This document shows positions 1 through 64,000 of a stretch of 64,000 bases of DNA, in pieces. Location of the stretch: NCBI GenBank assembly GCA_015039365.1, contig WION01000188.1, positions 42,073 through 106,072 on the forward strand. The letters run 5' to 3'. A program made the translations under genes and the position numbers. How positions within the stretch are numbered: the first letter of the stretch is position 1; each line of letters begins with the position of its first letter. This DNA comes from Amanita rubescens (Eukaryota > Basidiomycota > Agaricomycetes > Agaricales > Amanitaceae). The notes under the pieces were generated by a model. That model had not been told where the DNA came from and searched no databases. It saw nothing but the letters and a program-made list of their open reading frames with translations.

Positions 1-152
1 GCTGACATTAATGTTATCAAGCTGAACGCTGATGACGATCAACGCCGCAAGTTTCACAGATGCCAATATAGATCGAAGCATACCAAACCGGAGGGACTAT
101 TGATATGCGATATATTGCGGACGCGATAGTGACGAATGCATAGACGTAACGA

Positions 153-2078
153 TCAGCCAAAATAGAAGACAGTAATTTCGTCATTTTGTCCTTCTTCGTT
201 GAACTGTTAATGTGACTGTAAGTATAGATACGGAGAAGCCATACTGTGGACCCACCGTTAAACCCAACAATCTCTCCTCCTCCATCAACAATTCGCCAAA
301 ATCATAGGTTTCAGGGGCCGTATATATTATACAGCCCAATCCCATCTCGACATACTCCACAAAAATATCATCGTTATCGGGATACTCTCCTTTTCCCTCG
401 ATAACTAACTCTCCCGGTAAATCGGCTTGAAAGTTGTAGATATTATAAGGGTTGAAATCAATTATCCTGATTCGGCTTTTGTTATCGTCACCTCGGTCAA
501 GGACGGCCCATCTTTGTCCTGCAGAAGCGGTGATCCACCCGACTTGGGCTTCATCCTCTTTGAACCACCTGGAGATGGGCGGGCCCCATGCAGACCAAGG
601 GATCGAGTATTCTCCTGGAGTGAACCGGCTAGCGAATTCTATGACCACTATTTTGTTGAATTGGAGAAATGACTCCGTCGAATGGGAGCGGCTTACCTAA
701 GTACGGAAGGCTTTTAATGGCGTTGAGGAGGGATTGGCGGTGCATGGCGAGAGTGACAGTTCGGCCTCTGCCATCTTTGTTGGAGAAAGTCACATTGCTG
801 ACAATGATGGCATTGCGAACAGAAGGGTAAAACGATCTAGGTGGAGCATGTGGCATGTCATGTAGGTAGGGACTAGGTCTGCTGTGGCACCTAACATGGA
901 AAATAGACCATTCCCTGTCCAGGGTAGGGAGACGAAGATTCAGGAACAGGTATGGAGTAATACTAGCATCCCTGTGAATTTTCCAGACTTCGAATTGCGC
1001 ATGGGTGAGGTTTGGAACAACAAGTATTTCAGGCGATATGAAAACAAGGCTAGTATATGCGCGCTCTGTAGCTTGGTGTTGCTACTAAGGCAGTGAGAAG
1101 GTTTCCGTGAAATAAGGGAGACGAGTTAACATACCAGTCTTTTATGGCCTGTTTTCCAGTCGAAGATGAACAAGATATTTCCGGTCACCAGAGCAACGTG
1201 GTCGCCAGAGATTTCTAGCACTGTTTCGCCATCTGGTCGGTAGTAGGATCCCTTGACATAGATTAGAGGACACTGAGCCAATGGGTGGTATTGCCCCGTG
1301 GAGAATTGGAGAAGAACCATGCTCAACGAATATACAGCGTCATTCAATGGAGCATCGAGTCGTGATCTGGTACCGAGAGTAAGAAGATAAATTTATGGAA
1401 TGGATCATGGCGCACGAACGAGACAATGCTGATGATCAGATCATGTTCGTCGACTGCCATGCTCATATCAGCAATACATTCATCCCCGTTCTTGTTTGGA
1501 CCATGGACGTAAATGGTATTCCATTGTAGAACATCTTCAGGTGTCGATGGGAGGGAACAATAGTGCAGATGCTGGTTTTCTACATCAGAACAATAAATCC
1601 CTGAAGTCAAGTCGTATAGGGAAGATGGCACATGCGGCACATCGAACGTCTTCGTAAAGACTGGCTGAAGTGTGCGCCACGCCATTTCTCGCTTCGATAG
1701 AGCCTCGTGCCGCTCGGGGTACGAAAGTTTGCAATGAGGGTTGTCCACGACGCCTGCTGCATGACACGCAATGCGATACTGCAAAACAATCGAAGAACGG
1801 ATAAAAATGTTGAATTGTCTTGATATAAGGTTGCAAGTTATGACATCTTGCCCGTCTAATTGTAGGAGAATGCGCTCGAGAAGATCGGGAGGCAGTGCAA
1901 GTAAAGTCTTGTCAGAGGTGATGTGGTCATTTGGATCGACATGAGTGCTGCTAAGATATACGACAACTGGAAAGGATATAAGGAAACTCTAGGGATCGAC
2001 TAACTTTACTAGAACGGCACTCTCTAAACGACACGTAAGCGTTCCGATAATCGATGGTCGTAAATAGAGGGTTACCAT
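153..2078 (-). pseudogene. F-box family protein, copy 1 (one frameshift)
   Basis: Spliced F-box gene, member of a family repeated in this window. The F-box (LALPPDLLERILLQLDG, then a basic helix) lies in exon 2 (about 1900-1780). The rest matches the intact copy at 27302-29289 exon by exon. Five exons can be drawn: start ATG at 2078, a 54-nt intron 1951-2004, a phase-2 intron near 1350-1410, an intron near 1100, and a last short exon ending in TVFYFG and a stop at 153. The intron at 1951-2004 removes an apparent stop and a hydrophobic stretch. The coding frame shifts near 645, between PFDG and the conserved SIPWSAWGPP block, so the copy is probably dead unless the shift is a sequencing error. 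F-box proteins act as substrate adaptors of SCF ubiquitin ligases; the substrate is unknown. Splice sites and most residues are preserved, so the inactivation would be recent. Confidence 0.7.
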
Positions 2079-2397
2079 GCTCATCGACCACCACTTTGTA
2101 TGATTGTTTTATATTCCCAAGTAAACCCTCAACGTTGGGATTTGTGGGGTCAGCGATAAAGTCCTATAGCGCCTTGAGTTTGTCTTGTTCATGCGGGGGG
2201 ATGCATGCTTACTTGTGGCAAGTGATCGCACCAGTCACTATCATGCACGAGGGCAACAGTGGCCTCCGGTTTCTGCATGGATTAGCCGTACATGTCACGG
2301 TGTGAGTTGCGAAATCTCACGGAATGCAAAAGCATGATGTTGATCAGATCGGAAGGGTGTAGCTGATGCAACGAGTTGAGATATGAAGAAGTAAAGG

Positions 2398-3427
2398 TTA
2401 GACAAAGCGTACGGGAGCGTCTTCGTTGAAATAATCTTCTAGTATGACTTCTCTGGGCTGCGACTTCTGGTTCGAGACTGCTTGCCTCTGTGCCTGTATT
2501 GCTCGAAGTCCCATTGCGCCCACTTCGGTCCTCAGCTTGTCCCATATGTCCGCTCGAAGCATGATCTTATATCCCCGCAGGAAAACGCATTGATTTGGCT
2601 CTTCATCATCGGAAACATGTATATCCTTTGGTCCTGGTCCTGCTTTGGCCTCTATCTTGCCCCGGCGCTCCCACCGGTATAACCCATCGTCAAAGATAAA
2701 CTGAAGGATGTCGTGTTCTGTCCGGTGAGGATAGAAGACAGCGTTGCCCCAATTCACGGACTTGGTGCACTCGGTGACGAGATACAGGGACCCGTTGGAG
2801 ATGTCCCTGCCAGAATCCAACGCATGCTTATACCAATCTATAGCATGACGCGAGGAATGCTTCTGGAAGTGGAGCAAATTCATCGCTGAATAGACGGTGG
2901 CACCTGTCGGCAGCACGAGAATCGCTCCTTCATCCGTTGAACATTGAAAAGCGGGAGAGCTATAAACGTTGAGCGCAATGGACAAGTACAACATAATCGT
3001 TTATGCTTACTCAATACGATCACCAATTTCAATGACGTTTTCGCTGGATAGACATGTACCAGAGGAAAATGTATCTTCGATGCTTATGATCGGTTCGAGT
3101 GGTTCGAAGTCGACAGGAAGTATGGCCGGATTTCCTGCGTCTGAGTGACAAACATTAAATAGAAAGTCGAAGGAACCGTTTGCGTTTATTCTTCCAACGT
3201 CTCCGATTCTTATTCCTTTCTTTCTGTATACCGCTGGAAGAGCTCTGGATGGCGTGGGCATGTAGATAGGATAACCCGCCCTGTGCGCCAAGAGTCCCAG
3301 AGAGTATATGTCATTTCGAGCACGAGAGGTGTAAGAATATACGGTCTGAACGATATTAGATATGGAAATGAAACACTATAAGCCACTTGCTCACCGAAGG
3401 AATGTCTGGGTCCCGATAACCTGCCAT
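2398..3427 (-). CDS. conserved agaricomycete protein of unknown function, 309 aa
   Basis: Three exons (3427-3395, 3345-3011, 2959-2398) with introns of 49 and 51 nt; lengths sum to 930 nt, a multiple of three. The product has a motif series I recognise from uncharacterised mushroom proteins: SRARNDIYSLGLLAHRAGYP near the N-terminus, GIRIGDVGRI followed by FDFLFN, then CSTDEGAILVLPTGA, a WYK segment, GSLYLVT and WGNAVF. No catalytic motif, signal peptide or membrane segment is visible. The C-terminus is polar and ends RFV. The start was chosen as the first ATG in frame with a clean donor 33 nt later. It lies between decaying F-box copies but is itself intact. Function unknown. Such genes are multicopy in agaricomycetes and often sit near NLR-like genes, but that is general knowledge and not shown here. 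Confidence 0.72.
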
Positions 3428-4960
3428 CGCCTGTGACGTTCTGAGGCTAAAATGCTAATCTTGAACGCTACGTCCACGAAAGGTCGACGTATGAGGTGAT
3501 AAGGTGGAAACGACAGTATTTGTCTCTTGGACCGCTAGAGGATGATGGAGGTGCGCTGGTACAATGCGGCGACTCGGCTTGACTCGGGCCGTGCGATCAC
3601 AGCATATATTACATAATGTTCCAAAATAGGCTTCCAAGTCTTGATCAACTCCTCCAACATCACTCCCGTTCTCCCAATCTCTCGTCCGTCCCTAGACCAT
3701 CTCCACCTCATCATGGCTCCTCGTTCTATACGCCCCTTCACATAGAGAGGCGAAAGAGATTCGAGCCGAGCGCTCTGTACATCTACTGGGTAAACTTGCA
3801 GGATGAGTCGGATGATGAATCAATGATATATTGGGGGGTGAAAGCTGGGTTTCAAGAATATCGAGGATAACCACAACTGGAGTACTTTCTTCCCTAAGCC
3901 GTTACCATGAATGAACACCGGCCCCAGACAGCGCGATTGAATTGATGGCATCCCGACGTGACAAGGAACCGCCTTGGGTCAGAAAAGGTAAAAGGAACGG
4001 TGCTTGTACCGCTCTTATACGCGGCAGCCCGTTCAGGTGTGGATTAGGAGGAGTTGTAGACCTCGAGCTGGACCGTGGATGGGCGAAGCGAAGTTCGGAC
4101 GTACCTGCGACGGCTTGGGGTGGATAACGCTAAAGCAAGCACCTAAAAGCGCCCGGACGAATATGCACTGCAAGACAAACGCCGTGCTGCTACTCCTGCA
4201 GGCTAATGCGGGAATGACCTTCCCTCCCGAAGCATGGCAAGGATGTTTGATGTTCGGCGGGTCTGAGCGTTTCGTGTTCCAGTTCGAAAAGATTGCAAAT
4301 TCGGAGAGGCAGAGAACTCGTCCGGGGACGAAAGTGGACAAGCCGCAGTAGCTGGCGTGAAATTTGATATCCAGCAGAACGTATTGGACGAGTATCCTTA
4401 TTGGTGTTGTATCCGTTGCCACAAAATGGATTTTTCGTCTACTAATGCATCGATGGTCTCTGCATGAGTGCGTTGGGGGGGCGAAATCCTACGCGTGCCA
4501 AGCTTGCCTTCTTGCGAGACATCATAATGAACACGCTTAAATTAGTGAGACGAGCTGCGGACCGATTTCAAGACAAAGCAATGGAAGGAGTGACTGTTAT
4601 TACTTAAATAAACTCACGCCGGACGACCAGGACAACTACCACTGCCAGTTTTGACTTCCCAGATTAGGGATGAAGTTGGAAGCGTCATATCCTAGGACTA
4701 AGTTGACATTTCTCGCGGCCTTGAAATCTTCATCGCTAATCGACTTTCATTGCTTCATTTTCAAGTTCTACCAGAATCTTTCCCGCTCACCATTAGTAGC
4801 TTCGACGCGACGGTGAGTTGTGTCAAGATATTGAACACGCGCCCGTCGTATTTTGGAAGCTTACACCGATACCATGACCGCGCCCCGAGTCTGCTGATCT
4901 AACTCAATCTCAATCTCTTGCATGTCTCAACGGCGCTGTTGTCTCGAACGTGAGAAAACC
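3428..4960. other. intergenic, no supported gene
   Basis: Only short overlapping frames on both strands (for example 4004-4351 plus and 4033-4422 minus), with no recognisable motif and no consistent splice chain. I see no tRNA or terminal repeat. Confidence 0.5.
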
Positions 4961-4964
4961 TGGG

Positions 4965-5340
4965 CCCATGTCTTTACTTGCTCTACCCCGCGACCCCCTT
5001 GAACGAACTCTCCCGCGGTTGGACGCTCAAGATCTCATAACTTCCGCTCTAATATCAAAACTATCATACACTCTTCAATTGCTCTTCGGTATCAGATCGC
5101 ATGTCATGCGGCAGGCGCCGTAGACAACCCACATTGCAAAATCTCGTACGCTGAAACCAAAACGCTCTACTGAACCGAGAAAAGGCAGTTTTCTCAAAGA
5201 CTTTTGACGTGCCACGTAAGCCATCTTCAATATACGGCTCGACAACAGGCGTTTACCTGTCCGGTGACATCGGCGACCGAGGCTCCACTATTGCACTCTT
5301 CCATCCACACCTGACGATGTTCAACTGGCAAATAAATAAA
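4965..5340 (+). pseudogene. inverted F-box gene relic
   Basis: Plus-strand scrap of the same F-box family whose other members are on the minus strand. In three frames it reads PRDPLERTLPRLDAQDL, then a HAAGAVDNPHCK-like block, KTFDVP, SIYGSTTGVYLSGD and HPHLTMFNW, aligning with exon 2 of the copy at 27302-29289. Several stops and frameshifts interrupt it, and homology stops near 5330, about 100 bp before the 3' end of the next copy, which faces it tail to tail. It records an inverted duplication inside the family. Confidence 0.7.
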
Positions 5341-5444
5341 AATGAAATAGTATTGCTGGATGAGTTTAGCAGTGATGAGCGCACGGGTACATGTAAGAAC
5401 GGCGGACCCTCGGCCGAAATAAAACATAGTAATTTCAACAAGAC

Positions 5445-7360
5445 TCAGCCAAGATGGAACACAGTAACAGTCCCTTCGTTTACCTGCTGACTGTAAGCAT
5501 AAACACGAAACCATGGCATGCCATACTATACGCACGTTAAAGCCCAACAATCTCTCTTCGTCCATCAAAAAACCTTGAAAACGGTACGTCACAGGAAGAT
5601 TGTACATCGTACAGCCAAATCCCATCTCAACGTCTTCTGCAAAAATATTCCTGTGAGAAAAATAGTCTCCTTTTCTTGCTTTAGCATATTGTCCCGACAA
5701 ATCCCGGTCGTCGTCGTCGTCGTGGATGTTATAAGGATTGAAATCAAATATCGTGAATCGGGATCCACCAACAGACGAATCAAAATAAAGGAGCGCCCAT
5801 CTTTGCCCAGTGGGAGGGTCAGTCCAAAAGATGGTGCTTCCACCAACGTCCAACCACATCGATATACCTGGGCCCCATTTAGACCAAGGAATCGAAAGTA
5901 CCTCTCTTCGAGGGGTCCCATTTGCTGGGGCTTGGACACCGGATGTATCTATGTGTGAGAGTTTTGTGATGATGTCAAGGAGGGATTTGCGGTGTATAAA
6001 GAGAGCAAAAGCTGGGCCAACTAGGAAGGAGCCTTCAATGGGGGTGGCAAATCGAAGGATGATCATGATAATGGCATCGTCGATAGAGGTGTGGAATGGC
6101 CTAGGTGGAACATGTAGCAAATCATGTGCTAGATATGCGTTAGCTTTGCCATGGCACATAATATCAAAGATAACCTGTCCCTCAGATACAGCGGGGAAAT
6201 GCAGGCTTAGGATTTGGTAAGGAATCTGGTCCGCTTCCTTGGGTATGTTCCAGACTTCAAGATGAGCCCGGGTGACGTTGGCAATGACAAGGGTTTCAGC
6301 TGATACGAAAATGAAATCAAGGCTAATATTGAGCCTGCCGAAAATTCATGTTGCTATCGGGAAAATATGAATCTTTGAGTAGGGGGGTTGCGGAATGTAT
6401 ATTGGCATACCAATTTTTTTCGACCTGTTTTCCAGTCGAAAATGAATAACCTAGTTTGAGTCACCAAAGCAATGTTATCGCCGGCAATTTCCACTGCTAT
6501 ACCCGGTCGCATCTCGTCGAAATCTTGAACGTGGATTCGAGAGTAGCGGGCCAAAGGGTGGTATTCTCCTGTAGAGAATTGGAGAGGAATCATGTTCACC
6601 GAATATACGACGCGATTTTCTTGAGTGTCAGTTGGTATTCTAGAAACGAGATTGAGAACAGACATTCAGATATACATGGAATAGTGTACGCACGATATGA
6701 CGTTGACGACGAGATCATGTTCGCAAATGGCCATGCCCGCGTTAAGAATAGATCCATTCCAGTCTTTTTTTGGACCGTGGCCGTGGATGGTGGCCCATCG
6801 TAGAACGTCATCGGGTGTGGATGGGAGGGTGCCATAGTGCAGGCCCTGGCGATCTATGTCAGTCATCAGATAAAAGCCTGCGACCATGTTGTGTATCCCA
6901 AAATTTTTCGGTGGCTCATTCGGCAGGTCAAACGTTTTTGTAAAGACTGGCTGGAACCTACGCCACGCCCTTTCTCGTTTCAATAGAACCTCGTAGCGCT
7001 CTGCGTATGAAAGTTTGCAACGCGGGTTGTCAACGACGCCTGCTACATGACAGGCAATGAGGTACTGAAAGAAAATGGAAGAACGTATGATGACGTTGAA
7101 TTTTCTGGATATTAGAGAGCACGTCTTGACATCCTGGGCGTCTAGATGCCTGAGAATTTGTTCGAGCGGATCGCGGGCCGTGCGAGTAGATTGGTGGGAT
7201 TACCAAAAGGAACGCGGCTAAGACGAGTGAGAGATCGAAAATCCCCATCAGCCTCATCGCGGGTGTCCATCGATAACTGCCTGAGTTTGCTGATGAGGAC
7301 GGTGATGAATCGATGATGCCGCGGCGGCACACGACAGAGCTTGGCTTAGTAATCTGTTCA
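5445..7360 (-). pseudogene. F-box family protein, copy 2 (frameshift in the F-box)
   Basis: All parts of the family protein can be followed: F-box end (DPLEQILRHLDAQDVKTCSLI), the HVAGVVDNPRCKLSYAERYE block, the FSTGEYHPLA and FIFDWKTGRKKL exon, the large C-terminal exon with LSIPWSKWGPGISMW and FNPYNIHDD, and a last exon ending TVFHLG with a stop at 5445. The frame shifts between NLLA and RDPLEQ at about 7170, inside the F-box. The donor of the first intron used by the intact copy is not recognisable here. The later introns (near 6400 and 5500) keep their sites. Best read as an inactivated copy. An acidic stretch of four to five aspartates after FNPYNIH comes from a GTC/GAC repeat near 5710-5730. 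Confidence 0.7.
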
Positions 7361-8080
7361 ACTTCCGGTTCTATCCCTCAAATGCTTGATTTACGGGCAA
7401 TATCCCCCCGTTCGATCTTGAAAAAATTAATCAGTCGACATCTTAGGCTGCAGTGAAATGCGGAAAACTTCCAAGCCAAGCTCTTACGTGACGATGGTCC
7501 GAAGATGATCTTTTGAAAAGGGATTGATTTTGTCGAGTAGCCTTTAAAAAAACACGCACGATCGCAAATTTTGGTTTGCGTGGTCCAAGGGTTCATTGTC
7601 GACGAACCCAGGAAATTGAGCATTCATACTAAAGCACGCCTACTTAGGTTACGACGAGAAGCGATGCGTGTTGAACCTGGAATACGTCCCAAGCAAATTT
7701 GGGTTAAATTATATGCTGTCAAAGATCCATATCGTGCGGTCCAAGTCCAGGGTGAATTACCTGTCGAGCGCGGTAGCCGAGCTGTATTTCGTGTGGACCA
7801 AGTGTGCTGGAATAGCGTCTGTGGACGCGGGTGATGGAGTGGGTTGTGCCCTGTCATCCAATGCCAATTGAGTCAGTCGAGAGTGATTACAAGCACAGAT
7901 ATGGTTCTGCAGTGTACTGGAGGCGGCGGTTTGAGCGAAGTGAAAAACGAAAAGCGAAAGTGATGGCGGTGTTTGAGAGTGTAGGCGACTCACTGGGACG
8001 TTAGAATCGAGGAGAATACCCTTCGGGAAATGGGGAGAGATGGATTGATTGAGGTAAATATGATGTCCAGGCGCAGCGCT
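7361..8080. other. intergenic, no supported gene
   Basis: Short frames on both strands without recognisable motifs. Parts may be decayed flank of the neighbouring F-box relics. Confidence 0.4.
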
Positions 8081-9105
8081 AGTCGTACGCGTATCGTTAA
8101 TTGGTTCCTTTATGTTGGTGTAGTGCTTCCCTTTTCCATCCCAAAGGTAGGCACAATACGCAGCGGGTGTGAGATTTATACACGACGCTCGCACGGTCGC
8201 GGGATATTGTTTTACTATTGTCATAGGAGCCGAATATATTATACGTCTCAACCCCATCTGATATCCTCTGCGAAAGTATTGTCATGATCGAAATGCTGTC
8301 ATACGAGTCGGCAGGACCACCTCTTCCATCAAATCGCGATAGATATTGAAAAGGTCGTAGTCATTTTTCCTGTGTCGAGATGGTCAAGGACTACCCAAGA
8401 GGATGCAGCGATCCACATGAGTCCGTTTATGTCGCCTGAAACCACCTTGAGATCGGCAAGCCCAGATCAGAACAAGGAAACAAGTTAATGTCTCCGAGTT
8501 GGGAGAATTAACTATTTATGGTTTCGTTGGTGATGGCAGAGGAGAAAGAGTAAAATGGTGCCAAGGAGGGATTGGCGGAGCACGGAAAACGTGAAACGTG
8601 GCGCCTGGGGAAGCAAGGTAGATGGTGTTGATGATGATGGCGTGATCCGAAACGGTCTAGATGGAGCATGTGGTTGGTCATGGAGGTACGGGTTGGGCGC
8701 AATGTGGCAGTAAAATCGAGAATACGTCCCCTGGAGAGCAGTAAACGGAGTTTGGTGCGGAGCATCATCTTCCAGACTTCGTATTGACCCGAATAACGTT
8801 AGGAACGAAAGGGATAGGAAAGCGTGACTATTATAGACGCTGTTCCCTTTGTTCCTATTTTAAAAAGTGCGAATGTTTAGGTGAAGCGAGTCAGAGAGAC
8901 GGATAGCGGCGTACTACGTCATTCTGAGAAAAAGCTGGCTGAAACGTACTCCACGCCCTTTCCCGCTTTAATAGAGCACCATAGCGACCCGCGTACGAGA
9001 GTCTGAGATATTGATTGTCTACGACGCCTCCAGTGCGTAACACGCAATGCGATACCGAAGAATAATTGAAGAACCCGGAGTGTCACACGTTTACATTTCA
9101 ACGGT
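8081..9105 (-). pseudogene. F-box family relic, copy 3
   Basis: Heavily decayed copy. The 9105-8930 part reads, in shifting frames, a short piece of the F-box end (FFGIALRVTHW-like, equal to RYRIACHAAG) and a KREKAW block. The 8290-8240 part keeps FDHDNTFAEDIRWG, equivalent to the FDHGNLFAEEIEMG segment of the intact copy. Stops and frameshifts are frequent and the middle part is only weakly recognisable. Same strand and exon order as its neighbours. Confidence 0.6.
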
Positions 9106-9281
9106 AGTAGGCACTCCAAAGACTCGGACACGCACGCATAGAAGCCCATGACGACCCCTCATTGTATATGTACATGTATTTCCGGTTAGGAAATAAGCAA
9201 TCATTTCAGAAATGGGTCGACGATCATCGATGAAATTTGAAAATTCGCCCGCGAGCCTGATATCAAGACCAAGGGTGACTT

Positions 9282-10150
9282 TTAGCCAAAATGAAATACA
9301 GTAATCTTTTCGACGGATCCTTCATCGTTGACCTGCTAACAGTAAGTATGAATGCAAGGCAGGCATGCTATAACTGCACCTTTAAACCCAACAACCCCTC
9401 CTCTTCCATCAACAACCCCGTAAAATCGTACATCTCTGGAGCCGTGTATATTGTACAACCTATCCCCATCTTGATATCTTCCGCAAAAATATTATCATGA
9501 CGCCCTTTCGTCCTACAACCAGCTCTCCAGGCAAGTCGTCGCGGACATTATGATATTATAAGGGTTGAAATCGACTATCCTGATACGACAGTTTCCATCA
9601 CTGACGCGATCAAGGACCGCCCATCTCTGTCCGACGGAAGTTGCGGTCCATCCGATTTCCATTTGGTCGATGTTGAACCACCTTGAGATGGACGGACCCC
9701 ATTTGGACCAAGGGATCGAACGCACGTCGTACATCCCTTCCTGGAGGTTCCGCCAGCCGGCGGGTGCATGGGAGTATGTAGTGAGAGCGGAGAAAGAGCA
9801 AGGTACCCCGGAATCCGGACCGTCTCTCACATCCGCCGTATTGGACTGGTGGCGAATGTCGAGGGGAACGGGCTCATCTGCGCATGTAAGGTTTGAAACG
9901 GTTTCCAGGAGGGTCCGGCAATGGATGAATAGCGTGAACGCTGAGGCGGAGGAGCTCAGAGGGGACGTGATATCGATGTAGGTGATGACAACGGTGTCAT
10001 CGACAGATGCGTGAAACGGTCTAGGTGGAGCGTGTGGCATGTCGTGTATGTACGGGTTAGGGTCACTGCGGCACCTAGCATGAAGGATATGTCCAAGAAA
10101 GCAGCAAAAGCGTGAAGATGACCCGGGAGAGATGTCGGATCCTGTCATGG
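9282..10150 (-). pseudogene. F-box family, copy 4, C-terminal half only
   Basis: Contains the large C-terminal exon (HDMPHAPPRPFHASVDD, SIPWSKWGPSISRWF, GQRWAVLDR, FNPYNI) and the last short exon ending ITVFHFG with a stop at 9282. The final intron is preserved near 9340-9390. Two frameshifts lie near 9490-9550, and the F-box half is missing upstream of 10150. A 5'-truncated duplicate rather than a functional gene. Confidence 0.65.
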
Positions 10151-11650
10151 TAGCGCTCCACGTCAGTTATCGCCTTTAATCAATCGCGGATGGACACGTA
10201 CATCTGGGCCATTCAACCCGGCCCTCAAATGCCTTTTGCTTCATAGATCATCACTAGCCATCGTGATGACGTGATCTGTGCGTATGGATGGGAACAGAAG
10301 GTTTAGATGCGAGGTCTGAAGCTTTTGAGTCAGGATGATAAAGCATAAGCGACGACACGTACATGGCCCGTAACTTGCCCTTGGTACCGTTATATGTAAT
10401 GTTCAGGATGAATCTGAGCGTCGTCCCAACGTGATCGTCTTCGAAATTTCATCCGAGCGACCTCACTACTAATCAGTACTTCTTGATCGCGAACAACCAA
10501 ACAACCTCACCATCGCTTTTGGACCAGAGACGCGTCTCCTGTTCCTGTTCTTAGTGCCAGTCAACCGAGACCACTTTTCCCTTTTTGTCTATCGCCACGT
10601 CATCCTGTCTTTTCACGGCTGCTTCTCCTTCGCTCCTTTCGCTCGCTCTTTATAAGTTCCTTAGTCACACTACAATGTTATTGAGCCTAGACCATAAAAC
10701 GAACCAAAAAAAGTGAAACCTTTCAAGTTTAGTTTTTGGGCGCTGCCGAGTTACGATGGGTCTTCCATGGCCTTTCGAGGAAGGACCTGAACACGGCCGT
10801 GGGAACATAATCACAAACGCAGAGTAGAAGCGTTTGAAGGCCCAACCAGGACAAGGGTTTCCGCGGGAACTACCAAAAATCCAGGTACCCCATTCCCCGC
10901 TTCCTCCCCCTGCTCATACAGCAGGCTCACTTAGATGATCCATTAGAAAAAATGGTCAGTTATTCTAGTATTCACGATCCTCGGCGTAACATGCCGGGAC
11001 ACATGCCTCGTCTTCGTCACAAATCAAGGGAAAATTTCAAGTTCAGTGTTTAGATCCATCATGCTTTCTGTGACGCAAGACTCGAAGCTGAGGGAGGTGC
11101 TTGGAGAGGTTATTCGACTTCAGCCGTAGCCTGTGGTGGCTTAATGGCGATCCCTACGTGAATGGACAGGTGAGCGTGTCTTGCTTCCTTGATTATATAT
11201 GCAAGTTGTGACGTTGGTTTAGATTGGACAGTTGCAAGGTAATATCGACATTAGTTTTCGGAAAAAGGGTCCAAAGATAAGATTTCGTTTCGAAGAAAAT
11301 AGCTCGGGATTTGACTTGTATTCAAGACGGTGTATTTTACAAGTATAAGGAGAGAAAAGTGGGAGCTGTTTATAACGTGTATGTTTATCGCTTGCTGTTG
11401 GTCAGCGTCCTTATGGATTTCGAATTTTAGTGCGGTTCAAGGTTATTTGCGATGATGTGACGGTATTACATGTAGACCCTTAGTAGGGATTGCAGAGACA
11501 TGATGTCGAGGTAGGTTTCGTGTAATGTCAGCTTGGGCTGCCGTCATTAATTAACCTACTTGGAGGTTGTTAAATTATCCCATGGATAAGCCTGGCACGT
11601 CGATCGAGGTTGATAATAGCTCGGGCAATAGTCACGTCAATCCCAAAGAG
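10151..11650. other. gene-free stretch with a dispersed repeat
   Basis: No convincing coding sequence on either strand. It holds one copy of a repeat found again at 19141 (listed separately) and ends in a tandem duplication. Confidence 0.5.
10668..10773 (+). repeat. dispersed repeat, copy 1
   Basis: About 105 bp aligning along its whole length with 19141-19240, with few mismatches and small gaps. Shared anchors include TGTTATTGAGCC-like, AACGAACCAAAA and GGGCGCTGCCGAG. Flanks are unrelated. Noncoding in both places. It could be the remnant of a short mobile element; no terminal repeats are seen. Confidence 0.65.
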
Positions 11651-11652
11651 GA

Positions 11653-11810
11653 CGACACTCATACCAGCGCATATATTGTCAGCGATATCGCAGCCGCACA
11701 TACCGTATGCTAGTCCGTATATAATGATGGCCGACACTCATACCAGCGCATATATTGTCAGCGATATCGCAGCCGCACATACCGTATGCTAGTCCGTATA
11801 TAATGATGGC
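11653..11810 (+). repeat. perfect 79-bp tandem duplication
   Basis: Positions 11653-11731 and 11732-11810 are identical 79-bp units beginning CGACACTCATACC. The second unit covers the stop codon region of the neighbouring minus-strand F-box gene. Identity suggests a very recent slippage or repair event. Confidence 0.9.
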
Positions 11811-12898
11811 CGATAGGCAGAATCATTATAGTAAGCATACCTGTCAATATGCCGAGTAGACGCAGCCGGGGTCAACACTAAACGCTTGAATATCTCGACG
11901 TCTGCATAGCTGCTACAATGCAATGCTAAACTGTCCATATGTGGCAGGACAATCGAGGGTTCGGTATCAGGTAGGCTGGAAAACGTAGCATCGGAGGTAG
12001 GCTTTAGAGCACAACTGACAAGGGACATCCCTTGGCGTAAGATTACATTAAGACACGTCATAGACGGTATATCGAATTGAAGGAAGAGTTCCTTCAAGTT
12101 ATGCCAAGGTACCGCCGTAATCAGCTTCTCGAGATGCGTTGCAAAGCAGTTGCAGAAAGTGAGATCTACGAGGCACGGAAGTCGGGGTGGGAGACGTAAA
12201 GTGTTTGCAGGGATGGTGTTCGGATGGAAAGGGTGAGTACGTTCTGTGCCACTGCCATCTGAGCAACCAATGTGGAGTTTTTGCAAGCGTAACATGTGCT
12301 CGGGTGGGATTTCTCTAAGGGTATGCATTTCATCGAATTTAGGCGCAAGGCGTAGTTTCAGAAATGTGAAAGGTGCAACTAGGTGCTTCACAACGTCAGA
12401 GTGATAGACATCGTAGTTACAGAGTGATAGTTCTGTCCTGGGAAGGGAGCCACCGCGGGTAAGCCAAAGGTGGAATAAGCGAAGTCTGGGATAACTCCTG
12501 TAGTGAATATTGGCAACGGTAGGCAATTGCTTGCCGTATCCGGCACTATGAAGCGTCACTCGCAATGGAAACTGGGCCCAGATATGAGGCATGTCCAATA
12601 TGGTGTGCCGCCATGCAGAGCACACATATGACAAGACCAAGGCAGGATGTTGACCGGATATAATATCGAAATGAGGGTTCACTATCTGGCACATGAGATC
12701 GAAGATGATTCGCAACACATCTTCTGGGAGCCCCATGATGTGGGATGGAAGTGCGAGAGCTGTTTCGCATGTTGCAATATCCTTTTTAAGCTCTGGATTT
12801 CGTTCCTCAGCGATGAGCGCCTCTCGGTTGGATATCTCTTCTTGGGATGAGTCGTTGGTAAAGCCTACGCCTATGTCTCTTAGATCTGTAGCCATCAC
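11789..12898 (-). CDS. F-box protein of the mushroom type, about 369 aa
   Basis: A short helical N-terminus (EEISNREALIAEERNPELKK) precedes a clear F-box, GLPEDVLRIIFDLM, followed by the typical agaricomycete continuation SYVCSAWRHTILDMPHIWA. The remaining 270 residues are leucine-rich in the pattern of degenerate LRR blocks, as usual for this family, and probably bind the substrate of an SCF ubiquitin ligase. The start is the ATG at 12898; a possible 5'UTR intron lies at about 12910-12955. The reading frame runs through a good donor (GTATGC, about 11841), so the last 16 residues and the stop at 11789 may be read-through into an intron or a truncated 3' end. The region there is rearranged by the 79-bp tandem duplication. 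It is divergent from the F-box gene starting near 13125, sharing about 230 bp of 5' region. Confidence 0.75.
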   Translation of the reverse strand: MMATDLRDIGVGFTNDSSQEEISNREALIAEERNPELKKDIATCETALALPSHIMGLPEDVLRIIFDLMCQIVNPHFDIISGQHPALVLSYVCSAWRHTILDMPHIWAQFPLRVTLHSAGYGKQLPTVANIHYRSYPRLRLFHLWLTRGGSLPRTELSLCNYDVYHSDVVKHLVAPFTFLKLRLAPKFDEMHTLREIPPEHMLRLQKLHIGCSDGSGTERTHPFHPNTIPANTLRLPPRLPCLVDLTFCNCFATHLEKLITAVPWHNLKELFLQFDIPSMTCLNVILRQGMSLVSCALKPTSDATFSSLPDTEPSIVLPHMDSLALHCSSYADVEIFKRLVLTPAASTRHIDRYAYYNDSAYRPSLYTD

Positions 12899-13124
12899 TG
12901 GACCTGATGAGGATCTCGATGGGGCAACTTGATAGGATATGAGTGATGGCTTACCGATGACTCCGAATGCAGTGTCTGTAAACTAGGATCGCTATTGGCT
13001 GTGCCTACTAGTACTAAGTCATTGTATAGACCTACACCGGACAGAACGTTCGTAACAGACACGTACTGCCACCAAAAAACAGGAACAGAGGGCTGCGTTT
13101 TGTCAAGCAGAACGAGTCACGTAA

Positions 13125-14684
13125 GTGTGGTACCAGAGCGAAGACCAGGCGGCACATACACGTGGCAGTCAGGGTCGTGGGAACATTCTACAAAACCACT
13201 CTTCGCTAATTCCCATGTCGCGTAGGAGGACTCAGAATAAAACCTGTGAGCTGTGGCCATTCGTTCAATCTGGACTGTCACTGACTCACGTAGATAACGC
13301 AAAACAAAAGGGTGGACAATTTGGCATTCGCTTAGTGCAGGGATCGGAAACAGTGGTGGCGAAACGAGTAGCACGAGAGTTGCACTCCGTTCCCCTGATC
13401 AATCAACTTCCCTGCGAGATTCTTGCAGAAGTGTTTTGGAGCTGTGTATCGGAAACGACATGGATGTCGTGCGCTAGTGCTCCACTTTTACTATGTCGTG
13501 TCTGTTCATCGTGGCGGGCGCTCGCTCTTGCTACGCCAAAGATATGGACCACTATACGCATAAACATCTGTAACTCGACCATGAATCCATCGGCTGCCGC
13601 CCGTGTCACCGATGCTTGGCTCAAGCGCTCGCAATCTCTTCCTTTGACGTTGCATCTGCAGGTGCCTTCATCGTATTCCCCCGCCTCTTGGACAAGGATC
13701 AAGACTGCCCTTGTCAAAGCTAGTTTATCTGTCCTTTACTCTCATTCATCGAGGTGGCAGGACATAACTCTAGACCTGCATACGTTTCAGCTATCATCGT
13801 TTCCGAGGCTGGATACACTATGCTTGCGGTCATTTCATCTCAAAGGATCGCATCATAAATTTATGGAATTACCTTTCGAAAGTTCGCTTCTCACGAAACT
13901 ATCTTGGCCATTCCCACTCGACCCGTCTACAAACCCGCAGATTCCTTGGAGTCAAATTTCCCATTTGCACATTCTAACCGGAATGACATATTTTTCTGCG
14001 ACAGAAATAATCCGCTTGTGTCCTCAATTGGAGGAATTTTCGGCAATGTTTGTTCACTACGCTCCTACGAATAACCGCCTCCCTCGCCAACCTCTAGCGG
14101 AGAATTGCCATTTGCGGAGACTTAAAATCGTTGTCTACGATGTTTGTCGTCCCTTTTTCGAATCATTGACGTTACCGGCCCTCGAAGAATTCGATTATAC
14201 ATTTGGAGGCGGTGACATTAGACGTTTTACACGGCACTCTGTGCAGCCGGAACTCCCGCGCTTGCTAACACGCTTAAAATGCAAACTAAAAAAGTTGAGG
14301 CTTAGTCGATTTATGCTAATATCTTTTCATGTTCTAGAATGCCTGGCACACGAGAGCCTAGAAACCATCCAAACTTTGTATGTTGAAGACTATCCTACGT
14401 TCACCGACGATTTGCTTATTCGTCTCATTTCCCCATCTCCCACTGGACAACGTATATTATTACCCAATCTGACACACCTGACACTTGTTAGGTGTGTGAA
14501 GGCACTGTCGTCCGGCTTGCTAGGGAAAGTGGTCGCCTCGCGGTGTTGTTCACCAGAACCTGAAGTGGAACGATTACAGGTTCTATCGCTTACAGTCCCA
14601 GGACTGTACGAGGTAGATGAGAACCTTATCAAGGATGCAATTGCAAATGGCCTTGTCGCAAATATAACGTTGCTCGGGTGGTGA
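13125..14684 (+). CDS. F-box protein with LRR-like C-terminus, up to 519 aa
   Basis: Single long exon. The F-box is at about residues 88-130: INQLPCEILAEVFWSC, then LLCRVCSSWRALALATPKIW, the standard agaricomycete form. A polar helical stretch precedes it, and about 380 residues of leucine-rich, LRR-like sequence follow, ending in LLGW. The true start is unsure: the ATG at 13125 gives 519 aa, but the first 30-60 residues are unlike the family and the ATG at 13215 is equally possible. Role by family: substrate receptor of a Skp1-Cullin-F-box ubiquitin ligase. It forms a divergent pair with the minus-strand F-box gene ending at 12898. It is not closely related in sequence to the F-box family at 0-10 kb. 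Confidence 0.8.
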   Translation: MWYQSEDQAAHTRGSQGRGNILQNHSSLIPMSRRRTQNKTCELWPFVQSGLSLTHVDNAKQKGGQFGIRLVQGSETVVAKRVARELHSVPLINQLPCEILAEVFWSCVSETTWMSCASAPLLLCRVCSSWRALALATPKIWTTIRINICNSTMNPSAAARVTDAWLKRSQSLPLTLHLQVPSSYSPASWTRIKTALVKASLSVLYSHSSRWQDITLDLHTFQLSSFPRLDTLCLRSFHLKGSHHKFMELPFESSLLTKLSWPFPLDPSTNPQIPWSQISHLHILTGMTYFSATEIIRLCPQLEEFSAMFVHYAPTNNRLPRQPLAENCHLRRLKIVVYDVCRPFFESLTLPALEEFDYTFGGGDIRRFTRHSVQPELPRLLTRLKCKLKKLRLSRFMLISFHVLECLAHESLETIQTLYVEDYPTFTDDLLIRLISPSPTGQRILLPNLTHLTLVRCVKALSSGLLGKVVASRCCSPEPEVERLQVLSLTVPGLYEVDENLIKDAIANGLVANITLLGW

Positions 14685-15564
14685 TAATATTAATCATTAC
14701 ATTTCTTATCCTCGTATTCTCCGCCACTTCATGCTTCTTTTGCTGTATTTCGCATCGGATCTATGTTACATCATGACAGTGTTTGTCACCCTGAAAGCGT
14801 CGGAGGGCACGGACTGTACCAATAGTTTGACTTTTTCCCCGTTGTCGTTGATGATGTTGACCGGCGGATTCGGACCGGTCGCTTTGATTATGATCACATC
14901 GTCGTCGTGGCTTCGCTGCGCTTTCGTAGACATGCTCTAAGCGACAACAAGCATCTCTGGCGCGCGCTTTCCAGCGGGATTGTATGACTGGAATGCATGC
15001 CAAAAGGCTCTTCAGGACAATTGCACTTCGGGAATCGACAACGCCGTAACTACCGAAAAAATGGTTATGTACTTCCCCGTTGGTGATCCCTTGCATGCAC
15101 GACACAACCCTCTTCGGTTCCCCACACCGCGTCTAGCCTACCCACTCGTCATCGTCCTCCACATTGCAAGGAAGACTCTAGCGCATAACCTCTGCGTTTA
15201 CTCTGAACGAGTCATGGGAACTGCGTTTCTTGGAATAAAGGTCTTCCACGTCCGCTTGGGTCGAAGACGTGATGCGGAATGGATGCCTACCGTGTCTCCT
15301 GGATCGTTTGCGCAAACAAATCGATTCATTGTCGTCCCAGGAAGAATCGAGAAGGAAAGCAGACACAATCCTCGAATCCTCCCTCCATCGTCGACGATCG
15401 AATAGGAACTGACCGGAACCGGGCGCCTCTTCTACAAACTCGAGCTGACACTAAACGCTCTCAACAACAAATCCTGATTGCAGCAAGAAGGAGAGTGTAC
15501 GATATGCGCTACCCACAAAACATCGACTCTATGGCCCCTTCCTCCATATAACCAAACCTCTCAG
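14685..15564. other. intergenic; may hold a 5' exon of the next gene
   Basis: No recognisable product. A frame at 15279-15551 (ILIAARRR near its end) could carry the missing 5' exon of the gene that follows, but I could not fix a donor. Confidence 0.3.
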
Positions 15565-16635
15565 TTACATCGTCCCTCTCGACGAAAATGGAAAAAGAAC
15601 CCTCCGCTCACCCTCCCCGCCTTCCTCAGGCTCAGAAGAAGAAACAACCAAAATCCACCTCGACATGCTCACCCTTCTCTCCGCCGGTATACACCCCACT
15701 TTCTGCTTCACCACCACCTCTTTTATCCCAGTACTGATCCCTTTTTAGGCAATTCACTCGACGAAGGCGTCCCTGACAGCCCAAACCAAAACTCTCCGCC
15801 GAAGCAACCCAACCCCGAGGACATTTCACCGCATAGGATCGTCCCGGATTACCCGTTCCTCTCCGCGGCGAGGTATTTGATAGAGGCGAATATGAAAGAG
15901 GCGTGGGGGAACTTGATCAACATCGCTCAAGATATTGGAGGTGTCGTAGACGAAGACAAGGACGGGAGTTATTACGAGGGTGAGGGTGAGGGTGAGGGTG
16001 AGGATACCGACAACGACGGGGACGACGTGAGTCTCAATTTCCTAATCTTACCTGACTCTGACCTTGCCGCATACAGGTTTCGACAATACCCAAAGACGTC
16101 TCCTCAGATGCCCAATATTCTGAATCGTCTAGCGGCCAACCCACTGGCGCCGCTTCACCTTTTTCACCCACTGGAGGAGAAGTGGATGGAGAAGAAGACC
16201 AAGGCCTCACGAACCACGAATGGTCCGTTTCGATCCGAAATACGCGTCGTTGGGTCGAACGACTCGTCGATTCTTTTTCTTATCTTGATTTTGTCAGGAT
16301 GGGAGGTGTAGCCGGGTATTGGAAGGGTGGAATCAAGGAACGGTGTGAGGCATTGAAAGCTCGTCGGGGAGGGCCAAATGCCGATGACGCAGTCACAAAA
16401 GGCGAATGGAGGCGCGTTGTGTATTGGATGGATTATCAAGATTTGTTGCGTGCGTGTTCTCTCCTATTCTCTGATTCACACAACTGACCCACGCACGCAC
16501 AGTAAGTCCCATATTAAGGCGAATGAGAGACACGACTTCTCACCACCGCTTTTGGAGTCAAGAACTGGCCGATCAACAGGCAACGAAGAAGACATCAACG
16601 AGACATCCGGCTATTCCCAATCACGCTATTCATAA
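15565..16635 (+). CDS. unrecognised spliced gene, acidic protein, 5' end not resolved
   Basis: Four exons join with consistent phases: 15565-15686, 15749-16026, 16077-16453 and 16503-16635, separated by 49-62 nt GT-AG introns; about 300 residues. It starts in the middle of a frame (YIVPLDENGKRTLRSP), so at least one upstream exon is missing. The second exon encodes DYPFLSAARYLIEANM and an acidic Gly-Glu repeat from five GAGGGT units near 15980-16005. The third carries TRRWVERLVDSFSYLDFVRM and WRRVVYWMDYQDLL. No domain recognised. Amphipathic helices and an acidic centre are all that can be said. A further coding-like stretch follows at 16697-17098 and may be its 3' part, but I could not connect it in frame. 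Confidence 0.5.
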
Positions 16636-16696
16636 CGGGGTACTCTCCGCCTCCTCGTCCTACACCTTCTTCCCCCTGAACCCCAATTCAAGACAA

Positions 16697-17098
16697 ATCA
16701 GCTGATCTAAAGGCTGGCGAATTTAAATTGGCAGAGGAAGGTAACAGAATGCAACCGCCGATTGGGAAGTTGAAAGGGACAGTCAAGATGATCGGTGATA
16801 GGGCCATTTTATGGACCATGGCGAGCGTCCCACGTTTCCTCTTACCCGTTTATTAATATGAAAGTAGACAGTCGAGCTATGTTGAACAAGATGATCCAGA
16901 ATGGGTCGTGAATGGTGTTCAGATTGGATGTATTGGTTCAGCGGCTGGGTTCGTTGGTATGTGGACTGGAGCAGAGCAGTAAGTGTCTCTTTTTGTTCAT
17001 TAATGCTACTACGATTGATGTTCTGGGCTTGTAGCACTCGAGGAGATCCGATTGGGTCGAGTTGGCCATGGAAAGTCGCACCATGTAGTTACGCGTAA
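16697..17098 (+). other. coding-like exons, unassigned
   Basis: Three segments (16697-16826, 16872-16978, 17035-17098) join across 45- and 56-nt GT-AG introns into one frame: KSADLKAGEFKLAEEG, then MIGDRAILWTMAS joined to SSYVEQDDPEW, then a glycine-rich hydrophobic piece (GCIGSAAGFVGMW). The last could be a membrane segment. Either the 3' part of the gene ending at 16635, with a broken junction, or a separate remnant. Confidence 0.35.
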
Positions 17099-17581
17099 AT
17101 CATTATACAAGTTTTTATCCGCATTTTCCTTATAGAGTAGATGAAGCTTTTTGAAAGCCGCATAATATATATAGTTACACAATATCTGTACAAATCATTG
17201 TACGGGTTTTTGTGCGCGGCGACACAGAGTAGTTGAAAGCTTTTTTAAGATCAGTCCACGTCCATCCGTCCAGCACACCAACCTTTGCATACTGAGCATC
17301 CGAATCGCGCTCAGGGTCGAAAGTAGCTGCACATTGTGCGGCAAAGAGTCCTGTTACAATCCGATTCAGTCAAACCGGGATATTGCCAGAGTAAATGCAA
17401 TTATGGGGTCCCACTCATCACGGAGTCGATCATCCCCCTCCACAGCGCATCGGGATGTCCCAAGATGGATGACATGGTTAGTCCCTGGCATACGCGATTG
17501 AGGCTCAAACGGACAGAAGGCGATACGCGCTATGTAGAGAGGAGTGAGTGAGGGGTGAATGGGAGAGAAGACGGGCCTACT
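17099..17581. other. intergenic, nothing recognised
   Basis: AT-richer spacer up to about 17230, with the near-repeat CAAATCATTGTAC at about 17100 and 17190. No gene supported. Confidence 0.4.
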
Positions 17582-18062
17582 TCACCGAGCTTGTGGATGT
17601 AAGATATGTGGAGCAGGATAGTAAGTGGCCATAAACAATGGGGAAACTAACGTCTTGCTATACTGATCCTCAGAACCTCTTCTAGCGCAAGAAGGGAAGC
17701 TCCTTGTCAGTGTTCCTGTCGGGCATAAACGGAAAGCGAAGTCAGGCAGGACCAGACGATTTCGGGGGCTTAACCGTAGCATCGCCGTGCCGTTGTAGAT
17801 TTCACCGAAGAATCGCCCAATTTCGGCGCGTTGCGTAGGAATCCTGTTGGATTGAGGCGTTGATCGATAAGGGGCAAGGGCTTCGTCCGCGTAAATTTGG
17901 GTCTCATACGTGTAGAAGGCGCCTGCATGTGGCTCATGACGGTGAGACGAAAAGGGCGGAGTTGGCAGGTTGAGCATTTACCCCCACCTTTGCGGCATAT
18001 AGTCCAGCTTGGGATCACGATGATGACCAGAGTGGAGCGTGGGCGACAAATGGCCCATCCAG
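17582..18062 (-). other. unrecognised reading frame fused to a truncated HUL5
   Basis: Reads MLNLPTPPFSSHRHEPHAG, FYTYETQIYADEALAPY, then RAEIGRFFGEIYNGTAMLRL. An upstream piece in the same frame (HHRDPKLDYMPQRWG) is separated by one stop. Composition looks coding, but I recognise no family. It begins where HUL5 homology ends, so it marks a rearrangement junction near 18062-18090. Confidence 0.35.
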
Positions 18063-19065
18063 AAACGGCTTCTTTTGACAAAGAAGGATAGCGAGGGGGA
18101 ACAAATGATACGAGGTTGGAAAGCAGGTGAATTCTAGAAGACTCGTCAAGGGATTCTACGATTGGCGTGAGATTCGGGGAAACAACATTGAGATCCGAGA
18201 ATGGCATGCTTGCAGAAAAGGAGCCAAGGGATTTTAGAGGTAGACGGTATGGAAGCAATGGGATGGTGAGGAGGTTTGCAACAACTTGACAAACGGTTTG
18301 AGGGTGGTATGTTTGTGGTGGCTGAGAGACGGATAGAATGCTTTTGACGAGCCCTACAAGCAGGGGAAGAGCAGGCGACGACTTTGACTCTGCGGGCTAC
18401 ACGATTTGTAAGCAGGCACCACAAAGACGAACAGCTCGAATCGCCTTGGATATTAATGAATATAGGCCGTTGTGGAAAAGGTGCTCTGGAATTTGAGTGT
18501 CATAGGGTTGCGTGAATTGTTTAGGTGATAATAGTGTGTTTAATACGCGAAGGTGGTTTAGCGCATGACTCGACCTAGCAAGCATCGTTCAGAGCGTGAC
18601 GACGTGAATTCAAAGAAAAAAACATACTGTGGTGCCTTTGCAATGGACCGTAACATGAACAAGCTTAGCTTTCGCATAAGCACAAGCCAACTTTCAACTG
18701 GTTGATGCACGCTCGCCACTTGCACAAAGCACGTCAGAAAGCAACAATGGAGAACTAACAGGCACACTTGCCTAACACGGCACGAGACCAGATAGCCAAA
18801 GCCTCTTCGTCGTTTTCAAGCAGCACGAGACACCTCATGCCCTCGATTCCTAGCACGTCTGCCTCGAAGCGAGCCTTCAGCCCTTTCTTGAGTTGCCTTG
18901 TCTGGATGACACCCCTCCACCACTCTTGCAGCGTACACGCGCTGTCGTGACGTCGCTTCTGCTCCAGGCGCTATCGATGATGGTGTCGTGCGAGACAGCG
19001 GACGAGGTGCCTCCGAGATTTATTCTTCTGCATCCTTCTTCTGCGAATAGAGGTATCCGCTGCAT
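18063..19065 (-). pseudogene. truncated HUL5/UBE3C-type HECT ubiquitin ligase, N-terminal part
   Basis: The order of segments matches the N-terminal region of basidiomycete Hul5: PLFAEEGCRRINLGGTSSA after the start ATG (19065); then RLEQKRRHDSACTLQEWWRG, an IQ-like helix, and GIEGMRCLVLLENDEEAL; a GC-AG intron; SWLVLMRKLSLFMLRSIA; an intron; HALNHLRVLNTLLSP; a short intron; then SLISKAIRAV; and PLLPYRLPLKSLGSFSASMPF to HLLSNLVSFVPPRYPSLSKEA. Hul5/UBE3C is a HECT E3 that extends ubiquitin chains on proteasome substrates. Here the frame is broken near 18965 (after SHDTIID) and homology stops near 18070, so the rest, including the catalytic HECT domain, is absent. Splice sites are well preserved, so the loss looks recent. 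A complete copy should exist elsewhere in the genome. Confidence 0.7.
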
Positions 19066-20580
19066 GTTGAGAAGATCGTAATGGTTTGAAGCAAGTCAGT
19101 TCTCGAGCGATAGCCGTGTACATGCTCATTTGCCCGTCCGCACTCCAGTGTTATTGAGCCCTGTCCGTGAAACGAACCAAAAGAAGTGAACCTTTGTTTA
19201 TTTATGGGCGCTGCCGAGCTATGATAGATCTTCCATGACCTTGCTGCTACAATCCGGTGCTTCCCGAAGTATAGGTACAGTGTAGTCGGAGCAACATAAG
19301 CCAAAGGCGGTGTGACCTATCTGCTCTCTTTCCCCTTTCTCATTGAGAGTTGGAGTGAACCCGCCTACAACCGCGTGAACACTGAAAGAAGGTCGTTTTT
19401 TCCAGTTTTGGTGTCGTGGCGGAGGGACGGGAACCGGAAGTGCAAGCTGCAGCTCTACGTTCTGCGTACGCACAAAGCGTGTCGTATGGGCCAGGTAGCA
19501 GTATCTGCAAATGGAATGCGAGGTACGCGTCCATCGGAAGCAGCGGCCTCAGCTAGAGCCCGGGCGTTTCGCAGACCTGTCCTCGACAGCGGATCCGGGC
19601 CGTATCGGGTGGAGCGAAGTAGGGTCTGCAATCACTGCAATTATGCGTAGGGACAAATGGCGCTGAACGAAAAGGCTGGGTTGCCAGCGCTGACGGCTGT
19701 GGAGTGTCAGATGGCAGCATGAGCACCTGAGGCTGCGGACATGCATTCGTCAACCATCTCAGACCAGCACCTCTGTTTGTTTTTGCCTTGCTTGTCTTAT
19801 CTTGTCCCAGATCACGACGGTGGCGAGGAGAGGAAGTAAGACGACATCGGCGGTTGTTCCGTGTGAAGAAGCGTAATGGGAGACAGCCTCGGCTGAGGCC
19901 GTGTTGAGAGACATGCTCGCAACAGCAGGGATCGAGCCTGATGGAGTGAAGTAGGCTGCAGTAACGACGCGACCGGCAGCCTGAAGGTAAACACCAACGA
20001 GGTGGATGCCCCGTGTGGATCAAGGATGTTCAAGTTGGCAGCCTGGATGAAGGCCTGCGGAAGGAGGTCAGTCAAGGTACTATATACAAAAAGGGACTAA
20101 CGTACCTTCGTAGGTGCTGGAAGCGGGCTAGCGAAAGGACGCGTTCATCTGCGTCACTGGGGTGATCGGACCCTGAGAGCAACCTGGTTCCCGGGGGTCC
20201 GTGAACTTATATTACTTAACCCCGCGTCAACCCCTTGAACGCACCATTCTACTCAGCTGGTACGCTCGCATCGCTCTGCGCGCTCATTGTTTCGCCTATC
20301 GCACAGTCACCCGACATCGTTATTTGAGATTGCTGCCCCACCACACACTTTGTGCCCACATACTACCAGTAGGTCAACCACCTTGTCCAAGACTCTGACT
20401 CACCACTCAGGTTGCTGCTGATACAAGACACATCATCCATTGCCAAGTTTTCAAGTCCAGTACACTTCTTAATTCACAAACCCAGCTATCATTGCTTTTT
20501 TCCCTTATCTCTGGTGTGCACTTCCTTTTCACCACATCCTTATCTGGCAATCTCATCTTGATCCTAGTGCAACATCAGTC
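19066..20580. other. intergenic with a repeat and one coding-like scrap
   Basis: Contains the second copy of the dispersed repeat (19141-19240) and, on minus at 19759-20009, a frame with coding character (VGVYLQAAGRVVTAAYFTPS, then LPLLATVVIWDKI) and no assignable family. Base composition becomes AT-rich from about 20400 on. Confidence 0.35.
19141..19240 (+). repeat. dispersed repeat, copy 2
   Basis: Partner of the repeat at 10668-10773; same orientation, unrelated flanks. Roughly four fifths of positions agree by eye. Confidence 0.65.
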
Positions 20581-23500
20581 ATGGCAGCTACAACTGCACC
20601 TTCACTAAGTAAGCTAATTTGTGTGTCCCAGCATTGTGATTCCTTGGCTGACACACATCAGATGCAGATGAGACACAAGTTCAAATGCTCAGGGAACGTT
20701 ACCTATGCCCACACTTTCACATCCTTGTCATTGGGAGGGCTAATGCAGGCAAAACAACCATCCTGGAGAAGGTTTGTGGTGTAGCAAAGGGGACAAAGCC
20801 CATCATATATGACAAGGATGGTAAGTCAGTCTGTTTGTGCTTCCTTTGACTATTGAGTTTCTTGCAGGTAATCTGATTGAACAGTCTGAGATTCATTTGA
20901 TGTCATCACTTGAGGTGAGTTGCATAATTATGTACAGTATAGATGTGCCAATTCACATGCAATGATAACAGAGAGGCCTGCATGATATTGAGCATCAAAT
21001 TACATACCCTGGAAGTAACTTTATCTTCCATGACTCTCAGGGTTTTGAGTCTGGTTCAACTGAGGAATTGGAGATTGCTTGGAAGTTCATTGAAAAAAGG
21101 TCTGCAGAAACTGATATGAAGAATAGGCTCCATGCAATTTGGTAACTTGCTTTATCCATTTACAGTACTGGCTGACCTTCTTCTAGGTACTGTATACCCA
21201 TGGACAGCCCTCGTCCCATTCTACCTGCAGAACTTGAATTCTTCAATCAAGGGACAGGCAGAGGTGAAGTCCTAATGAGCTCATGTCTTATCATGTTGGT
21301 TTGGAGAGGTTGTTTATTGCTGCATCCTCTTCATTGGCCAAATTTCCACAGTGTACTGACTAGAAAACATTCCATTTACAGTTCCTTTGGTGGTTGTCTT
21401 CACTAAATTTGATGGTCAGATAGCCAGTGAATTTGTCAACTTGACTGGTGCAAAGGATGAAGATAAGTGGGACAGGGCCAGGGAAATTGCTGAAATCACT
21501 TTTCAGAAAGTTTATCTTCCTAAAGTTTTGGATGCCAAACATCCCCCCAAGGCATATGTGCGATTGGAAGGCAAGAATAATGAGAATTGCTTCCTGAAAA
21601 TGAGAGTAATGTTATTTCATAGACATGGATTTACCAGAGATGAATTGTGCTGAATTAACTCGACAAACTGCAGATGCAATAGATGATAGCAGCATACAAC
21701 AGCTATTTGTTTCAACACAAATGAATAACCTTGACCTTTGTGTTAAATCTGCACTTCAGTGAGGGTCACATTCAAGATGTTACACACATATGTACTAACA
21801 TTGACATTGTTCAGACATATTCTGAGTCATAAAACTTGGACATGGAATTATATCATTCTCATAGTGTTTTCAAAATTTCCACATTTCTGGGTATGCATTT
21901 TTGCAAACTGCACATCAACATGAAAAACTAAATGGCAATAGGTGGACAGGGACCCAGAGGTAGGTGACCTTCAAATGGAATGTTAATACCTTCCAAAAAT
22001 CCACCAGTTGAAAGTAAGTATCCTCCAATGCATTCACATGAAAACAAGACTAGTCATGCTTCAGATCCCCATGGGTGAACCACAGGTTAGTTATCACCAT
22101 ATTCTTCATAGTAGGATCTGATGTTGTTGATATAGTGGGTAAGTCACAACATTGATCTAACATAGATCTCATATATCATCTCATGACAATAGTTTGTGAG
22201 TAATACTCCCTTTGTGATTGGCAGTCTTGTCCCATAATCTACAGGAAGTGAGTGGGATGACTCAACTTTGATTTGTGGTGAATGATCTGATTGTGCATTG
22301 GCAATAGCAAGTGAGTTATTTTATATCATTGTAAGCAGACTCATCAATGCAGTTCTTGTGGACAGGGAGTGAGTAATACAACACTGCTTCTGCACCACAT
22401 CTGACCTGCTGAAAGAAAGTGGGTAACATTGGTGTTTGTGCAGCTCAGTCATATGTAATTCAATGAACAACAGAAAGTTGTGACACATTATTATCTCAAT
22501 GAGAGTCTCAACAATTTCATTGGATTTATAACAGGAAGTAAGTGGGATTTCTTTCTGCTTATAAACATTACATTTGGTCTCAAAACAACAGACAGTAAAT
22601 ATTTCTCCTTTTCAAATCCTCTTCATGATGTACTGAAAAATGAACAGGATGTATGTCATTTTTTTGTGAGATGTAAATTCACCACATGAAATACTATGGC
22701 AACAGAGAGTCAGTGGCATCATTTTCTTTCATCATGATGCTAATTTCATTTTAAAAGGAAGTGAGCCATTCTGGTTATCCTGCTGTAGGACAATTTGGAC
22801 GCATCCTTTTGTTCTACAGATTGTAAGCAATTTTGCAAGTTTTGTGAAAAGCAGTGAAATTACATATTTGAGCATAGAAGGTTAGCAGCATGTCATGCTG
22901 GTTTAGTGGCTCAGAAGATGACCTTATCAAAATTTTGCCTATGGCCAACAGTCTGTGAGTAGCATTTTGCAAGTATTTCTGAAAACCTGTTCTATGTATT
23001 TTTTCTTTATAACTGACAGGATGTGAGCAACACTGAATTTTGTGGAAAGGCAGTTTCACCACATCATTTCCAATAACTGACAGTATGTGAGTGACATTCC
23101 ACATGATGCTGTGAAAGGCCATCTCATATCTTTTCCTATGACCAATAGACTGTGAGTGACATTGCACATTTGGTGAAAGGAAGACTCCTCACATCTTTCC
23201 TATGACCAACAGGGAGTGAGTTACATTGCAAATGCTGTGAAAGGCAGTCTCATAACATATTTTGCTATGACCAACAGCTTGTGAGTGACATTGCACATTT
23301 TGTAAAAGGCAGCCTTATTGGCCCATCATCTCATCTCATATTTTCTTATGACCAACAGACTGTGAGTGACATTGCACATTGTGTGAAGGGCAGTCTCATC
23401 AGACCGTTTCCTATGGCCAACAGGGAGTGAGTGACATTCCACACCTTGTGAAAGGCAGTCTCATCACATCTTTTATTATGACCAACAGCTTGTGAGTGAC

Positions 23501-26449
23501 ACTGCAAATTGTGTGAAAGTCAGTCTCATCATATCTGTTCCTATGACCAACAGTTTGTGAGTGACATTGCACATCTTGTGAAAGGCAGTCTAATCACATG
23601 TTTTGCTACAACCAATAGTCAGTGAGTGACATCCTGAAAGGTGGTATGACGATCCATCATATCCTATGATTAACAGGTTGTGAGTGCATGGCACATTTTG
23701 TGAAAGGTAGTTTCATCATATGTCCAACAGTTTGTGAGTGACATTACACATTTTGTGAATGGAATCTCACTTTTTTATAACCAATAGGGAGTGAGTGGCA
23801 TTTGCAAATTTTGTGAAAGTCAGTCTCATCATGTCTTTTCCTATGACCAACAGAGAGTATGTGAAATTGTACATCTTGCAAAAGCCAGGCTCATCACATC
23901 CTTTTCCTATGACCAACTTGCAGCAAGTGAGTGATATTGCACACACATATCTGAAAAGCAGGCTTGTCATATCTTTTGCTATGACACAAAGCAAGTGAGT
24001 GACATTGTACATTTTGTGAAAGGCACTCTCATCACATCTTCTCCCATGACCAACAGTTTGTGAGTGATATTTCACATTTTGTGAAAGGCAGTCCTACTAT
24101 CACATCTTTTCCTATGACCAACAGGGAGTGAGTAACATTGCACATTTTGTGAAAGGCACACTCATCACATGAATATTTTGCTATGGACAACAGCTTGTCA
24201 GTGACATTGCACATTATATGAGAGTCAGTCTCATGACATCTTTTCCTATGACCCACAGCAAGTGAGTGACATTTCACATTTTGTGAAAGTCAGTCTCATC
24301 ACATCTTTTTCTGTAACCAACAGACTGTGAGTGACCTTATATATTTTGTGAAGTGCAGTCTCATCACATCTTTCCCTGTGACTGACAGGGAGTGAGTGAC
24401 ATGCACATTTTGTGAAAGGAAATCCCATCAGATCTTTCTTATGACCAATAGCAAGTGAGTGACATTGTGCATTGTGTAAAATGCAGTCTCATCACATCTT
24501 TTCCTATGACCAATAGCAAGTGGGTGACATTGTACATTATGTGAAAGGCTGTCTCATCACATCTGTTCCTATGACCAACAGACTGTGAGTGATTTTGTGA
24601 AAGATAGTCAGATCACATTGTTTCTTATGACCAACAGGCTGTGAGTGACATTGCATATTCTGTGTAAGGAAGTGTCATCATATCCTGTGTTGTGGCCAAC
24701 AGACTGTGAGCAACATTGCACAATTTGTGAAAACCTGTCATATTCAGCTTTTCTTGTGCCCACAGCGAGTGAGTGATATTGCATATATTGCAAAAGCCAG
24801 TTTCATCACATCCCCCCCTATGACCAAGCAAGTGAGTGGTATTGTACATTTTGTGCAAGCCAGTCTCATCATATTTTCTCCTATGATCCATAGTATGTCA
24901 GTGACATTACACATTTTGTAAAATGCAGCCTCATCATATTTTTTTCCTATGACCAACAGCAAGTGAGTGACATTGCACATCAGTGAGAGTTACTCTGATC
25001 ACAACTTTTCTACGGCAAACAGTTTGTGAGTGACATTACACTGTGAAAGCCAACCTCACCTCACCACATCTTTTTATGACCAACAGGAAGTGAGGGACAT
25101 TGCACATTTTGTGAAAGGCACTCTCATCACATCTTTTCCTATGACAAATAGCAAGTGAGTGATATTACACATTTTGCAAAAGGCACTCTCATCCAATAAC
25201 CCACAGCAAGTGAGCCTTGGCCACATTGCACATTTTGTGAATGCAGTCTCATAACATCTTTTCTTATGACCCACAGCTTGTGAGTGACTTTGCACATTTT
25301 ATGAAAGGTGGTCTCATCACATAATCTCCTTTGACCAACAGACTGTGAGTGACATTGTACATTTTGTGAAAGGCAGTCTTGTCATATCTTTTGCTATGAC
25401 CAACAGGAAGTGGGTCACATTACACATTTTGTGAGAGGCAGTCTCATCACATTTTTTTCCCTATGATCAGCGTGTGAGTGACACTGCACATTTTGTAAAA
25501 GGTAGTCTTACCATATTTTTTATGACCAACAGTGGGTGAGTGACATTGCACATTGTATGTGAAAGGCAGTCTCATCACCTCCCTTCCCTATGACAACAGC
25601 AAGTGAGTGACATTGGCCATTTTGTGAATGGCAATCTCAGCACATTCTTTCATGTGACCAACAGCAAGTGAGCAATATCACACATTTTGTGCAAAATAAC
25701 TTCATCACATTTGTCCTATTACCAATAGCTTGTGAGTTACATTGCACATTTTGTGCAAGGCAGTCTCATCATTTGTGCTATGACCAACAGGAAGTGAGTG
25801 AAATTTCCAATTTTCTGACATGCATTCTCAGCATACATACCTTCATTCATGAAATCACCATATCAGAAAGTGAGTGTGTTTCCATATTTTTTCCATATCT
25901 TCTTTTTACATTATTACCATCATAGATTGTAAGATTTCATTTCAACTGACCTATTCCCACCTATTGGTTTGCATCCTAGTGTGTAGGTCCAATGATACAT
26001 TGAATGTATTTCACTCTATCTCAGTACCAGCATGAACTTTTCCTCCTGTTTGGAGATGAGGAAAAGGACTTTGCCATTAAGGTTTTTTTGTTTTTTTTTT
26101 GTTTAGTACAGAACTAATGCCCTTGCAACAAGCCTTCTCACTTCCAGGTCTTAGTTTGTAAATTATTCCTTTCCATTTACTGCAGTTATGCTTAGCCCTT
26201 CAAGCAATTAATATCATTGCCAAGCTATCCTTTTGGATCAATAAACCATTTGTATCATCAGTCATAGGAGCCTTGGATCTGTACAACAAAAAAGGCTATG
26301 TGCAGAAGCTGAAGACTGACATTACTCCCAACTTTATGCACTCTGGTCATCATGACTTTGTCACATTACTCTATAGGGAGGTGACTCATATTGATGGTAT
26401 GTAATTTATCTAGTCATGCACTACTTATGAACAATTTATGGCAGGGTGA
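20581..26449 (+). CDS. P-loop GTPase with 61 single-codon exons, about 466 aa
   Basis: Exons: 20581-20608, 20662-20820, 20868-20914, 20972-21141, 21187-21263, 21382-21570, 21623-21758, 21815-21890, 21942-21959, 22008-22013, 22065-22074, 22112-22134, then 61 three-base exons (22193-25982), 26025-26081, probably 26148-26153, 26186-26396 and 26445-26449 (stop). The sum is 1401 nt, in frame throughout. G motifs: G1 GRANAGKTT (residues 34-42), G3 DSQG (99-102), G4 TKFD (168-171). This is the mushroom family annotated as G-domain or P-loop proteins, of unknown role. After the G domain come FVSTQMNNLDLCVKSALQ, a hydrophobic stretch ending FPHFW, the microexon-coded Q/E-rich segment of 61 residues, then YQHELFLLFGDEEKDF and an amphipathic tail. 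The intron at 21571 is GC-AG; the intron at 22075-22111 is only 37 nt, and its placement is the least certain. The gene lies in an AT-rich island unlike its flanks. Confidence 0.82.
22193..25982 (+). repeat. array of 61 single-codon microexons and intron-unit repeats
   Basis: Each unit is a 32-75 nt intron beginning GTGAGT (or GTAAGT, GTGGGT, GTCAGT, GTATGT, GTGAGC and similar) and ending ATGACCAACAG-like, followed by exactly three bases and the next donor. From about 23087 on the introns are recognisable copies of one unit (GTGAGTGACATTGCACATTT, then TGAAAGGCAGTCTCATCACA). Codons and first positions: CAA 22308, 23924, 23992, 24259, 24452, 24517, 24829, 24960, 25152, 25207, 25600, 25665; GGA 22366, 23213, 23424, 23788, 24125, 24389; ACT 23149, 23359, 24324, 24582, 24703, 25342; GAA 22245, 22535, 22758, 25087, 25407, 25791; CTT 23278, 23489, 24194, 25277, 25729; TTT 22193, 23554, 23731, 24057, 25023; AAA 22416, 22474, 25867; AGA 22706, 23854; GAT 22648, 23020; TAT 23084, 24894; ATT 22820, 25926; and once each ACA 22592, AAG 22878, TCT 22952, TCA 23619, GTT 23677, GCT 24638, CGA 24766, CGT 25471, TGG 25533, TGT 25980. 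No stop codon. Phase 0 at both ends. Confidence 0.88.
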
Positions 26450-27301
26450 AACATATGCATGATATCCAGGTGATTTGTTAGACACATTGCCTTTTCATCA
26501 AGATCATATTTATTTGTACATAGATACTTCTCATATGTGTTCCCTTGGTTGTTCACATCTGTCTCAAGTTTACTTTATGATGTAGAAATATATGTGGTTG
26601 TTAGCGATATGCCCAGGGATGGATCAGATGCAAGAAAAATGTTCCCATAAGATGGTGGCTCCTCCTGCAAGGCTGCAAGTGTAAAGACATAGCAACTTGT
26701 TGACTTGCAACAAGCATGTGATGCCCAATCAGGATTCAGCATTAATGTGAACTTAAGAAGTTATGTATAATAAAGAACTGTTTTCCTTTTAAGTAAATAT
26801 ATGTACCATTCCCACAATAGCTAAGGAATTAGTGGTGTATTTTTTTGAGATGTAAAGGGAACAATATGCAGCCTCCAAACATGTAACAGTCATACATATC
26901 ACATTATAATCTGCCCCTAGAAAATGTTTCCCTACTTACTCTGATCAATTTGTCATAAATTATGAAGCTTTGTAACACTTGAGTACCAGTATCAAAACAA
27001 ACAACATTTGGATATGACTTTTTTGTTTTGGGCAACATTCATTTTTTGCACCTACTCTGCTACCTAGCATGATTGCATATAAAGATTTTATGCAACTACT
27101 GCACATCATGCACCCTGCATTAACACAGGAAGCTAATAGTTGGTTGATCATTAGTGTCTTTTGGGAGTGGGGAGATCAATAGAAGTGAGCAGCAAAGAGC
27201 TGATACCTTAATTCCAGTCAATTATCATGATTGAGAGTGTTGTTCAAGTGATATATTTCTGACAAGCAACAAGTGAAGACATACATAATCATCATGAATT
27301 C
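26450..27301. other. AT-rich 3' flank of the GTPase gene
   Basis: No gene supported. The AT-rich composition of the island continues to about 27290 and then changes abruptly at the 3' end of the F-box gene. Confidence 0.5.
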
Positions 27302-29289
27302 TCAGCCAAAATGGAATACAGTCATCTTCTCAACATCCAAGCCCTCGACAATCTGCCAGCCATAAGTATACATATGTAATAAGCAAAGCCATACCTCACA
27401 CATACCTTTAAACCAAACACACTCTCATCATCCATCAACCACAGATGATGCCAGTCATACACCTCTGGAGCCGTGTATATCGTACAACCCAATCCCATCT
27501 CAATCTCCTCTGCAAAAAGATTACCATGATCAAAGTAGTCCCCTTTTCGTCCTACAACCAACCAGCCTGGTAAATTATCTTGAGCATTGTAGACATTATA
27601 AGGGTTGAAATTGATTATGCTGACTCGGTATCTTTCATCATCGTCATCAACGGGCGCAAGACGTGTCCATCTTTGTCCGGCAGAAGTCATAACCGTGGTT
27701 CGAGCCCTGTTCCCGGCATCGAGCCACCTTGAAATAGGTGGTCCCCATTCAGACCAAGGAATTGAGTTCACGCTATATGCCTCTCCAGAGGCTTCCTCAA
27801 CGTCCATGGCAAAGGATAATGAGTATGGCATTCCAGAGTCGTTATAATTCATCGCTTTATTGAAATGATGCCGGACATCGAATGGGGGAGGCACGCCTGT
27901 CCGTGTGAGGTTTGCGATAGTTTCTAGAAGAGATCGGCGGCGCATGAACAGAGCAAATTTTGGGCCAAATTGATTTGGGGAAATATCAATGCTGACTATG
28001 GTCATGATCATGGTTTCGTCCGCAGAAGTGTGGAATGGTTTAGGTGAAGTGCGTAGCGTGTTATGTGGGTTAGGTCGACCACGGCAATCATGAAGCCCGA
28101 CGATAGAATGTCCTTTTGACAGAGTCGGAAAACGAAGAACTAACGCCTGATATGGAACGCTATCTGCTTCCTTGGGAATCTTCCAAACTTCGTATTGGCT
28201 CTCGATCACGTTGGGTACGAGAAGTATTTGAGGTGATACGAAAGTAAGACTAGAGTAGGCTCCCTCCGAAGTTTCATGTTGCTATCGCAAAAAGGGCAAT
28301 ATTTAGGAAAAAAGAGGGAGACGGATTAGTGTAGCTGCGTACCAATCTCTTATGGCCCGTCTTCCAGTCGAAGATAAATAGTTGTCCCCCCCCAAGAGCG
28401 TCAATTAGGAGAGCAAGATTGTCTCCAGCGATTTCCAGCATCCAAACATACTGATCTATTTCGTAATCTTCAAGTCGTACGTCTATTCGTGGACGGTGAG
28501 CCAACGGATGGTATTCTCCGGTGGAGAATTGGAGAAGAGTCATGTATATTGAATAGCCTCCTTGATCGTCATCCGACCACCTGGCATTTGAAGTGAGAGG
28601 TGACATTCATAAAACAGGTTTTGAAGAACGCACGAGTTGACGATCACCATGAGATCATGTTCTTCAACGGCCATGCCTACCTCAAGGATATTTACACGGC
28701 TATGATTCCAGTTCTTGATTGGAGCATGGCCGGGTACGGTTGTCCATCGTAGAACATCGTCGGGTGTGGATGGGAGGAAGCAATAGTGCACGTTGTGACC
28801 CTCTCTATCGCCGTACAGATAGACGCCAGATGTCAAGTCGCATATGGAAATTGGCTTATATACATCATTAAACGTCTTTATAAAGGCTGGCTGAAACCTG
28901 CACCATGCCTTCTCTCGCTTCATTAGAGCCTCGTAGCGTTTCGCGAACGAGAGTGTGCAATACGGGTTGTCAACTACGCCTGCCGCATGACAGGCCAAAC
29001 GATACCGTAGAATGACCGAGGAAAGTATGAAATCGTTGATTCGCCTCGATACCAGGGTACACTTTCTGACGTCTTCGGCGTCTAGATACAGGAAAGTTTG
29101 TTCGAGCAAATCGTGGGGGAGTGCAAGCAAAGTAGTGGGGCTACTTATGCGATAGATTAAAAGGACATAAAGGAAAACAGGCGTGTGGACGAACTTTGCA
29201 AAAACCGCACTCCGAGTCACTACGGGACAAGTAGCTCCAGTAACCTGGTCGCGAGCGCTCATTAGCGGCTGGCCGTGAGTTGATTCCAT
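27302..29289 (-). CDS. F-box protein, intact founder-type copy, 584 aa
   Basis: Five exons: 29289-29195, 29140-28634, 28580-28343, 28263-27400 and 27352-27302, with introns of 54, 53, 79 and 47 nt; the sum is 1755 nt, all phases agree. The F-box is at about residues 34-75: LLALPHDLLEQTFLYLDAED, then VRKCTLVSRRINDFI. Later blocks shared by all copies are the HAAGVVDNPYC segment, LPSTPDDVLRW, FIFDWKTGHKRL, PWSEWGPPISRWLD, FNPYNV, EIEMGLGCTIYTAPEVYD and a final TVFHFG. The C-terminal domain is not a recognised repeat fold. By family it is a substrate adaptor of an SCF ubiquitin ligase. The start at 29289 (MESTHGQPLMS) was preferred to the in-frame ATG at 29799 because homology to copy 1 begins there. 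The first intron explains a hydrophobic stretch that would otherwise look like a membrane helix. Only intact member of the family in the window. Confidence 0.82.
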
Positions 29290-30203
29290 AGCTGATATCG
29301 TAGGCTTCCTGCTGAGCGCTGATCCCTGCCTGTTGGATACGCGTACGGATATAGCGTTGGAATTATCACACTGCCACGCATCCGAGTCGGACTTTGAAAT
29401 CTTCTTACAACGTCTGCGATCATTTGGCACCTGCGCCTTAAACTGTCCCAAGCTCCCAGCTTTCGACTGAATCCTCCGCAGAACGTGAGGAGCGTTAGAA
29501 ATGCGAATCAGATGGGAGTATATCCGAGGGCGAGTAATGGAAGCGGCGACTGGGTTGGACGTGTATTTTGAAGACGAGCTGAAATGTATGGTCACGTGGT
29601 CCTGGCAAGGATGAATTTGCACAGCAAGTTCATGGAGTTGGGCGGAGGGCGGGCTGGGCCAAGGGGAAGTCTTGGAAAGGAAAGGCGGGGCAAAGGGCGC
29701 GCTATTAGCGCTTTTGGGCACGGGGGCAGGGATTGATTGGCGAAATGATACTTTTTGCACGAGTATCGTTATTCGGGTTGGCAGAATTTTTTTTTTCATT
29801 CAAGAGGCGGGGACCAGGATATATCAAGGTTATCGATTGTGGGTGCGTGAGTGCGGGCGCGTGATGCGCGCAGCGGCGCGACTCACGAGATATATACGTT
29901 TGATGGAAAATTCCTAATGCAGAAACGCGCCTTCCCACGAAACATGTTGATGTCCAAACGTGGTGAACGCGCCGTCCAAAAATGGAATACAGGCGGACAC
30001 GCAATGACTCGAACCTAGATTCCGTTGCTTCTATTCGTACTCTTCCCCGAGTAGAGAACGATAAGCGGCGCGTAACGCGTACGTGAGGCGGGGTATAAAT
30101 CCCGACAGAAGAATGCCATTTTTGACTCATTCCCGCCTTCCCTGCCCGCCTCCTTTACGAGCACACCTCTCTTGGGTCTTCACATACTCACCCAGTCATC
30201 GTC
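29290..30203. other. intergenic between divergent genes
   Basis: Open frames on both strands lack recognisable motifs. GC-rich around 29850-30100, likely the shared 5' region of the F-box gene and the DUF6699 gene. Confidence 0.45.
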
Positions 30204-30864
30204 ATGTCCTCTTACGCATCGCCCACCCCTTCGTCCCTGTTCGATCGCGTTCATGGAACTCCATCCTCCGTGTCGTCCTATAACGTCAACGCACCCTCAC
30301 TCAGTGCCGTCCCTCTCCCCTATGCCGGTCAAGGTTCGCGCGATTCACTGTTATATATATGTATATATCGTTATTGATGAGATCGGTTGCTGTTATAAAG
30401 TGCCTAACCCCCATTATCTCCTGAGCAACACGTGCCCGAACACCCTGAAATTCAACACAGCTTTCCCCTTTCACGCTTCCACGTGTCTCCCCCCGAATTT
30501 CAACCCAGCTGTCAATGAATTGGCAACCTCCCCACCCGTCCAAGTTCTCCGGCTCCGCATCTCTGCTGTCAACCTCGTGTTCGACGTGACGAACCCGCGC
30601 TGCGTGCTCGTGGCAGACGTGTTCAACGCCATTTTTACCCACCTACAGAATACGTTATCAAGAGACGTCTACGGCAGTCTCCCTTCACACGCACGCGAAG
30701 CGACAGATCAAGCTTATCAACATCGCCTTCAAAAGGCTTCCAGCCGCCGCATCCAAGGCATAAACGAACGACTAGCGTTTGTGGACTGTCTGGGTGAGAG
30801 ACTACATTTCCATTCTTTAACTTATTCTCCAAGCCATGGCGTATGGGACGTCATGCTGTTCTAA
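30204..30864 (+). CDS. DUF6699 protein, 197 aa
   Basis: Two exons, 30204-30333 and 30401-30864, with a 67-nt intron; the sum is 594 nt. Starts MSSYASPTPSSLFDRVHG, a low-complexity N-terminus, then the DUF6699 core: NPHYLLSNTCP, ATSPPVQVLRLRISAVNL, CVLVADVFNAIFTHLQNTL, a basic helix, and the closing VDCLGERLHFHSLTYSP with GVWDVML. DUF6699 is a small basidiomycete-rich domain of unknown function, usually in multicopy families. No signal peptide or membrane segment. It faces another DUF6699 gene (31265-32671) tail to tail. Confidence 0.72.
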
Positions 30865-31264
30865 CCTTATTTCCTCTCCTTCGTTTCACAATCCCAGCTC
30901 TGTCCTAATCCCTCGTCCCTCCTCTCTGCTGTCGAACGCTTTGCATTTGCTTTCTGAACGCTGTTTAGACTCGTTTGTATTCACTTGGACTTGGCACCCT
31001 GTATTCTCCCTTCAACAACATCTCCTAATCAGTTAACCGCACTGCAATGTATTAGAATAGCTAATCTTATCCTTATTCAAGCGAGACAAAAACACTTGCA
31101 TATTGTGTGAAAACCCAGCGAATATTATGTCAAAGATGCTACAGTGTAACCCAAACCCAACTATCGACTGACTAGTACCTAATACCTATACAAGAGTCCT
31201 AATAATGGTATGCATAATATCCCCGCGCGTATATGAGCGCGCAAGTCCGAGCAGATCCACCCAA
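30865..31264. other. convergent intergenic region
   Basis: 3' flanks of two DUF6699 genes. I see no gene and no clear terminator structure. Confidence 0.5.
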
Positions 31265-32671
31265 TCACGGCTTGCTAAATATGAGCTTACCCGTCCCGCC
31301 ACTCCCATTCGACGTCTTATCCAGCTCGATCCCAACGAGAATCATCTTTTCCCCAAGAAAATCAAGCCTCCGGACACCCCCCTCCCACCCACCGCCCAAC
31401 TTATGACACCTCTTCTCATACGCGCGCGTAGCCTTCCGCTGCGCTCGACTCCCAGGACCCAACACATCCCACTCCGCCATAGTCACGCGATGAGACAGCG
31501 TATTATGCAGAGCAAACAGAATATCCAAATTCGTAATCGCCACAGCCGAGTTTTTCCTCGAATGAGAATTGACCGATGATGACGAACCTCCGACGTAAAA
31601 CTTGCTCCCACCACCACTCGACGCGTTCTCACTCGGAGAAGTCACCAAGACCGGCCAAGGAAGCTTTTCACAGCGGAGTACCAAACGAGTGGACGTCGGC
31701 GGTTCAGTCGCAGGCTGAGTCAGTGTATGTGGAGGGACAGGGTTGAGCGTGCTCCGATCAAGGACAGTGCGAGATGAGGGTGCAAATGTAACGTCGAAAC
31801 AGATCGGAGGACGATGGAGCCGGCTATAAGCCAGGAGTGGATGCATTATTAGGGTGGCCGGTTTATTCGGGTTTATAAATGATACGTGTGCACCTGCCAA
31901 GCCGTTAGTCAGGTCTTTTAAATAAAGATCTCGAGCGAGCCGAGCAGTACCAAGGGATGTCTTACGTACGTTTGTTACTGCTTCCACCACCCCAAGTTGA
32001 ATCCCGTTTAAGAGCGGATTTGGGTTCGCGAGGTTCTGAGACGGCGACGCTTGTTGCGCTATTTGACCTGGGAGGGAGAACCGGACGTTGGCTCGACGAG
32101 GATTGTGCCCTGCTTGCAGATGAGCTGGTGGAGTGAACGCTGCTGAACGAGGTGTTTGGAGTATACAGAGGATGTAAGGGCGCTGCGAAGCATATTAGAA
32201 CACGAGAAAACCAAAAGATGATGTTAACGCACGACGTTCTGGTCCTTTATGACTGACACTCCTTTGCACCGAAGGCCGAGCGGAAGGCGCAGATTGTTGG
32301 TATGGAGAAGGTTGAGAGTAAGGAGCGTACGAGTCGCTCGAACCACGGCGGTGTTTCGAGTATGACCCAAAGTTGGACTGTTGATGTTGCTGACTTGAAG
32401 CTGGCCTGTTCTTGTCCCGCACGAAGCCCGGATCGCGGGTCGCATACCGCAATGGAGAGGGGGTTATAGCCTGTGCCGCTACATTGCTGTTCGATCGTTC
32501 TCTGGCGTTGAGGGCGGGAATGGCGCTAGGAGGAACTATCCCCGGCTCTGCGTAGACATGGCTCAGAGTTTGAGCGGGGATGGCACTCGCAGATGTTGAC
32601 CGATTTTGAGGCCCGTTTTGAGATTTACGGTTACCCGTGGAGCCAAAGAGACTACGCAAGTATGAAGCCAT
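31265..32671 (-). CDS. DUF6699 protein with long disordered N-terminus, 426 aa
   Basis: Three exons, 32671-32233, 32182-31970 and 31893-31265, with introns of 50 and 76 nt; the sum is 1281 nt. The first 215 residues are Ser/Gln/Pro-rich and probably disordered (MASYLRSLFGSTGNRKSQNG, HKRRGSSDSYAPYSQPSPYQ). The DUF6699 core follows: HPLLAYSRLHRPPICFDVTF, STRLVLRCEKLPWPVLVTSP, a Ser/Gly insertion, ITNLDILFALHNTLSHRVTM, RKATRAYEKRCHKLG, and the final VRRLDFLGEKMILVGIEL. Function unknown. The pairing with the neighbouring DUF6699 gene suggests an old inverted duplication, although their sequences are now far apart. Confidence 0.75.
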
Positions 32672-33345
32672 CTGATTTCGATTGATACGGGTGGAGCGCG
32701 CAAGTCAACTAGGCCAGGACTATCAGTCCAGCACAAACAACAAAGCAAAGTTGTTGGAGTACGCACTCTTTTATGTCAAAGTGCAACGTGGGCCATGGGG
32801 CGGGCAATAACCCTGTTCTTCCTTGATTTCTTCTGTTCTAGTCTGTAACGGCAATGAGCCCACACGTTTGGACCGCCATCACAAAGTAAGCCGACAAATG
32901 TACGTCTTTGATACGTCCTCTCAGGTCATAGGACTCTAAGGGACGAAAAAAGGTGTTTATCGTTGTTTTCCAGGTTGCCTGGCAGCGTTCACCTTCTTCA
33001 AAGTTCCGTTCTTGTCCATCGGCTTCCGGAAACAAGTAGAGTGTGACGAATAGGCCAGCATTTTCGAGACATTGGGGACAAGAGACCGCCAGAAGGTACG
33101 TTTCGTTCAGGGCCGCGTGGGAATAAATTTAGAAATTTCTCATGAATCCTCGTGCACTGTCCAGTTGACATTCGTATCCAGCGAAGATCGCACATGTACA
33201 ATTTTAATTTGATCATACAAGGACAACCGGGAACCAACTGTCATTCAAAAAGATACGCCGATGACATAGGGAAAAAAAGATATCCCGCTTCATTCAATAC
33301 ACGTTGCGCTTGGACAAATCCACGTCAACTCACATCAATAATACC
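32672..33345. other. intergenic, no supported gene
   Basis: Promoter side of the DUF6699 gene and spacer; no recognisable product. Confidence 0.45.
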
Positions 33346-33465
33346 CCCTAGGACGCGAACCATTAGAGGGTAGTTGCACCTACAGGGAACGCATAATTGA
33401 CTTGCCGACCCCAATATTCAATGGCCCATGTCATGAGCTGCGGCTTCGATGTGCCTTTACCGTTA
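33346..33465 (-). pseudogene. GH30 glucanase, C-terminal relic
   Basis: Reads GSKPQLMTWAIEYWGRQVN then YAFPVGATTL, a stop codon, WFAS. This aligns with the C-terminal strand of the GH30 gene at 37530 (EPMTATIEFRGLQATYTF, PVGVTTLWWFAP), with a TAA in place of the first Trp codon. Upstream DNA to about 33850 may hold more decayed GH30 sequence, but I could not confirm it. Confidence 0.55.
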
Positions 33466-35812
33466 TAACCCCCGGCCCGAACCCAAATTCCAGATCGGTA
33501 GTGATTACGTCGCAACATTCGGCAATTCACGATTCAATACGACAAGAGAATCTTGTTTTCAATCACTGGAATATGAACCTTTCACGTAACGCCGATTCAT
33601 TGACTAAAGGAACCACCGAGGTCCTCGGGAATGAGGCCTTGGATATTTGCGCTATAGAATATCATCCGCTTTTACGGCGAAACGTAAACTGCTGCAATGT
33701 ACAGTCCTAGTCGAAGGAACAGCAACTGTCACTAGTTCACTATTCCCCTCAGCACTGGTCAACATCCAGGTCGGCACCTACCTGTTCTGTGTTTTTGGAT
33801 TGCCGGACCCAGTTCCCTGAAAAACGCATCCATCGAGTTTATAGTACGTAAGAGGTTACCGATTACCGGTTCTGATCAAGTCTGTAACTAGCCCCGATAA
33901 AGCAATGTTTTATTACACCAACACCGTATACGTTACCTTCGCCATTCCCAGAGCATAGCTTTAACCTTCACCCAAGTCACAACCAGATGACATCTGTGTT
34001 TGCTTCTGAACGAGTATATGGGCGTGCGCCTAACATCGGATTCTCCACGATGCAAGGAATAATGATGATTATTAGATGTCGCACATGGTCAATGACGCTA
34101 GTACCCAACAGGAGTGACAAGACTTTCCAATTCTGCCGTGAATAAGCGTGTGTCGTCAGGATTCATAAGACCAACTAAAAGAACGACAGCGTAGCCTCTC
34201 GAACGCATTCACATTGAATCTTGACTAATAGTAACGTTCCCTCCTTACTCCTACGCGTACTGAGGCAACTTTGAACTTGAAAGTACATTGATTTAAAATA
34301 TGTTCAATTAAGGGCGAGGAGACCCAGAGTGTTCCGCGATCAACCCTGCTTGACGTGCTGGGTGCATCTTGAGCATGGTCCCGGAATTGGCATAGAACCG
34401 GGATGCGCCGTTACCCTTAATCAATGCCCAATCGACTACGAGCGCACATCCGTTCTCGTGGGTGCTGTTTTCCCTTTCAATCTCCGTCTCGTTCCACGCT
34501 TTCAGCTATGCTCATCGAACGACGGCGGTATAGAGCCTATCAAGATCTTTTTGCTCAGTTCGAACTCTGTCAAGTTTCGCTGCGTCTTCCTTGGAAGAAC
34601 GTGAGATGGTTTGGAGGGATAGAGCCGTATCAGAGTTGCTTCAGACGGCGGCCGCGGGTGATGGCCGGTTTTGTGGACGACTTACACGATGAAAGCGTTT
34701 TGAGTTATATTTTGACCGTTACGGGATTTGGATACGAGTTCCTGATGCTGCTATATGCAGTTTTAGGACTGTTGGTGAGAAGAAAAACGCTGGCGACAGC
34801 GCTTGACGAAGAACAATTGAATCCGTTCTCGCCTGCCAGTGATCGTGGCTGTCCGGGAATCTTCTTAATAGGGGACCGAAGGCCGGAGCTGATGGTGGTC
34901 CGAATAGCTGGAATATCTTGCGTTTGTTGGACTGTCGCCATTTGCCCTTCTTTCACGGTTCCTTCTCCGCAGACCCCTTCTGACACGAATCTTCCTTTCA
35001 TTCTATGCTTCCAAATTTAGCAGATACCGCGTGGAGCTTACTCTTACGCACTGCCACCTTTAGCCCACAGTGTATCTGTTCAGCAAGGGTCGACCCATTC
35101 TTTCCAGTCGAAATGGTGAAAGAGAAGTTCCTGGAGATGGCTTTCATGGCTCACGGACCGCGGTTGAAAGGGTCACGCGGGGGTCCAATTTCAGAGAAAA
35201 GAATGTGGAGGTTTCTCGTTGGTCTAGTAGGTTCCCGTGAGCATCTCAGCCTCCTAGTAACTGAAACAAACCTTTTGTGAGATTTCCTTGTCATCGTCGC
35301 TCTCGCGGTTTTTGTTGTTTTGGTTTATTTATTTCAAGGTGAGTCGAAGATCAATTGATGTAGACGCATTCCTTGCGGAGATAAAGAACTTATGCAAGTG
35401 CTTCAAAAAATCGCGCGTGCAGACATCTTGGCAGTTTAATTCACCACCACTTAGAGTCACTCACACGCTACACATTTTTTCTATACGATGTTCACGATAC
35501 GTTCCGCGCATTTGTGGCCTTTGAGTGATTGACTTTAACGAGTTTCCAGTTGAAAGCTCAAGAGAAAAAAAGTTAATGGGCTCGGCGACCCTTTTTCAGA
35601 GCCTATTCCTGCGCCCTTGAATGCCCAGTTACTACATCTAGGTGACGCATATACGTGGCAACAGAGAGTGTCGGAAGAGATGGAGACATGGACATCGTCG
35701 ATAAATAGGGAAAGGAAAGTGAAACACGTTTGATAACTGCCCCAAAATACCGTGGATAGATAAGAGGCGCATTTGGTCAAAATAAAAACGATATGTAAAA
35801 AGTCCACGACAA
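33466..35812. other. long stretch without a supported gene
   Basis: The longest frame (34424-35020, plus) and its antisense (34705-35001) have no recognisable motif. Possible promoter and 3' flanks only. Confidence 0.45.
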
Positions 35813-37104
35813 TCAATAATACGCAGGTGGCGGCTCATCGGACAGCCCTTCTGCCCAATCAGATGAGAGCTGCATTTGCAACTGCTCCATTCGGGTGTTG
35901 ATCTGACGTATCTGCTCCCGTATGGCGTCCATCTCCGCTCCTTGTCTTCTCACTTCGCTTGACGACGATGGGACCGGGCCAGGCTCACTGCTCATCACAG
36001 ATTGCCTTGACTGCGAGGTTTTGCATCTCCTGTTGCGCAGTGTGGAGACGCTGATTGATCTCCATCTGACGCACGGCACGGAGTTCATCTCTATTCTTCG
36101 GGCTATGTACATGCAGCGGCTGGCACTCTGGTGGAAAAGGCACAAGCGTCGCGGATTCGCTTGCCAAGGGGCCGGGATTTGCATTATAAATAGAGTTTTG
36201 CCATGGCAGGTCGTTATTGCTCGCCGTAACGGCATCACGGTTGCTCTGGTGTGGTGGCCGATTGAAGGAGGCGGCAAGGACGAGCTCAACGGGCCCCCTT
36301 CGTTTCTGACCAAAACGCCGGAATTGGAGTATGAGCACCGCGACTAACGTGATGAGCCCAATGCCTCCGAAAACAGATCCGATAATGATCCCCAACCTGC
36401 CGTTGGACGATCCTGAAGTCGAGTTATCTGGGACATTAGTCCTAAGATAATTTATTAATTTTAGAGCCAAAGGTGGATCAGGGGATAACGGGGTGGACAT
36501 ACGTGTAAATAGCGTAGTCAAAGTTGATGTATGTCACGGTGACTGGGACTGAGCATTCAGTCGAAATCATTAATACATGCTGAGAGTTGCTTAAGCCACT
36601 AGCATGAAACCCCACAGCATCGTATTGTATAGCAGGAGAGCCTGTCTTATTCTCTTGAGTAAAAGTGTTCGTATAATTGCCGTCGAGAAAAAAATCGCAA
36701 TGTGTACCCGGGTAGCCATCATAGGACGGAAGGTTAGGAAGGATAAAGAATACCCAGATGGAAATGCCTGCAAAGACATTGGATTGAGAAAAGATGAGGA
36801 ATAATGACCATTGAGAAATTCTCTAACCGGTAAAAGAGATTGTAATGTTTCTGCACACTTCTGCTGCTTCTGAAGCCGTCCATGTTCTATCAAAGGCTAA
36901 GGATGTGTTCGGCAGGATGAAACACGCAGCAGGATTTTGATTGCAGGCCTCCGGACCATACCAGGAGCTGACAACTGGCTGGTAGACCGGCTTTTTACCC
37001 GTTGTAAAGTCGCCATAGGTGTCGTCGATGGTGATATTGACAAGGCGCGCCTGGCCCGGGCAGACAAGGAGGAATAGAGAGAGTAGGGCTTGTCCGACCC
37101 ACAT
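35813..37104 (-). CDS. single-pass membrane protein of the agaricomycete type
   Basis: Starts with a signal peptide (MWVGQALLSLFLLVCPGQA, ATG at 37104). The ectodomain has NITIDDTYGDFTTGKKPVY, AACFILPNTSLAFDRTW, ISFTG, then WVFFILPN, QYDAVGFHASGLSNSQHVL and TYINFDYAIYT, the usual family pattern. A transmembrane helix follows (LGIIIGSVFGGIGLITLVAV), then a basic stop-transfer RRFGQKRRG and a cytosolic tail with a predicted helix (IREQIRQINTRMEQLQMQL) ending in SDEPPPAYY. At least four exons; introns near 36780-36840, 36440-36500 and about 35940-36000. The last intron is inferred from tail homology. Such proteins are abundant in mushroom genomes and have no known ligand. It lies downstream of the GH30 gene on the same strand. 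Confidence 0.75.
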
Positions 37105-37529
37105 ACGTATCTATCGTGATGGAAGTTCTCATAGTCAGGAGCGCTGCCCGCGGACGCTGCCACGCTGCCGCGACTCGCTCGGGTTCTGCGGGCACACATT
37201 AGAGTTTAGGTTTCAGATTCCAAGTATACTTACTGTACCGTGCGACACCATTAACAGTACGTAAACCTTCAAATAGTCTTCTACTTTGCTGATGCTCCCA
37301 GGGAAAACCATACATCACGATCGACAGACACCTGGCTCGATAATAGTCAGAAACGAGATACGCATAAGAAATGATATAGTCACTTTCGCAGACTACTTTG
37401 AACGCTTCAGCCTCATGTGCTCAATCACGAATTGCAATCTATTCTTCGCGTAGTACCGCAAAACAATGTTCATGAATTCAGAGGAACTTGTACATCACTC
37501 CTTCGTCTATCGGCATCTCTTCCAAGAGA
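37105..37529. other. spacer between membrane protein and GH30 genes
   Basis: No gene supported; likely the 3' flank of GH30 and the promoter of the membrane protein gene. Confidence 0.5.
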
Positions 37530-40500
37530 TTATGGCGCAAACCACCAGAGGGTAGTCACTCCGACGGGGAACGTATAAGTCGCCTGCAGGCCACGAAATT
37601 CGATAGTCGCAGTCATCGGTTCTGTAAGCCATACACCGTCGATGTTATCATTCCCTGGCATTCCCGCTTAGCAGACAGGATCAATGGAATTGGTCAGCAA
37701 CTTACAATTCAGCACAACGATGGAATATTGTTTCCAGCTCTCAGGGTTTACCCTGTTCACAACATAGGCGCCGACATTCAGGGCCCAGCTCAAAGATCCG
37801 CCGACCGTGACGCCGATTCGTTGGCCGAAAGGACCATCAGGATCCTTGGGGGTGATGGCCTTGGACGCTTGCGCCATGGACCAAACTATGCCAAGGTCAT
37901 GATCAGCCTGGAATGATACAACTGTCAAATGGTGCAACGTACATTCTTGGTTGAGTATATAGCGCCCCTCACTATATACTGTCACTACTGGTCGACATCC
38001 GCCTCTACAGCTGTTTGTTCCGGGGAGCATCGGATGACCAGATTCATCCAGCGCCAAGTTCCACATGAGAGCCTGATAGACATGTCAACTAGGGTTTTGA
38101 GCGAGTAAAGGTGTCCTTACCGTCCGCGCCCAGTTCTGCAAGCTCCCAATAAAACTATCATGACATCGTTACAAACAGCCTAGTGTTCAGCTATGACCTT
38201 ACATGTTGTTCATGTACCACTATGCGCGCGTCAGTTGGAGTTAGCATAACACAAAAAGGCTATAAGTGCCTTTATATCGCCCCACCAATCAGAACCGTAA
38301 GTACCGGTGCATTCGGTAAAGTATATCTCCTACGACTACATCAGCAAGTGATCGCATTTGACTAAATTGACGACCTTGTTCGGGTAAGCATTGTAGAAAC
38401 TTTGCTGCTTGGAGACAGAGCCAGCATAACAATGGAACGCAGCGCCCGCAAACGCGTTGGGCGCGTATTGCATCTAACGAAAGGTTGCCATGTGACGGGC
38501 TCTCGTATTCAAGAACTTTGTACATACCACCTGCACAGGATAAGTAGCGGCGTCATTCCAGTTATGCTAAGCCACGTGTCAGCAAGAAATGACGCTAGCA
38601 ATAAACCTTGGAGCTTAATGTCATACTTCGTAAGCAACGATCTTGACGCTTGCTAGCCCATTGTTGTTCAACAGTGACCTTAGTGCATTTCCTAGCAGAG
38701 CTTCGACATTTGGTGAGATTGTACATGTTGGATAAGTCGGGTTACTATTCTGTGGCTCGTTCTACGTTGACGAATACGGTTAGCAATTTCGCTGTTACGC
38801 AACAGGCCTCTGTAAAGAATGAGGCCGCAAACACCGATATTAAACTCGTAAGAGCCTTATCAGGCTCCTTGACTACATATATTTAGAATACTAGAGTACT
38901 TAAGCCGAGCTTGTACTCGTTACCGTAGGATTTCTCTAACCCTTTGACTACGCATCTCTACGCGTGATCTCTCTCTTTCTCTCTGGAATCCTCCGTTGGA
39001 GACATTACCTTTCGTGCTTACAGCTTCGATAGGCTAAGTCTTCACATTTTTTTGCGTATAAACTACTCTTAGAAACCCTACAAGGCTTCCAAAGGGCTTG
39101 ATCACCCCCGACGTCGCCTCAAAACAAACCAAAACAACATCAAAAAATTTTTTCTCTGCGTTCACCGACAATGACAACGAGAAGAACTACAAAACCAGTC
39201 GACAGCGACCTTCGCGCCATGCCCGGGGACCTGGCCAAGGAACTAGAGACAACATCCAATCGCCGCAAGTCGCGATACCAGACACACAACGTCGTGGCCC
39301 AATCCGATGTAGGTTTTGTCACTAATGACCTAGGTAATAAATGGGGTCACGACGGCGACGATTCCGAAAATCCGAGACAGACGCCCGCTGGACAGGCACG
39401 ACGGGAGCCGGCACACAACTCCGTCCCGTTGAATCGACACATCGCCGACTTTTACTGCCACGTCACGCGTATTGTCGAAAAACTTGACAATCCAAATGAG
39501 TCTCAACTCACGGCACCAGCGCTGGAGAATTCGACACGAGAATTCTCCGAGGACATTTCCCACTTGAGCGGTGAGCTCGTGGATGCCAAGGAGTGGCGCT
39601 TGAGCGGCGAGCTCGCCCACAACAACTCTCGCTTGAGCGGTGAACTCGCGACTAGGGACTCGAGCGGGGAGCTCGTCCCCGAGAAGTATCGCTTGAGCGG
39701 TGAGCTCGCGGCTAGGGACTCGAGCAGCGGGCTCGTCCCCGAGGAGTTATCAGCCCACTTGAGTGATAATCTCGTGGCTAAATCTGGGGCCGACCTGGAG
39801 GGCGGGTCTCTCGTCCGCCGCCCCGACCTAAGCCGACTACAACAACATGAGTCGAGCGACGACGAGGCCCAACTGGGACCCCGTGATAACCAACTGAGTG
39901 AGGACGACTGCGAAGTTGAATACTTCCCCACTCGGGCGAGCATCGAACCTCCTCGTTTACCTGAAATTGATACCAGTGATGACGAAGACCTCGTAGATGA
40001 ATTATTAAGTAAACTACGAGACATATCTGATATGGAATATGAACCAATTCATGTTATGGCTGTCATACTAGAACTTGGAGACGAAGATACAAAAAAGGGA
40101 GCCTCGTCTCCTAGGCTAACTACCGAAATGGAGGGCGGGTCTATTTATGAACGAAAAGGAAAGAATGTTGACCCCCTCGAGACCGGTCCGCGCTACTCGG
40201 GCTTTAAGCCCAAACTGAAAAAACTTGAAAAAAAGAAAGCCTCGGAGTCTAACTCCCTGTTCCATCAGAGGCCTGAGCACTTCAGACGTGACGACTCGGA
40301 GAAGCCTGACGGCGGTTGGTTCCGAGCTACAACTAAAAAAGCGGACCCTAGTCCACCTCCTTCCTCGAGTGACTCGGAGTCCGACGAAGGAAATGGGCAC
40401 GGACCACCAAGTCCGCCGGGCCCCGACTCTTCCGAAAATGAAAGCGATGACTCTTCCGTGTCGTCCAAGGCTTCGCCGAAGGGACGTAATCATAAGAAGG

Positions 40501-43500
40501 CGAAGAAAACGAGTATGAAAAACATTAAGATGAAAGACCCGTTTGAGTATAACGGTACGGCGGACTTGGACATATTCGACCAATGGACGTTCGAGGTCGA
40601 CACCTACTGCAACTGGTATGAGATTGGCCCTAGGACGTCGGTCCAGTTTATGGTGAAATGGACGAGCGGAAAAGCTAGTCAATTCATGATGAAGCACGTA
40701 GTAAGGGACATAAAGAAATGGGATAGGCAACTAGTCTATGAAGGACTCTTCGACTACTGTTTTCCCTCCCACTTCAAACTGGAGCTGCGCGAAAGAATGA
40801 TGAGCGCAGTCCAGGGTCCCATGTCCGTCCGTGACTACGCCCGCGAACTTGAAGCTATGGCCGTCCGCTTCCCAGATGTAACCGATCGTGAAGTTACGCA
40901 GATCTTCTGGCAGGGGATGCGTCAGGATCTTCGTCTGAACCTAATCGAGAAGGGTATGAATCCTGAACGCACCGGGTTTGAAAAACTTGTGAAATATGCT
41001 CAGCGTCGTGAAGACGCTATTGAAACTAAAAAGCGCGAAGAGCGCATGTGGAAAGGCCGCACTACGGGTCGCCGTTGGGGCCGCTTTGTAAACCGGATGG
41101 ACGAAGCTGAAGCAGTTCAACCGGAGGGTACTGGCTCACATGAAGAAGAGCTCCTAGAAACTGACGAACCCTCCGAGAATATGTCAGCTCCTAACACTGG
41201 AATGGAAACCCAATACTCACAAAGACGTGACTTCCAAAAGACTGCTCGATCCCGAATGTCTGAAGAGGAACGGGATAGGTTGCGCGCTGAACAGCACTGT
41301 TTCTCGTGCAAGGATGTGGGTCACGAGAGCCGAAATTGCCCGAAACGTCGTCAGGCCAAAGCTCCCACTATCAATGCGGGTGCAGTTAACCTTAGTTCGA
41401 TCCAATCGAAAGACGACCACGCCCGGGAAGTGGACTTGCAATTCAATATGGTACACTTCCCTACCGAAGAAATGGAGGGCGGGTCTGAGATGCCCGAGAA
41501 TGGCGACAGACCGGACAAAAACGAGGAGCAGTTGCGACTCACGTTCTGCAAGGACGTTGAGAAAACAGCCGAAGAAACGCCAGACGCAGTCGAACGTACC
41601 ACAGAACGTACCACACTCCGCTCGAAAGATTTTAGTCGGGTCATCCCGAAACCTATCATTCTGACTGTCGACATGAATGGCCAGCCCATACATGCCTTGC
41701 TCGACACGGGCTCAATGGCTGATTTTATGTCTACCGCAGTTGTAGACCAGCTGAAACTTCCTCTCGTGGTTTCGGCTGGGCGGACCAACGTTCAGCTGGC
41801 CGTACACGGTTCACGTTCGAAAATTAGCTGTTCCGTAACTGTGAACTTCAAGTATCAGAGGATAAACGAGAAACGACGCTTCGACGTCATAAACCTGGAC
41901 AGTTACGACATGATCCTGGGGACACCCTTCTTATACCAGCACAAAGTTCTCATGGGCCTAAACCCCACGCGTGTGGTAGTTGGTTCTACAGAAGCCCTGG
42001 AAATGTGCGGCGACGAGATTGATTCTATTAGCTCCGCTGCAGCCGAGAGCGTCAGGGATGACTCACAGAAGTTGACTGATAGGCTCGCGGACGAGGCTCG
42101 TTTTGACAAGGAACCTAACATGGGCCTCTCCATGTTAGAGCTCGTTATGGAGGGCGTAAGAGAGATGGGACGACGCACCGAGATTGGTGACTCGGGCACA
42201 TCCGGATTTGGCAAACCCATAGACCGGCCCGACATTGGTTACTCCCACGGCTGCCTAGTTACATCCACCACTGGACGCACGCGCGTTGAACTTGCCGAAC
42301 AACTACACGGTGGTGACAGGACAAGGCTTACCAAAAGACTCATTCGAAAAGGCCCTCAAAAGCCATCAGATGGCACCCAGCCTACCGAGGCTCAAAAGCC
42401 GCACGCAAGCGGCACACAGGATGACTCGCCGAACGGCGCTGCCCGTGGACGCGGATGCTTTACAAGACAAAACCATACTCGTAGTGGCGCGGAGACGCTA
42501 ATCGAGGTTGTGGACACGTGCGAGGACGAGACGGATAAGTGGTCTAAGAGGTCCCTCGCCGAGCAGTCCAGACTTCCCGCGGACGTCGACGAACCACGCG
42601 CGCCTGGAGAGGATGACAACCGTGATGCCGACGATGGGAGTGGTCACCACCAAGATGTTATGATGAAGAAACCGTGTTTGCTTGCGGCAAGAAGGTTTGC
42701 AGGTTCAAACCTTGGAGGGCGAATGTAAAGAATGAGGCCGCAAACACCGATATTAAACTCGTAAGAGCCTTATCAGGCTCCTTGACTACATATATTTAGA
42801 ATACTAGAGTACTTAAGCCGAGCTTGTACTCGTTACCGTAGGATTTCTCTAACCCTTTGACTACGCATCTCTACGCGTGATCTCTCTCTTTCTCTCTGGA
42901 ATCCTCCGTTGGAGACATTACCTTTCGTGCTTACAGCTTCGATAGGCTAAGTCTTCACAGCCTCTCACCTGTATGCTTATCGCGTAAATAGGGATGCCTT
43001 TGCTTTGGAATTCCTGGACAGTCTTCAAAAGGTATGTCGAATCTTCATCATCGATTCTTGAGATATAATCAAGGGTGAACGTTGAACTGTGGCTAAACTT
43101 ACAAACACTGTGATACTGCGACAATAAATTGCCGCCGTTCATCGTTCCGCCATCCTTCATCCATCCAGGCTTCAATCAAATGATCAGGAACGAGGTTGCC
43201 GCAAAGACAGAGGAACGACGTACTGGAGACCATGGGAGTATATGAACCTTTAGCCAGCTATTTATGGATAATATGTCCGAGAGAACGCTGAAGAGGTACG
43301 GAGGCGCATTATCGATATTGAAGCGGGTAAAAGATATATCGCCAGCGACGTCGTCCAAGCTATACACTGATTCAATGCTCAACAATAGATAACCTGTTAG
43401 CTCAATGAAATCAACCGACGATTTTCAGAAAAGTCTGATGCGCCTATTGATACCCGGATGTAGCTGAGACCCGCAGAATTGGCGGCGTAAGTGGTGTTGA

Positions 43501-43953
43501 ACATGTAATTCAAAAGGGTCCAATAATTACTCCCATTTATGTCCTTCCTAGAATGTTTAGAAAGTCAACGATATCGATCAAAAGCGCGTACTTTGAGATT
43601 GTTGAGTGTCCAGGCAGAAGAATCAGCTGAAATCAAAGTTGAGGAAAGACTCTCAGCACATGGTGAACAGGCTCGCTTAATGACGCTCCCATTCCGTCTA
43701 TTTGTTGGTACAGCGTGGTCTCATTGATGGTAATATCAGCGCTCGCTGGTGGACCAGGTGTGTCGAAAGTGATAGGCGACGACATGGGCACCGGCGTAAA
43801 CTGTTTAGACTGGTCCCACGTCGTTTGCCACTACCATGAATGTTTAGACAAAAGATAAGAAGGAAATACAGTACTCACTACATCCCAGATCTCCTGCGAA
43901 ATCGTCACCTGCAAGAATGTCAAAGACGTAAAAAGAAGACGAAGAAAACACAT
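37530..43953 (-). CDS. GH30 family glucanase, split by a retrotransposon in an intron
   Basis: Many small exons on both sides of the element give a complete GH30 protein. Upstream side (43953-42969): signal peptide MCFLRLLFTSLTFLQVTIS, QQIDGMGASL joined to TDSSAWTLNNLK, GLSYIRVSIGASDFS, DISFTRFNIDNAPPYLF, LKVHILPWSP joined to PGWMKDGGTMNGG, and GIPIYAISIQ. Downstream side (38761-37530): NEPQNSNPTYPTC with the acid/base Glu, IVAYEHNWNDAATYP, FAGAAFHCYAGSVS, EIYFTECTGTY with the nucleophile Glu, SLQNWARTALMWNLALDESG, GQRIGVTVGGSLSWAL, and the C-terminal TIEFRGLQATYTFPVGVTTL. Fungal GH30 enzymes hydrolyse beta-1,6-glucan or related wall glucans outside the cell. Introns at about 43700 and 38250 are GC-AG. 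The catalytic exons are intact, but the intron between SIQ and NEP has grown from 53 nt to 4.2 kb (42968-38762), so expression may be impaired. Confidence 0.8.
38806..38810 (+). repeat. target-site duplication, left
   Basis: GCCTC directly before the left LTR, matched by GCCTC at 42960-42964 after the right LTR. Confidence 0.85.
38811..39046 (+). repeat. left LTR
   Basis: 236 bp, TG...CA ends, identical by eye to 42724-42959. CT-rich middle (CTCTCTCTTTCTCTCTGG). Confidence 0.9.
39171..42728 (+). CDS. retrotransposon gag-protease polyprotein, 1185 aa
   Basis: Residues 1-420 are charged and low-complexity, with tandem LSGEL units at about 125-185 (RLSGELAHNNS, RLSGELATRD, YRLSGELAARD). Residues about 440-625 form a Ty3-type gag domain (DPFEYNGTADLDIFDQWTFE, YCFPSHFKLELRERMMSAVQ, IFWQGMRQDLRLNLIEKGM). 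A CCHC zinc knuckle (CX2CX4HX4C, CFSCKDVGHESRNC) lies at 710-723. A retropepsin-like protease has the active-site LLDTGS at about 843-848 and the partner ILGTPFLYQHKV about 80 residues later. The tail of about 250 residues is polar. The frame ends without polymerase domains. Its stop codon, TAA 42726-42728, lies in the first five bases of the right LTR. The frame is uninterrupted, consistent with recent activity. Confidence 0.88.
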   Translation: MTTRRTTKPVDSDLRAMPGDLAKELETTSNRRKSRYQTHNVVAQSDVGFVTNDLGNKWGHDGDDSENPRQTPAGQARREPAHNSVPLNRHIADFYCHVTRIVEKLDNPNESQLTAPALENSTREFSEDISHLSGELVDAKEWRLSGELAHNNSRLSGELATRDSSGELVPEKYRLSGELAARDSSSGLVPEELSAHLSDNLVAKSGADLEGGSLVRRPDLSRLQQHESSDDEAQLGPRDNQLSEDDCEVEYFPTRASIEPPRLPEIDTSDDEDLVDELLSKLRDISDMEYEPIHVMAVILELGDEDTKKGASSPRLTTEMEGGSIYERKGKNVDPLETGPRYSGFKPKLKKLEKKKASESNSLFHQRPEHFRRDDSEKPDGGWFRATTKKADPSPPPSSSDSESDEGNGHGPPSPPGPDSSENESDDSSVSSKASPKGRNHKKAKKTSMKNIKMKDPFEYNGTADLDIFDQWTFEVDTYCNWYEIGPRTSVQFMVKWTSGKASQFMMKHVVRDIKKWDRQLVYEGLFDYCFPSHFKLELRERMMSAVQGPMSVRDYARELEAMAVRFPDVTDREVTQIFWQGMRQDLRLNLIEKGMNPERTGFEKLVKYAQRREDAIETKKREERMWKGRTTGRRWGRFVNRMDEAEAVQPEGTGSHEEELLETDEPSENMSAPNTGMETQYSQRRDFQKTARSRMSEEERDRLRAEQHCFSCKDVGHESRNCPKRRQAKAPTINAGAVNLSSIQSKDDHAREVDLQFNMVHFPTEEMEGGSEMPENGDRPDKNEEQLRLTFCKDVEKTAEETPDAVERTTERTTLRSKDFSRVIPKPIILTVDMNGQPIHALLDTGSMADFMSTAVVDQLKLPLVVSAGRTNVQLAVHGSRSKISCSVTVNFKYQRINEKRRFDVINLDSYDMILGTPFLYQHKVLMGLNPTRVVVGSTEALEMCGDEIDSISSAAAESVRDDSQKLTDRLADEARFDKEPNMGLSMLELVMEGVREMGRRTEIGDSGTSGFGKPIDRPDIGYSHGCLVTSTTGRTRVELAEQLHGGDRTRLTKRLIRKGPQKPSDGTQPTEAQKPHASGTQDDSPNGAARGRGCFTRQNHTRSGAETLIEVVDTCEDETDKWSKRSLAEQSRLPADVDEPRAPGEDDNRDADDGSGHHQDVMMKKPCLLAARRFAGSNLGGRM
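42724..42959 (+). repeat. right LTR
   Basis: 236 bp, identical by eye to the left LTR; its first bases supply the stop codon of the gag-protease frame. Confidence 0.9.
42960..42964 (+). repeat. target-site duplication, right
   Basis: GCCTC; partner of 38806-38810. Confidence 0.85.
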
Positions 43954-45869
43954 TGCGGCTCTCGTCCCTTCAAACGGGGCCCTTTTTGACCGTGTCGCTA
44001 TGAACAATTCCTGAAATGACAGACTTGCTCAGGAGAAAACGCTTAAAGAAGCCTCATGCGATCCGTTCATGGGCATCTTGGAAGGCAAATTCTCCTCTGA
44101 AGGTAAACTGGCGGTAACTGGATCTCCTGCAATATGACCTGTATGGTCGCTCGACGCTGCCATGTTGTCATACCATTCTGATCGACCTCTGCATATAGTC
44201 AACCCTTGTGCTTATCGAACATTTGAGGAATGGATCGTCGTACCTCCCGTTTAGAGCCCACTGATACGGGACACGTGGAGATGGAGACGACAGAGCATAT
44301 ACTTATGCGTTCCGGGAAAGAAAAGAACGCAAGCCGGTCCATCCTGGGCACCGGGTTCAATAAGCTCAGTGGCAAGTTACGCTGACCGAGCGGAATAGGA
44401 AACCAAGAGCACAGGACCCTGCCAATGACGTCACAGGACGTCAATTCCCAAAATCACCACTAGTCGAACAGGACTCCTCATCAGGTCGGCAACGCGACAA
44501 ACCGTAACTCCATTGTACCCAGATCCTACCGACAGACAACGTTGAGCCGCTACGCTTTCCCAAGTTCACGCTGTGAATAGGAGAGACCTGAATTCTACTC
44601 CTAGTGCCAGTCTCGAGGTTACCAGTCTGCGTTCTACTTCGCTCATTTGGAAACGCCGCGCCCGATCCATATCCAGAACAGTTGCCGGAGCCAGGACCTC
44701 AAAACACGTGGAAGTGGCTGGAAACAGAACATCAACAATGAAGGGGTGTCGTTCGCAGCCTTCCCCACGTCATTATCGATACGTTCGAGCCAGAGTTTTT
44801 CCAGACCTGGCAGAGAAAAGGGGTTTCAGTCGCAGCATTAGTCGAACGAGCATGACCGTACGTGCAATAATAACCAGTAGTTCCCTGAACGCCCTGTCAC
44901 CCATCAAAGGCGGCATATGGAGAGGTTGTGGGATATGAATTGTCGCCATACCAAATTGGAGCCGACTTAATTTCACAGGGCCAAGGGTCGTCAAGGGGCC
45001 TCTGGGCTAGGGTCCAGGTCGCTTCTGAAAAGAGTCAAGACCGAACGTCTGTATGGCAACAAACCCACCTTGACACCCCTTGAAAATTACCGACGCGAGC
45101 ATCGTGGTCTTCGGCGCGTGTTCGTGACGCGTGACGTAACTACGACTCTGAGGTTCGTTCACTGCGCCTCTTTGCCTGGAGGCCTGAGGAGCTGCGGACA
45201 TGCGGACAACGGCTACTCGGCAAAGTCGGACTCGCCTCGCCCAATCTAAAAAAAAACCCGAATAGAATCCAACTCTATTACTATTCCTGGATAAATTAAC
45301 ACATGGAGTCTCCGTTACTCGCCTCCCCGAGTGCAACTTTAATTAGTGATTAATTTAACTCTCGCACATGGCACATGGCACCCGGAACATTCGTCCGAGC
45401 ACAACCATTTTACTTACAATAAGCTTTTTCCGACCGCGTGGTACGCATACGCATCCCGGGCCGTCACCAGCACTTCTCGAACCAAGCATAATATCTAAAC
45501 TCTAAAAAAAACAACACTTAAACGCTATATATACACAACATAAAAAAACACCCAAAAAAACCAAACCATGGACGTGTATAACCACATAGTAAAATGCCAT
45601 GCGCCCACGGAAAAAAAAGAGAGCAAGAACGTAATATACTACAAATGTAATGCTACAATTTTGAAACATCATGGTCAGATATATATATAAAGCATCCTTC
45701 TGCGAAAGAGAGGTAAAAAGACAACAAAGTCAGGGGGGTCATAGATAGGAAGGAGGGGAGCGTGTGTACCGCGATGATGATGATGATAAGATGAGGGTGA
45801 TAGTGATCTAAAGGGGTGATTGTGTGTTTAGATGGATGAGTTGAATGAATGGAGGGGGGTAGGGGTCCA
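43954..45869. other. intergenic, no supported gene
   Basis: Short frames only. 45480-45660 is A-rich, and 45770-45850 carries simple GATGAT- and GGGG-type sequence just downstream of the HMG-box gene. Confidence 0.5.
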
Positions 45870-47182
45870 TCAACCATAAGTCCTCTCCCAATCACCATAA
45901 AACCTCAAACTGGCGTACGAAGGGTCGTGATCTTCGCTCGCGGACATACCACCTGCCCAATCCGCCAAGCTCGAAAACGACGAAGGCGGCTGGGGTTCGC
46001 GCGGATAAATGATGGGCGGCGCGGTGGGTACGACCGGATCCACGACAACCACATCGCGCTTATCGTTCAAGAAGGGATCTTGGACGACTGCAAGGTAACC
46101 ACCCGAAGTCTTGGTCCAATCGACGGCTGCGCTCCCATCTGTAGTGGGAGATTCTATCGCAGGAACGTGGAATCGCTGAGGAAAAAGGTCAACGCCTCGC
46201 GCCGTGTGCACCTCGCGATAAAAAACACGTACCGGAACGTGGTCCCCATCAAACGATGCATAGCCCATATCGGTGGTATCCGCATTGAAACCGCTGATAT
46301 GGGGTGACCACCACGAGTCCGGGTGGTCCTCTGGTTCTTGCTCGTTTTTGTCCGCTGAGCGAGACCGCTTGTACCAGTGCGTAAGTGGGATTTTGCTGGT
46401 AAACTCTTCAGTTGTCGATGTCGTCGGACTATTTGAGCCGCGAGAGCTATCAGCGTCATCCGTACGCGTGTCGGTCGTTCTTCTCCTTCGATCTTCCCAC
46501 TCGTCAATCGCAATCTCCAACTCGCGCCCGGTCTTGCCGTCCCCCAACAACTCTGCGATCTTCGCTAACCGCTCTTCCTCCTCTGCCGGTGACCGTTCCT
46601 TAACCTTGACCTTGCCTTTACCCCTCTCTCTCGTTCTACTACTACTCCTCGTCTGCTTCTCCTCATCTGCTCCCTCTTTCTGTTCCTTCACCCTCGTTGG
46701 TACACGCCTCCGCGGTGACGACGAAGAAGCCGCCGTTGCCGAGGCGTCCTTTATCCTAAACTTTGCAGAAACGGCATTCGCACCGGGTCTAAACCTCCAA
46801 TCGGGATACTTTCTTCGATGTTCTGCCTGAGCAGCGAGAGCCTCTTTCTCCCACCTTTCTCTCTCTTCTCTAGGAAGCGCCCTCCAACACTTGCCTTGGT
46901 TCGATCAGCACAGAAACGAAAAGAGAACAAGGGGAGTTTCTCACCGATGATTTTAGACAATGTGCTATGGTTCCCTTCTACATTTCCGGGAACTCGTTGA
47001 CTTTTTATAAATGAAGAGCGAAAGAGAATAAAAGCATTTGGAGGACGAGGAATATATGACGCGTCGCGTTTCTTTGCATGAGATGCGCGTGGTGTAGGAG
47101 GCATTGAGGGTAAGTCTGGAGTTTGAGAGTCGGCGAGGATAGGCGGGTGCACGTGTGGTTCGTGTCCGCGGACGGGAGGCAT
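45870..47182 (-). CDS. HMG-box (MATA_HMG-type) DNA-binding protein, 420 aa
   Basis: Two exons, 47182-46945 and 46894-45870, with a 50-nt intron inside the HMG box; the sum is 1263 nt. The box reads YIPRPPNAFILFRSSFIKSQ, STLSKIIG joined across the intron to KCWRALPREERERWEKEAL, then HRRKYPDWRFRPG, with the hydrophobic wedge and the basic end of the MATA_HMG group. It sits at about residues 43-115. Before it is a Pro-rich leader; after it a basic and acidic low-complexity region (ERGKGKVKVKERSPAEEEER) and a tail with WSPHISGFN and a final WERTYG. Role by family: sequence-specific transcription factor in the nucleus. No homeodomain or pheromone receptor genes lie nearby to suggest a mating locus. 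An in-frame ATG at 47230 would add 16 residues. Confidence 0.82.
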
Positions 47183-47340
47183 GGTCGCAGGGAGGATGGG
47201 TGAGATGGGCGTTGCACACAATAAGCTCACTTTGGAAACATTATCCCACGATATCCAAATCAGGACGTGCCTTTATTCGTCTCGTGATGTCATCCCACGT
47301 GTACGGCAATCTCCGATGTTATTGTTATTTATAATTATAA

Positions 47341-49079
47341 TCATACACAGTACGTTCCTTCAAAATCACCTTTCGCCGCTAATAAACCTTGTAGAAACCC
47401 ATGTTCATACTCCCAATAATTTCCTCCGTGAGTTCTTGATTTTTCATATGCCCTCGCAGCACCATATCCAACCTCAGATACACTCCCACAATGTACCCCG
47501 CTCGAGAAAAAGTGATAGGCATCATCCCACCCATCAGAAAACCCAGCCGCGAATCGCTCATGTTCATATCGACCCGGATACTGGGACCAATAAGCAATAT
47601 GCCCATCTGGTCGAACAATAATGAATCCCATCGATAACGGTCACAAATTCCGGCATACCCACCATGCGCCTGTCGACTTATTACTTCTTTTACGTCTTCT
47701 CTCCGCCTCTCATCTCCGCACGGCCATTTACTAGCTGTCATACCCACCTTGGGTGGGAACACCTCTGCTTCCACCGCATCAATCAAGCACCACCCAGCAT
47801 CCGGCCTAGTGCTCCTTCTTGTACGTCCAGAAATACCACCCCGCGCAATACCGCTCATACAACTCCAGTTGCGCAGACACGTAATTCTTCACCTCGTCCT
47901 CCTCTCCCATAAGCGACCCCGGGTTTAGCGCCGCCGACCACTCCCCAACTACCAACCCTCCGTGCACTCGTCCGAGCTTCTCGGCCACACGTGCAAACAC
48001 ATCCGGCATCCGGTCTCTCAGCGCCCGCGCATGCTCATTCGCGCTCGTGTGAATGTCTGAAGCCGTAAAACACCGATAGAGATGATGATCCAGCGCAACA
48101 AGCCCCGAAACACGTCTCGAATCGAACAACGAATTCATATACGACGCGTACGAGTCTATTCTCCAACAGTCTCCGACGTAAATCGGGATGTTTCCATCAA
48201 TATGACGCAATTCTTTAATAGTGGCCGTGTACCACTTTTTTAATTCGTCATCCGATGTCGGTCTAGGTTCGTTCAGAAGCTCGATTCCAATCACGTTGGG
48301 CAAAGGCGGATTGTGTGAATTCGCAAACCTGGCCAGATTCGCAGCGAGCGAACACAAAATTTGCGTTGTATGCGTCCGACAATGACGATTCGAAAAGAAC
48401 TTGGGCTCATTCGACGTCCCAGAATGAGCGTCTGGGTTCTGCTTCCCAGGTGCAGCGTGCAAATCTTGCGACATGAGTCCAAAAATTTTGACTATACGTC
48501 CAACTGACGCACCGATCAAAACGCCCATTCCATGCCGATACGCAGTCTCAATCGCCCGCGTTACCCTCGACCACGCACCACCAAACACGTCGCTATACCC
48601 TTGAAAATCCGTTCCCGTGAGAACAGACGAATCCACTCCACACAAGTGATAAAACCCGATCTTCCTAAATCATCATCCCCATCACAAAAAAAAAAAACAT
48701 CCTCGCCACTCACCGGAATACGAACAGAATTAAACCCTCTTTCTCTTAACCACTTCCAATCCTCTTCCTCGATCCACGTATCCCAATGCCCCTCCAACAC
48801 CTCTTTCGCATTCATCCCCTTCGCAATATCTAAATCACTCTGTCGGGGAGATTCGGCATACCGAAACGTATCCTCGCAGATCCACCGTTCTTGAACGAAC
48901 CACGAACCGAGGTTGACTCCTCGCTGTTTACGGTACCTGTATATCTCTTGTTCCCCTCTGACAGGGGCTAAAGGCTGAGTGTCCGAAGCGGCTTGGAGCT
49001 CGTTGAACCCCAGGTGAGAAGTGAAAAATGGGTTCATCGATTTGCCTAGTTTCTCTTTCAGTTTTTGGAATGGTGCCAT
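47341..49079 (-). CDS. GH5 exo-beta-1,3-glucanase, frameshift near the C-terminal domain
   Basis: Exons join as follows: MAPFQKLKEKLGKS to RGFNSVRIP, then IGFYHLCGVDSSVLTGTDFQ to GVLI, then DLHAAPGKQNPDAHSGTSN to YFWTYKKEH. Catalytic residues are visible: the acid/base in GIELLNEPRP and the nucleophile in GLVVGEWSAALN; VNLGSWFV and WFWTY-type motifs are typical of GH5_9. No signal peptide is seen, so the protein may be intracellular or membrane-associated. After KKEH the frame meets TAG at 47806. One base further on, another frame continues with the expected family tail: DAGWCLIDAVEAEVF, an intron, then YWSQYPGRYEHERFAAGFSD and WEYEHGFLQGLLAAKGDF, ending at 47341. Either a one-base insertion has truncated the enzyme by about 130 residues, or the sequence has an error there. 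Role: release of glucose from wall beta-1,3-glucan. Confidence 0.75.
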
Positions 49080-49406
49080 GATGATGGTGAGAGTGAGACA
49101 CGCGTGTGATACTTATATCGGGAACTACACCGTGTGTTGATGTGGATGGTGTTGTTGACGATCGCGTCGTCACGCAGCCCTCTTACTACGGATATCCGGA
49201 CGTCTGCGAATAATTAAATGTATTCGTTGAGAGCCTCGCATATATAAACGTTTAGTGCATCGTAAAGTGTACAAGGTAGAAGCGCAAAAAATGGTGAACA
49301 ATCCTCTATGCTGGAATCATTGCATTGTTTTACCGCTGTTCAAAGCTACGCGGATTTCCAAAAACCTAGCTTTCTATTTCGAGAAAAAGAGTTTCGGTTC
49401 ACAGGT

Positions 49407-49589
49407 TTATCTCCTTTGGACCCTTACGCTATCAACGCCCAGTGGTGCGTCATCATCGAAGTGAGTCGTCTCGTATTGCTCAGCGATTTCGTTGGGTTTC
49501 ATTGTTTTACAAAAGGGTTGTAAAGTCCCATCACTGCCTTCCTTGGCAGCCGCATCGCGCCATTCATAATATTCATGTACGGTTGCCAC
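49407..49589 (-). other. orphan 3' coding exon, probably of the gene at 51.4-52.3 kb
   Basis: Coding-like frame KEGSDGTLQPFCKTMKPNE to FDDDAPLGVDSVRVQRR and a stop, without its own 5' part. The DNA just beyond it (about 49335-49400) is repeated at 51300-51365 beside the last recognisable exon of the minus-strand gene at 51.4 kb. It may therefore be that gene's terminal exon, separated by the plus-strand F-box gene. Confidence 0.4.
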
Positions 49590-49667
49590 CGATGATGGGA
49601 ATTATAATTTCCATTTTAGGCTTGTCTTTGATTGATCACTTATGTAACAGAATCGCACTTGGCCAAC

Positions 49668-50980
49668 ATGCACGCAGCTAGCGACTCCACGATTCCCCCA
49701 GAGCTTCTCGATGAATTAATCGATCAACTCGATGGCACATCGGCATTGCTCTCCTGCGGCCTTGTCTCTAGACGAGCCCTTGTCAAAACCCGACGTCGTC
49801 TTTTTTCCACCCTCGAGTTCACGTTAGACGAGGATTTTGACCGGTTTTTGGACCTCGCTGGAGCGCCGTGGACAAGCTTTACGCCCGCTGTCGAGGAGAT
49901 CAGCCTCCAAGACTTGTTCCATCCAAATCACACCTATAGAAATGAGGGAGACCCTAAAACGGTCGCATCCAATCTCTGTAATGTCAAGACACTAAGCATA
50001 TTCGTACATTCACGCTGGAAGCATGGGTGGACTCAAGTACCGCGCTCCGTCCTAGATGTTATCTTCGGATTGAAGATACACGATTTGCAGTTGGATGGTA
50101 TGGGTATGGCGAAAGATGTGGTGATATTATTGAGCAGGCTTTCACCCACTCTGAAAGGGATTGCTTTCCAGGGGCTGCAGTTTGAAGGATTAGGAGCTTC
50201 GGATTTCTCGCATCATCTATCCGTATTTCGCCGTCCCCTCCACTTCAGAATACTCGACAATGTTTCCCTTGCGGTTCTTAAACATGTACTTGATCCATTA
50301 ACTATCCCTGGCCTTGACGTTACGGTTCAAACCTTCCATATACGGGACCCAATTTCCCCGACTGACAATCCCTTGACCTGGCGATTTTTGGAACGCATCG
50401 GTCATGACGTAGAGCAACTTCTCGTCACCATTACTCTGCCATACTATGAGTCGTCGTGTAAGCTTCCTCTTGCGTGCCAAATGTATGACGTCTTAGCAAG
50501 TAAACCCTGCCAACAGATGAATCGATCGAATATTTGGAGCCAACCCAAGTTGCGCAATGCACCAATCTTCGGAAGCTATTCGTCAAATTTCCCTATTTCA
50601 TCTTCGGAAGCTACGAGCCGACACCCCCACTTGTATCGGCCGTGTGGAAGATGTTGTCCGCTCTTCCCTCGCCAAATCTTCTAGGGGAGTTTCAATTCAA
50701 GTTCATTCTATTCAGCATTTCAGTAGACGAATACTTGTCCGAGTTGGGATTTTTCGAGTCCCCAAATTGCCTCGATAAATTCCAGAACATGTTCCCAAAT
50801 CTCAAGTTAATCAAGCTTATATTGGGTATTTGCGAACCAGAAAAAACTGATATGTTTTTTGAAGCATTGCGTCGGGTGAAGGGTTTAAGAGAGTTGGAAG
50901 AGATCGGTATTGTAAAACTTGTCCCGTTCTACTTGAGAGAACACGTCGCATGTCATTCTGTCCTAGGGGCCTGTAGGTGA
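49668..50980 (+). CDS. F-box-like protein, copy A, 417 aa
   Basis: Two exons, 49668-50457 and 50517-50980, with a 59-nt intron; the sum is 1254 nt. N-terminal F-box-like helix: IPPELLDELIDQLDGTSALL then SCGLVSRRALVKTRRRLFST. The rest is a leucine-rich fold of the agaricomycete F-box type (LCNVKTLSIFVHSRWKHGW, RPLHFRILDNVSLAVLKHVL, CTNLRKLFVKFPYF, MFPNLKLIKLILGI), ending with HSVLGACR. Probably a substrate adaptor for ubiquitin ligation. It is the inverted partner of 55002-56332, with which it shares the intron position and most residues. Confidence 0.78.
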
Positions 50981-51375
50981 TTGCATGTTATTTAAGCTTG
51001 TACGAGCTTAGCAACAACCACAAACTATCTCTCGAAATCTGGCCAGAAGTCATCCACCCCTCCCTCCGGAGACGCCGCAACACATCTTTTGATAAAGCAT
51101 TTTTCTCGACCCCTGCTCGCTCACTTGAATAACCGATCCTTCCAAAGCACGCCCAAGACGGAACAGGAAAAGAAAAACACCACCTCCACCTATAATACTA
51201 CGACGCTGAGTACAAGGTAGAAGCGTAAAAAATCCTCTGCGTTTGAATGAGTACGTGAATGTGCAGAACATTACATTGTTTTATCGCCGTTCAAAATTTG
51301 TACCGCATTGCTCTCAACGCGGATTCCAAAAACCTAGCTTTCTATTTCGAGAAAAAGAGTTTCGGTCGCCGTATT

Positions 51376-52340
51376 TGTTGAATGGGTATGATACTTACCG
51401 TTGATAACCGGTAAATCGTTCAACGCACTGTTCGCTTCCTTGTTCAGATCTAATTTGTATACCTGTCCATTATGCCGGACCAGCTCTCCTTCAACAGGTT
51501 GCTCAAAACGCTTCCTCCCCTTGGGAAAATACTGAAATGGCTCCGTGGTTTTCATCAATCGAAAACCCAGATACGGGCCTTCGTCCAATTTTTCCGGTCG
51601 GAAGAAGCCACTACCTATAATATTTAGATATCAATTTTCTGGAATTCAAAACAAGATTAGCATACCCGTTAAAGGTAATTAAATAAACGGATGCTTTAAC
51701 TTGCATAGACTCAGAGAGTAATTTTCTTTCCCCACTATCCAGAAAGAAAAAGCTGGCTTTTGGCGGCAGAATCGAACGAAAAATGGTTGATTCAAGTAGT
51801 ATAGCATTCGCCACGGCTGGTGAAGGGCGATCCAGCAACGGTATTTCTCCATATCAAACGACACCTTTCCAACAGTTCTCGCGAGATGAGACCTTCCGCC
51901 ACCAGCTGTGCACACAGATCTTCGTACTTCTCACTGCCCGCAAGGTGAAAAAGCGACAAACCCCATGGGACAGGACCACTAGTCAAAAGGTCTGATCCGC
52001 TATTGAAGGTAGACGGGTCGTTATTTGGGGTAATACGAAACCGTAACTGACCCATGGCAGGAGGTAAATGAGGAGGAGGAACATGGTAATAGAAGAACCC
52101 TTGGGTATTTCCTGGAAACCCGACCCGAGAGCGAATCATAGTCGCCCGAGGCGAGTGCTTGAACCAGATATTGCGGGCTGACTTATTCGACACATCGAGG
52201 AAATCCGTATGACTTAATTTCGAAAGATTAAGAGTTCCCAGGATACGATCACTGTACGGCCCCCTAGGTATAACCTTCTTTTTATCACTTGAGGGACGCT
52301 CCTGAACCGAGTCGCTTTAGTGTTTGAGGTCTAACAAGGC
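51376..52340 (-). CDS. uncharacterised basidiomycete protein (duplicated family B)
   Basis: Exon pieces in order: RILGTLNLSKLSHTDFLDV, NIWFKHSPRATMIRSRVGFP, GFFYYHVPPPHLPPAMGQL, RFRITPNNDPSTFNSGSDL, SLFHLAGSEKYEDLCAQLV; then LLDRPSPAVANAILLESTIF and MQVKASVYLITFNGYANLVL; then GFFRPEKLDEGPYLGFRLM, FPKGRKRFEQPVEGELVRH and LDLNKEANSALNDLPVING, followed by a GTAAGT donor. Introns lie near 51860 and 51600-51665. I know similar uncharacterised mushroom proteins but no function. The 5' end (an ATG with MFSKAFNAPLSRSISSG near 52430 is possible) and the last exon are not settled. Decayed relatives are at 59198-59640 and 61850-62700. Confidence 0.55.
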
Positions 52341-53136
52341 AACAAACGCACCGGATCAGCATTTCCACTGCTGATAGAACGCGACAGAGGGGCATTAAAA
52401 GCCTTTGAAAACATTTTTGAATTACGACGCACAGAAAACCACGCGAACATTGCCATCGCCGTGAATGTGAAGTCGACGTGGGAGTAGTAGTGCAGGCCAC
52501 AAGCGTGACGTGACGTGTAACGCGATATTCCGGGGTCCGTGGTTCACTGCCGCTGGAGTCTGGCGTTGCGATTCTAATCGATCTGTAGCTGTCCAATGAG
52601 CGGACTAGATTAAATCCACAGGTTCTTGACTACACATATACTTTTACTCATTTTTTTGCGCCCAACGCCCGACCTGACCATTATCATCAAAGTGCGGCTC
52701 CGGTGCCCCGAATTACGTAATCAACCGCGGATTCGGTCGGCGCCAGGCTGACTGATGTTGATGCAAGTTGATTTTCATCATCTCCAACGACGTCCAAGCC
52801 TCGTCGACACCACAGCGCTCGATATATAGACAGGACCACACTACTACCGAAATTTTCTATCGGATCGGGTAACGAATAGGAAATGGTAAATGTTCTAAGT
52901 CAAACTTTTTGTTTACTCGGTTGCAGCTTTTTAACATGCGCCTCTGCAGGCAATCGTCGAGCATCGACCTCATCGTCCCGGCGCCATGCATTAAATAATG
53001 TGTCCGACATTGTCCAACACGACCATCAAGCTTTGGTCCCACTTCGTGGGACCCCAGCGGCAGCCCATCTCCGTCCTGTGCTGCCTCGGCGCTTCTAACC
53101 TGGAAAGGAAAACCCGACGCAATTGCTGTGGCCGCC

Positions 53137-53736
53137 TCACTCGATATGCAACAACCAGTTGCCAGGGGCAATCTCTTCCGAAATCCCCTTCCACGTGCGG
53201 CGTCCAGATAGCACAATTGGTCTTGCATAGTGGTCGCTCGACCATAATAATGTTGCGGGGTCATCCCGTCCCCTCGCCCAAGAGCTCAGGTTGTAGCGGC
53301 TCTCGGCTGACCGGGTAGCCTCGACAAAGGCGCGATGGACGGCCAGCAGTATATCATGGACCGTGACAAAATCGTAGCTTCTCCCCGACGGGTGGACTAT
53401 GAACGGATGTGGTAATACCCAACAGGTGATGATAACCTGCGATGAGGGCGGATTGGTGACCGACTCGTGCGCCCATTCTAGCCTTGCATGGGGAGCAAAC
53501 GCATAGCTGGGACGTTGCATTACGTCGTACTCAATGCAAGGGCAGTTCGCGTAACGCAGGATTGGGTGAAGATGATGAAGACCGCCGAAGCCCATCGGTG
53601 GGAGCGGGATAGTGTGCAATTTTGGTGCGCCTGGTGGAAGAGGGATCCCCTCATCGTCCACCTGTGGGGACGGTGCAGGCGTAGGGTATGACTCGGGACC
53701 CTGGCTAGGTGAGTAGTGTTCCCAGCCGTTGTGCAT
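53137..53736 (-). CDS. DUF6699 protein, copy C, about 199 aa
   Basis: Single exon from ATG 53736 (MHNGWEHYSPSQGPESYPTP). A Pro-rich leader is followed by the DUF6699 core: LHHLHPILRYANCPCIEYDV, SSQVIITCWVLPHPFIVHP, FVTVHDILLAVHRAFVEA, and the C-terminal WKGISEEIAPGNWLLHIE. It is nearly the same protein as 60118-60702, and the surrounding 1-1.5 kb is duplicated too. Function unknown. Confidence 0.72.
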   Translation of the reverse strand: MHNGWEHYSPSQGPESYPTPAPSPQVDDEGIPLPPGAPKLHTIPLPPMGFGGLHHLHPILRYANCPCIEYDVMQRPSYAFAPHARLEWAHESVTNPPSSQVIITCWVLPHPFIVHPSGRSYDFVTVHDILLAVHRAFVEATRSAESRYNLSSWARGRDDPATLLWSSDHYARPIVLSGRRTWKGISEEIAPGNWLLHIE

Positions 53737-55001
53737 GTTTATCGCTCGTGTTGATATATTTGTACGCCAATAGACGTTATGGAAGATTAGGGTGTACGAC
53801 TTTTTCAAGATTATCGCGATGGGGAGGGGGCATGGAACATTGCTCACGTCTACTACGACCTGAGAACGGAATCAAGTGGTCGTATGTTCTGGTGAGATGT
53901 TTTCTCGCTGTTATTGACGCAAGCTGAGGATGAATAGGCTGTAATAGAGGAGATATGGGGGTCAAATGGTGGTGAGAGAGAGGAAAGGTGGAAGAGCGAA
54001 TGCGGGGGGGGGGAGAACAAGAATATCCCGGCCACCTTTATCATAAGGGGCCAAGCACGTGATCCAGCACGGCATTTTGGGAGATGCGTGACGCTCTTTC
54101 GTGACTGGCAAGTATTTAAGAAAGGAAGAAGATTCGCAGGCAGAGAGGCCATAAAGGGACTGCGTGCAGCGTTCGGGACGCGGCCTTCAAAGCTTTGGCA
54201 AGGACAGTCAATGTTGTACTATGCTTATCCCACTCGAATGACGCACTGATGTGCCCAGGTCCCTATATTAGGAATTTACGCGACCCTGACATTGTACTTT
54301 CATATCAAAATTTATTTGTTGTCCAAATAACCCTATCGTAATCGACGATTAAACGGCGCCACAGCTTCGGCCCCGGTTTGTGATACATACATAACATGAC
54401 CGCACAACCAACAATTTTCGTCCGATTACAAGTTTGGCCATCCACACAATTAGCATAGCCGATATCGTGTTTCGTGTATATTGATGTGATACCCAGTTTT
54501 AATATGAAGACCTATTACGCGCACAACTCAACACGCTATAGAGTAAACCAACGGTAGGTGCACTACGCCCTTGTCCCATTTCAATGTCACCCACGGCGAC
54601 CGCGCCCCCGTGAGTCGCACACAGCCTCTGCCCCTCTCACACTCCCAACCCTGCCCAGCCAAACCCCGCTCTCGAGCCACCTCCAACCGTGACGTCTCCT
54701 CACACAAACCGTCTCGATCACCCTCACCCCCTCCTCCCGTACTTCCACCCCAGCCTCCAAGCAATTCGACTGGAAATAGGCCTCGATGATAGAGGAGGGG
54801 AGGGGAGGGTTCAATGGGAGGAACGAGAGGAGGTGAAATGGGAGACACCTCTGAAGTTGGTCAGAAACGAAAGCGGTATAATATCACCGTTGTCGACCAA
54901 GAGGAGATTGCCTTTACATTGCATTGTTATTTTATGCGTTACTTCAGTTACATATAAACCTGACCCAATGACATTCAACATATCTTAAATATACCATGCG
55001 A
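53737..55001. other. intergenic, no supported gene
   Basis: 5' flank of DUF6699 copy C (its flank resembles 60725-61240) and a CT/GA-biased stretch at 54570-54840 whose long frames in several phases are compositional. Confidence 0.5.
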
Positions 55002-56332
55002 TCACCTACAGGTCCCTAGGACAGAATGACATGCGACGTGTTTTCTCAAGTGGAACGTAACAAGTTTTACAATACCGATCTCCTCCAACTCTCTTAAACC
55101 CTTCACCCGACGCAATGCTTCAAAAAACATATCAGTTTTTTCTGGTTTGTAAATACCCAATATAAGCTTGATTAACTTGAGATTTGGGAACATGCTCCGG
55201 AATTTATCGAGGAAATTTGGGGACTCGAAAAATCCCAACTCGGATAAGTATTCGTCTACTTCTTCTACTGAATTGTCGAATAGAATGAACTTGAATTGAA
55301 ACTCCTCTAGAAGATTTGGCGAGGGAAGAGCGGACAACATCTTCCACATAGCCAATACGAGCGTGGGTGTCGGCTCGTAGCTTCCGTAGGCGAAATAAGG
55401 AAATTTGACAAATAGCTTCCGAAGGTTGGTGCATTGCACAACTTGGGTTGGCTCCAAATATTCGATCGATTCATCTGTTGGCAGGGTTTACTTGCTAAGA
55501 CGTCATACATTTGGCACGCAAGAGGAAGCTTACCCAACGAGACAAACCCATATGGCTGAGTAAAGGTAATGTGAAGCTGCTCTACGCCATGACCGATGCG
55601 CTGCAAAAATCGCCAGGTCAAGGGATTGTCAGCCGGGAAAATTGGGTCCCGTATATGGAAGGTTTGAACCGTAACGTCAGGGCCGGAGATAGTTAATGGA
55701 TCAAGTACATCTTTAAGAAGCGCGACGGAAACGTTGTCGATTATTCTGAAGTGGAGTGGACGACGAAACGCGGATAGACGATGCGAGAAATCCGAATCTG
55801 AGTCTAGCATTTCATCAAACCGCAGCCCCCGGAAAGAAACCGCTTTCAGAGTGGGTGAAAGCCTGCTGAATAATGTCACCACATCTTCCGCCATGCCCAC
55901 GCGATCCAACTGCAAATTCTGTATCTTTAATCCGAAGATAACATCTAAGACGGAGCGCGGTACTTGAGTCCATCCATGCTTCCAGCGTAAATGTACAAAT
56001 ATGCTTAGTGTCTTGACATTACAGAGGTTTGATGCGACCGTTTTAGGGTCTCCCTCATTCCTATAGGCGTAGTTTCGATGGAACAAGTCTTGGAAGTGGA
56101 TCTCCTTGACAGCGGACGTAAAGCTTGTCCACGGCGCTCCAGCGAGATCCAAAAACCGGTCAAAATCCTCGTCTAACACGAACTCGAGGGTGGAAAAAAG
56201 ACGACGTCGGGTTTTGACAAGGGCTCGTCTAGAGATAAGGCCGTAGGAGAGCAATGCCGATGTCCCATCGAGTTGATCGATTAATTCGTCGAGAAGCTCT
56301 GGGGGAAACGTGGAGTCGCTAGCTGCGTGCAT
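55002..56332 (-). CDS. F-box-like protein, copy A', 423 aa
   Basis: Two exons, 56332-55534 and 55474-55002, with a 59-nt intron identical in position to copy A; the sum is 1272 nt. Starts MHAASDSTFPPELLDELIDQ and keeps the same blocks as copy A (CNVKTLSIFVHLRWKHGWTQ, MFPNLKLIKLILGI), ending HSVLGTCR. The differences from copy A are mostly substitutions plus a small insertion (DEMLDSDSDFSHR), so both copies look functional. Opposite orientation to copy A, about 4 kb apart. Confidence 0.78.
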
Positions 56333-56612
56333 GTTGGCAACGTGGGTGCTTTGAAGGCAAGCCTAAAATGGAAATTAAGAATTCCCATCAGTGCTACATC
56401 ACAAATTCTTATCATCTAAATCTATTAGCTATTGATCTGGAAAGTTGTGTTTTGCGACCGAAAGGGTAAATCCATGAGACACCATCTCAATACCTTCCCA
56501 AGCCACAATTGTCGGAGACGCCAAGACTGACAAACACTCTCCAGATGTTAACTACACGGTTTACCACGGAAGCACCCTAATACTCCAATCAATGACCTCG
56601 TCTCATCGTCAA
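56333..56612. other. spacer between F-box copy A' and the NTPase gene
   Basis: No gene seen; 3' flank of the NTPase gene and 5' flank of the F-box gene. Confidence 0.5.
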
Positions 56613-58881
56613 TCATTCGTGACAATATTGAATCGCCATTGCAATACCGCGTAACAATACTCTTCGCAGTGTTGTATGCTGCCAGCGCATTTCGCTTCTG
56701 TCGCATGTGCGCAAACGCTCGGCCACGGCTCGAGCGTTCTCCTCTTCCAAGGCTAGCGCTTTAGACGCTTTCTTGAACGTTTCTGTTCCCAATTCGTGCC
56801 CGCCGTCTTCGCAAATCTGAAAATAATAGGCACGCAGGGCACGTGCATGACGAGCATCAAGAGGATGGTATCGCAGGAGATATGAGCGCGTGGGTGCCTG
56901 GATGAATATGAAGCCATCAGCTTCCCGGTTCGCAAGTCCACTCTCCAAGATCGTCTTCAAAAGGTCAAAGACGTTCTGTATCAGGGGGGCTATTCTCGGC
57001 AATTTGTCGTACTGCACCCCTTTCGGCAAGCGTGCAAGAATGCTCAGAAAAATAAGAGCATCCGGACTGTCAACGAATCTACGGCTTGTCAACGAGATCC
57101 GCAGAACGTCATCGATCCGCCCCAGTCTGTTGTCTTGGCCCGACTCCAGTTGCCTGAGGAGTTCAGCCGGTTTGAACTGCAGCTGCCGTTGACGCGCAGC
57201 GATAGAAATGGAGAACGGAAGGCATCCCAGTGCGTGAACCAGCTCCTTGACTTCCTCGTCATTGTCTTCCTCGTGGCCGCTAATGGCTCTAAACATCGCC
57301 ATCGCCGCATGGACAGAGAGCGGTTCGACGAGAAAGTGCAACCATGCCACACCCTCTGGTAACGGAAGGTCCCGAGTCGTCAAAAGTATGCAGACGTTGG
57401 CCGATCGGCATTGACCCAGTTTGCCCAAGGCGTCCGTCAGTTTCTCTATCTCATCTTCATTTTCCGGCATTTGGAAATCGTCAAAAACGATAAGGAACGG
57501 TGAGGGATGTATCTCTAGATGTTCGATAATATCAGTTAACGGGCAATTTGTCCGCGTCTTAAGAGACAGAGACGTCGCCAAGGCATGCAGCAACGCCTCG
57601 ACAGTGAGCGCTGATTGACAGCGTACCCAATGTCGCGAGCGGCCAAACACCTGGGCAACCTCCACCCGGTTGACGAGCATGCGCGCAATTGTGGATTTCC
57701 CGGACCCAATCGCACCGTAGAGTGCCATATGTTTACTTCGACGATCGTCTTTCGTTAGGGTCCCGATCATGTCATTCAGTATCTTGTCTCGACCAAAGAA
57801 GTATTCAGGTGCAGCGGGCAAACCTCGGAAGGGGGACGCAATCCTGCAGTCCTACAATCAGAACTTGAAATGAATATTGAGAGGTCGTACATACCGGGTG
57901 CGGCCATTTATCCCATACGATGTTGACAAAAGCTGGGTCGTGACGAAGGTCAGAAAAGCCGTCACAAACCAGACGAAAAAGTTCCGGATCTTGTTATTGC
58001 AATCAACTATAGTTGCGTTTTGGAGCTGCGCCTGGTCCGCCTGTTGTTGTACGTCACAGACCATCTCACTTCCTAGGTTGCCTGGAAGCATTGGATCATC
58101 AATACTCTCCCTATCACGTAAGTTGACATCTACAAGGATCAGGCGGCCTTCAAGTCGGATGGATACACAACTTGCCTGTCATCTCTTCACCCGATTGCGC
58201 CGGAGTAATTTTGCTGATAGCGGCTCCCATCTTCATCAGCTCCGTCCTCACCGCTAGGTTTGTCTCGAGCTGTGCCAGGAATCCGTCAAACTAATTATGC
58301 GTGAACTGATTGACGACACCGCACCGTAAGGTTGAATCGTATATCTTCTAGATCAGTCTGGCATTTAGAGAGGAACCGCTGATATTCGAATGGCTTGAGG
58401 AACTCCTTGGACGAATCCTTCAAACGACTCCAGTTATTCAATTGTTTCTCAATAGCAAGTAAAGATCTGAGGGAATCAATTTCTGATTATATTCAAGGTG
58501 AAAGTGACATACTTTTCAGCATTTGCTAACGTTTGCTTTACTTCCGGGGCCGGGCTCTCGGCGTGCTCAGCAATTGAAGCCCTAGACACGAGTTGTATCA
58601 ATTTCCTGGTTCGACTTTGAAGTTCCTCGCATTTCTTCCGGTTCTCTGTAACAGCCTATGACGGCGTTTCAGTACAAGGTTGTTGGAGTTATATACGCAC
58701 ATACCTCCGAACGTTCTAGTGCATTTGTAACCACGTGGGACACTGGATGTATAAAGGACAATGGTGCGAGTCCACTGACTGCATCCAAAGCGGTAGTTAA
58801 TCCTGTGGCCGGAGTTACGCTTGTCCCTGATTTGTCAAGAGAATCATCTCGTTTCGATGGACGTTTTGATACTCCGAACAT
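56613..58881 (-). CDS. NLR-like STAND NTPase (helical adaptor, TM, NB-ARC), 680 aa
   Basis: Six exons: 58881-58705, 58655-58513, 58466-58325, 58290-58176, 58129-57895 and 57843-56613; the sum is 2043 nt, phases consistent, one GC-AG intron (58130-58175) and one of only 34 nt. Residues 1-230 are helical (LAPLSFIHPVSHVVTNALE, KCEELQSRTRKLIQLVSRA, SKCQTDLEDIRFNL), resembling the MLKL-like four-helix adaptor of basidiomycete NLRs. A membrane helix (FFVWFVTAFLTFVTTQLL) follows at about 238-256. NB-ARC features: FFGRD; P-loop GAIGSGKST (314-322); Walker B FLIVFDDF (387-394); LLTTRDLPLP; GCLPFSISIAARQ (GLPL-like). The protein ends after a helical arm without TPR, WD40 or ankyrin repeats. Fungal relatives are candidates for nonself recognition and regulated cell death at membranes; that role is inference. 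Confidence 0.78.
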
Positions 58882-59197
58882 TGGAAGGGGATGTAGGAGA
58901 ACGAGGTCAGCAGCGTGCCTTCACAGCTAATAGGAAATGCGTAGTCGTTGCGGCAACAGCCAGGCCATGCGTCCCTGACAGACGGATAAAGTTAGCGTTC
59001 AGGAAGGCCTGAAGGGCCAACAGCCTTCACCAGTCGCAAAAACATAGCCCCGTGGATGCACTCAAATACGTCCTGTAGACGTAGCTGACAAGAACATAAG
59101 TCAGAGTTATGGTAATTGGCGTACTTACATTTTCAGCACGATTGTAGTCCACAAATTGGCGTGAGGCACAATGGTCCAAACCTTAAGGCATTAAAGC
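58882..59197. other. 5' flank of the NTPase gene
   Basis: No supported gene. Confidence 0.45.
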
Positions 59198-59640
59198 TTA
59201 ACTCTCTACAGTGAGCCGAAACTTTCGGAAGCGGCTATGAATAACATTTCCGTTTCCAGAATGACCAGAAATGACTTTTTTGTTGACAGAAAATGACCAG
59301 CGCATGGAAACTAGACTCCAAATACTAGCGCCAGTTTGTCGCGTCACCGAGTGAGGTTTTGAGGTTTGATTATAGCAACTGAAATGAGTTAAGTCTCTCG
59401 TGCTTGTGGCCGAATAGGGCAACCAACACACCGTAGCAACACGATTCGCGCTGCTCATAGGACGTAAAACCATTTTGGAACCACAACGCGCCCAAAGCGA
59501 CATAAGCATTGTGGACCCCGACGCACACCGTTGGCGGCAGCTTGCAGAAATGTGTGACAAGCGTGACATCAACCGATTCCGAACCACCGAGCAATCTGGG
59601 TTGGTTTTTATGCCAGTCCCCGCCAGAAAAACCTGACAAG
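59198..59640 (-). pseudogene. decayed copy of family B, 5' part
   Basis: DNA aligns with the 5' part of the gene at 51.4-52.6 kb: VTLVTHFCKLPP-like start, MSSANRVATVCWL, NQTSKPHSVTRQTG and NKKVISGHSG in place of DKKKVIPRGP. The frame continues to a stop at 59198 without the remaining family blocks. It lies beside DUF6699 copy C' exactly as gene B lies beside copy C, so both were duplicated together. Confidence 0.5.
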
Positions 59641-60117
59641 ATACTTTAACATTTTTTTAAAAATGAAGCAACGCTAGCCTAGCGACAAAAAGGGGAATTA
59701 TAATTCCTGTGTTGAATTACATAATATGTCAACGTGCTGACCTGATGTTGATCCAAGCCATCTTCTCATATTGACCATCACCTTCAACGACGTCCAAGCC
59801 TCTTCAACACCACGGCGCTCAATATATGGATTATAGTTATACATTAAACTTTATTAGCGTTCTCTAGTAACGAATAGGAAATGCGGTAAGCTATACTTTT
59901 TTGTTTTTCTCGGTCGGGACTTAACATGCAGCGTCCATAGGTCATCGTCACCATCGACCTCATCCCCGGGCGCTATATCGTAGATAAGGTGTCCAATACT
60001 ACCCAACGCGGCTATCGAGCCCGGACATGGTTTCTTCGAACTATAGCGGCGGCATATCCCCGTCGTGTTCAACCGTCCTAACCTGGAGTGGGAAATCGAC
60101 GCAATGATATGGCCGCC
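59641..60117. other. duplicated 3' flank of DUF6699 copy C'
   Basis: 59750-59880 resembles 52740-52870 (shared CAACGACGTCCAAGCCTC and GCGCTC.ATATAT). No gene. Confidence 0.55.
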
Positions 60118-60702
60118 TCACTCGATATGCAGCAACCAGTTGCCAGGGGCAATCTCTTCCGATAGCCCTTTCCACATATAGCGTCCAGATAGTGCAACTG
60201 GTACCGTGGACCACGGCCCTGTTGCGGCTTCACCTGGTCTGCTCGTCCACCAGTCCAGACCCGGATTATAGAAGGTCTCAGCAGCTCGGATAGCCCGATG
60301 GACGGCCAGCAAGATGTCGTGTACGGTGACAAAGTCATAGTTTCTCCCCGACGGACGGACTACGAATGGACGTGGCAACACGTGACAGGTGATAACAACC
60401 TGTGATGAAGGCGGATTGGTAGCCGACTCGTGCGCCCATTCTAGCCGTGAATGGGGAGCAGACGCACAACTTGGGCGTTGCCGTACGTCGTACTCGATAC
60501 ACGGGCAGTTGGCGTAGCGCAAGATTGGGTGAAGATGAGATGGAGGAGTGCCGAAGCCCATCTGTGGGAGCGGAATAGGGTGGAATTTGGGTGCGCCTGG
60601 TGGAAGAGGGACCCCCTCGTCGTCCATCTGTGGGGACGGTGCAGGTGTGGGGTACGACTCGGGTCCCCGGGCAGGTGAGAGGAAATCCCATCCATTGCAC
60701 AT
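60118..60702 (-). CDS. DUF6699 protein, copy C', about 194 aa
   Basis: Single exon from ATG 60702 (MCNGWDFLSPARGPESYPTP; an in-frame ATG at 60723 is possible). Core: SHLHPILRYANCPCIEYDV, SSQVVITCHVLPRPFVVRP, NYDFVTVHDILLAVHRAI, and the identical end EEIAPGNWLLHIE. Close paralogue of 53137-53736, same strand; differences concentrate after the VHRA helix. Function unknown. Confidence 0.72.
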   Translation of the reverse strand: MCNGWDFLSPARGPESYPTPAPSPQMDDEGVPLPPGAPKFHPIPLPQMGFGTPPSHLHPILRYANCPCIEYDVRQRPSCASAPHSRLEWAHESATNPPSSQVVITCHVLPRPFVVRPSGRNYDFVTVHDILLAVHRAIRAAETFYNPGLDWWTSRPGEAATGPWSTVPVALSGRYMWKGLSEEIAPGNWLLHIE

Positions 60703-60723
60703 GTTTATCGCTGGTGCTGACAT

Positions 60724-61849
60724 GTTTGCGTGTCAATAGACGTTGTAGGACTGTTTCAAGGTTATTGCGGTGGGGAGCTAGCATAGAACTTGGCTCACCT
60801 CGAATGCGGCTTGAGAACAAGATTGGGAGGTTGAATGTGCAGGTGGGTTGTTTTCTCGTCGTTGCGGATGAGAGCTGAAGATGGATAGGCCTTTATAGCA
60901 GAGATATAGGGCGATGAATAATGATGAGAGAGAGAGGAAAGGCGGGAAGCGCGAATGCGGGGAGAACAAGAATATCTGCTCGACTTTTATCTAAAGGAGA
61001 TTCAGCCACGTGATGCAGCACTACCTTTTTGCTCGCGTAACGCTCTTTTGCCAATGACAAGGATTCAAAACAAGAATTCGGGTGTATTCGTAAGTGATTC
61101 AAAGGCAGTTGGGACTGTGGATGGCGTATCATTCCCGGGAGCGGTCATGTACGCCTGCGGAAATAGACTATGGACGGCCAGTATACCTCCGATGACTGTA
61201 TTAGGAAATTCTGACCTGGATTGACCCTGCATTGTACTTTCTTTTATGTTGTGATTTCTTGAAAGTCAACAATCTCCATCTCCGACTTGTCTTTGTTCTA
61301 AACTATGGGAGACTATGGATCATAGTGACCGTCGCTCCCTCCAGCGCCCACAACCTACAACTCACCTTGGAAACTTTGCACGAGACTCTGTTGTCATGTC
61401 AGCCGCAGTCGGCTATATACAATTACTGCCTGTTACTGCACGGTTTGTTCCTCGGAATCTGATATTAGCTGGTTAATCCACAACACCATGACAATTGTTG
61501 TCGAAGCTGTATGAGATTGGTGTATTAATGAAGACCGGTCGGCCTTTCAACGCAATCGCGGCTGCAATTTCTTTTCAATTGTACAATTGAGTCATTTACT
61601 GTTGACTTGTCTAGAGACGGTTGACCAATAAGTAAATGTCTGGCGACCGTAAGCTCGTATAGCAGTAATTACTTCCCCCTCTTTTTCTTTTCGTTTTCGC
61701 CCACACAGGCATTTCCTGGAACTAGACAACGGTTGCGGTATCCAATGCGACGATGTTATTATACAATGCTGTGACTGTGACTCGTTACGAGTTTCAATTC
61801 TCATCCAAACGGTTTACGTCTAGGATTGCAGCGCTCGCGTCGCCTTGGG
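60724..61849. other. intergenic; left part duplicated from 53.8-54.3 kb
   Basis: 60725-61250 follows the 5' flank of DUF6699 copy C (for example the CGGGGAGAACAAGAATATC segment at 60958 and 54003). The rest has no recognisable gene. Confidence 0.5.
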
Positions 61850-62700
61850 CGCGTCATGATTTTAAACCGGTTGCAAGGCGCCCGCAATAGCCCTCGGTTG
61901 CGTCTCTTCAGCAGCGCAAGTAATACTGTACGTTTGCTCCATTATTCAACTTTAAACCTAGAGCCTGAACTACACTTTAGGAACGACCCCGAGTGTGAAA
62001 ACGGCCCTACACGTTCTGTCTTGGGAACTGTTGATCCTTCGAAATTCCCTCGCGCGTATTTTCTCGACTTGTCGTATCATATATCCCATGACGTCTGGTT
62101 CAAAGACTCGGCTGGGCTAACTGTGCAAATCGAGAGCGGTTCCCGATAGGTGCCATGTCCCTCGTCCTCCTCATCCTCCCATGATGGGTGATTTACGGTT
62201 CCGCATCACGCCGAGTAGTGTCCGATCCAGCTTCGATAGAGGTTCAGATCTTCAGATTCGCGACCCACCTGCTTCGATAGTGGTTCAGAACTTCCTATTC
62301 TCGAAGGCATCTTGCAAACATCGAAAAGTACAAACGTTTATGCGAGCAACTAGTCGTCGTTTGCTCTGGAAGTCTTCAACGCAACATATCAGACGATTTT
62401 TTTTGAATCCCTACATCATTTGAATGAACCATGTTTTCAATATCATGGGCCGCTTTGTATTTCGGGTAGCGGAGGGAGATAATTTTTCTCAATGCCAACT
62501 ACAGCACCCCATTTCGGGAACTAGGGTATGTACACTATTTGATCTTAATTTCGTGACTGATATTTTGTTTATGCAGATAGTGGCTTCTTGCGGCTGGAAA
62601 ATTTGGACGATGGAGATCTGTGTTATGGTACGGCTTCACGGAGGGATGAGGGTGTTAAGTCAATGGTATGTGTCATGCTCGTTCAATAGGACCGTACAGC
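61850..62700 (+). pseudogene. decayed copy of family B, inverted
   Basis: Plus-strand counterpart of the gene at 51.4-52.3 kb: RSVLGTVDPSKFPRAYFLDL, DVWFKDSAGL, a stop at 62147, then in another frame CHVPRPPHPPMMGDLRFRIT and SSFDRGSDLQ, a degenerate EKY.RLCEQLV, and near 62580-62640 the GFF..EKLDEG block. Several stops and frameshifts; not functional. Confidence 0.65.
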
Positions 62701-62844
62701 TAAGGCCTGTTTTTCTTCACTAGGTTCGGTGAAAACAAAGGCTTTAGTACAACGCTCTTCACCGTCGGTGTGATGCAAGCGTGACATAAATAGACTTGCG
62801 TCACGTCACATTGGACGAGCACCAGAATCACTACTACCACCACC

Positions 62845-63441
62845 ATGGCATCGCACGGCAATGATTACGATCCCATCTCATCCTCACCTCCAATTTCTGG
62901 AACACCTCCCTTTCTTCCTAGTACACAGGAGCCACGAACTTCTATGCATCAATTGTCTCTGAGCGAGTTTCTTGCCCAATCTTTCCCTCCATTCGACCAT
63001 CGGACTATACTTGACCCCTTTGCTGAGGAGGCAGAACGCGACGCGGCTTTTCAAGAAGGTATAACCAACCGCATATACCCACAAAACCGCGCATATAAAC
63101 ATTGCACTTGCAGAACTCGTCGATATGCTGCTCGACGCTTTGATCGAGACTCACGCTTGGGCCAACGCGCGATTGAAATTTGAAAACGAAATCGCAGCAG
63201 AGCGATTCGAGCAAAAGATTTCTGGAACGATGATAATGGAAAAGGAACAAGGCATGTCATCGTCGTTGCGTTCTTCGCTTGGTAACTCTGTTCACCGAGT
63301 CGTCCCTCTTCGTATATGCGCGTGCGGGCAATGCTTACCGTGTTCTCCTTGGTTTTTACAGAGAGAACGCGGGAACGTTTACTTGCGTTTGTTCATAATA
63401 TCAAGAACGCTATTATGGCTTTGACTACTGCTATTCTGTAA
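62845..63441 (+). CDS. small helical protein of unknown function, 153 aa
   Basis: Three exons, 62845-63058, 63114-63281 and 63362-63441, with introns of 55 and 80 nt; the sum is 462 nt, phases agree. The N-terminal half is polar (MASHGNDYDPISSSPPISGT); from residue 65 the chain is strongly helical and charged (AEEAERDAAFQEELVDMLLD, RLKFENEIAAERFEQKI), ending in a more hydrophobic helix (LAFVHNIKNAIMALTTAIL). It may form a coiled coil. No family recognised. It ends about 230 bp from the 3' end of the convergent Vps68 gene. Confidence 0.6.
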
Positions 63442-63667
63442 CGTGTCGTAATACATTTGCTGCGCTTATTAGCCCTAAATTGTGCCAAGCAAGGACCGGT
63501 GCTAGCTCCGCAGTGATACGCGTTTCAGTCATGTTCAGCATTTTAGACTAATTGACTGGCACCCCGTACCTCGAAAGGGACATCCACACATCTGATGGTT
63601 TTGAACAAACACTTAAATTGAGGTACAACTTTGGCCAAAAAGTACATATCACGATAAGCTACTTTCA
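63442..63667. other. convergent 3' spacer
   Basis: Between the small helical gene and Vps68; nothing recognised. Confidence 0.5.
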
Positions 63668-64000
63668 TCATAACGTCAGGTTATACTCGTACTCGCTCGT
63701 CGTCGACTGGGCAATCCAGAGAACAATAGCTGACAGCATCATAGCTACACTTTGTGTAACGTTTGCGTAGCCGTAGTAATTGAACTGTTCCGGATAATTA
63801 TTCATCAAATACTTGAGCACGAGCACCGTCTACAATGCCAAAGATCAGGAAAAAAGAAAAAAACTTGATCAAGGGGATGATGATGAACGTACCACGCTCC
63901 CAGCCAGACCTCCCGCCATACAAGCGAATCCGATAAAGAGGATCAACCTCGCTCTCCAAACGGCTCTTGAATCCCCAAACGAATCATCTCCCCGTACTCT
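63668..64000 (-). CDS. VPS68: Vps68 / UPF0220 (TMEM50) family protein, C-terminal part
   Basis: Partial: runs off the right end of the window. Two exons are visible, 64000-63893 and 63829-63668, with a 63-nt intron. The peptide shows WRARLILFIGFACMAGGLAG, then VTVLVLKYLM, YYGYANVTQSVAMMLSAIVL and the C-terminal YEYNLTL, which matches the last two membrane helices and tail of the Vps68/TMEM50 family. These four-helix proteins act with the ESCRT pathway in endosome-to-vacuole trafficking in yeast. Stop TGA at 63668-63670. This conserved housekeeping gene suggests the accessory region ends here. Confidence 0.82.

Follow-up and report, generated by a model that had tools for sequence, protein, structure and literature searches.

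Can a protein-coding gene be divided by spliceosomal introns down to single codons, dozens of them in a row? This question is raised by a gene on the forward strand of Amanita rubescens DNA, within a stretch of 64,000 nucleotides (hereafter the window) that lies on contig C99 of an assembly of 75.7 Mb. An initial annotation, made from the letters alone, had described 61 consecutive exons of exactly one codon inside a GTPase gene; the series proved real, but its count is 62, as the codon TGG at 22136–22138 had been missed. We conclude with high confidence that the gene belongs to a large A. rubescens GTPase family with a spliced, coding linker, in which nearly each codon is its own exon and which changes in units of codon plus intron.

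The window gene model has 76 placed exons, is open from 20581 into the exon 26205–26396, and contains 74 GT-AG introns and one GC-AG intron. Its inferred start lies in a first coding exon (20581–20608, MAATTAPSL) that was chosen by eye from locus L044 and the public open reading frame (ORF) P0003. The GTPase domain, placed by the gene model and homologues, spans 20662–21758 in six exons (20662–20820, 20868–20914, 20972–21141, 21187–21263, 21382–21570 and 21623–21758). It is in this part that the GC-AG intron lies (21571–21622). An exon reading HILSHKTWTW...SKFPHFW follows at 21815–21890 and aligns to the ORFs P0003 and P0047. Three small exons then lead to the array, 21942–21959 (VDRDPE), 22008–22013 (6 nt, LK) and 22065–22085 (IPMGEPQ), and here P0003 aligns as VDRAVTNE-QLSETK, followed by W. 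These take the place of an upstream exon at 22112–22134 proposed by the initial annotation, which falls within the intron 22086–22135. On the 3' side of the array, the exon YQHELFLLFGDEEKDFAIK (26025–26081) aligns to P0037, the exon PSHFQVLVS (26133–26157) has a counterpart in ORFs with PTDCQVLVS, and the C-terminal part INIIAKLSFW...VTHID (26205–26396) is matched by several ORFs ending in VTHIDG; a donor GTATGT at 26397 probably leads to a further last exon. A single frame runs from VDRDPE-LK-IPMGEPQ through 62 triplets into YQHELFLLFGDEEKDFAIK.

The model carries the motifs GRANAGKTT and TKFD, which we take to be G1 and G4 of a P-loop GTPase. A Pfam search with the window gene model gave no match at 0.001, and among 42 homologues, 36 had weak MMR_HSR1 matches at E≤0.01. 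Judged by its sequence, the window gene is predicted to encode a P-loop GTPase of translation-factor-related type, with the linker preceded by the G domain and its FPHFW extension and followed by the C-terminal segment KLSFWINKPF. The gene stands in an AT-richer island: G+C per kilobase is 36–40% at 21001–27000, 43% at 27001–28000, and 45–55% in the other kilobases of the window. Elsewhere, the window holds a perfect two-copy 79-bp repeat (11653–11813) and a 2.4-copy 60-bp repeat (39602–39747).

The array itself, placed by segmentation, the spacing test and the gene model, occupies 22136–25982 and consists of 62 one-codon exons and 61 intervening introns. In the gene model, the exons start at 22136 (TGG), 22193, 22245, 22308, 22366, 22416, 22474, 22535, 22592, 22648, 22706, 22758, 22820, 22878, 22952 and 23020; at 23084, 23149, 23213, 23278, 23359, 23424, 23489, 23554, 23619, 23677, 23731, 23788, 23854, 23924, 23992 and 24057; at 24125, 24194, 24259, 24324, 24389, 24452, 24517, 24582, 24638, 24703, 24766, 24829, 24894, 24960, 25023 and 25087; and at 25152, 25207, 25277, 25342, 25407, 25471, 25533, 25600, 25665, 25729, 25791, 25867, 25926 and 25980. 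The 62 codons translate as WFEQGKKETDREIKSDYTGLTGLFSVFGRQQFGLQTGQQTATRQYQFEQQLTERWQQLEKIC, with Q (12), T (7), E (6) and G (6) the most frequent residues. All 62 exons in the model measure 3 nt, are in phase 0 and include no stop, so that they are tandem symmetrical exons, and the description of the triplets as stop-free and in phase 0 holds throughout. The 61 introns between array codons are 47–78 nt long, and retention of any single one would produce a frameshift or a stop in 56 of the 61 cases. The array introns are all GT-AG in the model, GTGAGT being the donor in 40/62 and AACAG the acceptor in 31/62; TRAC occurs at −30 to −4 of the acceptor in 36/62, a count made without a chance control.

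Three parts can be distinguished along the array. The 5' part (22136–23022), 16 codons reading WFEQGKKETDREIKSD, is conserved, with similar codons in paralogues and in the ORFs P0003 and P0047. Repeats of ~65 bp, each an intron plus a codon, were delimited by Tandem Repeats Finder at 23037–25830. The 3' end (25867–25982) is conserved as K I C, encoded by AAA at 25867, ATT at 25926 and TGT at 25980, and the linker ends in LEKIC in the window gene, EEKIC in P0186 and LKIC in P0122. The predicted spliced product reads WFEQGKKETDREIK...LEKIC between SKFPHFW and YQHELF.

The regularity of exon size was assessed with a profile-free spacing test, which counts [ACT]AG-N(k)-GTRAG[TC] for each k. On the + strand of the array, k=3 occurred 47 times and k=0–2 and 4–15 not at all; the pattern was absent from the array − strand. 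Outside the array, the window has k=3 once on the + strand and twice on the − strand, with 0–5 occurrences of other k. Across 200 mononucleotide shuffles of the array, k=3 had a mean of 0.115 and a maximum of 1. A chance origin of the three-base spacing is ruled out by this test (47/47 at k=3 against a shuffle maximum of 1). Segmentation with free exon length, a 44-nt minimum intron and softer profiles returned 59 of 62 window exons at exactly 3 nt. Together with the spacings, this bears out the uniform three-base size claimed at the outset. The exceptions were at 22474, where the exon came out at 6 nt, at 22889 (17 nt) and at 25980 (1 nt). They were assigned as AAA, AAG and TGT, the first two (22474, 22878) from paralogue positions and the last from ORFs ending in KIC; in three of the 62 window exons, donors are weak or ambiguous. 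When the profiles were sharper and introns could be as short as 36 nt, 50 of 57 window exons were 3 nt and several long exons appeared instead. In both runs the splice-site profiles had been trained on AG-NNN-GTRAG sites, and on the intron side only, whereas the spacing test is independent of profiles.

An array of this kind could be a 65-bp minisatellite in which AG-NNN-GTGAGT is fortuitous and which is removed whole, inside one large intron. The tandem repeat at 23037–25830 is in keeping with this, as is the annotated A. rubescens protein P0081, which is without the linker. However, the repeat does not extend to the 5' units, which are nonetheless three-base, with codons nearly as in paralogues, and the family at large speaks against it. 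A C-terminal exon probe of the assembly gave at least 150 scored matches among 223 candidates, which seem to include both haplotypes, and a 28-nt unit junction had 2,324 matches with up to two mismatches. A genome-wide count between two constant flanks, CCAACAG and GTGAGTGACATT, gave 1,214 exons of 3 nt; since both haplotypes and related copies are included, these counts are not independent events. Between the same flanks, there were 17 exons of 0–2 nt (14 on C749 and 3 on C13) and 15 exons of 4–8 nt; nine of these measure 6 nt and the other six 4 nt, C749 holding three of the six. Among the fixed-flank triplets, TRA occurred once against 671 of VRA and TAG never, giving one stop in 1,214. The sole exception, a TGA, belongs to an array on C537 that contains a TAA and a 2-nt exon besides and is therefore probably a decayed copy. 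The third exon base is C or G in 59 of the 1,214 triplets, as against 9 of 13 conventional exons of the window gene that end in G.

Individual loci gave the same picture. From the searches, 44 loci were taken (2.5–3.2 kb, mostly covering part of an array) and 42 were segmented, L034 and L035 having too few strong sites. No stop was found among 760 three-base exons (35 different exon strings from L001–L044, some of which overlap). Free segmentation returned three-base exons in proportions of 57/64 for L041, 64/68 or 64/67 for L042 and 65/70 or 66/69 for L043, the last two depending on the longest intron allowed. The proportions were 54/56, 22/22 and 22/24 for L050, L051 and L052, whose C-terminal exons are only 45–51% identical to that of the window gene, and 64/65 each for L054 and L055; in L051, the repeated intron has a different sequence. 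Under a single setting over 16 loci, 763 of 813 exons were 3 nt, the other 50 being partly mis-splits and partly real. Exon size, phase and the near-absence of stops thus hold for the family, and divergent paralogues share the design. For the family, we reject removal of the array as one minisatellite-bearing intron on the strength of exon sizes, stops and the ORF P0122, which has the codons of a genomic locus in order; we regard that reading as close to untenable. One-codon coding exons are the reading we pursue here.

The evidence from P0122 merits a fuller account. Public ORFs on short contigs (source jgi, 1–2 kb) cross the linker uninterrupted. P0122 is one such ORF of 156 aa on a contig of 2,135 nt, and the loci nearest to it by C-terminal exon are C207 and C278, with 92% each. 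Segmentation of C207, made without P0122, gave 65 exons, all but one of them 3 nt long and the remaining one 6 nt. Of the 66 linker residues of P0122, 61 are identical in C207: 59 are read via one-codon exons and QP via the one 6-nt exon, the final I and C being taken from the fit that tolerates mismatches. In all, 59 codons of C207 are included, in order, in a relative's intron-free ORF. The two differ by two substitutions (D/E and K/R), by an extra Q, E and Q in P0122 and by an extra K in C207. The fit scored +52.9, while ten shuffled peptides gave 21–28 matches and negative scores; among 53 locus peptides, C207 scored 276 against P0122 and the next 45. When mismatches were disallowed, the fit placed 20 of the 66 residues before it broke off, compared with 1–4 for 20 shuffles. 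Two apparent stops in the P0122 fit are picks shifted by 4 nt beside GAA and CGA, which the segmentation reads as GAA and CGA.

The C207 codons matched by P0122 span 4,039 nt of genome, more than the whole P0122 contig, which would therefore have to derive from spliced RNA or from a spliced copy. The short ORF contigs are inferred to be RNA-derived, being without introns, with P0122 shorter than the genomic array. One-codon exons would accordingly be expected in mature RNA, for C207 through P0122, given its presumed RNA origin, and for the window gene by homology. Removal of the stretch as a single intron, which the initial annotation had named as the outcome contrary to it, is contradicted for the C207 relative by P0122. 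The proposal that the triplets are in-frame exons gains support from the family-wide exon size, the near-absence of stops and the passage of P0122 through 59 C207 exons.

Other ORFs are informative over shorter distances. P0003, P0047, P0172, P0173 and P0186 have pre-array sequence and a WF start, and the last three also have the C-terminal part. At the position of the window's WFEQGKKETDREIKSD, P0003 and P0047 read WFEKGKKESDREIEYD and WFEHGKKDTDKQIVYD; past the array start, both continue in sequence of ambiguous frame. P0196 and locus L053 can be matched by eye, DDYN-W-E-R-F-RQKDP in the former standing against DDYN, W, E, G, F, RQKEP in the latter, and upstream of DDYN the two disagree (VDRKDNQ in P0196; VDRK, N, D in L053). 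P0122 and C207 are the only pair of ORF and locus matched over a whole array. A search for an A. rubescens counterpart of the P0037 linker region in one continuous frame gave no match, an outcome that carries no weight either way. A search for the locus of P0172 reached at best 68% among the matches listed, and the other thirteen linkers gave weak or first-part alignments to the compared loci, a set from which their own loci are absent.

If each exon is a symmetrical codon, single codons could be skipped in frame, and the array could act as a cassette for combinatorial splicing that yields many linkers per gene, as in schistosome micro-exon genes. The layout of the window array (62/62 exons of one codon in phase 0) would allow this, and P0037 and P0040, which are 89% identical, have differing linkers. 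P0037 and P0040 may, however, be separate genes, and P0122 retains nearly all C207 codons, with no sign of skipping in this sole ORF–locus pair. For the K of C207 that is missing in P0122, a sequence difference suffices as the explanation, because C278 differs there too; C207 and C278 have different codons and codon numbers, and P0122 fully matches neither. We consider combinatorial splicing unlikely, albeit with a real chance of playing a part.

The window gene could also be a silent or decaying copy. Decayed copies exist in the family, as on C537, and copy number is high. The model is nevertheless open through its 76 placed exons, with introns that are GT-AG in 74 cases and GC-AG in one, and a second copy of the gene on C715 has an identical array. 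Over the ~5.9 kb that were compared, two substitutions separate the copies (26142 and 26301); these lie 3' of the array, and the C715 copy is probably the other haplotype. A silent window gene is improbable in our assessment, and we treat the gene, with its 62 codons, as an intact family member. P0032 and P0081, both annotated A. rubescens proteins from this family, end before the linker or skip it, P0081 being the one that skips.

How could such arrays arise? Copies of one intron might have spread in the manner of introner-like elements and invaded a continuous exon after every codon. Young arrays, with identical 62-nt introns and different codons between them, agree with this; the conserved codons WFExGKK could hardly be derived by duplicating one codon; and L053 is mixed, with one-codon exons among exons of 12, 15, 18 and ~69 nt (the last read by eye). 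Yet introns would have to enter after each third base, always in the same phase, for which we know of no mechanism, and the 65-bp periodicity and single-codon differences between copies fit tandem duplication for later growth. Intron spread of this sort has some chance of being correct, although we doubt it.

Change by whole units of intron and codon, as we prefer to read the arrays, can be followed in closely related copies. In the young array L025, all 11 introns are identical, with 9 different exons among 12; unit exchange, selection and assembly blending are all possible sources of identical introns with different codons in such arrays. The near-identical copies on C769 and C228 differ by 8 substitutions in 5,075 columns, four of them in two codons (ATC to CGA and GGA to CGA) and four in array introns. 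The change from ATC to CGA, made without a neighbouring change, suggests an exchange of whole units. A comparison of conserved codons among paralogues (codon letters 419/438 identical, intron interiors 5,007/5,905) was not relied on, as it is biased by patterns that restricted the codons and by a mis-hit in L043. The arrays L049 (C749:1400–5200) and L041 (C13) contain exons of 1, 2 or 4 nt, with introns of a nearly constant 62 nt, and in the C749 array 29 of 44 exons are 3 nt. These odd sizes may reflect decay of the copies, blending in the assembly or indels limited to the exons; if the assembly blends units, the CTA that is common on C13 would combine CAA with CTT. Targeted codon hypermutation, prompted by the young arrays and the exon sizes on C749 and C13, was not accepted, since assembly blending or unit exchange would look alike. 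In locus L040 (C97), a long, apparently open stretch at 1–2160 with a CCHC-like motif (by eye) precedes an array without the 5' part and may be a retroelement gag.

The closest known system is that of the schistosome micro-exon genes (MEGs), whose exons are several codons long. In MEGs, the coding region is reported to consist mostly of very small symmetrical exons, permitting variants by alternative splicing (PMC4350168). The likeness of the window array to those of Schistosoma lies in the exon layout of tandem symmetrical tiny exons; in A. rubescens, by contrast, each array exon holds a single codon and dozens follow one another, in a fungal GTPase family. Single 3-nt micro-exons are described for Drosophila homothorax (hth) and troponin T and for rodent NCAM, with the internal hth exons between CAG and GTGAGT or GTAAGT (PMC7392893). 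They share the one-codon size but are isolated, whereas those of A. rubescens come serially by the dozens. Exons below codon size are spliced as well, as reported for a 1-nt exon in Arabidopsis APC11 (PMC4674806) and another in Fusarium CYP621A (PMC12940212), and these again are single exons and not in series as in A. rubescens.

The introns also have relatives. Introner-like elements multiply across genes, and the A. rubescens arrays resemble them in their near-identical introns, whole introns being identical in young arrays. In contrast, the A. rubescens copies follow one another head to tail with a single codon between them, and were seen inside one gene family. For fungal introner-like elements, near-identical introns in many copies are reported (PMC4457414). 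A further likeness concerns sites near the array 3' end (L040, L043, L051 and others), where AG|GTGAGT or AG|GTGAGC, with zero bases between acceptor and donor, parts the I codon from the last codon. The zero-gap AG|GTGAGT was found in 16 fetched loci with a strict pattern and in 25 with a looser one, some of these loci being overlapping or allelic; L009, L010 and L039, which hold the window gene, did not fit the strict pattern. With no exon between acceptor and donor, the site looks like a recursive (ratchet-point) splice site. Drosophila ratchet points reportedly lie in long introns (PMC8605326), whereas A. rubescens introns are short. A search of the open-access literature, with most subscription-journal papers outside its coverage, found no series of one-codon exons. 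We rate isolated 3-nt and 1-nt exons and the schistosome MEGs as already known, and dozens of one-codon exons in series, as an extreme of tandem symmetrical micro-exons, as new.

The proposed mechanism would start from short spliceosomal introns of ~62 nt flanking nearly every linker codon. Each intron, with its strong GTGAGT donor, may be recognised as a unit by intron definition, as is usual for short fungal introns. Because introns would be recognised as units, exon size would hardly matter and 3 nt would be tolerated; as 3 nt of exon leave no room for two spliceosomes, neighbouring introns would be removed stepwise. The array would grow, shrink and change by units of intron plus codon through recombination between the repeated introns, and as each gain or loss involves a whole unit, the frame would be kept. 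More tentatively, and at rather less than even chances, single codons may be added, removed and swapped between units or paralogous loci, with identical introns as homology arms; the linker would then be hypervariable and the GTPase family immune-like or devoted to recognition, and codon skipping might widen the variety. The immune-like or recognition role is a guess prompted by copy number and linker variability.

The joining of dozens of one-codon exons in order would mark a limit of gene fragmentation. The arrays may serve as a natural test of intron definition and of the order of intron removal, and also of whether recombination between introns edits a protein residue by residue. Gene predictors can miss whole protein segments of this kind, as P0032 and P0081 illustrate for the linker of this A. 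rubescens family.
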